DNA of 64,000 nucleotides from Otis tarda (lineage: Eukaryota > Chordata > Aves > Otidiformes > Otididae), in assembly GCA_026413225.1 (NCBI GenBank), contig CM048552.1:137219053-137283052 (forward strand), given 5' to 3'. Positions 1 to 64,000 of the stretch are shown one piece after another. Position 1 is the first letter of the stretch. Each line of letters starts with the position of its first letter. The notes under the pieces were generated by a model, which did not search any database, had not been told where the DNA came from, and was given only the letters and a program-made list of their open reading frames with translations. Position numbers and translations under genes: made by a program.

Positions 1-2974
1 TGGAGTTTATGGATTGTTTACGGCAACCCCACAGAAACTGCCAGACCAGGCTATTGTATGGATGTGAAGTTCTAGGCACGTCAACCCAAACCTACGCAAA
101 AAGAGAGAAATGAGCACTGTTTTTTCAGCATTGATCTGCTGCTATTCGATTTGGGAGCTCTCTGTCACACACAATTTCAGTGCAGTTCCTATATAACCTA
201 TTTAGTCTATTTAACTGGTAAGGAGAAGAAAGTAAAAGGAAAAAGAAGAAAAAAAAAAAAAAAAAACCACAAAAAAACCCAAACAACAACCCAAACTCCA
301 ATGCTTCCTAAGGATAAAGGACAACATTTTAAAAGCATATGCACATACTGGAACAGAAACACAAGTATAAAAGGAACGGAGAGGGGGAGAGAGACATGCA
401 CGGTGCTTTCAGGAATCTAACCATGCACCTTGATTACTCAATCTTATGTAAAATGTTGGCCCACTTTTTTTGAGCAGTGACACTGCATATTTGGCTTTAT
501 TTCTAACCCCAGCACCCTGTTTAAATCTGACCACCCTCTCCTTCCCTCATCAGCCTTCTCTCCCACACAACCCAATCCAATTATCATATTTCTATGACAG
601 TTACAATTTTCCAAGCACCTACACAAGACTGAGTCACTTCTACTATGTTTAGTTCTGTTGCTTACACTGGCCAGATTCAAATTAAGAAATAGTAAGAAAT
701 TATCTATTTCCTTTCTCTGAAACAAATCCCCAGCTGTTTACACAATACTTCAAACTCCTCTATAAACAGCTTTCAAAACAAAAAGGTTTTCATAAGAAAG
801 TTCGTCTTACCAACAATAGCTTTAAATGTAGCATTTTCAAGGACAAATTAATTTCAAAATAGACAGGAAATTAAAAATAAAATTCTGAACTCATTAAGAA
901 GATACTTAAAATAGACTTGCACTTGTTTGTCAAAGCTAAATAAATCTCTAACAATTATCTTCAACTAATTATAAAAAGGCAAATGACAGAAATGTTTGGC
1001 GACAACAAAAGTAATTTAATTTTTTTTAATCAAAATTTAAAAATATCAGGCAGAAAGCTGGATATTTTTGCAGAGTACAGTAAGTTGGCAGAAATACACA
1101 GTTGTTACAATTGTAGATCTCGTGAACTATGGCATTTAATCTCTTATTACAATGGCAACAAAACATGCGGAATTGTTTTGCATGCTAGGCCTGTGTGGAA
1201 CAATTATTTTCTAGATTCTTCTGGACTATATGTCTATTACTGGACACTATTACAACAGATTGTCATTAATTACAAAAATGATACCTCCTAGACTGATATT
1301 TCATTTATGTCACGTAGACCCATGAAGAAGGATGGCAATACTTTTCATTTTCGCTTCTGTCTTGTGCAACCTCTATGTCCTGGTGCTGCCAGCATTGTCC
1401 AATCCTTGATGCTAAGTTTGATCCTAGACTTCTAACACCCTCAACGCTGTATTTAAAGAAACTGCAAGTGCACTTAAAGTTGGTTTAACAGATATGATTT
1501 TTCAAGGCATCTCAATATTTACAGCTGGATTTAGTGCCACTAAGGACTGAAAATGTAAAGAAAAAGGTGGAGGGGGCAAGAGGGAGGAAGTCTAGTGCGG
1601 GAGTGAAAACAACGCCAGTAGTTAAGCTGCTCCAAGATCTCACAAACAAGTCTTTAAAATACCAGTTAGTTTCCTAAAATGTGCGTCACTGCATCCACGA
1701 AGAACTGCCTTTCTAATCATTTCTTGCTAGCCAGGCATGTGGAAGACTGAGAATCACTTTAAAACTTGGCCAACACAAAATATCAAATATGTTAAAAGTT
1801 GCCAAGGCAGAAACTTTTCATAGTGACTTAAGTGTTCTGTCTACTTGAACAAGGATTTGCGGTCCATCAGCTGACCTTTGGGTAATGCTTTAGAGATGGA
1901 ATAATTGTATAACTATGGAAATTCATTATTTGTAGATTACAAGCTACCCATATCATTTAACAATTAAAAAATACCAATGAAACACTACTGCAGAGAAAAC
2001 TGAAAGAAAATGTTTGAATGGCAACATTAATTTAAGTACAGTCCCAAAACTTTAGGTAATAAAGATGCATTTTTCCATACAACAGCCTGAGGACTGGGTA
2101 AAGAGAATTGTACTTGTCATCCCTCAGTATCTGCAGCATATTTGGACAAGCTATGCCTAAGTCCCTGTGGTGGCCAAGGCTCACGGCTCTTTGATCAAGC
2201 TCCATCACGTATATAACACAGATATAGCAACTGAGAGCTTAGAGCTGAATGCAGAATCCATTCAAAAGTTAGATCACTACTCAGGCATGTATCTCACCTC
2301 AATCTTCATCTTCTTTATAAAATAACCTAAAGCGTGTACGATGGTTTTTGTATACATTATATTTAATCATATTCCTTGAGGGTTTTACGAGAACATTTGA
2401 AATTAATGTGTGTCTTTATACAGGTATTTAAGAGGAGTTTGGGGCAAGAAAAGAACTGCCAAACTGTGGCATAGTGACAGAGATCCAGTTTTGTGAAATG
2501 CTTATAAAGGAAAAACATGGTAGGCAAACTGGTAAACATTTTAGCACATGAATTCTCAGTCTTACTTCATTATAGGTGATACAAGGAGACACTAAACAAA
2601 TGAAAAACAAATACCGTAAAACTGAAAGATAATTTTTTAAATGCAGCATAATTACTCCATAGCAGTCCTTGATATAGTCAGCAGCAAGGGAAAGCTATAT
2701 TCAATACAGACATCGATCTAAATGTAAGCATAGTACATTATCTAAGATAAAAATAGGAAACACATACGAAGTCTTACATTCACAGCATAGACAATTACTA
2801 CTTACCTCTTCTGAGCTGCCCGCTATTGGCAATTATCAAACAGAAAAATCAGTTTAGGCCACCCCACTTCCTTATCTTAACTTGGTAACCCCAGTGCAAT
2901 CACAAACAAAAAAAAACAAACAGAGGTAGGTTATTACTTTTTAGCAGTTATTTGTTCAGTAGCAAATTTTTTAC
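1..2974 (-). other. WWC3 intron 6 (partial)
   Basis: This is intronic sequence running off the left edge. It is AT-rich and has no ORF that looks like a protein. The only clear structure is an A-rich tract with interspersed CC/CCC at about 241-297, including 17 uninterrupted A at 250-266. I see no transposon end, RNA gene or exon in it. Confidence 0.85.
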
Positions 2975-3104
2975 CTGCATAAGGTCCTGCCTTTCTTTTT
3001 CACCTGTGCATATAGCTTTCTTTATGGTTCGAAGCTCATTCATTATAGCCTGTGCTTCATCCAGTCTATAGTTTGTATGAGCACTTGACATCTTACGATC
3101 AATC
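2975..3104 (-). CDS. WWC3: WWC3 coding exon 6: coiled coil, last exon in the window
   Basis: The exon holds 130 nt: the last base of Glu228 and codons 229-271. The acceptor is CAACAG. The donor is GTAAAA, weaker than those of the other exons because +5 is not G. It encodes [20 protein letters not shown], then [20 protein letters not shown] and LMQ. The blocks [15 protein letters not shown] and GEKE..DLM are shared by the WWC family. It ends in phase 0. The next expected segment (an SLAKL-type stretch) was not found in 1-2974, so exon 7 lies outside the window. Confidence 0.95.
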
Positions 3105-6100
3105 CTGTTGAAAAGATTAAGATAAGTTCAGGAATTTTCACATAATTAGAAAGAGCATAGATGTCTTGAGACCTCTTGTTTATTCATGTACCAAACTATT
3201 TCAAGGAATAGAATGATACTCTACTTGGAATTAACAAAGCACCCAGTGCCTAGTACACTCTAAAGATAAAGCAATGCAATTATCTACCCAGGTTCTGCAA
3301 AACCAACAGATTTTCTGGTTTTAGTGTCCTAATATAGAGCTTACTGACAAGCAATGTCTGTGGGCTATTTCCCACAACAAAAGTAAAAATCAGTCTAAAA
3401 CTAACCTACACAGTAATAACTCAAAAGATAAAGATACTAGCAGTCTAGCTGTCACATTCCCATGCAGCACTGCACATTACAACCCCTCTTCCAGGACTTC
3501 TGTCTGATCTTGTTTTAGAAGCTTCTAACAAAGTAATTTTATTTTCTTGGGAAGAAGTTTTTACTTCCTAAAATTTTATTGCAAGTGATTTCCTGCCACT
3601 ATGGGCATCTTTGAGTATCTTTTCCAGAAGATATCATTGACCCACACTAAGGAAAATCATATGGGACCATCCCAGAGGATTTCAAATGCAAACTCAGCAA
3701 GGAGCAAAAACGCCACCCACTACATCAGGCAGAAGTACTCCTAATGTTCCCACCTTGACATAAAAATATCTCATGTTGTCTTAAGTGAGACATCTATTGT
3801 CTGAGTTGTCAACTTTTTTTTCAAACACTTTGCAATAGCAATGGACAACAGATCAGGGTGCAGAAGCCTAGTCCAGCATACTATCGTGATTGCTTTGATT
3901 TATAGATAAAGAACAAGACAGAGACTCTGTAAAACTTAGTGGAAGGACCACTTGGTCTTGGATTTATAACGAACAGCTACGGGATTTTAACAGGCTACCC
4001 ACAGCAATTAGTGAAAATTGTGTTAAATTCCTGTTAAAAATATTAAAACCTCAATTTTCCTTTTAATCTAGCATAGAAAGTGTGTACATAGAAAAAAGGT
4101 GGTATGTGCAATGGTCCCTAAGACACATACCATTACCAATGCTAAGAGTGAACATCTCAGGATAAGGTGTCTCTGGTTAACAGAATTAAAGATAAAACAT
4201 ACATCAGTCATTACACAGGACATCAGATTACAAAAAGATGTAGTAAGAGCAGGTATACTAGATATATATGACAAGAATACTCAAACTATATTTAAAATAT
4301 TGAGAATAACTAAAAGTTTCAAGGTAGGTATTATATTAAGCTAAGAGTGTCAACAAAACTCATTCAGCCTGTTCTGTCAGTTAAACAAAATCAGTGAAAT
4401 TCCACGTGCAGCAGATGACTTGCTTTAAAATTAAAATATTAAAATGAAAAATCAAAAGACGAATTAAAATCATGTGGTTTTATTGTGCAGCTCACAATAT
4501 ACAGGAAAAACACACAGATTGAGTATCTATGGTTTTGGGGTTTTTTGGGGTTTTTTTTTCTGACCGTTCCTGCTTTTGAAGACAACACAAGAGAAGTCTG
4601 AACCTCAGCTTTCAACTGAAAACGTTGCATAAGAAAATATATAAGCTTTGATGATTTTTGGTTCAAGAACCAGAAAGGACTTAAATGTCATGTGGGTTAA
4701 TGTTAGGGGTTTTTGTTTGGTTGGTTTTAAGACATTTACTTGAGTCTTCACTAATTTTTAGTTAAAGTCCTGAAAAAAATAGATAAAACTATGGTAAAAT
4801 AATTAATCCAATTCACTAAAAGCTTAATGAAAAAAAGATAACATGGTTTTATCTGAAGGTTACATTAATGGTAAGAACAGATTCCATCCAAATATTAGAC
4901 CAGAAAATGCCTCCTACACAACTGCTCATTATACTGTTTGCCAGGTCCAAGGTGGCATTTCAGGAAAAGGAAATTATTTAATTTCAACCAGATTTTTGTC
5001 CAGTTACCCACATATTCATGTTCCTGGACGTCACTTTGGAGCCCAACTTATGAACTGATATTTGTTTAAGGAAAGAATCAGAAAAGTTTCTACTGCCAGA
5101 AATATTTGAGATTAAATCAGTATTGCTGTCAACTCAAATTGATTTAAGCTTCTTACAAAAATACTTGATATTTATTGTCTGCTGATTTTCTTTTCCTCTT
5201 CTCATAAAGGTCTACTTTTGAAAGCCACAAAGGTAACAGGAATCTTCCATTTTATTTATGGAAAATAGCATCATAGAAATACAGATTAGACATTTGTATG
5301 AATAGGGAGAACATTCAACTAATACAGAAAACTATGAATAAAATATACTTTCTCTGAGGAAGATGTTTCTAAGATACACAGACTATAAATACACCTGCAC
5401 TAGTTTCAACTCTATGGCGTAATTTCTCTGTTCCTCTGTTTTTCTCCATATGCTTTCAAATACACTACTCTCCCATCCTCTACAAAGCACAGGTCTGTAA
5501 TTTGAGTTAAAAATCTACTTATAAAGCTTTTGTCAGGTCTCGTATCCTCTCAACTAGTCTGTAGCTACAAATTGTTTAGCCAGCCCTAATTCCCTGTCTC
5601 TCCCAACTTCTCTCAGTGTTCACTCTGCTCTCGCAGCCAACTGGCCAAGTTTTCACTTCCTTTTTGCTAAATGTCTTCTTCCTCCAAAATTCCTGCCTGT
5701 GAGCAGAAGGGTCACTGAAAACACAGGGGACGAGGTTCTCAGTCCCTCTGCCACGGGGTCAGAGGAAGAAGTTTGTTTCAGGAAAGGCTCATCTTTAACC
5801 CTGTAACTCTGGACTGTGACAACATCAGCCGCACCGCAGGGCAAAGGGGCCTGTGGTGGCCAAGGAACACTGCCAATGCAGAGTGGGATCTTTGCAGGCT
5901 TTAAACTGAGAGCTCTAGAAAGTCTCCAGTGGGCAAAGGCAGACTGTGATGTCCAAAGGCTTATCACAGCACTGTCAAATTTGAATGAAATTGTAGAAAA
6001 AAAATACAGCCCTAACAAAAAGCTGCAGCACTACAAAATTTAGAACTCTGACTGTACTGGAGTTGTTGAGCTATTAAAAAAAAAACCCATCAATTCTCTC

Positions 6101-9100
6101 TCCACCCAGTAAAACCCCACTTTTTTCTTGTTGTTTAGTAGTTTTGAGGGTTTTTTTTGTCCTCCTCAAAGATGGCTAAGCCATTTTACTGAAATTAAAA
6201 AGAATAGAAAACAAAACACAGTCCAAGGCAGACACTGTACATGGAAAATGTCAATGCAAGAGATTCATGTTTACCAAAGGCATCTGAATCAGACAGCAAC
6301 ATACAATAATGGAAATGCTGAGCAACCTAACCACCCTCACCATAAAATTTGTCCCTCCTCTGAGAGTTATACCCAGCAGAGGTTGCAGAGGGAGTTGCGC
6401 ACAGCAGCAGGTTCTGACACCTACTTGCAATGCCATTCTGGTCAGACTTTCAAAGGAAACATTTAGCCAGATGTAAAGCCCAAAGTGTGACAGCTCCTAA
6501 TACTGCTGTTGGCTTGTACTTGAAACAAAGCTGAGAACATGGCTTAAAAACAGCTGAACAGGATGCATGCCATTCTCAGTTTGGCAGTTACTTGGAGATT
6601 TGACCTAGCAAAAGAATGAAGAAAAATTATCCAGATCAAAAATTTAGAAAAGGTAACAAAAAGGAAAAATGTCTGAGATTTAAGGGGGCGTTTTTGTTTT
6701 GTTTTGTTTGTTTCTGTGGTTTTGTTTTGTGTTTTTTTTTTTAAAAAGGGAGTGGAGGGGGAAAATCACAGAATTTTTGTTTTAAAGAAGGAGCAAGGAG
6801 TTTGAGTTTCTTTTCAGACAGCACACTTACTTCATGGATAAGCAAAAGGTAAAATACCTCAGCTTTGGTACTTGACTTGAGTGATCCTTTATTCCCTGAT
6901 AAACACAAGGAGTAGTAGTTGAGAGATTGCCCAGGGGAAACCTAGAGTACAGTCAGGCTTTAGCCTGATTTGCCTGCTGACTACAAGACTAGGCTAGAGA
7001 AACTTCTCTCTTCAGTTTTTACTGAAGCGTGAGTACTCTCCAAATGGCTCACTTCCTACTAGAAGTAAAATACTCAAAAGAAAGTACGCATCTCACCAGA
7101 AAGGCAATTAAAAAATTACTTTAAAACACAAAACAAAAAAAAAAACCCACAAGCCTCTGGTTCACAAGTGAAGAAGTCACTGCAGAGTAGAGCTCAGCAA
7201 GGCACAAACAGTGACAGAAATTCACTGCAACCACAGATAACACACAGGCAAAATGTTTTACCCAGCTTCAGCACGCAGTAACAAATGCCATCCAGTGCAC
7301 CAGTGGAACAGAGAGTGACTATAGTAATAGCTGCAACGAGAAGCACTGAAGCACTGAGTTGTCATGCTTGAACTTTTAAATGACATGAGTAACCACTGAC
7401 TAATTAGATATGCTTTAAAATAATTCATCTCTTGAACGTCTCTCCTATACCCCCATCCTGGCATAAGGGCAACTTCACTTGGGCTGAAATCCAAGACTAA
7501 CATTTGTATTCTTAATCATTAGCAGACTTTACTTTTCAAAAAGCTGCACTACTTTGCTAGACTATCTTAAATGAATTATATCAATTAAAACAATCTTGAG
7601 TTTCAAATGGCCTTCAAATACTTTCTTCATCCTAGTCAAGTGGGTAGACCTTTTATAAAACGACTGAACCTATATCCTTGAAATAACCCAATAACCAGGA
7701 GAGGGAAAAAAATATAGAGAAAGTAGAAAAGGCAAGGCAATTCCTACTCACTTAAAGAAAATATGATTTAGAATCTTAAGATAAAATAGGTTTTGTTCTG
7801 TACTGCTCACGTACCTAGGCCATCATCCTAAAATGTTGACTATACCTAAAACATTACTTAAAATATTTTCTGTTTCAATATACCAGGTGCTTTATTTTAC
7901 TAACTTTCAGTTAATACCAAACAGTAGCAATTCCCATAACCACCTGTAAATGGTTTGTTTAATCAATAAAAATATATTTATGTCTGAAAATTATTACATT
8001 TTATCTGCCAATGATGGATTTTAGTTGAACATGTTTTCTTCTCCGAAGCTTTTAAAATGCAATATAAAACAAAGACTTTAGTAAGTTAAAAAAAAAAAAA
8101 AAAAAAAAAAAAAGAAAGAAAGAAAGAAAAAAAGAACCAATATGAAGTGCATAGGTTATTCCCTCTCCTTTAAAAGGAAAATCTGAGTACCTCCCTTTGT
8201 AATGTTTTGTTAACATAATACCAATCAAAATCAAAGTTAGAAAATAAGTAACCTAATTGCTCCAGGATCCCTGGAACTTTGCCAGGATTCCTGAAGTGAA
8301 ATTGAGTGCCCACACTTTGCAGCACCAGTGCAATAAATCCAAACCTTCAAAATATTTCCACAGTACTGTACTGATGCTGCAAAACACATTAGACATGCAA
8401 CAGTTCCAATGTTTTCAGGAAGCGCCTGCAGTTTGTTCACGTGCATGCTGGAAAAATGGCCAAGACTTCTAAATGCATGGCCACATGTCCAAGGCAAATC
8501 CAAGAGCTGTTCAACATATGGCCTAGCCTCTGGCCTTGCTGAACAGATCTGGAAGTCACAACAACCTGTGTTTACCTGCCATCTTTTCCATGGCCTGACA
8601 AACCTCTCTCCCTACCCCACTGGGCTTCCCGCACATGTGTTACGTATGTAGGTGACTAAGCAGCACACAGATGGAAGGCACTCAGTTCCCATCTGATGGC
8701 CTGCAGAAAGAGTGACAGGGAGAGGGTCACCACAAGAGTTCACAACCTTCACTACCACTGAGCACAAAGTAAACAGAGCATAGGCTGCCTAATAGCCCTG
8801 GGAGCAGTGGCAAACTGCTCAGAGCTACCTTTCCTCACCTCACAGGGAAGAGACAAAGAGTCACATTTACACGCACTCATTCTGAACACGTGCAACAAAA
8901 TCCAAGGTCTCACAGACCATCAGATTTACAGTACACACACAGATCAGCTATACTGTGCAGATGAGACGGCCTGACCATCCGGTAAAAGGAAGAAGCAATG
9001 TTGTGCTGTACAGCCTTGGTACTGTTCACAGGAAGACTACCCTACTGCACGGTTTTTCCAGCTATGCTCCAGACAATAGATATGTCCAGAAAACGTTTGG

Positions 9101-9411
9101 AAAATATTTTTAAAACCTAGTTCCACCTCGACAACGTTTTCAGGAGGAGTTAAAGAACAGGGTCTACAAAACTGCTTTTGCATGTGAATCTATGAAATGA
9201 CTATTCCAACCAATTCTGCCCAACCCTTTTTTCATCAATTCACACTGTTCTCACCCTGCGTCACTACCGCAGCAGAAACTCTGAAGCAAAGCAATTAAGA
9301 GATTTCAACCTTTTTTTTATTTTTGGCAACTGTTTTCTAAGAAAGTCATTCCAAGGTGAATAAAGTAAAGGGGGGGGAAGGGGGGAAGGTCATTCTCCTA
9401 TAAACTCTTAC
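3105..9411 (-). other. WWC3 intron 5
   Basis: This 6.3 kb intron lies between exons 5 and 6. It contains T/G-rich tracts at 4527-4560, 4701-4730 and 6687-6742, an A run of 26 followed by GAAA units at 8088-8135, and a G-rich block at 9370-9389. A 121-codon open frame at 5653-6018 (minus) shows no recognisable domain. The rest shows nothing identifiable. Confidence 0.88.
8088..8135. repeat. A run of 26 followed by GAAA repeats
   Basis: 26 uninterrupted A (8088-8113) grade into GAAA units. It reads as T26 in the WWC3 transcript. No target-site duplication or retrocopy body was recognised next to it. Confidence 0.95.
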
Positions 9412-9491
9412 TCTTGCAGAGTTTCCACTCCTTTTTCCTTATATTGCAGCTCCTGCTTCATCTGTGCCAATTCTCGCTTTAGCCTAGAAAG
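9412..9491 (-). CDS. WWC3: WWC3 coding exon 5: coiled coil
   Basis: The exon holds 80 nt: codons 202-227 and the first two bases of Glu228. The acceptor is GTTCAG and the donor GTAAGA. It encodes LSRLKRELAQMKQELQYKEK and then GVETLQ, a Leu/Met-spaced amphipathic helix that continues the coiled coil begun in exon 4. A C-rich stretch in the transcript (G-rich at 9370-9389 on the plus strand) lies about 20 nt after the donor. Phase in and phase out agree with exons 4 and 6. Confidence 0.95.
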
Positions 9492-11581
9492 CTGAACATA
9501 GCAAAATAACTTAAAGTTATAATATGCAACAGAAACATTTATAATGAAAATAATTGTTTTTCAAATACAATAATCTTAAGTTACTTTAAGAAATTGGAAG
9601 TGATAATCTGCGTTCCCTTTTTTTTTTGCTTTAAAATTTGCATTAAAATAACTGAAGACTTTCTGAAATATCGTAAGACCCAATCAAACAGCAGTCACAA
9701 GTAGCGATGTCTCCAAAAACATATTTTTGTGGTTTTATGAAAACAGTTACCTGAGTAGGTTGGGCAGACCTTAGAAGAGCGCTATCAGCACCAAAAATGA
9801 CCTGCAAAGAAATAGCTCCTTGCCCTCCAAAGCTGATAGATAACTGAGCGCAACAGAGGGAGGAGGATGCATGGGACTACAGACAAATCCAGGAACTGAA
9901 GTGTTTCAGTCTGTGGTGGTGACATGCAAGACTGAACTGAGAGCTCAAAGAGGGGCAGGGATGGAAGAAAAAAAGCTCTCTTCTCAAGCTATCAAACTTG
10001 GTACTTTTTCTAAAATTTACCCAGAGCACATTTTCACATGTACGTCAATAAATGACAATACTACTACTAAAAATGAGCAAAAGGAAATTCCTACATATCC
10101 AGACATAGATTAACTTTGTCAGCTCTACTCCATGAGTGAGGGGCTTCACAGCAGTTCCAGGTACGCAAACCAGAACTGCCAGGGTTCCACCATCCTGCAT
10201 GGCCATCCTTCCCGATGTGTTCTTGCTCTTTCCTCAAAACTCATTGTACCAGCCCCTAAAAAACTCCTATACCTTCATGAACTCTTTCAACACTCACCAA
10301 AAGTAAAAGGAAAAAATGCATCATTAATATAATGTATACAGACGCTTTATAGTGCATATTTTATTACCTGAAACAACTCAATGCCTAAGCACACGTTCAG
10401 TTGAATAGGTTATCCCTGTTCACATAGGAGATTATTTTTGTTTTAAGATGTGGGAATAGAGATATACAGTAACATAAATGAAGATCTTGTTTATTTTCCT
10501 TAGATATTATTTAAATATATAAGGTTTATTTTCTTGTTCAGAATACTCTGACATTTAGAGCACATAAAACAAGCAAACACTAGTCAGCATGCAGTACACA
10601 TACAGATAGAACAAATGCCTTTGGAGGGTGGTGAACAGGATTTATTTTCAGAGGCATTCAAGTGAAAAGTGGTCACTACAACAAAAATGGAACAGTACCC
10701 TGCAAAGAGAAGTAGTTTTTTATTTCTTTTGTGAGTCGAGTGCCTGGCAAGCTAAATCCCATTTTATCCATTAATAAAAAGAAATACATAATTTAGAAAT
10801 AGGTTCTAGAGCTTAATATTATAAACTGCTTTTTGTAATTGTTTATGACTGCTGTATCAATTTGCTTGAAAACAATGTGCAGACTTTAATTCTTTGCTAC
10901 AGCAGCATGGGAGAAATTCAGTAAGTCAACTATTCTTCCTTCAGCAAAGACCGTACCAAAAAGCATGAGTCTAGTTCGGGGCGGGGGGGGGGGGGGGGGG
11001 GCGGAAGAGAGCATTTTTTGCTCCTTTGCCTATCACTGTCAGAATGCTTGAACTCCCTTCCCCTCATAGGGGAACCCTGGCCAAATCAGCTAAAAATTTC
11101 TATTTGGCCAACATATCTACTGAATTGTGAACAGATTCCCAAATAAATGGCTAAATCTAGAGTTCAACAACATCCATAGAACCCCACTGAAAATGGGTAA
11201 ATCGGAAAACACGAAGACAGTGGGTTTGAACTGCACTTAATCAAGAAAGAACTTGGCTGCAGAGTATTTACTACTTGTGGCAGTTCACACAGAGAAAGCA
11301 ATTTCTGAAAGCCTGGCTGAGTTTGCCTCTGACATCTGTGACAAAAATCTTTATGTCTGTAATATGGAAAAACCATTACTTTACAAGTCACTGAAATGCA
11401 GTAAATATACATTCATTTTAATAGAACAAGAGGTCAGACTAGAAAAGCAGGTTTTAATATTATATTTATAAAAATGCATGAAACATCCAGTGTAAATGCT
11501 ACAGTAAAAGAAAAACACATAGTCCCACTCCCATCCCTATGCCTAATTGATAGTTTTACAAAGTGAAAAAAGATTACTCAC
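9492..11581 (-). other. WWC3 intron 4
   Basis: This 2.1 kb intron lies between exons 4 and 5. The only marked feature is a run of 19 G at 10983-11001, listed separately. Otherwise it is unremarkable AT-rich DNA with only short chance ORFs. Confidence 0.88.
10983..11001. repeat. Run of 19 G
   Basis: Nineteen consecutive G on the plus strand, flanked by GGGGC and GCGG, in intron 4. It can form a G-quadruplex on the template strand. Its true length is uncertain because long G runs are hard to sequence. Confidence 0.95.
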
Positions 11582-11658
11582 TCTGTCACGACGGCTGGCT
11601 ATTTCTGCTTTAATCTGATATGGGTCATACTTGGTATTAGTTGAAAATCCAGAGAATG
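11582..11658 (-). CDS. WWC3: WWC3 coding exon 4: short linker between coiled-coil segments
   Basis: The exon holds 77 nt: the last two bases of Ser176 and codons 177-201. The acceptor is TTTAG and the donor GTGAGT; the exon ends in phase 0 with AGA (Arg201). It encodes FSGFSTNTKYDPYQI followed by KAEIASRRDR. The Ser/Gly segment and the TKYDP motif recur in all WWC paralogues between the first and second helical stretch. The second helix starts at about residue 190. No defects are seen. Confidence 0.95.
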
Positions 11659-14264
11659 CTAAACAGATGGAAAACAGCATTTTACATCACTTTTTTTCTT
11701 CTTTAATACACTTCTTAAGATGTGGAACTACTTATTAGACCATTGCATTTATTCTTTGTGTTACAAGCCACTAAGTTTTAAAATAATCCTCTGTGCTAAA
11801 GTACAACTGAAGAATTACCTTTGGACTGTCTGAATTTTTTTTGTCCTGAACAACAACAACAAAAATTGTATATAGCAGCACTGCATACGGCCGAAAAGCA
11901 ACCTGCTTCCATGACAAGATGGTGGCATTTACAGATGTAAGCAATTAACAATCACTAATTGCTTCCTAGGTATGTTAAATAAACAGTACAATAGAGACTA
12001 AAGTAACAAAACTGTTGTCAGAATAAAATTCAGCCAGCTACAGAGAGAAGTTGCATCCTAAAGCAACAGTGTAGGGAACAGGCATACACATCAACCTCTG
12101 GCATGTGAGCTTTTAACACAGTGTATTTAGAGTCAGGCAATGATTTCAAGCTGTGGCATCATAAGCTAAAGCCCAGACAGATGAAGTAAAGGTCCTAGAG
12201 CACAGGCTGGGCAAGACCAACCGTGATTTATTGAGTGAGCCATTCACAGCAGCACCGGCCCACAGAAAAATGCCTGGTATGTGAGTGGATGGGGTTGTGC
12301 CGTTAGACCCACCATCCTTTTGTAGAGCTGAAGGCTGCTGTTTTGAAACTCGTATCTGTATCTTGCATTGCACCGAGCCTTTTGACTCTCAAAAGAATAC
12401 TGCAATGCCAAGGCCACATCAAGCATGTAGAAACTTGCCAAAATGAGTAGTCACGCCTGGACTAATTCTCTAAATCTAGGATTTTTCTATGGTGGTTTTT
12501 TTTTTTTGGTAACAGTGTTGATCACAACTGAGTCACAAAAACTGCACAGGCACCTCCCTGCCAACCCACAACCACTGACCTCACACCACCTCCCACTCAT
12601 GAGCACACGACACTGAGTCAATGGCAGCACCCACAAGCAAAGAGGAGGAAAACAGTTTGTGAAGTTTTAGTTCTTTTAACACAACAGATTGAAACAAGTG
12701 GTGGCAGAGGCAGGAATAGTTACAATATAAGCACCCAACTTTCGTCATCTAATTACACTTGAATTAGGAGCCTAAGATTTCTGCAAAATAAATGGAGAAG
12801 CAAGCATCCCAGAGTAAAGGAGTCAAACTAAAAAAAAAAAAAAAAAAAAAAAACGTGGAAAAGCCTTGGGGAATCTTGAGTTGATAGCATGATTAATCCC
12901 CAAAGAGACTGACATTTTTTTAAATACATCATATGACTAATCAGCCCATTTTCTCAAAACAGACGCATACGTCCTTAAACCAATACAAAAAATATATTAA
13001 CAGATCCGTAGAAAATTAAAGTATTTTTTAACCTCAAACCAAGCGAAAGGTTTTATTTAAACAATTTTACAGTAGCTCAATATCGGTTCCACAGATATAC
13101 CTAAAAAAAGACTACCAGAAGACTGAGAAACCTAAAAGTCAACGGACATAGCATTTGCATTCATGCTACAGATAACCTCCAGTTTTGTCATTTTCAGTCA
13201 CACTTTGCTGTTGTTTCAAGCAACTTGTTTTTCCAAAAGCTCTAAAAATGAAAAATGGGTTATATTTTTCTAGTATATTATCTTCTTCAATAGAATTTTC
13301 TTTCTGTATATTCACCTGAAGTATTTCCCACAGAACTACTGAAAATTTTCAAAAAACAAAAAGCCCAAGACCCTAGAAAAGTACTGTAATAAATGGAAAT
13401 TTAGATTTTATAAAATGTAAATATAACAAAATCAAATAAAATCATAAAATACTGATGACACTATCTTTTACCCTATTCCAAGTCTTTAAACAGTAAACAC
13501 TTTAAACAATATTTTTTAAAATTATTTCTTAATAAGAAAAAAATTAATCTTTCTTAATAATTCTTAAGAAAGACTAGTCATGTCTGTTCAGTTATGTCAC
13601 AAACTAAATCACACAATTGCTGTTGAACCAGTCAATAGCCATGACAGCGATGCAACAACTTCAGATTTCAGAAAAAGTCTATCATCTACTCCAACCTCCA
13701 CAGACATACAAAAAATGAAGCAGGAAATCAAGGCCCTACAACCTGCACCACTAGCATTACAATCAGAGGCTGGCATTCAAGAACGAGGTGCACTAAACGA
13801 AACACTACTTCCTACTTTGTGGTCAGAGGTACTCTTGACCATGACACCTTGTCCCTAACTCTTTATAAAAAGTTGACAAACCAACCATGGATTTGTAGAA
13901 AGCTTTCCCTAAACTGATGGTTCCCCACAATGTCGAGGGCAAAATAACCTATGAATCTAGGATTGCAAGTAGGTGGCTGGTCCAGCAGCATTCAGTCTTG
14001 TCTTTGTTTTGCACAAGGCATCACAAGGCTGTCTCCGAGACGGCCAGAGATGCTAGCTGGGACATATCCCTGTTAAAAAGCCGTGTTCTACTAGACCTAA
14101 TAGGAAACTGAAGTCCCTGCAGGAACCAAAGGATACTGCCTCACTTCTGTAGTCAGGATCTTCATTCAGAGGAGAACCAGGTGATAGAAACACTTCACAC
14201 TATTTCTTACACCACACGTTGTGAGAGCCAAGTGGGTAGATCAAGAAAAGACTAGTAAACTCAC
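11659..14264 (-). other. WWC3 intron 3
   Basis: This 2.6 kb intron lies between exons 3 and 4. It contains 24 A at 12830-12853 and a very AT-rich stretch at about 13380-13570 with two small perfect inverted repeats (13525-13539 and 13548-13573). No exon or transposon end is recognised. Confidence 0.88.
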
Positions 14265-14468
14265 AGCTGGCATAAGAACGGCTGTCATCCTCACACATTT
14301 TGTGTAATTGCTGATATTCTTCTTGGGCTAGTTCAAAACGCTGCTGCTTTATTTGGTAAATCTCTTTCTTGGCATTGAGTGCCTCCTGGGCAACTATTAA
14401 ATATTCCTTTAGCATGCGTTCCTGCTCCCGCCTCCATTGCTCCCTTGGGTCCTCAATTTGTGTGAGCT
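14265..14468 (-). CDS. WWC3: WWC3 coding exon 3: end of WW2 and first coiled-coil segment
   Basis: The exon holds 204 nt: the last two bases of Gln108, codons 109-175, and the first base of Ser176. The acceptor is CCTTAG and the donor GTGAGT. The first residues finish WW2 with LTQIEDP. The position of the second signature tryptophan is isoleucine (I112), as in WW2 of KIBRA, so this domain is structurally non-canonical by family design rather than by damage. From about residue 116 a highly charged helix follows ([16 protein letters not shown], then [10 protein letters not shown] and [18 protein letters not shown]) with heptad-like spacing typical of a coiled coil. This exon separates WWC3 most clearly from its paralogues. 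Confidence 0.97.
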
Positions 14469-17400
14469 CTAAGGAGAAAAGCACAAAAAAAAAAACCTTG
14501 TAAGACACTATCGCACAAAGTACAAATTATTTTGTTAAGGTCTGTTCTCAACTAGCACACCGAACGCTAGAGTGCTCAAAAATCACTCCAGCCTGGATAA
14601 GAAGGAAGGATGCAGAGTAGAAGAACAGGAAAAGCTCTTTCAAATATAAAAGGCATTTAAATGTGATTTTTTTTCTTTACAAACTAGAGCAAACCCAAAG
14701 AAAACAGTGTTTTGGCTCTAACCTTCCCTCACAGCCCAACCTGGAAATTCTGAGGACTACCTAAAAATTCAGAAACACATAGCAGAACAAAGGTATCCTA
14801 ATGGTTAACTCAGAAGTCTATAAATGGTTGGAACAACCTTAAGAGACTACATACAACTTCACAAGTATAATATCCTGAAATGTCAGTGACTACGCATCTG
14901 TGTAATTAAGAAGAATAAAGTCATTCAACAGAAAAGTTAGTATTTTAATCTCAAATCCATAAAAGCATTTAAAATGCTTCTTTTATTTTGTCTTAAGAAA
15001 CAGCACTATCATGCTTTGCCTTTCCAGGGTTCAGAACAATTCGTATTCAAATACAAATCAAAAATAGGTTTCCAGTACAGAATCTTTCCCATACATGCTG
15101 ATTTTTAAAGTTATTACTGTACACGGACCTCTCTGCAGTTGCAAAGACATTTGAGGAGGACACATGCATTAAAATCCTAATAAAATTGTTTAATTTGTTT
15201 TCTTTTTGTGGTGATGCTGGAGCTAGCAAACACGTTTTACATGAGGATGTCTATGTAAAGTCTCATGTCTAAATCAATATTAATTTCTGATGATTAAAGC
15301 TCTACTGGAAAGAAGTTGTTGCAGATGCAGTGTCAGTGTTTAAAGTAGTGGCAGAACCTGCAGCACAGATAGGATGCAAGCATCTAGTCATTTTTTCCAA
15401 ACTTTGTTTCTCATGAGAGATGAAAGTCAATTACATTTTGTATTGATCTTGTGTACAGAATTCAGCATATTGGTGTCAGTGATGAAAAAAGAAACTATAA
15501 AAGATTGAGCCAAACACATTAAGAACTTTAATGGTATCAAGGTTATGCTAGCAGCTCTACCATTTGAGAGCCATCTGATAAGTATATAAACAAAAACATG
15601 AAGCTCATCTATGAACACTACTTTCAACAGATTTGTATATTAGGTTCCTAATAAGCTTTTCTCTGAACAGCTGTAACTTTTCTCTCCCCACAGCTCCTCA
15701 CATTGCAACAGTATAAAGATCGTGCCTATAGTTCTGCAATTTCTCTCCAGATCCCAGCGACCCCTGATTTCCAGTGTCACCTTCTGGTTCCAATGCCCTC
15801 AAACTACCTCTGGAACTCAGGAAAGGATACTTTGTGGCTTGTTCCAGTCTCCATAAATTCTTCTCTGCATCCAGGACAAGCAGAAGAAAACAGAGTTCAC
15901 ATTGCAGCCCATCCTTTACTGAGGGCACGATAATTTGCAATGCTATCTCATCTGTCCATAAGCATTCCTGAAATCTGTGCAAATTTAGCATTCCTAAAAT
16001 TGCTAATATCCTATGGAAACTATGCAGAAATTAATAAATATTTATGAGACAGAAAAGCTGGATGCTAGTGTTTCTTTTTAACTAGGAAATTATTAATAAT
16101 AATGAAAAATAAATTTAATAATTTAAAAAAAAAATCTCATTAAACAGTCAAGCTAAAATGTTATGTCGCATCACACATTAAGCTTCTGAGGTCCTATATT
16201 ACAGAGTAGTGCATTTCTTATCAAATTACTTCAGAAGTCTTCTGAAAAGCTAGAAACATTCTTCTGAGGCAGAAAACTTCTTCAGCACAGTAGTGACGTT
16301 CTCCTCTTTTTAAAGTACAGAGGCTCCACTTTGCCCTGGATTTCTACACAAGTTTACCATGTAACAACAAAACTAAAGTTACATTGTACAATAAAATTCT
16401 CATTTAAAAAAATAATAATTAAAAAAATACTACAGTAATTCAAGAACAACCCCAGACAAATGCAGAGAATACATTATTCTCCCACTGGGGAATGCCCAAC
16501 TGGTTAAAGGAGACTTCAAAGGCTCCCAAGATTCCAAGGAGGAGGGAAAGGAATTCTGTGGCTGGCAGCCACCAAGGTTTTTAAGCAATGGCTGGACAAG
16601 AGCCAAGAGCAGCTTAGTAAGGGTGTCAACAAAGTACTGAATTTACAGAACAAGATGGAGATCAGGGTTGGAAACACCATTGAGATTTACAGAAGATTCC
16701 TCTGTTCCTGGGGTTTTTCAATACAAATGGAAAGTTATTGCCTAGAAATCTTTTTATTACTTTCTGGGTAAACAAACATTGCAAGAGAGTTGGAAAAATA
16801 AGATGTATTACTGTTTTCTTTTAAAAGGTGGAAGGGCAAAAAGCTTGAGATGGCGCACAAAGGGTGAGAGGTCCCTGCTAAACATAACTTCAGAGTCTCT
16901 TTGAATCTTCTCACAGTATTTCTTGAAACTGAAGCACTTCTGTTTTGTCAATTAAGATAGAACTCCAACACTGTGTAAAGCATTTAACCCAGTCAGCCAC
17001 AAAAGTGAGCCTGAAAGTTTTCATGTGGAAGTTGCTCTTCCAAGTATTTCAGACATAGTTCAGAATACAACATAAGGGGCTCATCTCAGAAAAAACATTT
17101 CTTCAGTTCCTACATCATCTCTGCCATTTTCCTATGATACACATGATTGTCTACTCATTAGTTCTCACTTCTACAAAGGAGGTTAATGCAGTCCTGATTG
17201 GTATCTTTGCTGTCCAATTTAAAACTGGACCGAGTATCCTAGTAATTTTTGAATAATGATTATCCAGCTATAATATCAACTCTGTCTTCCCTCTGAATAT
17301 AAATCTTGCTTGTATACACAAGTACTGTATTAGCCTAAGGGTGACAAACCCATTTTGCTGCGATGGCTGAACTACCATTTAGGATAATATCTGTGGGCTG

Positions 17401-19265
17401 CAAGTAATTAGTTATCATGAAAGAGACAAATTTTGCAACCTTGTTAATTGCAGAATGATTCCTTTCACTCAGTTCAGCACTGGTCCTACAAAGTTTCTAT
17501 CCCTCTGTTCATATATAACCTTTATTTAATTCTTAATACGATTAGCTTTACTTTCCCAGGCCAATTTATATTAATCTTCTCTTTCTGTGCCTTCCTGTTG
17601 AGCATTTGGGAATTTAATCTCTCTCTGCAAAGACTCTCTTCTACAGTTTTTGCTCTCAATTGCATAGAAAAAGAAATGCAAGGCAGATCTGACACGCCTA
17701 TAATAATTAATATCCTCTCTGTAAGTTCAAACTTGACATCTGTGGCAAAACAGCTAATAACAGAGACTAAAAAGCAAAAGGGAGTTCTCTCTTTTTGTAT
17801 GCGATGGTGATCATTATTCCTATCAAAGATGCCTATCGGTAGGATGCTGTAGTAGCTTTTTTAGTCACAGCATTGCAATGGGAGTTCATGTTCTACACAT
17901 TATCTGTAGGGGCTCCTAAAGCCTCTCATAAAGTTTAAGGAAAAAAAAAAGTTGCCAATATCCTCCTTTGTATTTTTTTAATATGTGTGTTCACGTCCAT
18001 GTACATATGTTGGTGTAAGTGCACTCCATTACCGTACTCCAATGCAAGCATCACTTTTCATTAAACTTCAACATTATCTAAAGTTACCATGACAGTTTAA
18101 ATAGCAATCGTTAAGCTCCCAGTTCTTTTAAACTGAGTTATTTTAAGAATTACCTAACAGTCCGTATTTATTGCCTTTCAATTGTCTCAGCTATCTATCC
18201 TTGTGATCAGTGCATTAACAGCTCTTTAAAGTTTATTATTTGATTTGTGATCTTTGTTAATTTCACAACAAATAAGTGCCTGTGCGGGTCAAACAGTATC
18301 ATGGGAACATTTGTTATTCTACTGTTGTTTTGTTTTGTTTTTTTTAAATAAGTAATTGTGAAACCACAATACGCAAGTAATTCCAACGATGGCAGGAAGC
18401 CAAAAACTATTTCTACACTTTTATTTTTTAATTGACCAGATTTCAAGTAGATAGTATTGAAGTCGTTTTTGCAGATTATACTATTTACCATTGCTGTGAT
18501 AGCCCATAAAACTACTTTCTTCTTTTCTCCCTCCCCGCCAACTGCTAATTCTCACAATATTAAAAGCATTCACTCATTGATGATAAGCAGCTTAACGATA
18601 GCAGCAGAACAGTAACAGCAGCAGTAGTACAAAGCTGTAAAGATAAGACTTTTTTTTTTTTTAAAAGTAGAACTGGCAAATGTGCCAGACAGCAGCAATA
18701 TAAAGCTCAGCAATAGTCCAAAAGGCAAAACGTTAGAAATCTCTCCCTCTTAGTCTCCAAAAGGGACATCTGTTGTTTTGTTCATAGCACTTTGTACCGT
18801 ATTAAAGCATAAAAACATACACTGCCTAAGAGAGGATGAGATTATTGTATTTCACAGAGGTTCTAATTCAAAATCAGCAATTCTCTTTCAGAATGTATTT
18901 TGTTTTTCAACACAGAAGAGTGAACTGTGGACGACTGGAAAAATGGGAAATAGAAGAGTACAGCATGAAAAATCTTCTTAATTGACACAAGACAAAAAGC
19001 AACAACAAAATTACCGATACTCCACAGTATGACAAAGCAAAACAAAACAGTTTTATACACTGTAACTCAGTCATAGATTGTAAAGTTCTTTACAAATGGA
19101 AGAAGGATTGTGCCTCCATTTGAAAGATGAGAAACAGATACTTTATTACTTGCATGCACTTTCACACTGTAGTATGAGGTGCATAAATGGTATCAGAAAC
19201 AAAGTTAGTATCATCAGTTAACATCAGCTTGCTAGATTCCTCAAAATAATCATACATCTACTCAC
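14469..19265 (-). other. WWC3 intron 2
   Basis: This 4.8 kb intron lies between exons 2 and 3. A 97-codon open frame at 15698-15991 (minus) and a 120-codon one at 17448-17810 (plus) are present, but neither resembles a family I know. 16500-16640 faintly recalls a CR1 coding remnant and is too weak to call. Thirteen T occur at 18650-18662. Confidence 0.88.
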
Positions 19266-19375
19266 GATTTATGTGGTCCATATAATAAACTCCAATCTGT
19301 TGATCGTAAACAGTTTCCCATCCTAAAGGAAGCTCATCACCGACACAGTCAGCAAATGTCAATGGCTTTGTAATC
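19266..19375 (-). CDS. WWC3: WWC3 coding exon 2: linker and most of WW domain 2
   Basis: The exon holds 110 nt: the last base of Arg71, codons 72-107, and the first base of Gln108. The acceptor reads TACAG and the donor is GTGAGT. It encodes the short linker [16 protein letters not shown] and then WW domain 2 with its first tryptophan (W90 in [10 protein letters not shown]), the tyrosine pair Y101-Y102 and DHIN. This linker and the tight spacing of the two WW domains are a hallmark of the WWC family. It follows a 38 kb first intron. No frameshift or stop is present, and the phase matches both neighbours. Confidence 0.96.
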
Positions 19376-22300
19376 CTGTAAAAATAAAAATAATATAAAT
19401 AAATACAAAAGGATGCAGACTTTATAGCACAGTGAATGTTATTACATATTTTGAAGATGCCTCTATCATTTGATCAGAAACTAGTTATGCTGCTTAGGAA
19501 TGTGCTAATAATTACAAACATAGGAGTTTCAAAATAAAATTTCATTTAAATATGCTGACAGATACTCCCCAAACAGGTAAGACAAGCTTCTCCCTTCAAG
19601 TTTCTATGTTTAACAGTTTAATTACAAAGGCATGCAGTCCTGCCAGTTTTTCTCCTATATTGCAAAGACGACAAACATAAAGCCAGAGTTCATCACTGCT
19701 AAAAATTACTAGAATCTTTATAGGCTTTAACTTCTTTAAGGTGTCAAAGCAGTATAATTGTTTGTCCTTTAAAAAATTACATGGAATTTAAGGAAGCACT
19801 ATATAATAGATTTCTCCTCTTTTCAATTATACATTTCCAACTATTAACGATATTCTCTTGGTCCAGACCCATCAAAATTACTTCCTCTCCCTCAAAAAGA
19901 TGATAGACAAACAAATACCTCTAAAGAATTCTGAAGCCATTAGAATAGAAATAGTAACTAATTAGTAACAGCATTGCTATCTAGTAGCTTAAAATATCAC
20001 ACCCCTTGCTAGGCAAACTCTTGATAGACCAGTGGGTAACAGAAAATTAAAACAGCAATTTCAGTATTGACGGGAATGTTAAAAAGACTGGGTTACAAAT
20101 TCTACAGAAAGACTCTAAGCCAACACTGTTCTAGAACATCAAGGTGTATTAAAAAAAAAAATAATAATATAGGAAGAACAAATGATGCCAACAAAAAAAA
20201 TCCTTAACATTCAGTTGAATTACATCTATTTCCCAAATCATCATTTTAATTGTTACTTAACTCCTAAGATAAAGCTGCCGTAAAATTCCTTTACAGAAAA
20301 ACTATTAATATAGTAAATTTTAATTATACATGGGATATAGATCCAACAACTTCAATGTTTATTAGTTGAAGCATTTCTAATACCTAGAATGATGTCAGCT
20401 TTGCAAAGATAAAATAGATGCATTAATTTAGGGAGTGACTTAATTTCAGCATAACCTATGGCACAATACTATTTGGTGTAAAATGGAAATTCTGTTTGTA
20501 TGTTATAAAACCCAATTAAGGTTTCCTGATACCAGATTTGGACTATGCTTACAAATACGCTGGAAAACAGAGAGATGATTGGGACTGGTATTTGCACTAT
20601 TTCTGATAACATCTGTATAAAACAATAACTTTATCTGACTTAGAACATGTCTGTCTTTGAACTAGAAGTCCTTCCCCATCCCAAAACAAAACCAACTAGA
20701 AGAATCCAATGGTAAAGACTTCAAGTGATGGAAATATTACTATGGCTACACTCCAGCTATTCCAATGGTTAAGCAAGTGCACCATTCAACCACTAGTGAA
20801 AAGCACATAACTTTGCACACAGTGAACAGAAAAACTGCATTTATCTGCTCCCTAAAACTAGTTTAGTATTCTCGAGATTAAAGTGTTCAAAATTAACTAT
20901 AGTAGAATTTTTTTTAAATTATCCTCGCTAGCTTAAATGTACTCTTTTGAACAGCTCTGTACAACAGTACAAAGATCCAGTTATTTAGGTCAAATAATAA
21001 AGAGCTTGATCATACTATGCTATGGATTCTCAAACATGTATAAACAGTTTAATAAGATGAAGATGTACACAAACTTGTGCACCACCATTTAGAGCACAAT
21101 TTTTCCATTACTAACAAATACATTGTTTACATCATGTAACCATGCAAATCCAAAGCTGCTGTATGGAAGACACACAATGTCACTATGGACTGGCATATGT
21201 ATCCTTTCAGTAATTCATCTAGCAGTCAGGCAGACCAAATATTGCCAAAAATACTTCTGATCTCCCTGGAATTCAGTCAAATATTAAAAATATAACGTGC
21301 AGGGTTTTTTCTTAAACTCTCATGGTTTTGTTCTGAAGACATCATGTTTACCATTTCTCAAAGTAGTCTAGACATCGGCTCCTAAATTACCACACTATAG
21401 GCAAGATTTTCTTTGGAACGAGTTATGAGACATGCTTGCCTGTTATACAAACACACCGTCACCCTTTGTTCGTAAATAAAACCTGGACATTGTACTGCAA
21501 CCTTTCACACTATGAGAACTTTAATTCAATGCTCTCCATGATCCCCAAGGGCTCAGACTTCCAGGATAAGGACAACGCTCACTTTCTGGAAAAGGGAGAC
21601 TGAAGAAAACCAATGCATATGGTCTAACCAGTTTTCATTCCAATGCTATACAGCATGCATGAACAGTTTAATTAATGGTTTTGCAGGAAACCTTGTAAGA
21701 AAAAGAACACTTTAAAACCTCTTTCAGATATTCAGACCATTATTAACTTGATGTTGCTCATTTTAAACTATATTCAAAGCTGCTCGAAATTGGATTCCCT
21801 TCAGACAAAGAATAATATCATACCGATTCTCAATTCAGTCACATTTATGTCTATGTAGCTTGAATCGTCTTCATTTCATTCATCTAAGCCAACACACGCA
21901 AAGCTTAAACTAAAACTTGGAAGTTTCTCCCTGTGTTTTGCACTGGTTTAACTAAGTCAACTGAAAAAATACCTTTCTGGTTTAACCAGCACAACTCTGA
22001 AGACAAGATTATTTTTTTGCCTGTTCGGGAAACTAAGAGCTTCCAGAACAACAAAGACAAAACGGAACAGATGCAGATACAGATATTGGAGGTCAGCCAC
22101 AAATTACACAAGTAGAGTGCCGAAATTAAGTATCTCCTGGAAATACTGCTTTACTGTCTGGTTTGGTTTTAATTAGCTTAAGCACTGTAAAATAGGATAG
22201 GTCTTTTCTGCTTCTATATAAAGAATTGTACAAAGCAAAAATATGTCTGTTAAAACTTTTCAAAGTATTAAAATAAAGACAAATAACTTTGTAAAGCACT

Positions 22301-24346
22301 ATAAAGACAGACAAAGACAGAATAAAAATGCTGCCATCTTTAATTCAATAAAAAACAGGGGTGCCCTGAACTATGCTATTCACAGTAGTAAAGAATAACT
22401 AAGGTATTTTATCTGTCATTGATCATCTCCTGTCCTCCTCACGACAACTGGTAGACACTAATAAGAAGGTTCTGAACTTCCAGTCGAAGACAGAATTCCT
22501 CTGGGACCAGTTCGCAACATTAACTGTTTGCTGTCACTGGATCTACAGCCCAGGTACAAGTGACAGTTGTCCACGGGGGTCAATTTTGCATATATGGAAG
22601 AGCCAACCATAACTTCAGATTAACTGATTTGCTGACTCTTCGTTATCTTGAAACATCTATTCTTTCGAAAAGTAATCATACTCTTTCTCCATTAGGCATA
22701 CAATCTTTTGTGACTCTGAAAGCCTTCAAAAGCAAATACAGAAACACATAACTCAAAGCTTCCATAACGCAAATCCTGCACACCAACCTGAGAGAAAAAT
22801 GTCTGAGCATTGTCATGCATCTTTGATCTGTCATCTCTAACTCTGCCCAAATTAAATGTTTTTGTTAAGAAGAAATGGAAGTCTGGTATTTGCACGCAGT
22901 AAAATAGACATATCTTAAAACATACATTTTATTAACATTTTCTCTGCATCAGTTATGAAGCTAAGCTGTTACAATACAGAAATTAACCACAAAATAAAAC
23001 CGTACAGTTGAATAAAAGTGTTTCTGACCAAGATGTGCTTTTCCTCCTTCTTGCATACTTATTTCATATATTTATCCATTACCTATACACAGAAGGATTC
23101 CAGAATATATTACTACACCCTTCTGAATATGCAGCAGCAACAAATATTTCTTGAATGCATCAGTTCATGGCAAGGACTGGGTGGGAAAGAAAGAAGACAG
23201 CAAAAGGCAATGGCTAAATACCATGTTAGATAAATTACTGCAAAACTGCTCTTAGCTCTCATACACTTTGTTAAGAGAATTTAATTTCAACCCCCCCAAA
23301 AAATCACAGAAAACTTCAGCCTTTAAATAACAATAGAACACTTCTGGGTTCAGAGAAAAGGCATACTTCAACTCTCCAAAACACAGTTTGACCGATGGCG
23401 TGGGGCAGCAATTTCACTGTCATGGATTTTCAAAAACAGATCCAGAGCACTGAAAACACAAGGCATCAGAAAATATTAGATAAAATCCCCAGTCTTCCCA
23501 TGGCCCTGATGCCACATCAGAGGGCCCTGGCTGCTTGAAATCCCTAGGTCTAATTGAGCAAAACTTCCCCTAGGAGGAACTAAATTAAGACAAACAAAGC
23601 CTGTTTTTGCAAGATCTTGAACAGGAAATCAAGAAGGTGTTTCCAAAGTAAAAACACTGCTGCAAACTAGCTGCCATCTCTCAGACAATGTCTAGATGCC
23701 TAAATTACACCCAGGATCACCTTATGTTCCAAAGCGGGCCTGGATTAAGAGGAAAGCACTAACCACGAGGGCTAATTATGAAAAAGAACCACCAGCTTCT
23801 GAAGAGAAGCCACCATTTGTACGGGAAACAGAGGGAAGAATGCAAGATGATCCTGACTTTGGTCAGGTCCAACAGCAGAGAGGCCGAAAACGTCTAATAA
23901 AATTTGATACTCCTCTACAGACAACTAGGAGAAACATTGTCTTAAATCTGATCTCTGTCTGAATAGCCATCTAATGAGATACAGGGTTTTGCCTGATAAA
24001 TGTGAATTACAGACTAGGAATCTGTATTAATTCACATTATGGATCTGAAAAATACCAGGCAATTTAAAAATGAGTAACAGTATAACTAGAAAAGAATTAA
24101 ACATTCTGAGAGAGCTAGCAATAGTTTACCCAAAGTAAAGTATTACACTGAGTATATTACTGAAGTGTCATAAGGCAAGAAAGAGAAGGCAAAATGACAA
24201 ATCATGCACATGCTTAAAAGCTTTCAGTCAGGTGGGTTTTTTTTATCTCCTTTCAAACTTGAAATTAAGTTACAGACATTGTTACAAAACTCAACTAATC
24301 CCCTTGTCTCGTATTATGGCTCTTATTCCCTCCAAACACACAGAGT

Positions 24347-24392
24347 AAAAAAAAAAAAAAAAAAACCAAAAAAAAAAACCAAAACACCACCA
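24347..24392. repeat. A-rich tract with CC interruptions
   Basis: Nineteen A followed by CC, A10, CC, AAAA and CACCACC. It is one of about a dozen similar A/C-rich tracts in the gene and encodes nothing. Confidence 0.9.
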
Positions 24393-27300
24393 AGAAATTG
24401 AGCAGGAATGAAAGATTTTTTTGTTGTTGTTGTTGCCACAGACAAGGGCAAGCAGAACTGTTTACACTGAGGGGAAGGATGGGGAGGGGCTGTTATTTTG
24501 TTTTTAAAAGTGACACTGCAGTCCTGGAAGCACTTCATGGACATCCTCCACCACCATAGCTCGGGCCTGAGCAGCAGCGCAATCTGGGCCTGCAGGACCT
24601 TCTCTGAGACACAGAGAGGGTCTGTGGTCATCCAGCTGTGCCACGACCACCCAGCTGTGCCACAATGCCCCTGGCTCCTCCAAGCAGGCTGCCCTGAAGT
24701 GACCACCTGTGTCCTGACTGGACACATCAAGCACATGCTGCCCAGCTGCTGAAGCAAGGGGTTTCATCCACAGCTCAGAAACACCGCACACCAGCTAGAC
24801 CTACGCAGCCAAACCTCGCGGCAGCACACACCAGGCAGGCATAGGCTGTTGGCAGCAAATGCCACCACAAACACCAGATCCTCTGTTACATCACTCTGAG
24901 GTTTTCTTCATTGTTCATGGTACACTGTGGTTTTCTTCACTGTTTGTCCTCTATCATGGACTCAGCTCTCCTCAAGTATCCAAGTCACAAAAACGAGATG
25001 GATTTTGAAACAAGGTTTGGCAAATTACATACTGACTGCTTAGTCAAAAGTACAACAAAGTTCACCAAACTATGTGTATATTTTCAAGATTTAAATACCT
25101 TATAACTTTTTTCTTAATCCAAATGATGTATTTTCATTTTACTGCGTAATTTAACCTTGAGTTCTGAATAAAATAACTTACTGAACATCTACTCAATCCT
25201 TCATTAAGGTAAATCAACAATAGAGATAGTTGGACAGAAACTTACACAAAGGAGATTCTGTGCTCAGGATAAAGACTTAAAGAAGGTAACTTGTATTTAA
25301 AGTCATCGCTGGGATATATTTCCCTTAGAAATAAAATGCTACCCTACAGCAAGGAAATAACAGCATCAGCTCTTCGAAAAGTCACTGAATATTCAATCTT
25401 TTTAAGATCATACTGTATTTTGCAGTAATTTTCATTCTGTTTTTAAGACAACTGCAAGTAAGCACATGAAAGAGTGCTAATAGTATCAAGTATTTGATTC
25501 AACTAATTTTACAGTACAATTAGCCAACACAGCACACAACAATGTGCAAAACAGAAGGCACAGGATGACACTAGTCAGCTACAGTAATGAATCAACATCT
25601 TTATGTCTGTAGAAAAATGTGTGTTCATTACTAGATTTTTTTTTTTTAATTAATGGAAACAAATGTTAACTGCCTTTAACACATGGTATTACATACCTGG
25701 ACAACCTATGCTGAAACAGCTGACAAGCATGTCACTTCCATAAACATTTATTTGTCCATCACCGCCTCCTGAACCATGGTTTGCTACTGTTTACAGCATG
25801 GCAAACAAGCTGGTGACAGTTCCTTTTAACTGTGCGAAAGGGCAGCAGAGATTGTAACTTCAGCAGCCATCCTATTCCTCAGTTCATAGTTGCCCTTGTT
25901 TTACAGACACCTGAGCTTATGGGAGTCAAGAAAAGTAAACGGTAGCAGTTAGCTACTTCTCTTGTGACCTCGTGCTGAAGAAGAGCATTCAGTAAAAACA
26001 GAAATAATGTTTTAAAAGCTCAGCACAGTGACCAGAAAGCACAAGCACTTTATTTTGGCACCCAAAACCTGAATGGAGTGATTTTGTGTTCTACAGACTT
26101 TCAGATCATCACATCCTGTGTTATGTACTACACTGAATCAACTGACTCCAAACCAAAAAGAATTCACTTTTTCATGCTAGGCAGTCCCTTTACATTTTTT
26201 TAAATCTGACTAACACTTTTTTGATCGGCAAGGTATTTATTGTACATGTCTTAGATAAAAACCGTCCCATCATACATAACATATTCACACTACATGTAAT
26301 GTTGGTAGGGCAGATGGCCATGAAAACCCTGAAAAATTAGATTTTGCGATGCAAAATGTATGTGAAGCTTTGTATATGAGTAAGACATAACCTATACGAT
26401 TTGCTGACTTAGAAGAAGAAACAGAAGTTTATATTGTCTACAGGCATCCAGAAGAAACGTACCTGAGGACACACTCTAATCTCTTTTCACTATTCTAGAA
26501 ACAATAAACATTTACTAACAAGCAACAACAGAAAAATACTATACTTTTGTTTTATCCTCTATCATATTCCCAAAAACCAAAACAGCTAAGAAATACTAGC
26601 TTAGTATGTTGAAACATAAAATATGCTATGTCCAATTGCAGCTCTCGCATAATTTATCTGGCTGCTCAGGAACCGCTGAAACAGTTCCACACAAGCAGCC
26701 AAGTCTTCCAAACAGCTATCCATTTCTTAAGAGCAGCTCTGATCCATATCCAAATTCAGGACACAAATATTATGGTAAATTCTTGCTGAAAAATATACCC
26801 ACATTTCATCAAGATGACTGAAAGTCCTCCTTCAAAAATCATAGCCGGGTTAAAAGTCAGTGTTAGTAAGAAAACTGCTTTTGTTTCTATTATTTCTTTT
26901 TTTAAAAAAAAGAGGATAAACAATTTAAAAATGGGGGCAGACTGTCCATAAGCGCTTTAAAACATGTTTTGTTTGTGTATGCACAGATAGCCCGAAGTTA
27001 CAGGCAACTGTAAAAAGCCACCAGCCAGAACCTAATTAGAGGAAGGGCAGAAGCAATCGCTGGAGAGGCTGGCTGAAGGAAGGCAGTCTGGGCAGCAGGT
27101 AACCTGACATCTAGACAAGAAAATAGACAAAATTATATATGGCAGCTGGGAATAAGACGTAAGAGGAGGAGAGCAGATAAGACAGTAAACGGGGAAATTA
27201 GGAAACTACAGTTCTAATAAACTGATGTCAAATTGGACATTCATATTGAGTATGTTCTTAGCTAGAAACAGGAACATGCAAGATACTTATGACTTTTCTT

Positions 27301-27983
27301 TTGCAAATCCTAATAAAGCTGCCTTTGCTACTCAAAATCTCTAAATATTTACAAGATCCTCTCAAGGACTTGCATATTGGGAGAGACTTCCAAAAAAAAC
27401 CCCATTTTTCTAAATAAAAATGAAAAGCTTAAATTGCAAGATAAGGAAAATTTAATGGGGAACTTCAGATTCTGAGAAGTAAGTTGCATTCTTCCACCCG
27501 GGTAAGAAGCCTAACCATGACACTACACCTGTCCAGACACAGCACAGCTTTAGAGCAAGCAAGTAAAGCAGTGTTGTAGTTTCACTGATTCTGCATCAAC
27601 GTTAGTAACTTTTTCACCAATTTCTGTGAATAGCAGTGTCTTCCAACTACATGCTACTGGTAATTAAGTTCCTAGTTAGTAAAGGGCAGCCCTGCAGTTA
27701 TCTGTTTATTTCTTCCAACCTGCAAACCACAACTCTGCAACCTTCTGTTGGAGAAGAGTAAGTCACGCAGCTGCCAGATTTCTACATCCTCAGTACATAT
27801 TAAACCCTATTTCTATGTTCAGTTCAGTCTAACGAACTGCTTTGCAGTTGTATCCTTGGCTTTGCAGTGACTCTTCTGAGTTGCAAACACAAATTTCTGA
27901 CTAGCTTACTTGGGCACAATCCTACCCACCAGTTAACCAAACCATCGTAGAAGAGTCACTAGGAGAGGTGATGAGCTGCTACA

Positions 27984-28045
27984 CACATACACAAAGACCT
28001 GTGTATGTGCTTGTGTGTAAGCATACGCACTCACACACAAAACTG
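27984..28045. repeat. Alternating purine/pyrimidine CA/TG stretch
   Basis: The segment contains CACATACACA and its reverse complement TGTGTATGTG seven bases apart, then TGTGTGT and CACACACA. It has Z-DNA and small hairpin potential and no other meaning that I can see. Confidence 0.7.
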
Positions 28046-30036
28046 TTCTCTTCTGCCAATCACAACTTCTGCATGCAACTACCAGATGAGGAGGAAACAC
28101 CTGTACTTTCCTAATGGAAATTAGGTGAGCAAGAGTGAAAAGTGCATCTGCAAGATCTTACCAGTAAGTTCTTAGCAATAAGCCCTTTGCACGTGAACAA
28201 GAATAACGGGAGGAGTTCAAAGCAGGAAGAAAACGAAGCAGACAGGAAAAGGGAGGTCCCCAGCAGACAAGGAGGAACAAAAATGGGACATAAAACTCCA
28301 AATTCAAGTCCCTGAAGTTCCTCATATTATAAGAAAAGGAGGCATCAAAAGAAGCTTTACATCTCAATAACAAGTAACTAAAAATGGTCTTCAATGCTGC
28401 AAAACACTGTCATGCAATGGAATACTTCCTGCAGACTCTTGCAGAATCACTTCAAGTTTATATAAAAAAAAAAAATTAGCATATCCTTACTACTACATTG
28501 CCTCTTTCTACTTCATTAAGGTATCTTGGCTATCTCTAGAGTAGTGTAGAAGTAAACGTATAAAGTTCTTCAAAACCATCTTCCCATCTACTGTGTTCTC
28601 TCACTAACCTCACATGTCCTATTATCCAGAAAGATTATGCCAGCATTTGTGGACTTGCTTGTTGTCCTTAAATCCAACCTTGCTTGACTAACCTTTTCTT
28701 CAAAATTTTGAAGTGCATGTGATTATCCCAAACAGTGTGGCAGAGATTTTTCTAAAATGTTGTAAAAGCCATTGGTAATTCAAGCTTCTGTACACTTGTA
28801 ATGGTAGGCTATGCACTGCTGAAGGCCTCCTCCCCCTTAAATTTATCATTCTTCTTCACCAACTATCAAGATTGGAGATAACTAAGTATTTATATGTGTA
28901 TGTATCTGTGCATATATACACACACACACACGTGATTTACTGATTTGTCCAAATACTATTAAAGTATTGGACAGTATAAGCCTCAAATGACAGAGGCTTA
29001 ACTTAAATATTCTTCAATAAAGAAAGCACTGTAAGACACTTCAAATCACTTCAGACAAGTCTCTTATGTTAACTGGCAAGCTTTGGGCCAACTAGAAGGC
29101 AAGTAGTTGAAGACACACAGAGGTTAACTTCAGAACCTTAAGGTATATATGCAATTACATCCTGATGTGTTCTACAAGTGCTTTTCATACACTTTCAAAA
29201 ACCTTTTCACACACTGAGGACCATCACGCTAGAAAATATGCCAATAAATACGATGCTAATAAGATTTTATACTTCTGTAGTCTGGGAGAAGCAATGTTTA
29301 AGAGTAGGCTATAGCCAAACTATACTTAACTACTACTGTTCCCCAAGAAGGAAACTGAAGTTTCGTGAGATTAGAAACAGACATCTGTCATGTCTACACG
29401 TACAAAAAAGCTCAGCACTTCTGTCAATGAAAATTTAAGTAACTTGATGTTTTAAAACATTTTAAGTTCAAATCCTGCAAAAAAATTTACTATAGTTGGA
29501 GTATACTCAATTAAATTTTACCTAAATTAATTTCATGAAAATTATTTTCACCAAGAAATAATACTCAATGATATTTATAAAATATAAAATACATGTTAAA
29601 GTTACCAAAACTGTTTCTAGAGAAATGAAGCAGAAAGGGACAAACAATGGGAGGAAAAAGTAAATGCAACTGGTGAGAGTATAGAACAATGGTTGGAAAA
29701 ACATATATTCAGAGACCATTCTTTTCAAGTCTCAGAACAAAGTGATGTGTAGATAACTGTCAAAAGAATATGCATACCATGACTTCGCATACATCCTATT
29801 AAAAACAAATTGTGAGGTAAGACAGTAAACAAACACCTTACACCCAGAAGAGTACACACTGCCAGCTAATACTAGAAAGTCAAGATGAGTTTCTCATTTA
29901 ACCTTTCAGAACAGCTTCAGTCCTCCTTCTCCTCTTCCAGCCCATTTGAAAATAGTTATACTTATCCCACAATCTTCTAAAAGTACCACATATGGCATTT
30001 CTCAAACATGTTCAGCTACCACATTTGTGGAGGTTT

Positions 30037-30170
30037 TATAGAATCATAAAATGGTTCGGGTTGGAAGGGACCTTCAAAGGTCACCTAGTCCAACCCCCTG
30101 CAAGGAGCAGGGACATCCCCGACTAGATCAGGTTGCTCAGAGCCTCATCCAACCTGGCCTTGAACCATTT
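30037..30170 (-). mobile_element. CR1 LINE 3' end, reverse orientation
   Basis: Read on the minus strand, this is a 3' fragment of a CR1 retrotransposon. It contains the blocks AGGCCAGGTTGGATGAG, the GGGGGTTGGACTAGGTGA type block and CCTTCCAACCCGAACC, and ends in ATTCTATA. It is 5'-truncated, as nearly all CR1 copies are, and has no coding capacity. It is antisense on the plus strand and therefore in the same direction as WWC3. Confidence 0.9.
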
Positions 30171-31221
30171 CTGTGTAATTTCTTTTAATGTGCTACTGCG
30201 CTGTCATGTACAAACTCTGCCTGAACAGAAGAGAAATTTTGCCTTGTAAAAGGCCACAGCCCTGCCCCCAAGCCCCCTTCAGTGGAGTGGGTGCCTCTGG
30301 GCACAGAGGAAAACCTGCGACCACAGAGTGTGTCACACTGCTGTCATGGCTTAATTCCAGCCAGCAATTCCATCCCAGCTGAACCCAGAACAGCTGCAGT
30401 CCAGCAGACCCCGCCGCCCAAACTAGGCCAGAGATCTGTAAGGCAGGCTTTCCAGACTCCTCTTCTTAAGTTTCTGAACTACATTAATAAAGCAATACTT
30501 CATGTGAGAGTGAAAGTGCAACTAATGTGACACACACACATCATCCAAGGGCACCGTTTCAATCACTTGCCTGAAGAGTTACTAAGCTCGACTTAGCTCT
30601 AAGCAACTGAAGTGGAAATATGTTGACAGGATCTTTGATGCTTTTGGTTTCAGACTCCATTTCTTGCAAGCAGTGATCTATGGCAGTCACCTCATTATAT
30701 AAGGTTTTTCCACTCTTCCAGGAGTTAAAGACCCTTAGTCAAACACATATGGGCACATATTTCAGCTGCCTAGGAGTGGCGACAGACAAGTCATTAGTGA
30801 ATACTGTATACATTACCATACACATACAGACATCTTAACTGGCAATACAAAATCAGGTAATACAAAAAAGGTAATGGTTACCTTTAAGGTATTAAAAGTC
30901 ATCTAAAAATAAACCCATTAAAGAAAGCTGTGCTTAAAATGCGTCTTTTATTTTCCAAACATATCAAGAGATCTAACAAAAGAAACGGTATCTCTCTCAA
31001 GTATTTGCTTCTTTTACACCACTGGAGCAACAACCCCCCTGCTAAGTAAAACAATTTCTTTAAAGCCCAGTTACTACCTAAGGAAAAAGCAATGGTTCTG
31101 CAATTACTTGTAGCCTTGGTACATTTTCTTCTCCACAGCTCACTCTTCGCCTTTACTTTAAAATTACAGATATAGGTGCCAAATTACTTATGCTTTATAC
31201 CATGCTAGTCTATATGCCCAA

Positions 31222-31362
31222 TTCCTGGAAACATTAAAGGCCAGGCTGAACGGGGCTCTGAGAAACCTGATGTAGCTGAAGATGTCCTTGCTCCTTGCAG
31301 GGGGGTTGGACTAGATGACTTTTAAAGGCTCCTTCCAACCCGAACTATTTTATGATTCTATA
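31222..31362 (+). mobile_element. CR1 LINE 3' end, forward orientation
   Basis: This is a 5'-truncated CR1 3' end. It shows TTAAAGGCCAGGCTGAACGG, then GGGGGGTTGGACTAGATGAC, then CCTTCCAACCCGAAC and the terminal ATTCTATA. It shares uncommon variants (AACCCGAAC, ATTTTATGATTCTATA) with the copy at 30037-30170, so the two are probably the same subfamily. They point in opposite directions about 1.05 kb apart. Confidence 0.92.
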
Positions 31363-32945
31363 TAATTTCTAAGCTTTTGATTCTCAACATTCTCAACATA
31401 CCAGTCATGAATACAAATTCATATAATCAACAAATAAATAATGTTAATGCAGGTGTTGAGGAGAAGAGTCTCTAAAATATGTACTTAAAAATCTTATCCA
31501 GGCTGACCTTCTTGTCAGTTGGTAATTTTCAAGCTTTTAGGAAAACTTAACCCCTGCTTTCCCAACATTTATTTATCCCAGTATTACTACCATTCCCCAA
31601 ATACATTTGTCTCCTACAGTCCTCCTTAATGTTGGTCTTGCAAACTAATGCAGTGTATTCCCCAATCAATATTAGTAATTTAGTAATATATCCTAAAGAT
31701 CTGTAAAACTGTCTTTTTCTATGTTCATCTGAAATTTTTTAAGAAATTGAAGTTATGAAGTTTGATGCTCTTACTTCTATGGTTGCCAGTAGTTGTGCAA
31801 TATATTATATCTAAGCTCCAAGCTAGACCAATAAAGTACTTCCAAGTGAGTAATATGAAGGATTACTCAAAATTTTTCCACACGCTTTTGCTAAAATACA
31901 AGAATAGAAAATACTTTGTGAAAAATCCAGAGAAATCCAGCCAGATAATGTACTTTTTATAAACAGCAGTAGTGTGATAAGAAAGAAAAAAAAAAAAATC
32001 ACCTTAACAACCTTCTGAAACCCAATATAAAAAGTATTTAGAACTATTAGAAATACTCATTTTCAGTATAAGAAGTTTAATCAAAAAGTAAGACAGTACA
32101 AGTAATGTTTTGGATTTTTAACACTAGTTTCAGATCTACCAAAAAATTGAAAAGTTAAAAAACCAAACAAAAACACAAAACCCACCCAAAAATAACAAAA
32201 AAACCCACCCAAAAAATAATCGACAACAGAAAGCACAATTACAGAATCAGACCTACACTGATCTTAATTTGAACTGAACATCCACAAGTAACAAATACCT
32301 CTTCACTAAAACAGCAGTGAAAATGAGATTAAACTTACACAGTAACATACTAAAGAGACTTCAACAGTAGATGGCCTCCTCTTCTTCCTCCTCATCTCCC
32401 ATGATTGAGGTTAAAAATAGAAGCTTCCGTTTCCTTACATTATTTCGCTTTAAACTTTTCTAGAACACTGAAATTAGCTACTTTGCCAGCTTCCTACATT
32501 TGTGTTAGAAAAGAGGGAGTGTTAAAAACACACTTCCATTTACAGCATCTCAGGAAACTGACTTCTGTGGTTTGCATTATTATCATTCATAAATGACAAG
32601 CCCCTGTAGAAATTGTAGGTGTCTCTTCCAAAGATTGCCTTTGGATATAGCTCACCCAAAGGCCCCTTGCACCACCTAGTAACATGTTTCGGGGATAATC
32701 TTCCATACTTGCATATTTTTTCTATATTTATGCATTCCTTTGCAGTTAGTAAATGTAGGTATCTTCAGTGCACAATGTTCAATTCCACATATCCAAGAGC
32801 AGTTCCAGTACTAGGAAGAAGAGCTTAAGAGCCACAGAAAGCCAGCTTCAGCTCACTCCCTCCCGGCCCTGCGCCTTCGAGGAAGTCAGATCTGCAAGAA
32901 GCCTCGGATTTCCACCACGGCAGCACAGTGGCCCCAGCTGTCGAG

Positions 32946-33080
32946 GTCCATATTTTAAGGTCAGAGGGAACCACTGTCACCATCTAATTGACCTCCTGAA
33001 TAATACACGCCACAAAACTTCAGTTGGTAATTCTTGCATCTAGCTCAACATCTCGTGGTTGACCTAGAGCATACTTTCCA
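32946..33080 (+). mobile_element. Degenerate ancient amniote interspersed repeat
   Basis: The segment with TTTTAAGGTCAGAGGGAACC, ACCATCTAATTGACCTCCTG, AATACACGCCACAAAACTTC and GTTGACCTAGAGCATA resembles an old repeat common in turtle and crocodilian genomes and found sparsely in birds. I recognise the pattern but cannot assign a family name with certainty; a CR1-like origin is possible. Confidence 0.6.
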
Positions 33081-36000
33081 TAGCGGTAAAAGCAGCATTT
33101 GTTTATACTGAAAGAGATGTACACTGCAGAATAAATATCTGAACTGTTTATCTGCAAGTATTGCATATCAACAAACAAAAAGTAGCAGGTATCCAAATAC
33201 TGCTCTAGTATAAAGTTGTATCATCTACACATTACTGTAACGCAGTGCCACCCTTTCATTAGGAAGTCCGGCATGCTTCATTAGGTATTGCTTTGTTAGT
33301 CAATTTTTTGATTGCTTCCAATTTTGCTAGACTGAAAACCATTCTGGCTGAAGTTCTCCTTCCTGAGGGTGTGCCTCATTCCCATCTCTTGTGCAAAGTT
33401 TCAATTAAAACAGCTCAGCCATTCGAAAGAACAAAGCTGAGAGAGAAATGCTGTCCCTCCCCACCCCCATGCTGCAATTCCTACAGTAGTCTCCCAGACA
33501 ATCTCTGTGCGAACACCAGGACCTGAATTTTTTAGGTCTTCTACTATCTCCACGGAAAAGCATTCGAGTTTGGTCAAGACACGGGGCAGTGGAAGAGGGG
33601 GAATATTGTTGCACATGCTCTGTGTAGCTCTGTGAAGTGCGGAAGCCCTGTTCTTTGCAGATTTAATCTCCACTGAACGTGCGCCAGCTTCTCAGGACCT
33701 CTCCTGGCTAGACACTCACCCAGCGCCAGTGTGCCAGGACATCGCGATGCTTCCTCCAGCTGCAAGGAACAGCTCCAGAAAAATATTTCCATTACAACCC
33801 TGCTCCTTGTATTCTGGGAACAGAGACTAGGAATCCAATTTCTTGTTCTAGTCTCAATGCAAACCCTATTAGCACCCAAACACCAGGGAGGAAAAGAAGG
33901 AAGCAGGCACACTGTGATACAGAAGGATAAGCAGCATGGGAACTGAGTGCTGGAAGAGAAGGAGGTCATAATCACAAAGCAAGAAGTGGTGCAGGGAGGC
34001 ACAGACAAAGAAGGAGGATAAGCACAGGGAGAAGGACTAACAGCAGAGCTGGAGCAGAAGGGAATGGCTGGGAGCAGCGTGAACAGATCACAGCTTAAAC
34101 AGCAGGATAAGGAAAGATGGGACTACGCAATGTATCAGGTGCTGCACCCTACATACCTCAGCTCTAAGACTCTGAAAGCCCAAAGCAGAACAAGGTTCTA
34201 TTCTCCCCTGTGCATTCCACTCAATGTAGTTACCCATCTCCAACTACATCATAAACTCCACCTGTAGTTTTGTATGAAAACTGGCTTAACAGCATGGTGC
34301 TATCAAACCGGAGAAATCCTTGTCATCTTCAAATACCTCTCCCTCTGCTGCCCTAAACTGCATAATCCCATCATTTCATGGCACTACTATTTCTGACACT
34401 CATCTTATCATACACTAAGCCAGTAGTAAGTATACTTCAACTCACTAGAACTGCAAAAAAAAAAAAAAGTAATGGAGAAGAAGGAAGGCAGTAATTTGAG
34501 GTTTTTCCCACAGTTACTGAAAGGAATCAGTTTACTTCACTATCACATGAGCAAGAAAGGCAATGTAGAGGAGGCAGAAGGTGAGCAAGATCTCCTACTA
34601 TTTGTAAAAAGCCGTTAATCCAACTTGCAGTGTCTTAAGGGTACATTAAACCTCACTCCTTGGCAGGGCACGGGGGGTGACAGGACAAAAAAACAAAACA
34701 CCCAAACTGGAATACAGTCACATAAAGAAAGGTAATTTCACAGTAATGACAATGCAGACCTTAATTTTAGCATTTTAGAATGTGTCTAAGTTTGGCTATG
34801 CAACTTTAGTAAGCATGAAAATCCTTACATACACATCTCAGTTAGGAAGAGTAGTTTCAGGCACTAGGATCCATATCTTAAAGAGCCTTCTTAAGTTTGG
34901 GGGAAGGACAAAGCCTGTTTAAATAGTGTGATTCTTTTCTGAGAAAGTCAAGTATACAGCAAATGAAAAACTAAAATTTCAAAAGCACCTTTGAATATCC
35001 ACTGCTAGGCAATGGTACTGTTGCCCCCAGGAACAGTAAGCCCAGTACCAACGCTTCCTTCATTGCTCATGAAAGGTTAAGACCTAACAATATAGGAACT
35101 TGACATGGACAACGTGTTTGGAAACCACCAAATTAATCCATTTATCTGTTAAGATCGGTTAAAAAAACCCAACACACACTGGGAGCTACGCAGGAAATAA
35201 TTAGATATTCGTGAAGGAAATTAACTACTAAAACATGTGTAATGATTGATTGACCAAACAACCGTTTAAAGAAAGGTGTGCAAAGAGAGACAGCCACTGT
35301 GTTTTGAGACATATCCTCAGCAATATGCTCGCTAAAAACTATTTTTACATAGTAGCTGCAATTAAAATCTCCTTCCAGCTTCTGTTCTTTTTCTCAAATA
35401 AGATCAAGTCTATCTTTAATGCAGAGAGCACTTACATGCAACAACAGAAAAGCCACAAAGACATCAGAAACACAGATTAAATGAACTGCAGGAGGAGAAG
35501 TGGAGGAAGGAGAAAAACATTTGCATTTCCAAGAGGCCTGTCTGGTACCGAGTAACAAGCAGGCTGGACAGATGCATTCAGAAAAGAAGTGGGAGTTTAA
35601 GTCTGAAATAATAGAAATCTAAGCTCTTCTCAGTGCTAGCAGAAGGACATAATTTCACAGCCCTTTGTTTTACTAGCAGAGGAAGCATTTAAACTGTTAG
35701 TTTCTTTAACTCCAATCTACTTACGTTTTTCAAAATTATTTACGGGCAAGACCTAACCAACAATGAGACCCTCTCAGTCTTTGAAGTGAGGATGTTAGGT
35801 AGAACTGTTTAATGGACTTAGTGATCAGCAAAATTCGAGACAGGTAGCAAACTTTACCCAAAAATACCAGCTATTTCCAATTAGTGAAAGATCTACTGAT
35901 TCAAGCCCTGAGTAGCTTGAAAGAGAAAAAAATCCACAGTTTTCAGAAGTGGTGTAAGCCTGCTTGCTTAGCTGGGTTGATGAGCAATGTTTCAGGAGAT

Positions 36001-37249
36001 CCAGTAAAAGGAGGGCATGAAGCAGACTGAACCACAACTACTATTCCAGACAGCAGATGCCTAATGTGTGCCGAAAACTTTGTGACTAAAGCCTGTTTAA
36101 GAGACCAGGACTTCAAAAACTTACCACCAGCTCCTCAAAGGCTATTAGGAAACCCAAGTGAACTGAAAGGGAAATGATGGTGCACAGGAAGGCAGGAGAG
36201 TGTACAAACATGACAGGAAATTCCCAGAAAAATGTGGTAATTACTCTTATGCACTTACTCTGCTCCACACGTTTTCAAATTGTATCATTTTCTAAAAATC
36301 TTTTACTATTACCCATTAAGCAAGAGAGCTTCTCATAAGACATCTGTGGAAAAAGAAACAGGAGTACTCCCCTCTTTCCTCCCCCACCTTGTACTTATGC
36401 CACAACTGAACTAATTTGAAGAAGATATTTTCTCACTATTTCCTAGACCACCGCTGCTGCCTGGAAAGCCTGTCTTCTGCCACCACTCTTCATCTAGCTT
36501 CCTTTTGCAGGTCTTACTTCCCCATAAGTGAACTCAGATGTTTACATACATCAATACTCTTGGCTCTTCCCGGCAGGATTCTTACTCACAGGATTTGGAT
36601 TTACTGATTTCATACTGTCGCAGCACAACAACAAGGAATTATTGAAGCTGGAAGCTGTTAGAAGAGCAAAGGTCTTCAGTCTGTCCCCTCCTTACTCATT
36701 ATCATAGTTGAAAGTCTGATCCCAAGTTTTTAACGTCCTTGAGAAGTTAACTTCCCTGACAATTTTGCCCTGAAATTCTAATTAGAGTACAATGAAGATA
36801 CCACTAGTTAAATAAACCGATACCATATTGCAGTAAATCTATTCCCTCCTGCCCCCAATTAACAAGATATTTTTAATCACCATTCAGCAGCACTGCTTTT
36901 CAGCCTATCTGATCATCTTCAGTCTCTTTTCAGAACAGCCTTTTGATGCACAGAGCCTCCCTGCATATCCAGTTAAACCCCGTTGCTGTGTTACATTTTA
37001 ATGGAAGCCTAAGTTTTACAGTTATGACTGGTCTAGACCCCCTCCTTCCCTCTGGCCATATATTGAGCAATGCATCTTACTCACAATAAGTCAATGCTTC
37101 TAATTCCTGCAAAACTTAGTTTTATGGAGATGATTAATTTTCCCCAACTCCTTTCAACAAAGAGAGGCAGTAATAAATACACCAGTTTAAGACACCAGTC
37201 AAATCTTAAATGGAACGCTGATTTGCAGAACACCAATCCCATCCCCTGC

Positions 37250-37330
37250 AAAAAAAAAAAAAAAAAAAAAAAAAAAGAAAACCACTAAAAAAAAAACCCC
37301 ACAAAAAAACCCAAACAAACAAACAAAAAC
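37250..37330. repeat. A27 and A/C-rich compound tract
   Basis: 27 A at 37250-37276 continue into GAAAACCACT, A10, CCCC, ACA7CCC and AAAC units. It is the same kind of tract as those at 241-297, 42824-42950 and 57118-57153. Confidence 0.93.
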
Positions 37331-39020
37331 GAAACTCTCTGAAACAGTGAGCAACATGCAAGGCAGCACATCAACTGTCCAAGACATCTCTACACTACAC
37401 TGCTTCCTGAGGTGGCACTACAGAGGTGCTAAGGGAGGAGATCCAAGGATGCAAGCACATTTCTACTGATTGAATAACGTGTACTTCTCAAAATTCCAGC
37501 AAACACATAAAAGGGGTACTATTCAGCGTTTACTTGTTCCCAGAAAATGAGCGTTGACAGAAGCAAAGGACAGGATGGCATCGCTGTTGCCATAATACAA
37601 ATCCAGAATACTTAAAAGGATAACACACAATTTATTGACAACTGAGCCAAAACAATTTCACAATGCAACATTTTATGCGATCCAAGAACAGTATAAAAGT
37701 AAATAAAAATACTTAAAGAGCTCTTGTATATGAACTCTAATTACTTTTAAAAGGAAAACAAATTACACAAATGCCATTTTCAATAGCAGCTTGTCTAACA
37801 CATGGTTTAATTTAACAGGTATTAAAGATATTGTAAGCATGGACAAGTTCTTCTGGCAACTTCTAACACCCATCAAAATTTAATGTTGAGAAGAGGGGGA
37901 AAAAAAAAACCACACCAAAAAAAAAAAAAAACAAACCACTGTCTTCAGAGATCCAAGCTTAATTTTACTTGTGTCTTGCTTCCTTCAAAAGTAGCCATGA
38001 AAATGAACTCACCTGGTTGTCAGTGAACAGCTCATCCTCACGTATTTTGTACAATTAAGCCCAGCACATTCTTCCATTATTTTGAACCTACACCACTTTG
38101 ATCTCCAATTTCCAAAACAAGAGCACTACAAAAGCATTCTCAAGCGAACCATCCAGATCAGATACACGTTTCCCCATACACACGTGTATTAACAGTAGAA
38201 ATTACTCTGTTCCCTTTACATTGCTGGTAATCACAAGCTTTTATAAGTGTAAATTTTTACTGCACAAAATACATAGCTATCCAAACAACACCACCACCAC
38301 CACCACTTCTTCTTTCTTAGTATCTTCTTCGTCCTTCTTTCCTGGAAGAACACAAATTACTTTTCACAGCACTGGGAGCAACCCCAGCCCTGCAGAGCCG
38401 AGGGCAGCCAGTTCCAACGCAAGGACAGGCAGCTCCAGCAGTGCCTCTGCGAGCGCAACACCAGCGTCACCATGCTGCCTCACGGCACGTGCTCCTCAAG
38501 CTCATTCCAGTGCACAGGAGTGGGACGCAACTCCCATCTCAGGAGCTGGCACAGGAGCAGCACATGCTGACAGCTCCATGATGCAGTGTCGCAGAGGAGA
38601 AACTGGAGGGTTACTTGACACTCATTTAAAAATACAGTTGTTCCTATCACATGCTGTCAATAGTCACACACATCCTATTAATTTACAAAGTATTCTGATG
38701 ACCCTATGGCTACTGCTTTCTTCAAACAAAACCGCCACAGGCTAAGCTGCCAACCATTCTGTACTGTGGCGGACACTTATTACTTGCCCTCATCAACCAC
38801 CTCTTCAACAAATAAAACGTTTAACTCAAGCTACACAGCTAAAAGACACTGCTTAACACTTGCAGGAAATGAGAAACATCTACATTTTTTGTATTGTGCT
38901 TGGCAACCACAATTGTAATATGAATATGAAGATCAATAAAACCCAACAATTTTTAATGCTCCTCAAAAAATATTATACCTTCTGCCATTAATAGTAAGGT
39001 AGAAAGGTGGTGGGGAAGGA

Positions 39021-39156
<136 letters not shown>

Positions 39157-42100
39157 GCAAGATTTTGGAAGACTGAAGAAAAACTTAAAGGCTCTTTGCT
39201 GTTTCTATCAAGTATTTGAAAAGAGTAATCTAATTGTCTACTTTGAAGATCCAACTTATCTTTCCAAGTAGGTATTGTGATTGGATTATACTAGAAATCT
39301 TCCTGAAATCACAGTTTTGTTTCAGAGATCTTTGCTTAAGGTAACTTTATTGTATACAAAAAGCTATGCTACTGCAAATCAACAGGTAAGAGAGTTATGA
39401 ATCCATTTAACTAACACTGGTGACACATCATATGATGATACACATTTTATGTATGTTTTACAACCCTACAAGAAATAACTAGTGCCTACAACTTGCACAA
39501 AAAGAACATTAACTGATCTCTGTAAAGAAAGCAATATTGCAGTAAAGGTAACGTAAATTTATGTAGTAAATTAATTACTCCACACAAAAACTTCTGCTGG
39601 AAACATCCTGTGTAGACAAACTCCAGACCCAAAGCAGCTCTGCCCTGGCTCCCACGCGTACAGCTTCCAGGTACTTCAGCATGGCACGGAGCTCCCTCTG
39701 ATATAACCTAGCTTACATAGGGCTTGTTAGCTCAGGTTCGGTGATGAACTAACCACAGCCACCTGGCTCCCACCCAGCTCAAAGCACAAGCCGAATTTGC
39801 AACACAGCATTTAGACACAACTGAGAGTGTCTCATAGTGAAATTGCTTACTCACCTTATTCACCTCACTTACTTCATCTAGTGGAATAAACTACTCACCC
39901 ATGTGGGTACGCAAAAGTCATTCACATGGAAGACCGAAGGCACTGTGTATTCACACCCAAGTTTACTGAACTTCAGCTCTTCCAGATAGAAAAATATATG
40001 CTTAATGAAGGTCAAAACCAAAGTGAACAATCTCTGCTGACTGCAAAACCAACGGCACCCACTACCCTTGACAGTATTTCACACAATATATCTCTGATCC
40101 TTATGAACAAAAAATGCCTGCTAACAGCTCCAGGAGGTACATTACTAGCAGGTATCTCACCAAGAAACCTTCTGCAGGACTCTGGATGTCTAGTCATGAT
40201 AGCACTGTTTGTTCACGCACACAGGAAACCAAACCCAAAAGCCAGGCAGCGTAGTACAGGCAACACAGCCTAACAACTATGCTGGAAACGTAAATCTGTC
40301 TAATGCTTTGTTTCATCTGTGGGGGAATGGTGCATCCAACGCACACACACCACAGAACAATTATACTCCAAGCCTGTACCATAAAATCTTGCACACTAAT
40401 CTCAAAATGTATTTCTACTACTTACTAGGTAAAAACATCACTTAGTTTTTTAGGAATTGGCTTATGTTTCAATGAACTGGCTATAAAAGCTAGCAGAAAA
40501 CAGGGGCATTAAAAAAAAAAAAAAAAAAAAGAAAAATCAAGGGCTTGCAGTCCCATCTATAAATATATAGATATGTAATTTTATTAATAATTATACTAAT
40601 TAATAGACCTACATCAATTTGATTTTTATTCCCTGGACGAGTTTTATATCTTAGGGAATCCGCCTAGATAATTCAAATATCTATGAAAGTTTATTAAAGT
40701 AGGAGGCCAAGTAGAAAGTGAGAAGCCCACGTTTACACCTGATCAGGTAACAGAAAATCTGCTCAGGAGCAAGCAGATGCAAATACCCCAAATGCAAAGC
40801 AAAAACGTCCAGCAGAACTTTCACCTTCCTAGACACCAAAATCCATCAGCCGTAAGACACAAACCCACAGGAAATCAGACTTCATTAGTTCCGGTACTCA
40901 CGGAAATACCTAATTTCTATAAATGGTAACATTTTCCACATAACGTACTCTGAGCTTCTTTAGCACATCAAGCTCCGTACCCTGCAAGGCATCTCCCTGC
41001 CCTACCCTAGACATTCACGTGCAAGTTACCCAAATATTTTGCCTTCCAAATGTTATTTTCTTTAAAAATACATTAAATATTTCCTTTAAAAATCCACAGC
41101 TAGTCCTATTTCTGTGACTATTTGCTGGGTGGAACAAAGTTAGATGCTAAGCTGGAAATACCGTAACAGCTGAGTATTTTAACTGGCAACACCCTTGTAA
41201 TGACATGCCTGTGTGTCATATCAGCTATAGGCTCCACAACCTTACAAATCTGACATCTCCCAGCTTGAAAAATTAATTTAGCAGGCTTATCAGAACTTCA
41301 CATGCACATGTTCACAGACATTCTTGCATTAAAAATACCCAAGAGCACTGTATAAAGTGTACATTCAGGAGTTTGACGCTTGTCAGTAACTATCTCAGCA
41401 GCCAAGCTCAGGCAGGTCAATACGCCGTCTCTCCAAAACTGGATAAAACTTTTGTGCCACGCCATAATACAATCTATGTTACAGCAATTTTTCTGTAAAA
41501 TAAAAACCCAAAGTGGAGGTCATAAAATTTCAGTGTTAAAACTGATCTATCTCTTTCCAGATAAAAATCAACAGCCTTCTTACCTGTACTGTTCCATCAA
41601 TACAGGTGTGCATTATTTGCATAGATTAGCAGAGCTATGCAAGGAACTTGTCCTAAATAAACATAAGTTGTATAATAATGATGCTGCAATTTCTTGTGCA
41701 TCTAACACTGCTGGCTTTTTTTCCCCCAAATTTGCAAGCAAACATATGGCAATACATACAAAGACTATGCTGCTTTTCCCTTACCACATACAGCATATGT
41801 ATTAAGAAAAGGCAGGTTCATTCCCAATTTCAGTATTTGCTGATAGGTTGTTGCCACATTTTATAACTTGAACTTTGCTGAGGTTTATTTTGTTGCATTT
41901 TGTAAATCTAAGGGAGGGGGGGGGGAACTGAAGTAACACTGGATTTAGTAATCCAGTAGATATCAAAGTCTTGATTAAAAATATTTCTCCTGATTAAAAG
42001 CGACCCACCCATGAGAATCAAAGAGCTAGAAATTTGGAGATGTGCCAGTTCATACAATAACTATGTTTATTTGTCTTAATAAATATTTAAGAAACACGAC

Positions 42101-42823
42101 TTGTGGTATTTGATATAACTGAGCCCGTGGTTAAAAGGCCTCTCTCCATGACATAAGCAAATACAGTCTATCCTCTGTATTTGTCCGACTTCTCTTCGAC
42201 ATTCAAAGCTAATCTAGTTTTAGGTCAGGAAAAAGACTGCGGTCTATCATTTTAAACAAACCATTGTAGTAAAATGTGAACAGGAAATTCCTAACTACAC
42301 TGTTCAAAGAACAATGATTAGAAAAACAACGCTAGCTCACAAAGTACAAGAAGCCTACGACAGTTTCGGTGGAAAATTTAAAAAAAAAAAAAAATCAAAA
42401 TAAAAATCAAAGACACACATACAGTCACCTTACTCATTTTTTCTTTCCCCCCACCACTCCCCACCGGGGCCAGGGGTCCTTCAGACCTTGCCAAGGGAGA
42501 AACCTTTGGATCTGAAGGGAGAAGAGTGCAGTATATACAGCTCTGTCTGATACCTTGGAAATATCCGGCCTGCGGGAGTTAGAGCAGGCATGCCATTCAT
42601 TCCACAACATATAAATGCCCTCTTTAGAGCCTCATCTAAGCAGCAGTTTCATTTGGATTTTGAGGCACAGGTCTGCCTTGTTTTTCAATAAGCTGCAAGC
42701 TATTTTTACCATTTAAAAAAAAATAATAAAATAACCAACATTTTAAAAGTATGCCTGCTAGCATACAGAGAGTATATAAAATGGGTAAAATGTGAACTTG
42801 AGGAAAATCTCCTGCACTAGCAA

Positions 42824-42950
42824 AAAAAAAAAAACAAAAAAAAAACCAAAAAAAACCACCACAAAAAGACAACACACACACAAAAACCTTACAAAAAACA
42901 AACCAACAAAAAACAAACCCCCAAAACCTAAACACCCAAAACCCATGTAT
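42824..42950. repeat. Long A/C-rich compound tract
   Basis: About 125 bp almost free of G and T on the plus strand: A12, then A10, then CCAAAAAAAACCACCAC, ACACAC and AAACAAACC-type units. On the sense strand of WWC3 it is T/G-rich. The ORFs across it are low-complexity Phe/Gly/Val/Cys artefacts. Confidence 0.93.
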
Positions 42951-45900
42951 TTTAGATTCTACTAGCACAGTATCTTAAAATATGTGAGATAATTCTTTAA
43001 TTAAAGTGCTCTGACAACTATTTGGAATTTATTCTCATAGAAGTCTGAACATCTGACCACCTTCGCTAATGGGGAGAAAAAAACCAATGTATTCCTAATT
43101 TGATACAGAAATCACAGTAAAGGAGAGCTATTTCAGTTTTAACCCGATGTAATAACATTATGTTAAGAGCCTATTAACCTGTATAACACCTCAGGAATTA
43201 TTTTTTTTTTTTTCTTTACAGCAGGCATCTCCTAAAAATATCTGGATACAGGTATTTGTACTAAAACCTTCATCAACTTCGAAAAATAAGCTTCAGAGTA
43301 CATACACAAAAGGCCAAAGTCAGAAAAATGAACATATGATCTCAAAAGACTTGCATTTTAAAGAACACCATTCACAGACTGGAGGGCGGGGACAACATTA
43401 CCACAGTCAAGACACTATCCATAGTTTTGGAGTGTTCCTATCAGAACAAGAGTTACTCTGGACACAGGGTAATTTTTTTTTTTTAAGAGGACAGAAAAGC
43501 CTTTTATAAATGTTCTACAGATTCTAAATGTAAAGAAAAGAAGCTTGCAGTTGTGATTAAGGTAAAAAAAATAATTAATTTTCTTCATCAACTGACTTCA
43601 GAAAGAATAAAAAAAATATCTAAAGAACACTGTGGGCAAACGTTCATATGTGCAAAACTTCAAAAACCCCAGATGTTCACATACCATACATAACTACACA
43701 AAGGAGATCCTCCAGCAATTTATTATGGTAAGTGTTAACGATAAAATGATGCAGCTGTATTTTAAAAAAAAAAAAAAAAAACACAAACTTTTAAAAATTC
43801 TGAACTCTTTACAAGTAAGGCATAAGAAGAAAAAACACTATCAATATCCTCTTTCAGATACTATTTCCAAAATAATCTGGTAATGCTCAAAAAGTTCATG
43901 TAAGTCAGAAATCAGCAGAAAAGACAATCTTTAACTCAAAGATCCAGATCGAGTCCTGGTCAACAATAATGAAAGCTTATTACCACCTTAGGGTTGCTTG
44001 GCAGACATTGTGAAACAGGATGGAGGGTGCAGTTTGCTCCTAGCAGGCAGATGTCCAGAGAAGATGATCAGCTACATCATTCTGTTACCAAACAGAAGCC
44101 CTGAACAGGCACGGACAGATCTACAAGATTACTCCCAGAAGAAATACACTTAACACGATATTACAGCATACAGTGGTACAAGAGAGTTCACTCTGTACCT
44201 GTAACAAGCTCTACATACAAGGCACTTAATATTTCAACGGAAGGGAGTTTACAAAAGTTTACAGGAATGGACTATTTTCCATAACAACTGGAGCTTTATC
44301 TAGTCTGTCGGATTTCAGGACATTTTGACTAATTTTACAAATGTTTGTTTGACATATATATCTCTTTCTCCATACGAACCATCTGGTGTGCTGCCTTTTA
44401 ATAAGAAAGACAGACATCCTATAGCCTGGCTTAGCAGGAAAACAGGTTTACATCTAAGCTCAACGAAACATGCAGGTTTTTTTTAGATGCCCCTCTGGGA
44501 AAAAGACTTTTTTTTTCCCCTAAGCACATTACATACTCCTAGAAGATAAAAAGTTGAGACATCAAAATTTGTGCCAAAATTCCTGCAGGTTGCTTCTGAA
44601 AACACGTTAAAAATGAAAATAATTGATAATTCCCTAAAATGCCCTTGAACCCCTAAGAACAGATACAGTACAAAGAATTAGGAAGTTCTGAGTGTCATTC
44701 ACAGCCAACGACAGGAAACACTACTATGCTTTTTCTTTTTAACACAAAATAAAACTGATTGTGGCTTAGCAGATCTTCCACAGATCACTTCCCACAAACA
44801 TTTCTCAACTCCAACTTCCCAGATTGTAAAGTCAGAATACTGTTTACCAACAGAAGCACTGAGGCTACAGCTGTAAGAAATCTTATAGATGGTAAGCTGC
44901 CCGAAACTTCAGATGATTAAATGACATTGCAGAAAACATTCACATACTCCTTCCTACATATTGTGTTTGGATACCTGCTCATGGACTAAAAGGGCTTTTT
45001 GCTTTAAAAGCCTTCTCTCATGCTTACCTGAAGAAATTTGTGACACTTCTTCAAAAGTTCATATAAGTGCATAAAGAAAACTACTAAAAGAGGCAACCAG
45101 GAATTTGCAAAGCAGCTTATTTTACAGCAAGAAAATAATGCCCAGGACTGGAAATACAGTATCTTCATAATACCATCAATCAATTAGAATCCAAGAGTCA
45201 GCTTGATCCTAAACATCTTGACATTTTACTTCAAAAACAGGCTAAAGGGAAAGATTTTTTTAAAAGCAAAATCCAAAGGGTTTATTTCACAATTTATTGG
45301 GAAAATAATGTAGTTATACTGTATTGAAAAAAAAAAAAAAAAAAAAAACCAACAAATCCAACCCACACAAACAAAAAAAAATCCCAACTTATCACCTTCA
45401 CACAGCTTAAGACAAGTACATAGGGTTCAACAGTTAATTTTTTCCGTCACATCATCATCTTCCTGAATAGAAGGCATTTAACCTGCACGCTTCAAGAACA
45501 GTAATCACACTCCAAATTCAAAGGGACTTAGCTGAAACTAACCGTTCATTAATATCAAAGAAAACACTTCTTATATTCAGTGCATTACATGGTGTTATAA
45601 GAAATCAAGAAATTTAGCTGAATAAGTACACAAGACTCTCAAAGCACAGAGAACTATTAAATACAAACAACACAAAAGGAAGAATCAGGCCAAGTCCTAG
45701 GATCTCTGGTTCTGTCTCTGTGCATGCTCCCTTTGACTAAGGCAAAAGGCTCAAGAAATGTTATTTCTTGGACTCTTATGTAAGTATGTTGCAGTTTCTT
45801 TTGATCAACATAGGTAACTGGAGACTTGCTTCTTTCTGAGATCCTGGCTATAAACAAGTACATTAAAATACTGCACCATGTGTGCATTAAGCTGCAGTTT

Positions 45901-48900
45901 TCAGGGTTGAAAACGGAGTGAAATCAAAAAAGTTGTTACAACAGTTCTTCCTCTTGATGACATGAGATTTACTCCCAAAGTTCCACTAGAGCCAACACAA
46001 ATTTATGGCTAACCAGTCCAGATACAAAAGAAAGCTGACCCAAAAATACCCAACCATTTTTAATTGAAATGCTTTTGCTTTCCTTTTGAGGAAAATAATT
46101 TTTAAAAACCTCAGAGAAACATGGATATCTAGTCAAAAGCATGGTTTTTGCCACACACACGAGACAGAAGCATCAAAATCAAACAGCGATTAAGAAGCGG
46201 GCTACAGTGGATTATCAAAGTATTTCTAAAAGAAGAATTCACTGTCTGAAAAATTATCAAATGAAGAAATTGGAAGCACACATGTCTAGGTGTACTTAGG
46301 GAAGGGCTGCATTTGATTACTCAGAGGAATCTTGAGACATGTGAGAAATCAGACCACCATTTCAAAGGACAGCATTTTTAACCATTTGTTCTGCAAGCTG
46401 GTAATAGTAAACATTTTTCTAAACAAATAGTTCTATAATTTAATTGGCCCAACTGAGCAGCTACATTAAACACAGAAGTGGAATTCAATTGCTCTTGCGG
46501 AGTCTTGAGCACATGGTGCCTATTTATCACAAATCTCAGTACACCCATAACCACAAGAGCACCACTATGTTTTTCCTTGAATAAACTATGAGCTGGCAGA
46601 AAAGCAAAGATAAGACAACTCAAACCAACGCGAAGTAGTGTACACTATTTTTTTTTAAATATTATCAGTCACTATCAGCACAGGAATACGCAATATGAAT
46701 ATACATGTTCTTTACTTGAATTTTGACAAATTATCTATTGAATTTCCAGCCTTTACATGCATTTCCATTTTTTTTAATTATATAAAGGAGAGGTCAGTTG
46801 CACTTTCCTAGCTCCAGATTACGCTTTCCCTAGCTCACAACCTGATGATTATCATTAATTTGTGTTAGTCATCAATTATAGTGTTAGAGACTATTTAGAT
46901 ACAACTAAAATTGATCTATGATCCAGCAGTCATGATGGTCATTAAATCAATTTTTCTTGGGTTAACTTATTCTTAAGTTTAGGGTTCAGAGATTTTTACC
47001 TGCGTGCCATATCACATCTTTCATACCATCTTAATCTTATCCAAATAATGCAATCCGGGAGAAGCAGAAGACACAGAAGTGTTTAAACAGTAATTTCCAA
47101 ACACATGCAATACTTTCTTCATCTACTACTTATCCCTACATTGAAAAAAAAAAACAAAAAAAACCACCCCACAGTGGTAGTTTACTTTTTATTCTGAAAT
47201 TCTCTTTTTCTTTTAAGTATGCGTGGAATTGCTGTTCAAGTAATGTAACTTCAGACTGTATGCTCCTTTGAGAAGTGTGACACAAATTGTTTGTGCTATA
47301 GAATCAGACAATTATGTAGTACTTCAGCTGCCTTCCCAAACACAGATAAACCACTTTAATAATGCGTTGTGTATTAAGGTTTTTTTTAAGTTTTATTTTT
47401 AGCTGTTTAAACTGTAATGCAAGATTAAATAAATCAATTTTGAAATATTATGCATTTTCAGCTTTAACACCAAACTTTACATTTTGCCATAAAGAATCCT
47501 AATCACTGTGTGTGCGAAAAGAGCTTCAGCCTAAGTACAATATAAATCAAAATAGTTTCAACAAGATTCTCTGCAGATATTTCATCTTGAAAATAACTTT
47601 TTCAGAAAGCTATGAAAGATAGCCTTTGATTCTCCATTGCTGGTTCAAGGGTGTTGATATCACCGTACTTTATTTTTGTCCCATTGCCAATTAAATATAC
47701 TGAAATAGAAAAGTCTTTGAAGACAAAAATTAAAAAAAAAAAAAAAAATTAGTTGCTTCAGTTTTTGGTATTTACTAATTCAGCCCCTGATGGCAATCAG
47801 CTCCTTCAGCCAAAAGAGCTAACAGTACAGCACAGAATCTCCTCCATCTTGCAAACCACAGGCAGACCACCAAGCTCATCGATGCGAGAGCTTTTCCTAC
47901 TCTAGCAGACACCCACAAAAAGGCAAGCAAAGAAACAAACTGAAAATACTCCAGCTTATTTGATCATGCAACACATATATAGAGCACGCCTCGCTAGGAG
48001 GCAAGCTGTAGTAAATGGCTGACTCAAACGATTCAATGGGCCATTAAAAGTGAAAAATCATGTCTCACCATGCTTTTAGCACACCCTAATTGTACCAAGT
48101 CCAAATTCATTTTCTTATCTGGAGCAGAATCAAGAAACGATCAAGACCCTTGTAGCATGGCAGAACAAAGCCTACATCCTTGTTCCCTCGCCATTAATGA
48201 CTAGTTAAGAACCAAGGGATTTATCTCCATGAAACAGGCTTGGGATTGGTAGCAAGGCAGAAATACAACATCAAAGTCCCTGCTCCTTTCTATAAGCAGG
48301 CAAAAATTCTGTTCATCTAATTCAAATATTACAACATCCTCCTCTACAACCTGGAAATTTCAACCTTGACCCATTCGGGTCCCTTAAAAAATTCCACTGT
48401 CATACTGTCACAATCTTTTGATGAGTTACAGCACCAAACACTGGTGACAAAGCCATCTTCCAAGTCCCCCCAACCCTGCTCTGTGGTTTTTGTTATTACC
48501 TAGACATGCCTTTTCACACTCCACCCTTGCCTAGTTACACCCTATGCTTCTACATCCAACCTGAGATCCTCCTTGGAGGCGCTCCACTGTCAAGATCCTC
48601 CCCATATCTAGCTGATCTTACACGCAGTTCCCTCTCACACACACCTCCGAGGTACTGCACTGCTAATATCCTTCCCAGCACACTAGTCTGGTCCCAGATC
48701 CAGTTCTCTCATGCACCAGCTTCGTTCCCTGTCAGTGATGGAAACGCTGACCACTGACTTCACCAAATCTTTCATGAATGTTTCCAAGCTGCTGCTGATA
48801 CCCCAAACTCAGTCCCCAACTCAGTTCTGCTATTTGTAAGCCCTCTTACTTGTTAATAGCCACTTCAATACCGCTACTCAACTGAAAAACTGAATCTGAC

Positions 48901-51900
48901 ATCTATTTAATTGACCTCTGTTAGCTTTTATACGTCCATCTTATATCTGAAAAGTGAATCCTTCCTTTTAAACATAACTTGAAGCTTGTTTAGCAACATG
49001 TTTTTATACTATGGGTGTAGTTTAAAAATCAGTAGTCAAGACTGTCATTCACCAACAGGATTTACGCAAAGAAGGTTTTAAACTGACTCATCACTTTTGC
49101 CTTAGCCAATTCCTTATTGAATTAAACTTAATTGACATAAGCCACTTAAATACCCATCTGCTCTGAAGGTTAAGTCAGCTTAGGGAACCAAACCAGCTGA
49201 AAACTACCCTCCCCAAAAAGAGACAAATGAAACACTGCATGGGTTTTTTGGTTCTTGTTTTTTGGGGTTTTTTTTTTTGTTAATTTGTCTTACTGTAAAG
49301 TTGGATAAGCACCAGTACCAGTGCAAGAGAGGGGAGAGACCATGTGGCTGGCAGGGAGGACGCTGCTGCTCCTGGCAGCAGCTAACCAGTAGCTCAAGGG
49401 TGCCGTATTGCAAAACCTTGCTGAGCATGCACGCTGCTCTGCCACGGCAGGCACAGAGGTAGGAAAAATACCTGGAGCATGTTTTCTTTAGCTAGTTTCT
49501 TTCGACTAGAAACGAGTTGAAGATTACTTAAAAGCTACGATACTGGCTGGCTTTACTGGGGAATGTGAACCGTCACATCTGCAGCAGATAAGATATTCAG
49601 GAAGTTCTATTTTTAACTGTAGGCAGAAAAAGTACTAGTTTTACTTTGGTTCACCAAAATATCAACTAAATACTTGTGTTTGGGCTCACATACAACTTTA
49701 CAAAGCTATATCTTCCGGTAAACAATACAAAATTATAAAACATTACATTTAACAGGCACCTCTGGGAAGCTTGTTAACAGGACTCGGCTATAGATAAGTC
49801 TCTAATTTTTTTTTATTGCCTACAAGTCATTTGTTCTTATGTTTGCACAGTGCTGTCACTATATTTACATTCACTAAAACCACTAAGTTGTTATCTCTCA
49901 AACTAAACTTATCACTAGAATTCAAGCCTAAATAGGAATTTTTTCTCCAGATAACAGAACTTAACCCAGCCCTAGCCTTGTGACATTTCAAATCTTGCAT
50001 TCTCACATGTGCAGATCATAGATCCTGAAAAGCAGACACTTCCCCCCACCACCCTTTAGAAGATACGTTAAAGCAAATGTCCAGTTTTCTTTTAACAATG
50101 CTTGGTGCTGTTTAATGGCAATAAATACAACCCTTATGCCTATACTGACTCAGATACACATTGATTTATACATACAAGAAATAGGAAAGTACCTTCTCCA
50201 ACGGTTTTGAGCACTGACAGCATCCAACAGATCACAGTTTCTCAGTTGGTAAGACACAAATCATATTGAGGCAGCCAGTACCATCTCACAGAATCTTTCA
50301 AGAAAAAGCCCTTCTAACATCTGCTACCACATTGCTGTAACACACTGAAGTCACAAGTGCTAATTTAGTCCTTTCTAGCATGCACATAAATACAATAAGG
50401 CAGGTGTCTGCATTCCTTATCTAATTGCTGAAAATACATCCATTTAAAGGTAAAAACTACACACACACAAAAAAAAAAACCCAAACATTCACTTTTAACA
50501 AAATGTTAAGAAGCTTAACAGCATTTTTTTGTTAATGAGGTTACTGTGGCTCAGCAGCTGTTTTGATGTTTTAGCACACATGCATTAGGTCTTGCAGTTT
50601 TATGCTACCTAAGCCACATTTTCAAAGTATATGTATTTTAACCAGTAAAAATTAAATAATTCACTCTTATTGTACTATAGGAAAAATCTTTCACCTTTAG
50701 GAAGAAACAGTGGATGCCTCCCCTCTCTACTTTCTGAGACACTGAAAAAGTACTAAAAACATTTACAATCCTCAATGACTGGAGATGGAGCACTCATTTT
50801 TAACAACGTTGAACTAGAAGAAAAAGTGAATGGCCACTTCATACAGGCATTGCTTTTCCCAAACCATATAAATCTGACAAGAAATCAAAAGCTACTTTTT
50901 TTAAACATTTAAATCTGACAGCTGAGATCAAGTGGGAAAAAAAAAAGAAAGCCAATAATTTAAAATTATTTACCATGAATCATCTGATTACCATTTACTT
51001 GTTATCAGTATATATAAATCAAATTAAAGACTCAGCTCAAAAAACATGCCTAATACCAACTAACATTAATTCTAGGATGCTTGCACCTACATTCATTTTT
51101 AATCACAAACATTTTCATGGAATTCATCCACAATATAAAGTTAAATATCTGCCTGCTTGAAGTCCTTACAAGCCAGGATGAAATAAAATATGAATGTATC
51201 TCTCTCCTGAAAGGCAGGAAAGTAGATCTATTGTGGTGTGAAACTTTCAAAACAAGCATGCCTTTAAAAATATTACTGAATTATTTGGAACAAGAACTGA
51301 AGTACAAATACACATAGATCGACCAGGGAGGCTTAGGGCACCGCAGCTCTTCCTCAACACCATGTGCTGCAGCATGTATTCCCAGCCACAGGCCAGGAGA
51401 GCAGTCACACAGCTGCATAGCTTTCCCATCCACACTGTGGCTGCATCCAGGCTTGACGTTTGCACAGAAAATTCAAAACATCTGGATCTCAAGTCCTACT
51501 TTATATGCAAAGTTTTTAATACAAATTCTATCAAGTCCACTGTATTTACTGCTAACTTGAGGTAATCAAATGATGCAACTGCAGTGGTCCAGATGCCTCA
51601 AGGGGATAAATCGTATGTCTTCATTGCTGTGTTAAGAGAAACAATCAGACAGAGAAGCGCTCCACTTTCTAATGAAAGGATGGGTGCTCTGTCAATCCTT
51701 ATGAAATATATTTAGCTATATATATTATATATAGGTCAAATTATATATCATGCAATGGAGGTAGTAAAAATAGATGGTCATAGACAATGTGACCTCAAGC
51801 AATGGCTAACCTAAACCAGGGGAAAAAAACCTGAATTCCGTAATTTCATCTAGAGAGCTAAAGAAGTGGAAAAACAACTCTGACATTTTAATATATCTTA

Positions 51901-54900
51901 CTAATAAAACCATATCATATTTCTGGTTTCAACTTCTGACTATCAGATATTATTATAAATCTACTAAACAGAAGAGCTCCAAAGTCTCCTGTATTATCTC
52001 TTTTTATGAACAGCACTCAAACTACTTCTTAAACACCTCTTCAACTGAATAAATTCAGCTCTTCTGCTCTCAAGGGAGAGCCTATTTTCCAGAACCATAC
52101 TCACTCAATTTTTTTCTCCTTTACAATCATCTCCATCTCTTGTAAGTTTGTCACTGCCAGTCTAGAGAGCCAATTTATAAAATCACAACCAAGTTAGTAT
52201 TTCATAAGTTCTGCTCCCCTTTAACCAATTTCAAAGTATCAATTCCAAAAATACATTTCTGTACCCTATAGGTTACATTTTATGTTTAACAGTCTGCACC
52301 ACAGTCAAATAAAGCATATGATTTAAATCTGTCCTGTCACAGTAATGTTTTCAGAGTGAGTATTAAAATAATGATCAACAATCACTTTGTTTTCTTCCCA
52401 CTCCACTAACAGCCTTAGTTCAAAACAAAATTGTGAGTAAACACAGTTGATAATCAAAATACAACAAAAAGTAAGTAGACTTGAGAAGTCTGAAAACACA
52501 CACAAACTTGAAGCAAATTTTCAAAAATGACAGTGGTACTAACTATTCTGCAGCCTTCATCTTCCCGGTTGTCTGGAATAGAAGCATTTGAATTCTAATA
52601 CTGAATGACACTAATTGTGATTCTCAGTGCAGGGGTTTAGGCCAGGCCCAGAAAAAATGATATTTGTGAAAAATCCTTATTGAAACACTTCTTCTGATTG
52701 TCTTTGGGTTCCTGAGTCACATCAACCGGACAGATACATTCCAATACTCTAGGAGATATTCTCTTGCCTTGACAAAGAGGCCACTGCCTTTCTAACCATT
52801 CCACACACTGGTGCGCTAAAAGATCCTTTCCCTCACTAGAGAGAGGCACATCTTCCCATTTCAGCAAAAACTTTAGAAGCGATTCTCATCTATTTCACTT
52901 CACAGCTCTTTGATCTGGCCTCAGAGCTATTCCTCTTCATGTATCCAACAAGGCAAGAAAATATATTAAAAAGTAGTTTGTGACTAAAAATGCTTCCTTA
53001 ATACAAAACAAGAAGTAGTTAAGCAATCTAACTCTGGAATTTTCTAGCTTTGGATATTTGACATTAATATTCTCTCGATTTAAGCTTCTTACTTGCCATC
53101 TCCCATTCCTTTATAAAACCAAACCGGGGAAAAATCACATCATGCAGGATGGCACCGGCATGTGGGTTTGAACACCTCGCTTTGCCACTTGTCCTAACAG
53201 AGGAAACAATAGTAGTAATGGACTGTCTTTGTCCTACCCCACAGAGAGAAGCAGCAAACTGGGTAATACAGACATTTGCTAAAAGCAAATAAATGATGAG
53301 AATGAAGAGTCCTGAAATAGTTCAGCAAAAACCAGTCAGCACTTCTGGACTTTTTTGCCCATTACTCACTTGAGCATTTCTACTCTGCACCACTAAATAT
53401 CTGCCTAGTGACTTTCTCAAGCTGACTCCTTGTTTCAAGCCCATGAGCCTTTCCTGCTTATTTCCCATCTCTACAATTCTGATTTTTCATCAGTCTCCTT
53501 GTCCAGCACATCTTACACTTCCTGACCTCCATTCTCACATTTCACGCACAGTTCTTAGGTTTCACCTTCCAACTCTCTTCCCTTCTTCACCTAGACTTTG
53601 CATGCTGCCTCGCAAGCGTATTTTCTTACTCTTAAGATTCCTCATCCAAGCTCAGTGCTCCTTCTTTTCTCTCGGGGTTCCCTGCACAGCTAAGAAAAGA
53701 GCTGACACCCTCACACTCTGAACCCTCACCAGACTGGTTTCTTCTTACCTGTTTTTCCCTGCCCTACTGGTTTTCAGTCCAGTTCCCCTACTTTTTTCTT
53801 CCCAGGCTTCAGGTGCCATCCTTCTCCCCTCCTGATTGCTCTGCTTTCCACAACTTACTGAAATTTTCCACCCCCTCTGTCAATTCCCAAGGCCAGCCCC
53901 ACTTCTTCCCATATTCCTTGTTCCAAACCTTCTCTAAAAGGCAAGGGTTTTTTTTCCTGTGTTCAAATTAAGCAGCTTTTAGGTCTCAGAATTAAGATAC
54001 TGATGAGAACACAGGACAAAAAAAAAAAAAAAAAAAAAAATTGCCCGATTTCAATCAACGTACCAGCAGCCCAGCTTGGAGGAAGTTTCTGCAAAAGCAA
54101 CTGCTAAAATCTAGCTTTTTACTTTGCCCACGCTGATTTTTCAGTGTCTCCCAAACTGGCCCAAATGGATAATTTGTCCATGCAAACACACTGCTACATC
54201 TTACAAGTTTTAAATCCTCACACAAAAAAAACCCATCATTTTAGATCTTCAAACATGACAACTCACATTAAGAAGCTGAAGGAAACACTCCCTCTCCTCT
54301 AGCATTGTTCAAAAAAAAAACCCACATTATTTTAGCTGGAGTTTCCACATAGAACAAATCTAACAAGACTCACCAGCTTGGAAAGCTTTTGCCAAACTCA
54401 AACCATTTTGGCTAAGCTCTAATCACTTGAAAACAGTCTGGTAACAAACAGCAACAGCAATAAGATACTTGGTGCCAGGAGGATCATCAATGTCAACCAC
54501 AAAGATAGTCTTTTACAAGATCATTTACAATCCCCAGTTATTGACCAGAATCCCAACATAGCAAGTCCTGTGCAAACAAAAGATAAAAAGGCAGTTTGCT
54601 GCCTTGAAGAACTTAGAAACTACTAAGATAAAAGACAACTGCTACCGCGAGACCAAAACATGCACTGAATGGCTCCATTCCGAGATCTACAGGATCTGCT
54701 AGACAACAGTTCACAATCCATTCATTACACACAACAGCACAGATCAAAACAGTCTTCTCCAACCTAACCACTGACTGGATACCAAAGCTTCTCAAATCTG
54801 CTCATTTTATCACTCTCCTACTATTTGCCCTCTTTTTTCTTAATTTATTCCACTTTTTCTTACCATAGAAAATCAGAAGGTATCCAATTCTGAGTCCTTT

Positions 54901-56549
54901 ATCCCCTCTCACTTGGTATCATTTTGACTTACCTCCCTTGCCCTCGTCACCTTCTCTTTCCCAAACTCCAAAATCCTTTATAGATCACATTTCCCCTTCC
55001 TCCACTTTTCTCCAATTAGTATCTCCTTCTCTTCTTGGCTTCAATGGGAAAAACAGTGGCAGGGCAGGAGATTGTTTTAATTTGTTTTGTTTTTAATCAA
55101 ATAACTGCTTCAAATTAAATTCATTAACCAAACTATTAAAAAGGCTGAGAAATCTCAGGGGGAATGCTGAAAAGAAAAACAAACTACTAAATGCCAGCTA
55201 CAGGGAAAGTGGAGCCTGTGGGGATGCTTAGGAGACTACTGCCCATAGGAAAGCTTGGAGGTGCTGACTCTGAGAGCACTGATCAAGCGCAGCATGGCCT
55301 GAGGTCCCGTAGTTTTGTCTAATTCCTCCTGGATAGAAACGAAACCTCTCAAACACAGAAATGGGAGGCTGACCTCTGTCACTGTACACCAAATTCAAAA
55401 TGCTAAGGTACATATGACACAAGCAGGCTATTCTGCCCTCCACTTTTTCAACTTCTGTTTGCAAAAATACAGCTTCGGTACCATTTCCCTGCTCCTCTAC
55501 CCTTTCTTTCCCAAACTTTGGCAGAATGCAACTAACCTGATCCTTTCCTACTTTGCTGCTGCCCCGGGGAATCTGAATAGCTGCAATGAAAACCAAAGAC
55601 TGGTCACTTTCCACTAAGCAGAACACAGACATCTCACTAAAGTAACAACAGTAGTCTATTCTCAACCAGAGAATAACCCTGCAATCACAAAACCAGCTCC
55701 TGCTACTTGAGTTCTGTAGAAACCACTGATACGTGCTCATTAAAACATCATGCCTTTTCTACCTGCCTCAATGTAAATTTGTCAGTCTCTGCCCTACAGC
55801 CTCTTCTCACCCAATGTGAAAAATAAATCTAAGTTTAAATATCAGAGTGAAATATGTAGACAAATTTTCAAGTAGTGTGTGACATGTCAATTATTTCTTC
55901 AAAACATACAGTCATAATTTTAGCAATACTATTTAAGTTGAATGGTAACTGAATTTAAACACTGTAGTAAATGGCCAAATCTTTTTTTGTTACTGTCTGT
56001 ATGCAAGATACTCCAGAAGATGAAATCACATACTCTCTGAAATTTAATGGAAAGGATGATACACGGACAAGCCACAGATACATTGTTGTGTCATTGGTTA
56101 CCTTTAAAACAGCATGTTACAAGTAAGCTAACATTAAAACGCATATAAATGTTGTAGAAAAGTGTGCTCTCTAAAGCATACTAGCAAATATTTAATGCCT
56201 CAGCAAAAAAAAAAAAAAAAACCCCACATGTGCATGCACTAGTATATCTGAATGAGACAAAAGATCTTGATCTGGTAGGTAAATATTTAGGCTACTTAAA
56301 CAGCTATATGTCATTGTGCAAGACGGCAGGAATCGCTCAGATTACTACAGTCTTTAACCCAGACTGTGCTTAAATGTTTCTGTGGCCTGCTTAACATTCC
56401 AGGCATACTTCTGGCAAGGTAGCTCTGGCTGAGGTTCAAACTGTCCTTGTCCAACTTTCACTTACTATAAAAACATTGTTTAATATAGAAAAGTATACAC
56501 AGAGACATATGGTTCTTATTTCGCAGACACCTAGAATACTGACACTTGT

Positions 56550-56900
56550 GTTCGCTAACTCCGCGTGGAAATTTTTAGGCGAACGCTCTCAAGCGAGGTT
56601 GTATTGAGCAGGCAGTACCCGCTGCAGAACAGCCCACGCTTCCACCAGTTTTAAGCGGTGACGCTTACATATTGCTTACAACGCAATTCCGCTGAAATAT
56701 GTAAACCCCGTCTGTATTTATTCACCCTAATTAAAACGAAAAGGCCTAACTCAATCTTACCACGCACCGCCAAGGCCCGAGAGACGTGAAAATGCCATCC
56801 CGAAACAACGCAGCGGACGGGTAATTTGTAGCAGACCCGCGTATTTGTCAAATTAACTGCAGGAATTTACCGGTTTGCTTACCTCCACGCAGCGTTATCT
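56550..56900. promoter_or_regulatory. CpG-dense shore, possible enhancer or alternative first exon
   Basis: About 27 CpG dinucleotides occur in 350 bp by hand count, although the base composition is near balanced and the surrounding intron is CpG-poor. It contains forkhead-like (TATGTAAACC) and homeodomain-like (CTAATTAAAA) strings. On the minus strand GGAG|GTAAGC (56883/56882) is a near-perfect splice donor, and a weaker GTG|GTAAGA lies near 56763. Its function is inferred. Confidence 0.4.
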
Positions 56901-57117
56901 TTTATGAGGAGGTAATCTACCAAATTACTTCAGCATGCCTCCAGCCTGCTGCTGCCAATTAGTTCAGCCCGGCTAATAAATCAGGATGGCCAAGCCATTC
57001 GGTTAGAGTGGGGCTAGTCCAGGATTTGAGGAGTACAAGCAGAGGCAGTGTGTTCCCGTCCGTCCCATCTCCCTCCCCCCCAAGAAATAAGTCTTGGCCT
57101 GAGCACCCGCTACGGCC

Positions 57118-57153
57118 AAAAAAAAAAAAAAAAAACCAACCAAAAAAACCCTC
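57118..57153. repeat. A18 with CCAACC extension near exon 1
   Basis: A run of 18 A followed by CCAACCAAAAAAACC, about 420-450 bp inside intron 1 and next to the left border of the CpG island. Confidence 0.93.
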
Positions 57154-57393
57154 AATTCCTCAGTTTTTTAATTTAATTTTACACGGCAAACTCGTCAGCC
57201 GCTGGGGTAGGGGCTCGCTCCCCCTCAGGTCTCCACAGGCAGCGGCCGAGGGCCGGTGTGACAGGGCTCCCCCCCCCGCCCCCCAGCTCGCCTTCCCGCC
57301 TCGGGGCGAAGGGAGGCACCGGCGGCCCCACCGCCCACACCCTCCCCGCGGCCACGGCCGGGGGAAGGAAAATGTCGCCGACGGGCCCGGCCC

Positions 57394-57483
57394 GGCCGCC
57401 GAGGGGGAGAGGGCGCGGGGAGAAGGGGACGGGAAGAGGCCTCCCCGTCCCCTTCTCCCCGCGCCCTCTCCCCCTCGGCGGCC
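57394..57483. repeat. Perfect 40-bp inverted repeat with a 10-bp centre
   Basis: Bases 57394-57433 and 57444-57483 are exact reverse complements over 40 positions, checked base by base. The centre 57434-57443 does not continue the pairing. The left arm is purine-rich (it includes GAGGGGGAGAGGG) and the right arm is the pyrimidine-rich mirror. It lies 87-177 nt into intron 1, so the pre-mRNA can fold into a 40-bp GC-rich hairpin. It could be a recent fold-back template-switch event or a sequencing/assembly artefact. Confidence 0.93.
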
Positions 57484-57570
57484 AGGCCGGCGCCCGGTGG
57501 GGTGCACCGTGCTCGGGCCCTCCTTTCGCCGGGATCCCCCTCCGTTCGCCGGCGGCTCCCCGCTCCTCAC

Positions 57571-57782
57571 CTGTCCCGGGGGTCGATCCACGAGGTTTGC
57601 CGGGTGTTATGGTCGATGTAAAAGACTCGCCCGTCGAAGTCCCTCGCTTCCTCCCAACCGGCGGGCAGCGGTAGCTCCGAGCTCTCCCGGCCCCGCTGCC
57701 CGCCCGCCGGCGGCCCGCCGCCCTGTCCCGCCGCCACTTGCTGCTGCTGCCGCCGCCGCCGCCCGCCGCTCAACCACGGCAT
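57571..57782 (-). CDS. WWC3: WWC3 coding exon 1: N-terminal leader and first WW domain
   Basis: The exon holds 212 nt, residues 1-70 plus two bases of Arg71. The start is the first in-frame ATG (57782-57780), with G at -3 and C at +4, which is a fair Kozak context. The leader is low complexity: MPWLSGG, then an Arg run and QQQQ encoded by a CGG/CAG repeat, then Gly/Pro. WW domain 1 covers about residues 36-69, with both signature tryptophans (W43, W65), the aromatic core FYIDHNT and the closing proline P68. It should therefore bind PPxY motifs; LATS and AMOT are known partners of the family. The exon ends in GACAG and is followed by the donor GTGAGG at 57570. It sits inside the CpG island. 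The frame stays open upstream of the ATG but contains no other ATG. Confidence 0.95.
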
Positions 57783-57922
57783 GGCCGCTCCGCCGCCGGG
57801 CCGCCGCCACCGCCCAGCTCCGGCCGAAACCCGCTCCCCGCCCGCCGCCGGGGCAGCTCCCGTCCCGCCCGGGCCGCGGCCGCCCGCCGCCTCCTCCTCC
57901 TCTTCCTCCTCCTCCTCCAGCA

Positions 57923-57985
57923 CTAACAGGCGGCCCCGCAGGGAGCGGGACTCAGGCGGCTCCGGCTGCGCCGCGCCGGGCTCAT
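57923..57985 (-). promoter_or_regulatory. Upstream ORF 2 in the WWC3 leader (20 codons)
   Basis: ATG at 57985-57983 has A at -3 and A at +4. It opens 20 codons beginning [10 protein letters not shown] and ends with TAG at 57923. It is out of frame with the WWC3 start about 140 nt downstream. It is the only upstream ATG between upstream ORF 1 and the main start. Confidence 0.4.
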
Positions 57986-58123
57986 CCTCCCCAGCGCCAG
58001 CCCCGCTCCGCGCCGGGACCAGCCCCGCTGCGCTTCCTAACCCCGCCCGGGACCTGCCCCGCTCCGCCGCGGCTCCCAGCCCCCGAGCTCGGCCCGCCGG
58101 CCTGAGCGCCCCCGCCCCGCCGC

Positions 58124-58180
58124 TCAGCAGCGCCCCGCCGTCGCCTCCCCCCGCTCCCGCCCGGCGCCTGCCCCGGCCAT
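58124..58180 (-). promoter_or_regulatory. Upstream ORF 1 in the WWC3 leader (18 codons)
   Basis: ATG at 58180-58178 lies within the TISU-like element in a strong context (A at -3, G at +4). It opens 18 codons ([18 protein letters not shown]) ending in TGA. It is out of frame with WWC3 and stops about 340 nt before the main ATG. If the mRNA starts above it, it would probably reduce initiation at the main start. Confidence 0.4.
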
Positions 58181-58184
58181 CTTC
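58173..58184 (-). promoter_or_regulatory. YY1 / TISU-like element in the WWC3 leader
   Basis: On the minus strand the bases read GAAGATGGCCGG. The core AAGATGGC is a YY1 site, and the whole is close to the TISU consensus (SAASATGGCGGC), a promoter-proximal element that also serves as a start codon for very short leaders. Such sites sit just downstream of transcription starts, so this one suggests a start within a few tens of bases above 58184. The identification is by motif only. Confidence 0.5.
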
Positions 58185-58530
58185 CCTCCCTTCCTCCGCC
58201 AAGGCCCGGCCCCCACCTCCGCCCCGCCTGGCTGTTCCCACGCCGCGGAGGGCTGGGCCGGGGGAAGGAGTTTGGAAGGGTCCTCCCGCCGCGGCCCCTT
58301 CCCCGGTCCCGGCCCAGCCCGGCCTGCGGGGGTGGAGGGAAGCGGCGGGGCCCGACCGGGCGGGTGCACCCCGCGCCGCGGAAACCGGGCCCGAACCCAG
58401 ACACGTCGGCTACGGAGAGAGGGCGGCGGCCGTCCGGCCTGTGCCCGGGCCGGGGGAAGGTGGTTGTGGCCTCAGCGGGGCCCGTCCTGTCCCGCCCCGG
58501 GGTCTGTGCTCTGCCACGGCCTGTTGGGGA

Positions 58531-61500
58531 CCGGGAGGGCGAAGGAAAAGGGGAGCCATGCCATGCCTGGCCTTCCCAGGGCCATGCATCCCACAGTGCC
58601 CACCCGAAAAGCCTCGGGGGTGCCGAGCAATCTGCATGCGTGCAGGGACGGGGCTCCAGCACAGGGCCAGGAAAGGTGATGGAGGAGAGGTGTTGAAGGC
58701 CATGCCAGTCACGGCGATCGTGCTGTAATGATGCTCAGATAATGGATGGTGGAAAATTACACACCCATCTCTCTTGACATCTCAACCCGGTCCCTTAACC
58801 TCAGCCTGTAGAGCTGACAGCAGCTGTGTCTGATTTGACCTGAGCCTGTTGCAGACCACGATGCAGAGTTCCAGCTACCACCTAGAATTAAATTCCCCAA
58901 AACTTAGTCAGAACAGAGTTAAAGTTGGCCTGTGGTACTCCGTGCCTTTCCAGGATGCTGACTTCAGCTAAACCTTTGAAAATCTGGAAATAAAGTGTTA
59001 AGGTAATGCAGGCTAAGCTTCTGAAAACTAGGAAAGGAGCTAACTATATTCTCAAACAACCTTAACCCAGCCCCCTGAAATTGCCAAGAACCTGCCAGGG
59101 ATTATATTGCATTTTCAATTATGTTTCACTTGCATTCACCGTTTTAAGTTACAGCTCTGTGAACATGAATTGGGGCAATGTGGTGATAAATGCAGAAAAT
59201 TAGAGGACTTCTGCTTCTGAATTCTTAGGCCTTTATCTCTCTTTTATTCCAGCCCCTCCCCAGTAGTTATCAAAGAACAGAGCAGTGCATGAGAGAGGCA
59301 GTATAGACAACAGGACAGATCGGGCATTTTACCTATGTTTTGCAGGTTATTTCCATAGTAGTAGACTGGAGTCTTCTTCCCAGGGCTGTTGTCAGCAGTG
59401 AGGTGTGATAGGAGAGTAATATGTGGGTTTAGTGATGAAAGCAAAGCAGTGTATGAAGCTCTGAGGTCAATGGTGAAGTAGATTAAAAATGTGGTAAAGG
59501 TGTAAAATTTAGCACATGCAAGGTTGTAGGTCTGACCTGCAAAAGCACGACAGCTTACATTTGGATCAGTTCGTCTCAACAGAGGTTTCGCTTCAGCAAA
59601 CGCTGAGTGTTAGGCTGTCTCATGTGGTCCCACGAGCTCAGCAGTATCTCCAGGAGCACAGTGCTGCTTGTGTGTTACAGATGTTTTTGAGGCATATCTC
59701 AGAGGGCAGAGTTAAGGCACGGTGCAAACTCTGTTTTTCAGTGGTTGCAGTTTCTATTATTTTAAGCATGTCTCCCAGATTTTCAGAGGTTTTATTTAGC
59801 AGAGATAGGCGCTCTCAAATGGCCCAAGTCTATATTAACAACGTTTTGGGACACTGGATTTTCTTAAAAAAAAAAAACAAACAACTTTTTTTAAAAAAAA
59901 AAACAACTGTCCTCTGTGCACCACAGCTCAACTCTCCCTTCATTGCTTCTAATGTCCTTCCAGCAATTACCTTAGCACAATGTCTGTACAGCACAGCACC
60001 ATGCCAAGACATGGTTCATAATACCTGGAAGCAGAAGAGCTAGGTTGCTATAATAATCCATCAAGACTAATTAGCCCTGCTGAGGATACGTGCAGCATCA
60101 CCCTCCAACATGGGCTGGTTCTTCCTTATCAGTCCCCAGAGTCTCAAGAGCGGGTAGAGAAAAGTAAAGAACCTATAGACAGAGGTTGCAGAAGCAGTGC
60201 GGGAGTTACCATGGAAGCAGCAAAAAGATTTCAAATGGAGGTGGGGAGCTCAACACAGCAGTGGGCAAGAGGGGAAATGACGGGACTGTGTGGAACGTTT
60301 CATTCAGCTCATAGCCCGTCGACTATGTTCTGTTCTTAACTTTAGCAAATTGCTCCAGCTTAGAGCCAGAAAAGGACTTGGCTGGGCTGTGGTTTCTCAG
60401 GCAGAATTATGACGCACATGTTCCGTGTAAAACATGAGCTGTGTGTCCAGTGGGGCATGGATCGCATGGATTCATTATAAATGCAGTTGAGGATGCCCAT
60501 GCTACTATGTAAAGGACAGGTCCAAGATTTTCAGGTGCACTGTAGCTGCTTCTAAAACTGACAGGTTACATCTCTCTAAACCTTGAACAAACAAGAAAAA
60601 AAAATCCTTAGATTCTGCCTGGGCAAAGTCTGCAGGCTAAACATGAGAACATGTCCAAAAAACCTCAGATTTAAAATTGTCCTAGACTTCAGAGCTAACT
60701 TTTAGGTTGTCTGTATCTAGAAAAATCGTTAGCTTCAGTTAGGAGCTGAAGCTTCTTAAACACTCATGAATAAAGGTGTTCAAAAACCTGATTCTAGGAG
60801 TCCAGCCAGCTGTGCACAGAGCTGCCTACAGTAACCGGTAGGAAATGATAGGGCTAGCAGTTGCCTCACAAGAATAGAAACTACCTCTGTCTGCAGCACG
60901 CTTGTGCCAAGATGCCAGACAGGAACTCTCAATTATTTTTCAGGCCAGAATGATACCCTTCCTCGGATGTTACCTCATCCTTCTGCCTGTTCCTAGGGAG
61001 CAAACAAACAAAGCGTTCAGGAGCCAAGGATTATTTTTGAGTAACATGAAAAGGCAAGAAGAGAAGAACCTGAAAAAGTCACTGTAGTTTTCATCCCAAC
61101 GCACTAATTTGCAATGCTTTTTGTGCCATCCTTACCCTGCAATGAAACCCTCCTGAGCCTGCATCACTGCTCCCTCCCTTTTATTTTCCCTTCCTCTTCA
61201 ATGTTTGTCATGCTTCAAGAGGGTAAAGGGAAACAAAGGGATGGTGAACCCAGTGCACACAACATATCCCTGTTTTGGGTTGCAGAAGGAAGCCCCTCTG
61301 CCAAACAAAGACAACCTGTGTAGTATGGAACAGGTCATAACATGGAAGATTTCTGCTTAGAAGAGATGGAAGTCTGCCATAGGAAATTAAATGCTTTCAG
61401 TGCCTATTTTAATCAATCTGCACAAATGCTAATATATCATATTTCATATTCAGGTATATATACTTAAATTTACATCAATCCCTTTTCTCAGTTATATCTT

Positions 61501-64000
61501 CTCCATATACACATAATACACATCTCCGTTCTCATGTATTTCACACACCTTCATTCCACACCTGTTTTCCTTTCCTTCCATTTTTTCCACCCACCAACAT
61601 TGCTCACACATTCACTCATTCCTCAGGCACACCTATTCCCATTAACTCAAAATTACATAAGCAGCTTTTCTTCGTGTACCCTCCCTTGCTATCTTCAGTG
61701 TTTATAATTTACAGATTCTACCTACACATCTTCTCTGTTATACATGCTCTTATACCCAGGTCCATAATGATATCACAACACTTTCCACAGAAAATGTAGA
61801 TAATGTTTCCCACTGTAGGTTGTAGATAACAAGTTCCAACTTACTTACTGTCCATAGGAGAAGCCCTTAATTCTGTATAAAAATCCCAACCCCATTTTTG
61901 GCACTCCAGTTCTTCATCACAATTGCTGGAAAATGGCAGCCAATCAGAATTGTTATCTCGTTGCGTATAATAACAGCTCCATGCTCATCTTCTAGTTGTG
62001 AGCACTTATTTTCAATTTATCTCTCATTTCCCAGATCTTACAACCTGTGTGGGACCTTTATACCATCTTCACACCTAATAAAAAATTATCACTTCTCTGT
62101 GATCATAAATGTCTTCTGGAATGGCAGAGCAAAGGCTTCTTCGTCTTCATTGTCCTTTTGGCCAGCTATCATGCTCATCCTGCAAGCTGGGGCTTGCTAC
62201 TTTTCCCATATCCAGCAGAATAAAATCATAAGAGGCTGGGACATATTTTCTCATTAGCTCCACATAGACACAGAAAGGTATCTTGTAAGGCCCATCTCTC
62301 CAAAGCAAATAAATCTGCACACTGCATGTGACAACCTATTAGCTGGTTGAACTGCTTTACTGCTGAGAAATCTGTCTCGTGGGAAGGCTCTCCTCAAGCT
62401 GCCGTACAGAGATTTAAGCATCTTCCAGCACGGTGGAAACCGTGCTGGCTGCCCCGCTTTTGCAGCCACAAGCTGGTGCAGCGTCTGAAGTTCTTTCAGA
62501 GGGTTGCTGAGCAAAGGAGAGATCTGACACTTGGGTTTAAGTATGTGAAACAAGGGGGGACATTGGCCCTTCCACAGGGGTAGCAATTGAGATGGTATGG
62601 AAGGGGAACTGGACAGGGATGGCGTAACAGACGACACAGACTGCTGTCAGCAGGCAAGAGCAGGGCTCCAGGAGTAGAGAATCTGTTGATGATCGTTCTC
62701 CGGCTCAGCTATAGGTGTGAAGAGTGCCAGGAAGCAAAGCAAAAGTGCAAAATCCCTGAGGGCTTTCAGGGTGGGAGACAGAGTAGGGAGTTGTGTCTGC
62801 GTACAGGTGAAGGCAGCAAGTCTTTCCCTCTACACACAGAGCAGGTCAGGTAAGATACTCTTCTTGAGGCAGGGTATTTCCCCATAGAAAATAGACTGAA
62901 AATCCTAAATCAGTAGGGAAAAAAACAGAGGACAAGTCTGAATCTAACACAAAGTGTAACTGAAAGATTTCACAAACAAGAGTGTTTTATCAGGAGGCTT
63001 TTATATAGGCGAAGATTTATTCATTCTGCAGCAACAAGTCCATCCGAGAAAAGGAGAGGTAATCCAACAAGTCTTTTGTAATCATTGATATTTTTCCCCT
63101 TGCTTCTTTTCTTCATAGTAATTTCAATTAAATGGGCCACAGAAGGTCTGTAGTTAACAGTTGTTGGGTCAATAGTCCACATCCAGCCAAGGAAATAAAT
63201 AATAACAAGCTATTGTTCAGTGCTTCACTTCCTTGTAGGGAAACAGCATAAAGAGTTGCATTGCCATAGTGCATAGTACGCATAGATGACACGTGAGGTA
63301 GACGACAAAGAGAACAGTACATCTGCTCACATGAAGAGTGCCTTTAACAGTATTTTTAGTTCAAGTGTTAAGGGTGTGGTTAGCCTTTAAATGAATGCAA
63401 ATCAAGCGCTTAGATACTCAGTGCAATGAAATGTATACGCAACTGTTTGTTCTCACATAATTATGCCCATAAAACACTGAAATATGTACATAATGTGCTT
63501 TTATAATGCACGCTTGAAATTCCATCTCAGGCTAAAATTCTTCGTTTATGACATTGATTTAATACACAGTATATAGATGGAATCATTGAACAGAAAATTT
63601 TAAAGAAACCAAATTACGTAGAAAGAGTAAGATATACTCCTCTAGGCTTCACAGCTTAGTAAGATTATGTTAGCTACAAACAGAAAAGCTATGCAATACA
63701 CAGACGTTAGATATTAAATAACTGCAGCAATAGATTTAAATATAGATCAGTTCCTCTGAGTGTGCAGGCCTGCTTATGTCCAACTTTCACGTCCCTTTCT
63801 AATCCTCCGTTTCATGGCACCTACTCATTTGTTTCTAAAAGGCCTGGGATAAAGGCACTGTGAATTTCTTTTTATCATTTCTAATATAACATTTCACTCT
63901 ACTTATTTATCAGCTGTCAGCAGTACTTGCTTAGAACATTGTAAGTGCTCGTACTCAGGAAATCCCACTGACCACATTCCCCCTGGACAAATCCCATTCT
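58531..64000. other. Upstream flank of WWC3, no gene recognised
   Basis: The sequence returns to moderate or low GC. In mammals CLDN34 and SHROOM2 lie upstream of WWC3; I looked for claudin-like transmembrane segments and found none. ORFs of up to 175 codons at 59516-60043 and 119 codons at 61898-62257 show no recognisable motif. 61490-61690 is pyrimidine-rich on the plus strand. A short hairpin lies at 62425. The rest shows nothing identifiable. Confidence 0.75.
62425..62448. repeat. 10-bp perfect hairpin with a GGAA loop
   Basis: CCAGCACGGT (62425-62434) and ACCGTGCTGG (62439-62448) are exact complements around GGAA, a GNRA-type tetraloop. It lies in the upstream flank; no RNA gene is recognised around it. 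Confidence 0.85.

Follow-up and report, generated by a model that had tools for sequence, protein, structure and literature searches.

Genomic setting of the repeat

The window, that is, the whole 64-kb stretch of DNA that was analysed, carries the beginning of a WW-domain gene on its minus strand. We take this gene to be WWC3 and not another WWC gene. The translation of the coding part of exon 1 (minus strand, 57782-57571) starts MPWLSGG and ends in a split codon, and exon 2, which carries the second WW domain, begins at 19375. KIBRA is found among the solved relatives of the exon-1 protein at 2.6e-23; two NEDD4-type ligases, with four matched stretches each, outscore it. No relatives of the exon-1 protein were recovered among 54 pattern matches in the set viral_contigs or among 593 in the set genome_contigs, as expected for viruses and prokaryotes. 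The original prediction had placed an inverted repeat at the start of intron 1 of this gene, and the Pfam WW match, the donor and the position of exon 2 from 19375 agree with that reading, with WWC3 as the putative name of the gene. The distance given there is also correct: with the donor GTGAGG at 57570, the right arm of the repeat, which is the first to be transcribed, begins 87 nt downstream (57484-57570 separates the two). The repeat lies in a CpG island that is C-rich on the plus strand, and GC content is 72-83% in each 200-nt step across 57200-58599. The features referred to below are as follows.

19376-57570, minus strand: intron 1, 38,195 nt, with acceptor TTTTTACAG and a frame-compatible continuation into exon 2
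57382-57386, plus strand: five further left-arm bases past a 1-nt gap, 5/5 paired in the gapped alignment
57387-57393, plus strand: outer extension of the left arm, a mismatch at 57393 and then 6 pairs
57394-57433, plus strand: left arm, perfect 40-bp core, G-rich on the plus strand and probably the reverse copy
57403-57428, plus strand: G-quadruplex motif in the left arm (pattern match), the same motif as in the right arm on the opposite strand
57434-57443, plus strand: 10-nt centre; in the folded minus strand, a 4-nt loop (57437-57440) with one G.U and two Watson-Crick pairs
57444-57483, plus strand: right arm, perfect 40-bp core, C-rich on the plus strand and G-rich in the pre-mRNA, probably the native copy
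57449-57474, minus strand: G-quadruplex motif in the right arm (pattern match), on the pre-mRNA strand
57484-57490, plus strand: outer extension of the right arm, a mismatch at 57484 and then 6 pairs
57492-57496, plus strand: five further right-arm bases past the 1-nt gap, 5/5 paired in the gapped alignment
57571-57782, minus strand: coding part of exon 1 of the WW-domain gene (Pfam WW, E 7.3e-14; translation; donor GTGAGG at 57570-57565)

Several simple repeats share the locus. Intron 1 contains a perfect GA dinucleotide array of 61 copies (39034-39155, 100% matches) and, on its plus strand, A-rich tracts with interspersed C (AAAAACC-like) at 24347-24389, 32158-32216, 37250-37324 and 42823-42941; a tract at 57118-57150 resembles these. 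A CCT repeat (57890-57918, 92% matches) lies upstream of the start codon, and octamers typical of the ends of the bird element CR1 occur in five places, in four forms, and carry no information on the species. Tandem Repeats Finder, which returned 18 rows for the window, reports no array at 57394-57483, and a tandem-repeat origin of the inverted repeat was rejected.

Extent of the pairing, chance and age

The segments 57394-57433 and 57444-57483 are exact reverse complements (40/40) around a 10-nt centre, 57434-57443; direct comparison gives the same count as the original prediction. We ran 300 first-order Markov simulations of the CpG island, using a model whose training sequence contained the repeat; with loops of up to 100 nt allowed, their longest perfect arm measured 14 bp (average 9.9). 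Base composition of the island with the repeat left out gives a chance of 0.319 that any two positions pair, and 0.319^40 is 1.4e-20. Taken together, the simulations and the composition figure rule out a chance origin of the perfect 40-bp arms. Nowhere else in the 64-kb window do the arms of a perfect inverted repeat reach 14 bp at loop lengths up to 100 nt, and a scan for ungapped imperfect inverted repeats (+1/-2, total span to roughly 300 nt) yields no second one with a score of 16 or higher. In a blastn-short search (E up to 1) the arms match each other, and none of their further matches in the window is longer than 11 bp, so the repeat is not a mobile element with copies there; for a foldback or MITE transposon, the window offers no second copy.

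The pairing continues past the core in both directions. Without gaps the arms extend to 57387-57436 and 57441-57490, with 48 of 50 positions paired (96% complementary), 4 nt between the arms and mismatches at 57434/57443 (A/C) and 57393/57484 (C/A). Allowing a gap, 57382-57386 pairs with 57492-57496 at all five positions, leaving 57491 unpaired. The earlier statement that the arms show no divergence thus stands for the 40-bp core and fails outside it, where the longer arms pair at 48 of 50 positions and a 1-nt gap follows. There is a general trap here: a perfect inverted repeat that has been trimmed at its mismatches will seem undiverged though the surrounding arms differ.

The outer extension is unlikely to have arisen by chance. 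Of 5,000 pairs of flanks sampled at random from the CpG island, 3,509 start with a mismatch, as the repeat's own flanks do; only two of these 3,509 align as well as the outer extension. In an ungapped version of the test, at least 6 matches after the first mismatch, the number seen in the repeat, occur in 174 of 137,790 such pairs. The inner extension reaches 2 bp past its mismatch, which could be due to chance. At the outer mismatch the left arm has a C, within a CpG, and the right arm, read in reverse complement, has a T; the difference can be a change that followed the event which created the repeat or a feature of the flanks that preceded it.

Substitution rates of 1.9e-9 and 3e-9 per site per year were used to date the arms. 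If the arms have evolved neutrally, the absence of differences in 40 pairs allows an age of up to 19.7 My at the lower rate (95% bound) and up to 12.5 My at the higher. One substitution in the 52 pairs of 57382-57433 corresponds to 5.1 My (0.13-28.2) at 1.9e-9, and two substitutions in the 50-bp arms to 10.5 My (1.3-38.0), both figures presupposing neutrality and counting outer and inner differences that may predate the event. Since 0/40 is compatible with some 20 My, neither a very recent origin nor maintenance follows from the perfect core. The three origins proposed for it earlier (recent, maintained or artefactual) were the right ones to list, and the perfect core, with about 20 My allowed, forces none of them.

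Folding of the transcript and the G-quadruplex motifs

A long GC-rich hairpin had been predicted for the pre-mRNA, and a very stable fold is what we find. The folding energy of plus-strand RNA across 57384-57493 is -124.6 kcal/mol, whereas its shuffles average -68.2 (z -13.4) and none of 200 goes as low; for minus-strand DNA across 57382-57496 the values are -82.9 and -38.1 (z -13.1, 0/200). The hairpin is retained in the minimum-energy fold of a longer minus-strand RNA running from 57583 to 57300. On the transcribed strand each of the two mismatched positions of the 50-bp stem forms a G.U wobble, where the other strand would have A.C; chance alone gives this outcome with probability 1/4.

The inverted repeat sets the same G-quadruplex motif on both DNA strands. 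Folded alone as RNA (57444-57496), the right arm reaches -24.4 kcal/mol with the quadruplex and -18.0 without it. The whole hairpin (57376-57500) comes to -143.8 whether or not the quadruplex is allowed, so at equilibrium the hairpin prevails. As the G-rich arm is transcribed first, there could be a brief time in which a quadruplex forms. At most, the hairpin would lock a G-rich, quadruplex-capable segment of the pre-mRNA into duplex. Extrusion of a cruciform from the DNA and effects of the structure on elongation or splicing are putative, and we treat them as possibilities. Probably no effect on the gene is needed to account for the repeat, and the hairpin leaves with the 38-kb intron.

Origin of the repeat

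The repeat looks real in the sequence as given, and it is best explained by a known kind of mutation, template switching. We consider it likely that a single germline template-switch (fold-back) event during DNA synthesis produced a short inverted duplication. What favours this reading is the combination of perfect pairing far past chance, a short centre and two different flanks, which is the described signature of such events. A reverse-complement copy well beyond chance is present (40/40 against a simulated maximum of 14), and source and copy lie close together, separated by the 10-nt centre. Copying in the reverse orientation by short-range template switching often yields perfect inverted repeats, according to the excerpted text of PMC7954356, which for great apes puts the median copied length at 12 and the longest at 128. 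The copied length here fits within that published range, though 40 bp is long against the median. Excerpts of PMC8794818 argue that template-switch events can build perfect stems in one step; the largest pattern of this type mentioned in them, of up to 59 bp, failed quality control in that study.

Composition suggests which arm was copied. The 40-mers from outside the repeat, 1,018 in all, overlap and so are not independent; 43 of them equal or exceed the C-skew of the right arm, and a single one has the plus-strand G-skew of the left arm. Strand classifiers of orders 0, 1 and 2, trained on sequence outside the repeat, favour the right arm as native with natural-log ratios of 9.8, 8.6 and 5.6; their held-out accuracy was 83, 86 and 79 of 103 pieces. 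At orders 0 and 1 none of the 103 held-out native pieces has a ratio as extreme as that of the arm, the right way or the wrong way, which marks the arm as unusual in composition in both readings. For order 2, 36 of the 103 native pieces attain the value the right way, and 4 of 103 score as strongly the wrong way. The right arm is thus probably the source and the left arm the copy, the latter probably synthesised on a strand that was being extended the same way as the transcript. For a fork exiting the CpG island this would be the leading strand.

The event may be pictured as follows. While synthesising the mRNA-like strand across the right arm, the G-rich beginning of intron 1, a polymerase would stall just past that arm. 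The nascent 3' end, CCC, would fold back and pair with GGG inside the freshly made arm, around the 10-nt centre, and some 40-50 nt of this arm would then be copied in reverse, giving the left arm. Synthesis would return to the template near the left flank, where GGCC/CCGGCC repeats could serve as microhomology, leaving behind the new left arm and, with it, a hairpin some 50 bp long. The template switch, its direction, its germline and fixed status and its microhomology-guided return are what we infer from the sequence as it now stands.

The outer extension, with its mismatch and indel, fits equally well an older and larger inverted repeat whose core was homogenised later. A quasi-palindrome of about 50-55 bp per arm, perfected in its core by template switching or by gene conversion between the arms, would leave just such an outer part, aligned with one mismatch and one gap to a degree that just 2 of the 3,509 sampled flank pairs attain, and homogenisation of arms is documented in yeast and E. 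coli in the excerpted text of PMC8604942 and PMC7202029. The short outer match may equally be the microhomology that guided the return switch, however, and two differences per 50 pairs require no homogenisation. We regard this history as doubtful; it overlaps with the preferred one in that both involve template switching, so our assessments of the two are not exclusive and do not sum to one. An artefact in which a fold-back chimera in the library, or a wrong gap closure in the assembly of the GC-rich CpG island, added one arm is possible, and we judge it unlikely. A surrounding region of 72-83% GC is hard to sequence. Foldback reads make up about 0.55-0.6% of nanopore genomic reads in the excerpts of PMC12870357, which also cite another study in which they are typically 1-4% and in some cases 20-30%, and whole-genome amplification gives palindromic chimeras (PMC6218980, in excerpt). 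Yet foldback reads are defined in the same excerpts of PMC12870357 as retracing, on the opposite strand, the place they have just read, whereas the copy here ends after about 50 nt and enters a different flank with exon 1 beyond it. Such a turn-back would need two joins, which makes an artefact less likely. PacBio HiFi data contained virtually no foldbacks in the three PacBio samples of PMC12870357 (excerpts), and the window contains no Ns.

A third alternative concerns present function, and as such is compatible with an origin by template switching, the odds of the two being not exclusive. It holds that the hairpin has been selected as RNA, either as a small-RNA precursor or as a structure tuning splicing or elongation where intron 1 begins. 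In its favour are the great stability of the fold relative to its shuffles (z -13.4, as above), the two G.U wobbles on the transcribed strand (chance 1/4) and E-values for microRNA families that go down to 7.9e-10 in a search of 301 bases. Such a z-score, however, comes with any perfect inverted repeat of similar size. No Rfam family reaches its gathering score in the 64-kb window. At 57300-57600 there are 73 Rfam matches of up to E 1, none of which reaches gathering; the strongest, to MIR1858, has 58.5 bits where 137 are required. Of these matches, 70 are to 41 microRNA families, and 29 of those families match both strands, as a bare stem would. We take these sub-threshold matches as matches to a bare stem and rejected a known RNA family. 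A 50-bp stem with a 4-nt loop is also atypical for Drosha and pri-miRNAs. The earlier idea of processing by Drosha- or Dicer-type enzymes accordingly finds no positive support, neither in Rfam at gathering nor in a stem of about 50 bp with a 4-nt loop, and we hold selection on the hairpin to be very improbable. An equally long shot is that a single template switch, by setting an antisense copy directly behind the G-rich, quadruplex-capable element at the intron start, would have turned that element in every nascent transcript from an exposed G-run or quadruplex into a locked duplex some 50 bp long, and would thereby have created in one step a regulator of elongation or of first-intron splicing. 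Were this so, selection on the RNA strand would have left its first trace in the two differences that keep a wobble pair, and a quadruplex-to-duplex switch, if demonstrated, would offer a natural test of the role of G-rich elements at intron starts.

If real, the repeat is a clean and long example of how one replication error can create a perfect hairpin in a transcribed, GC-rich, promoter-proximal region, and one in which the likelier native arm can be recognised by composition. Lying in a G-rich control region, it offers a tidy test case, with any function putative. Our literature searches covered template switching, assembly artefacts, the WWC3 intron and chicken, avian rates, first-intron quadruplexes, and palindromes and bird genomes; we noticed no prior report of the repeat in the titles and abstract openings among the matches listed, which is not proof that it is unpublished.

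Several known systems invite comparison. Intronic microRNA precursors likewise have a long intramolecular stem in a transcribed intron; the stem here is longer and the loop tiny, and there is no Rfam match at gathering. Quasi-palindrome correction, as presented in the excerpts of PMC8604942, PMC7202029 and PMC3820800, resembles our case in leaving a perfect core inside a longer imperfect inverted repeat, but here the imperfect part is short and may be no more than guiding microhomology. Fold-back read artefacts resemble the repeat in that an inverted copy abuts its source, with hardly any spacer or none; unlike the repeat, the artefact as described in the excerpts of PMC12870357 has no return into a different flank. 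Short-range template switch mutations, described by a four-point model, are like the repeat in combining a local reverse-complement copy, perfect arms, a short centre and different flanks (excerpts of PMC7954356 and PMC8794818). The repeat differs from these in its copied length, at least 40 against a great-ape median of 12 (maximum 128).
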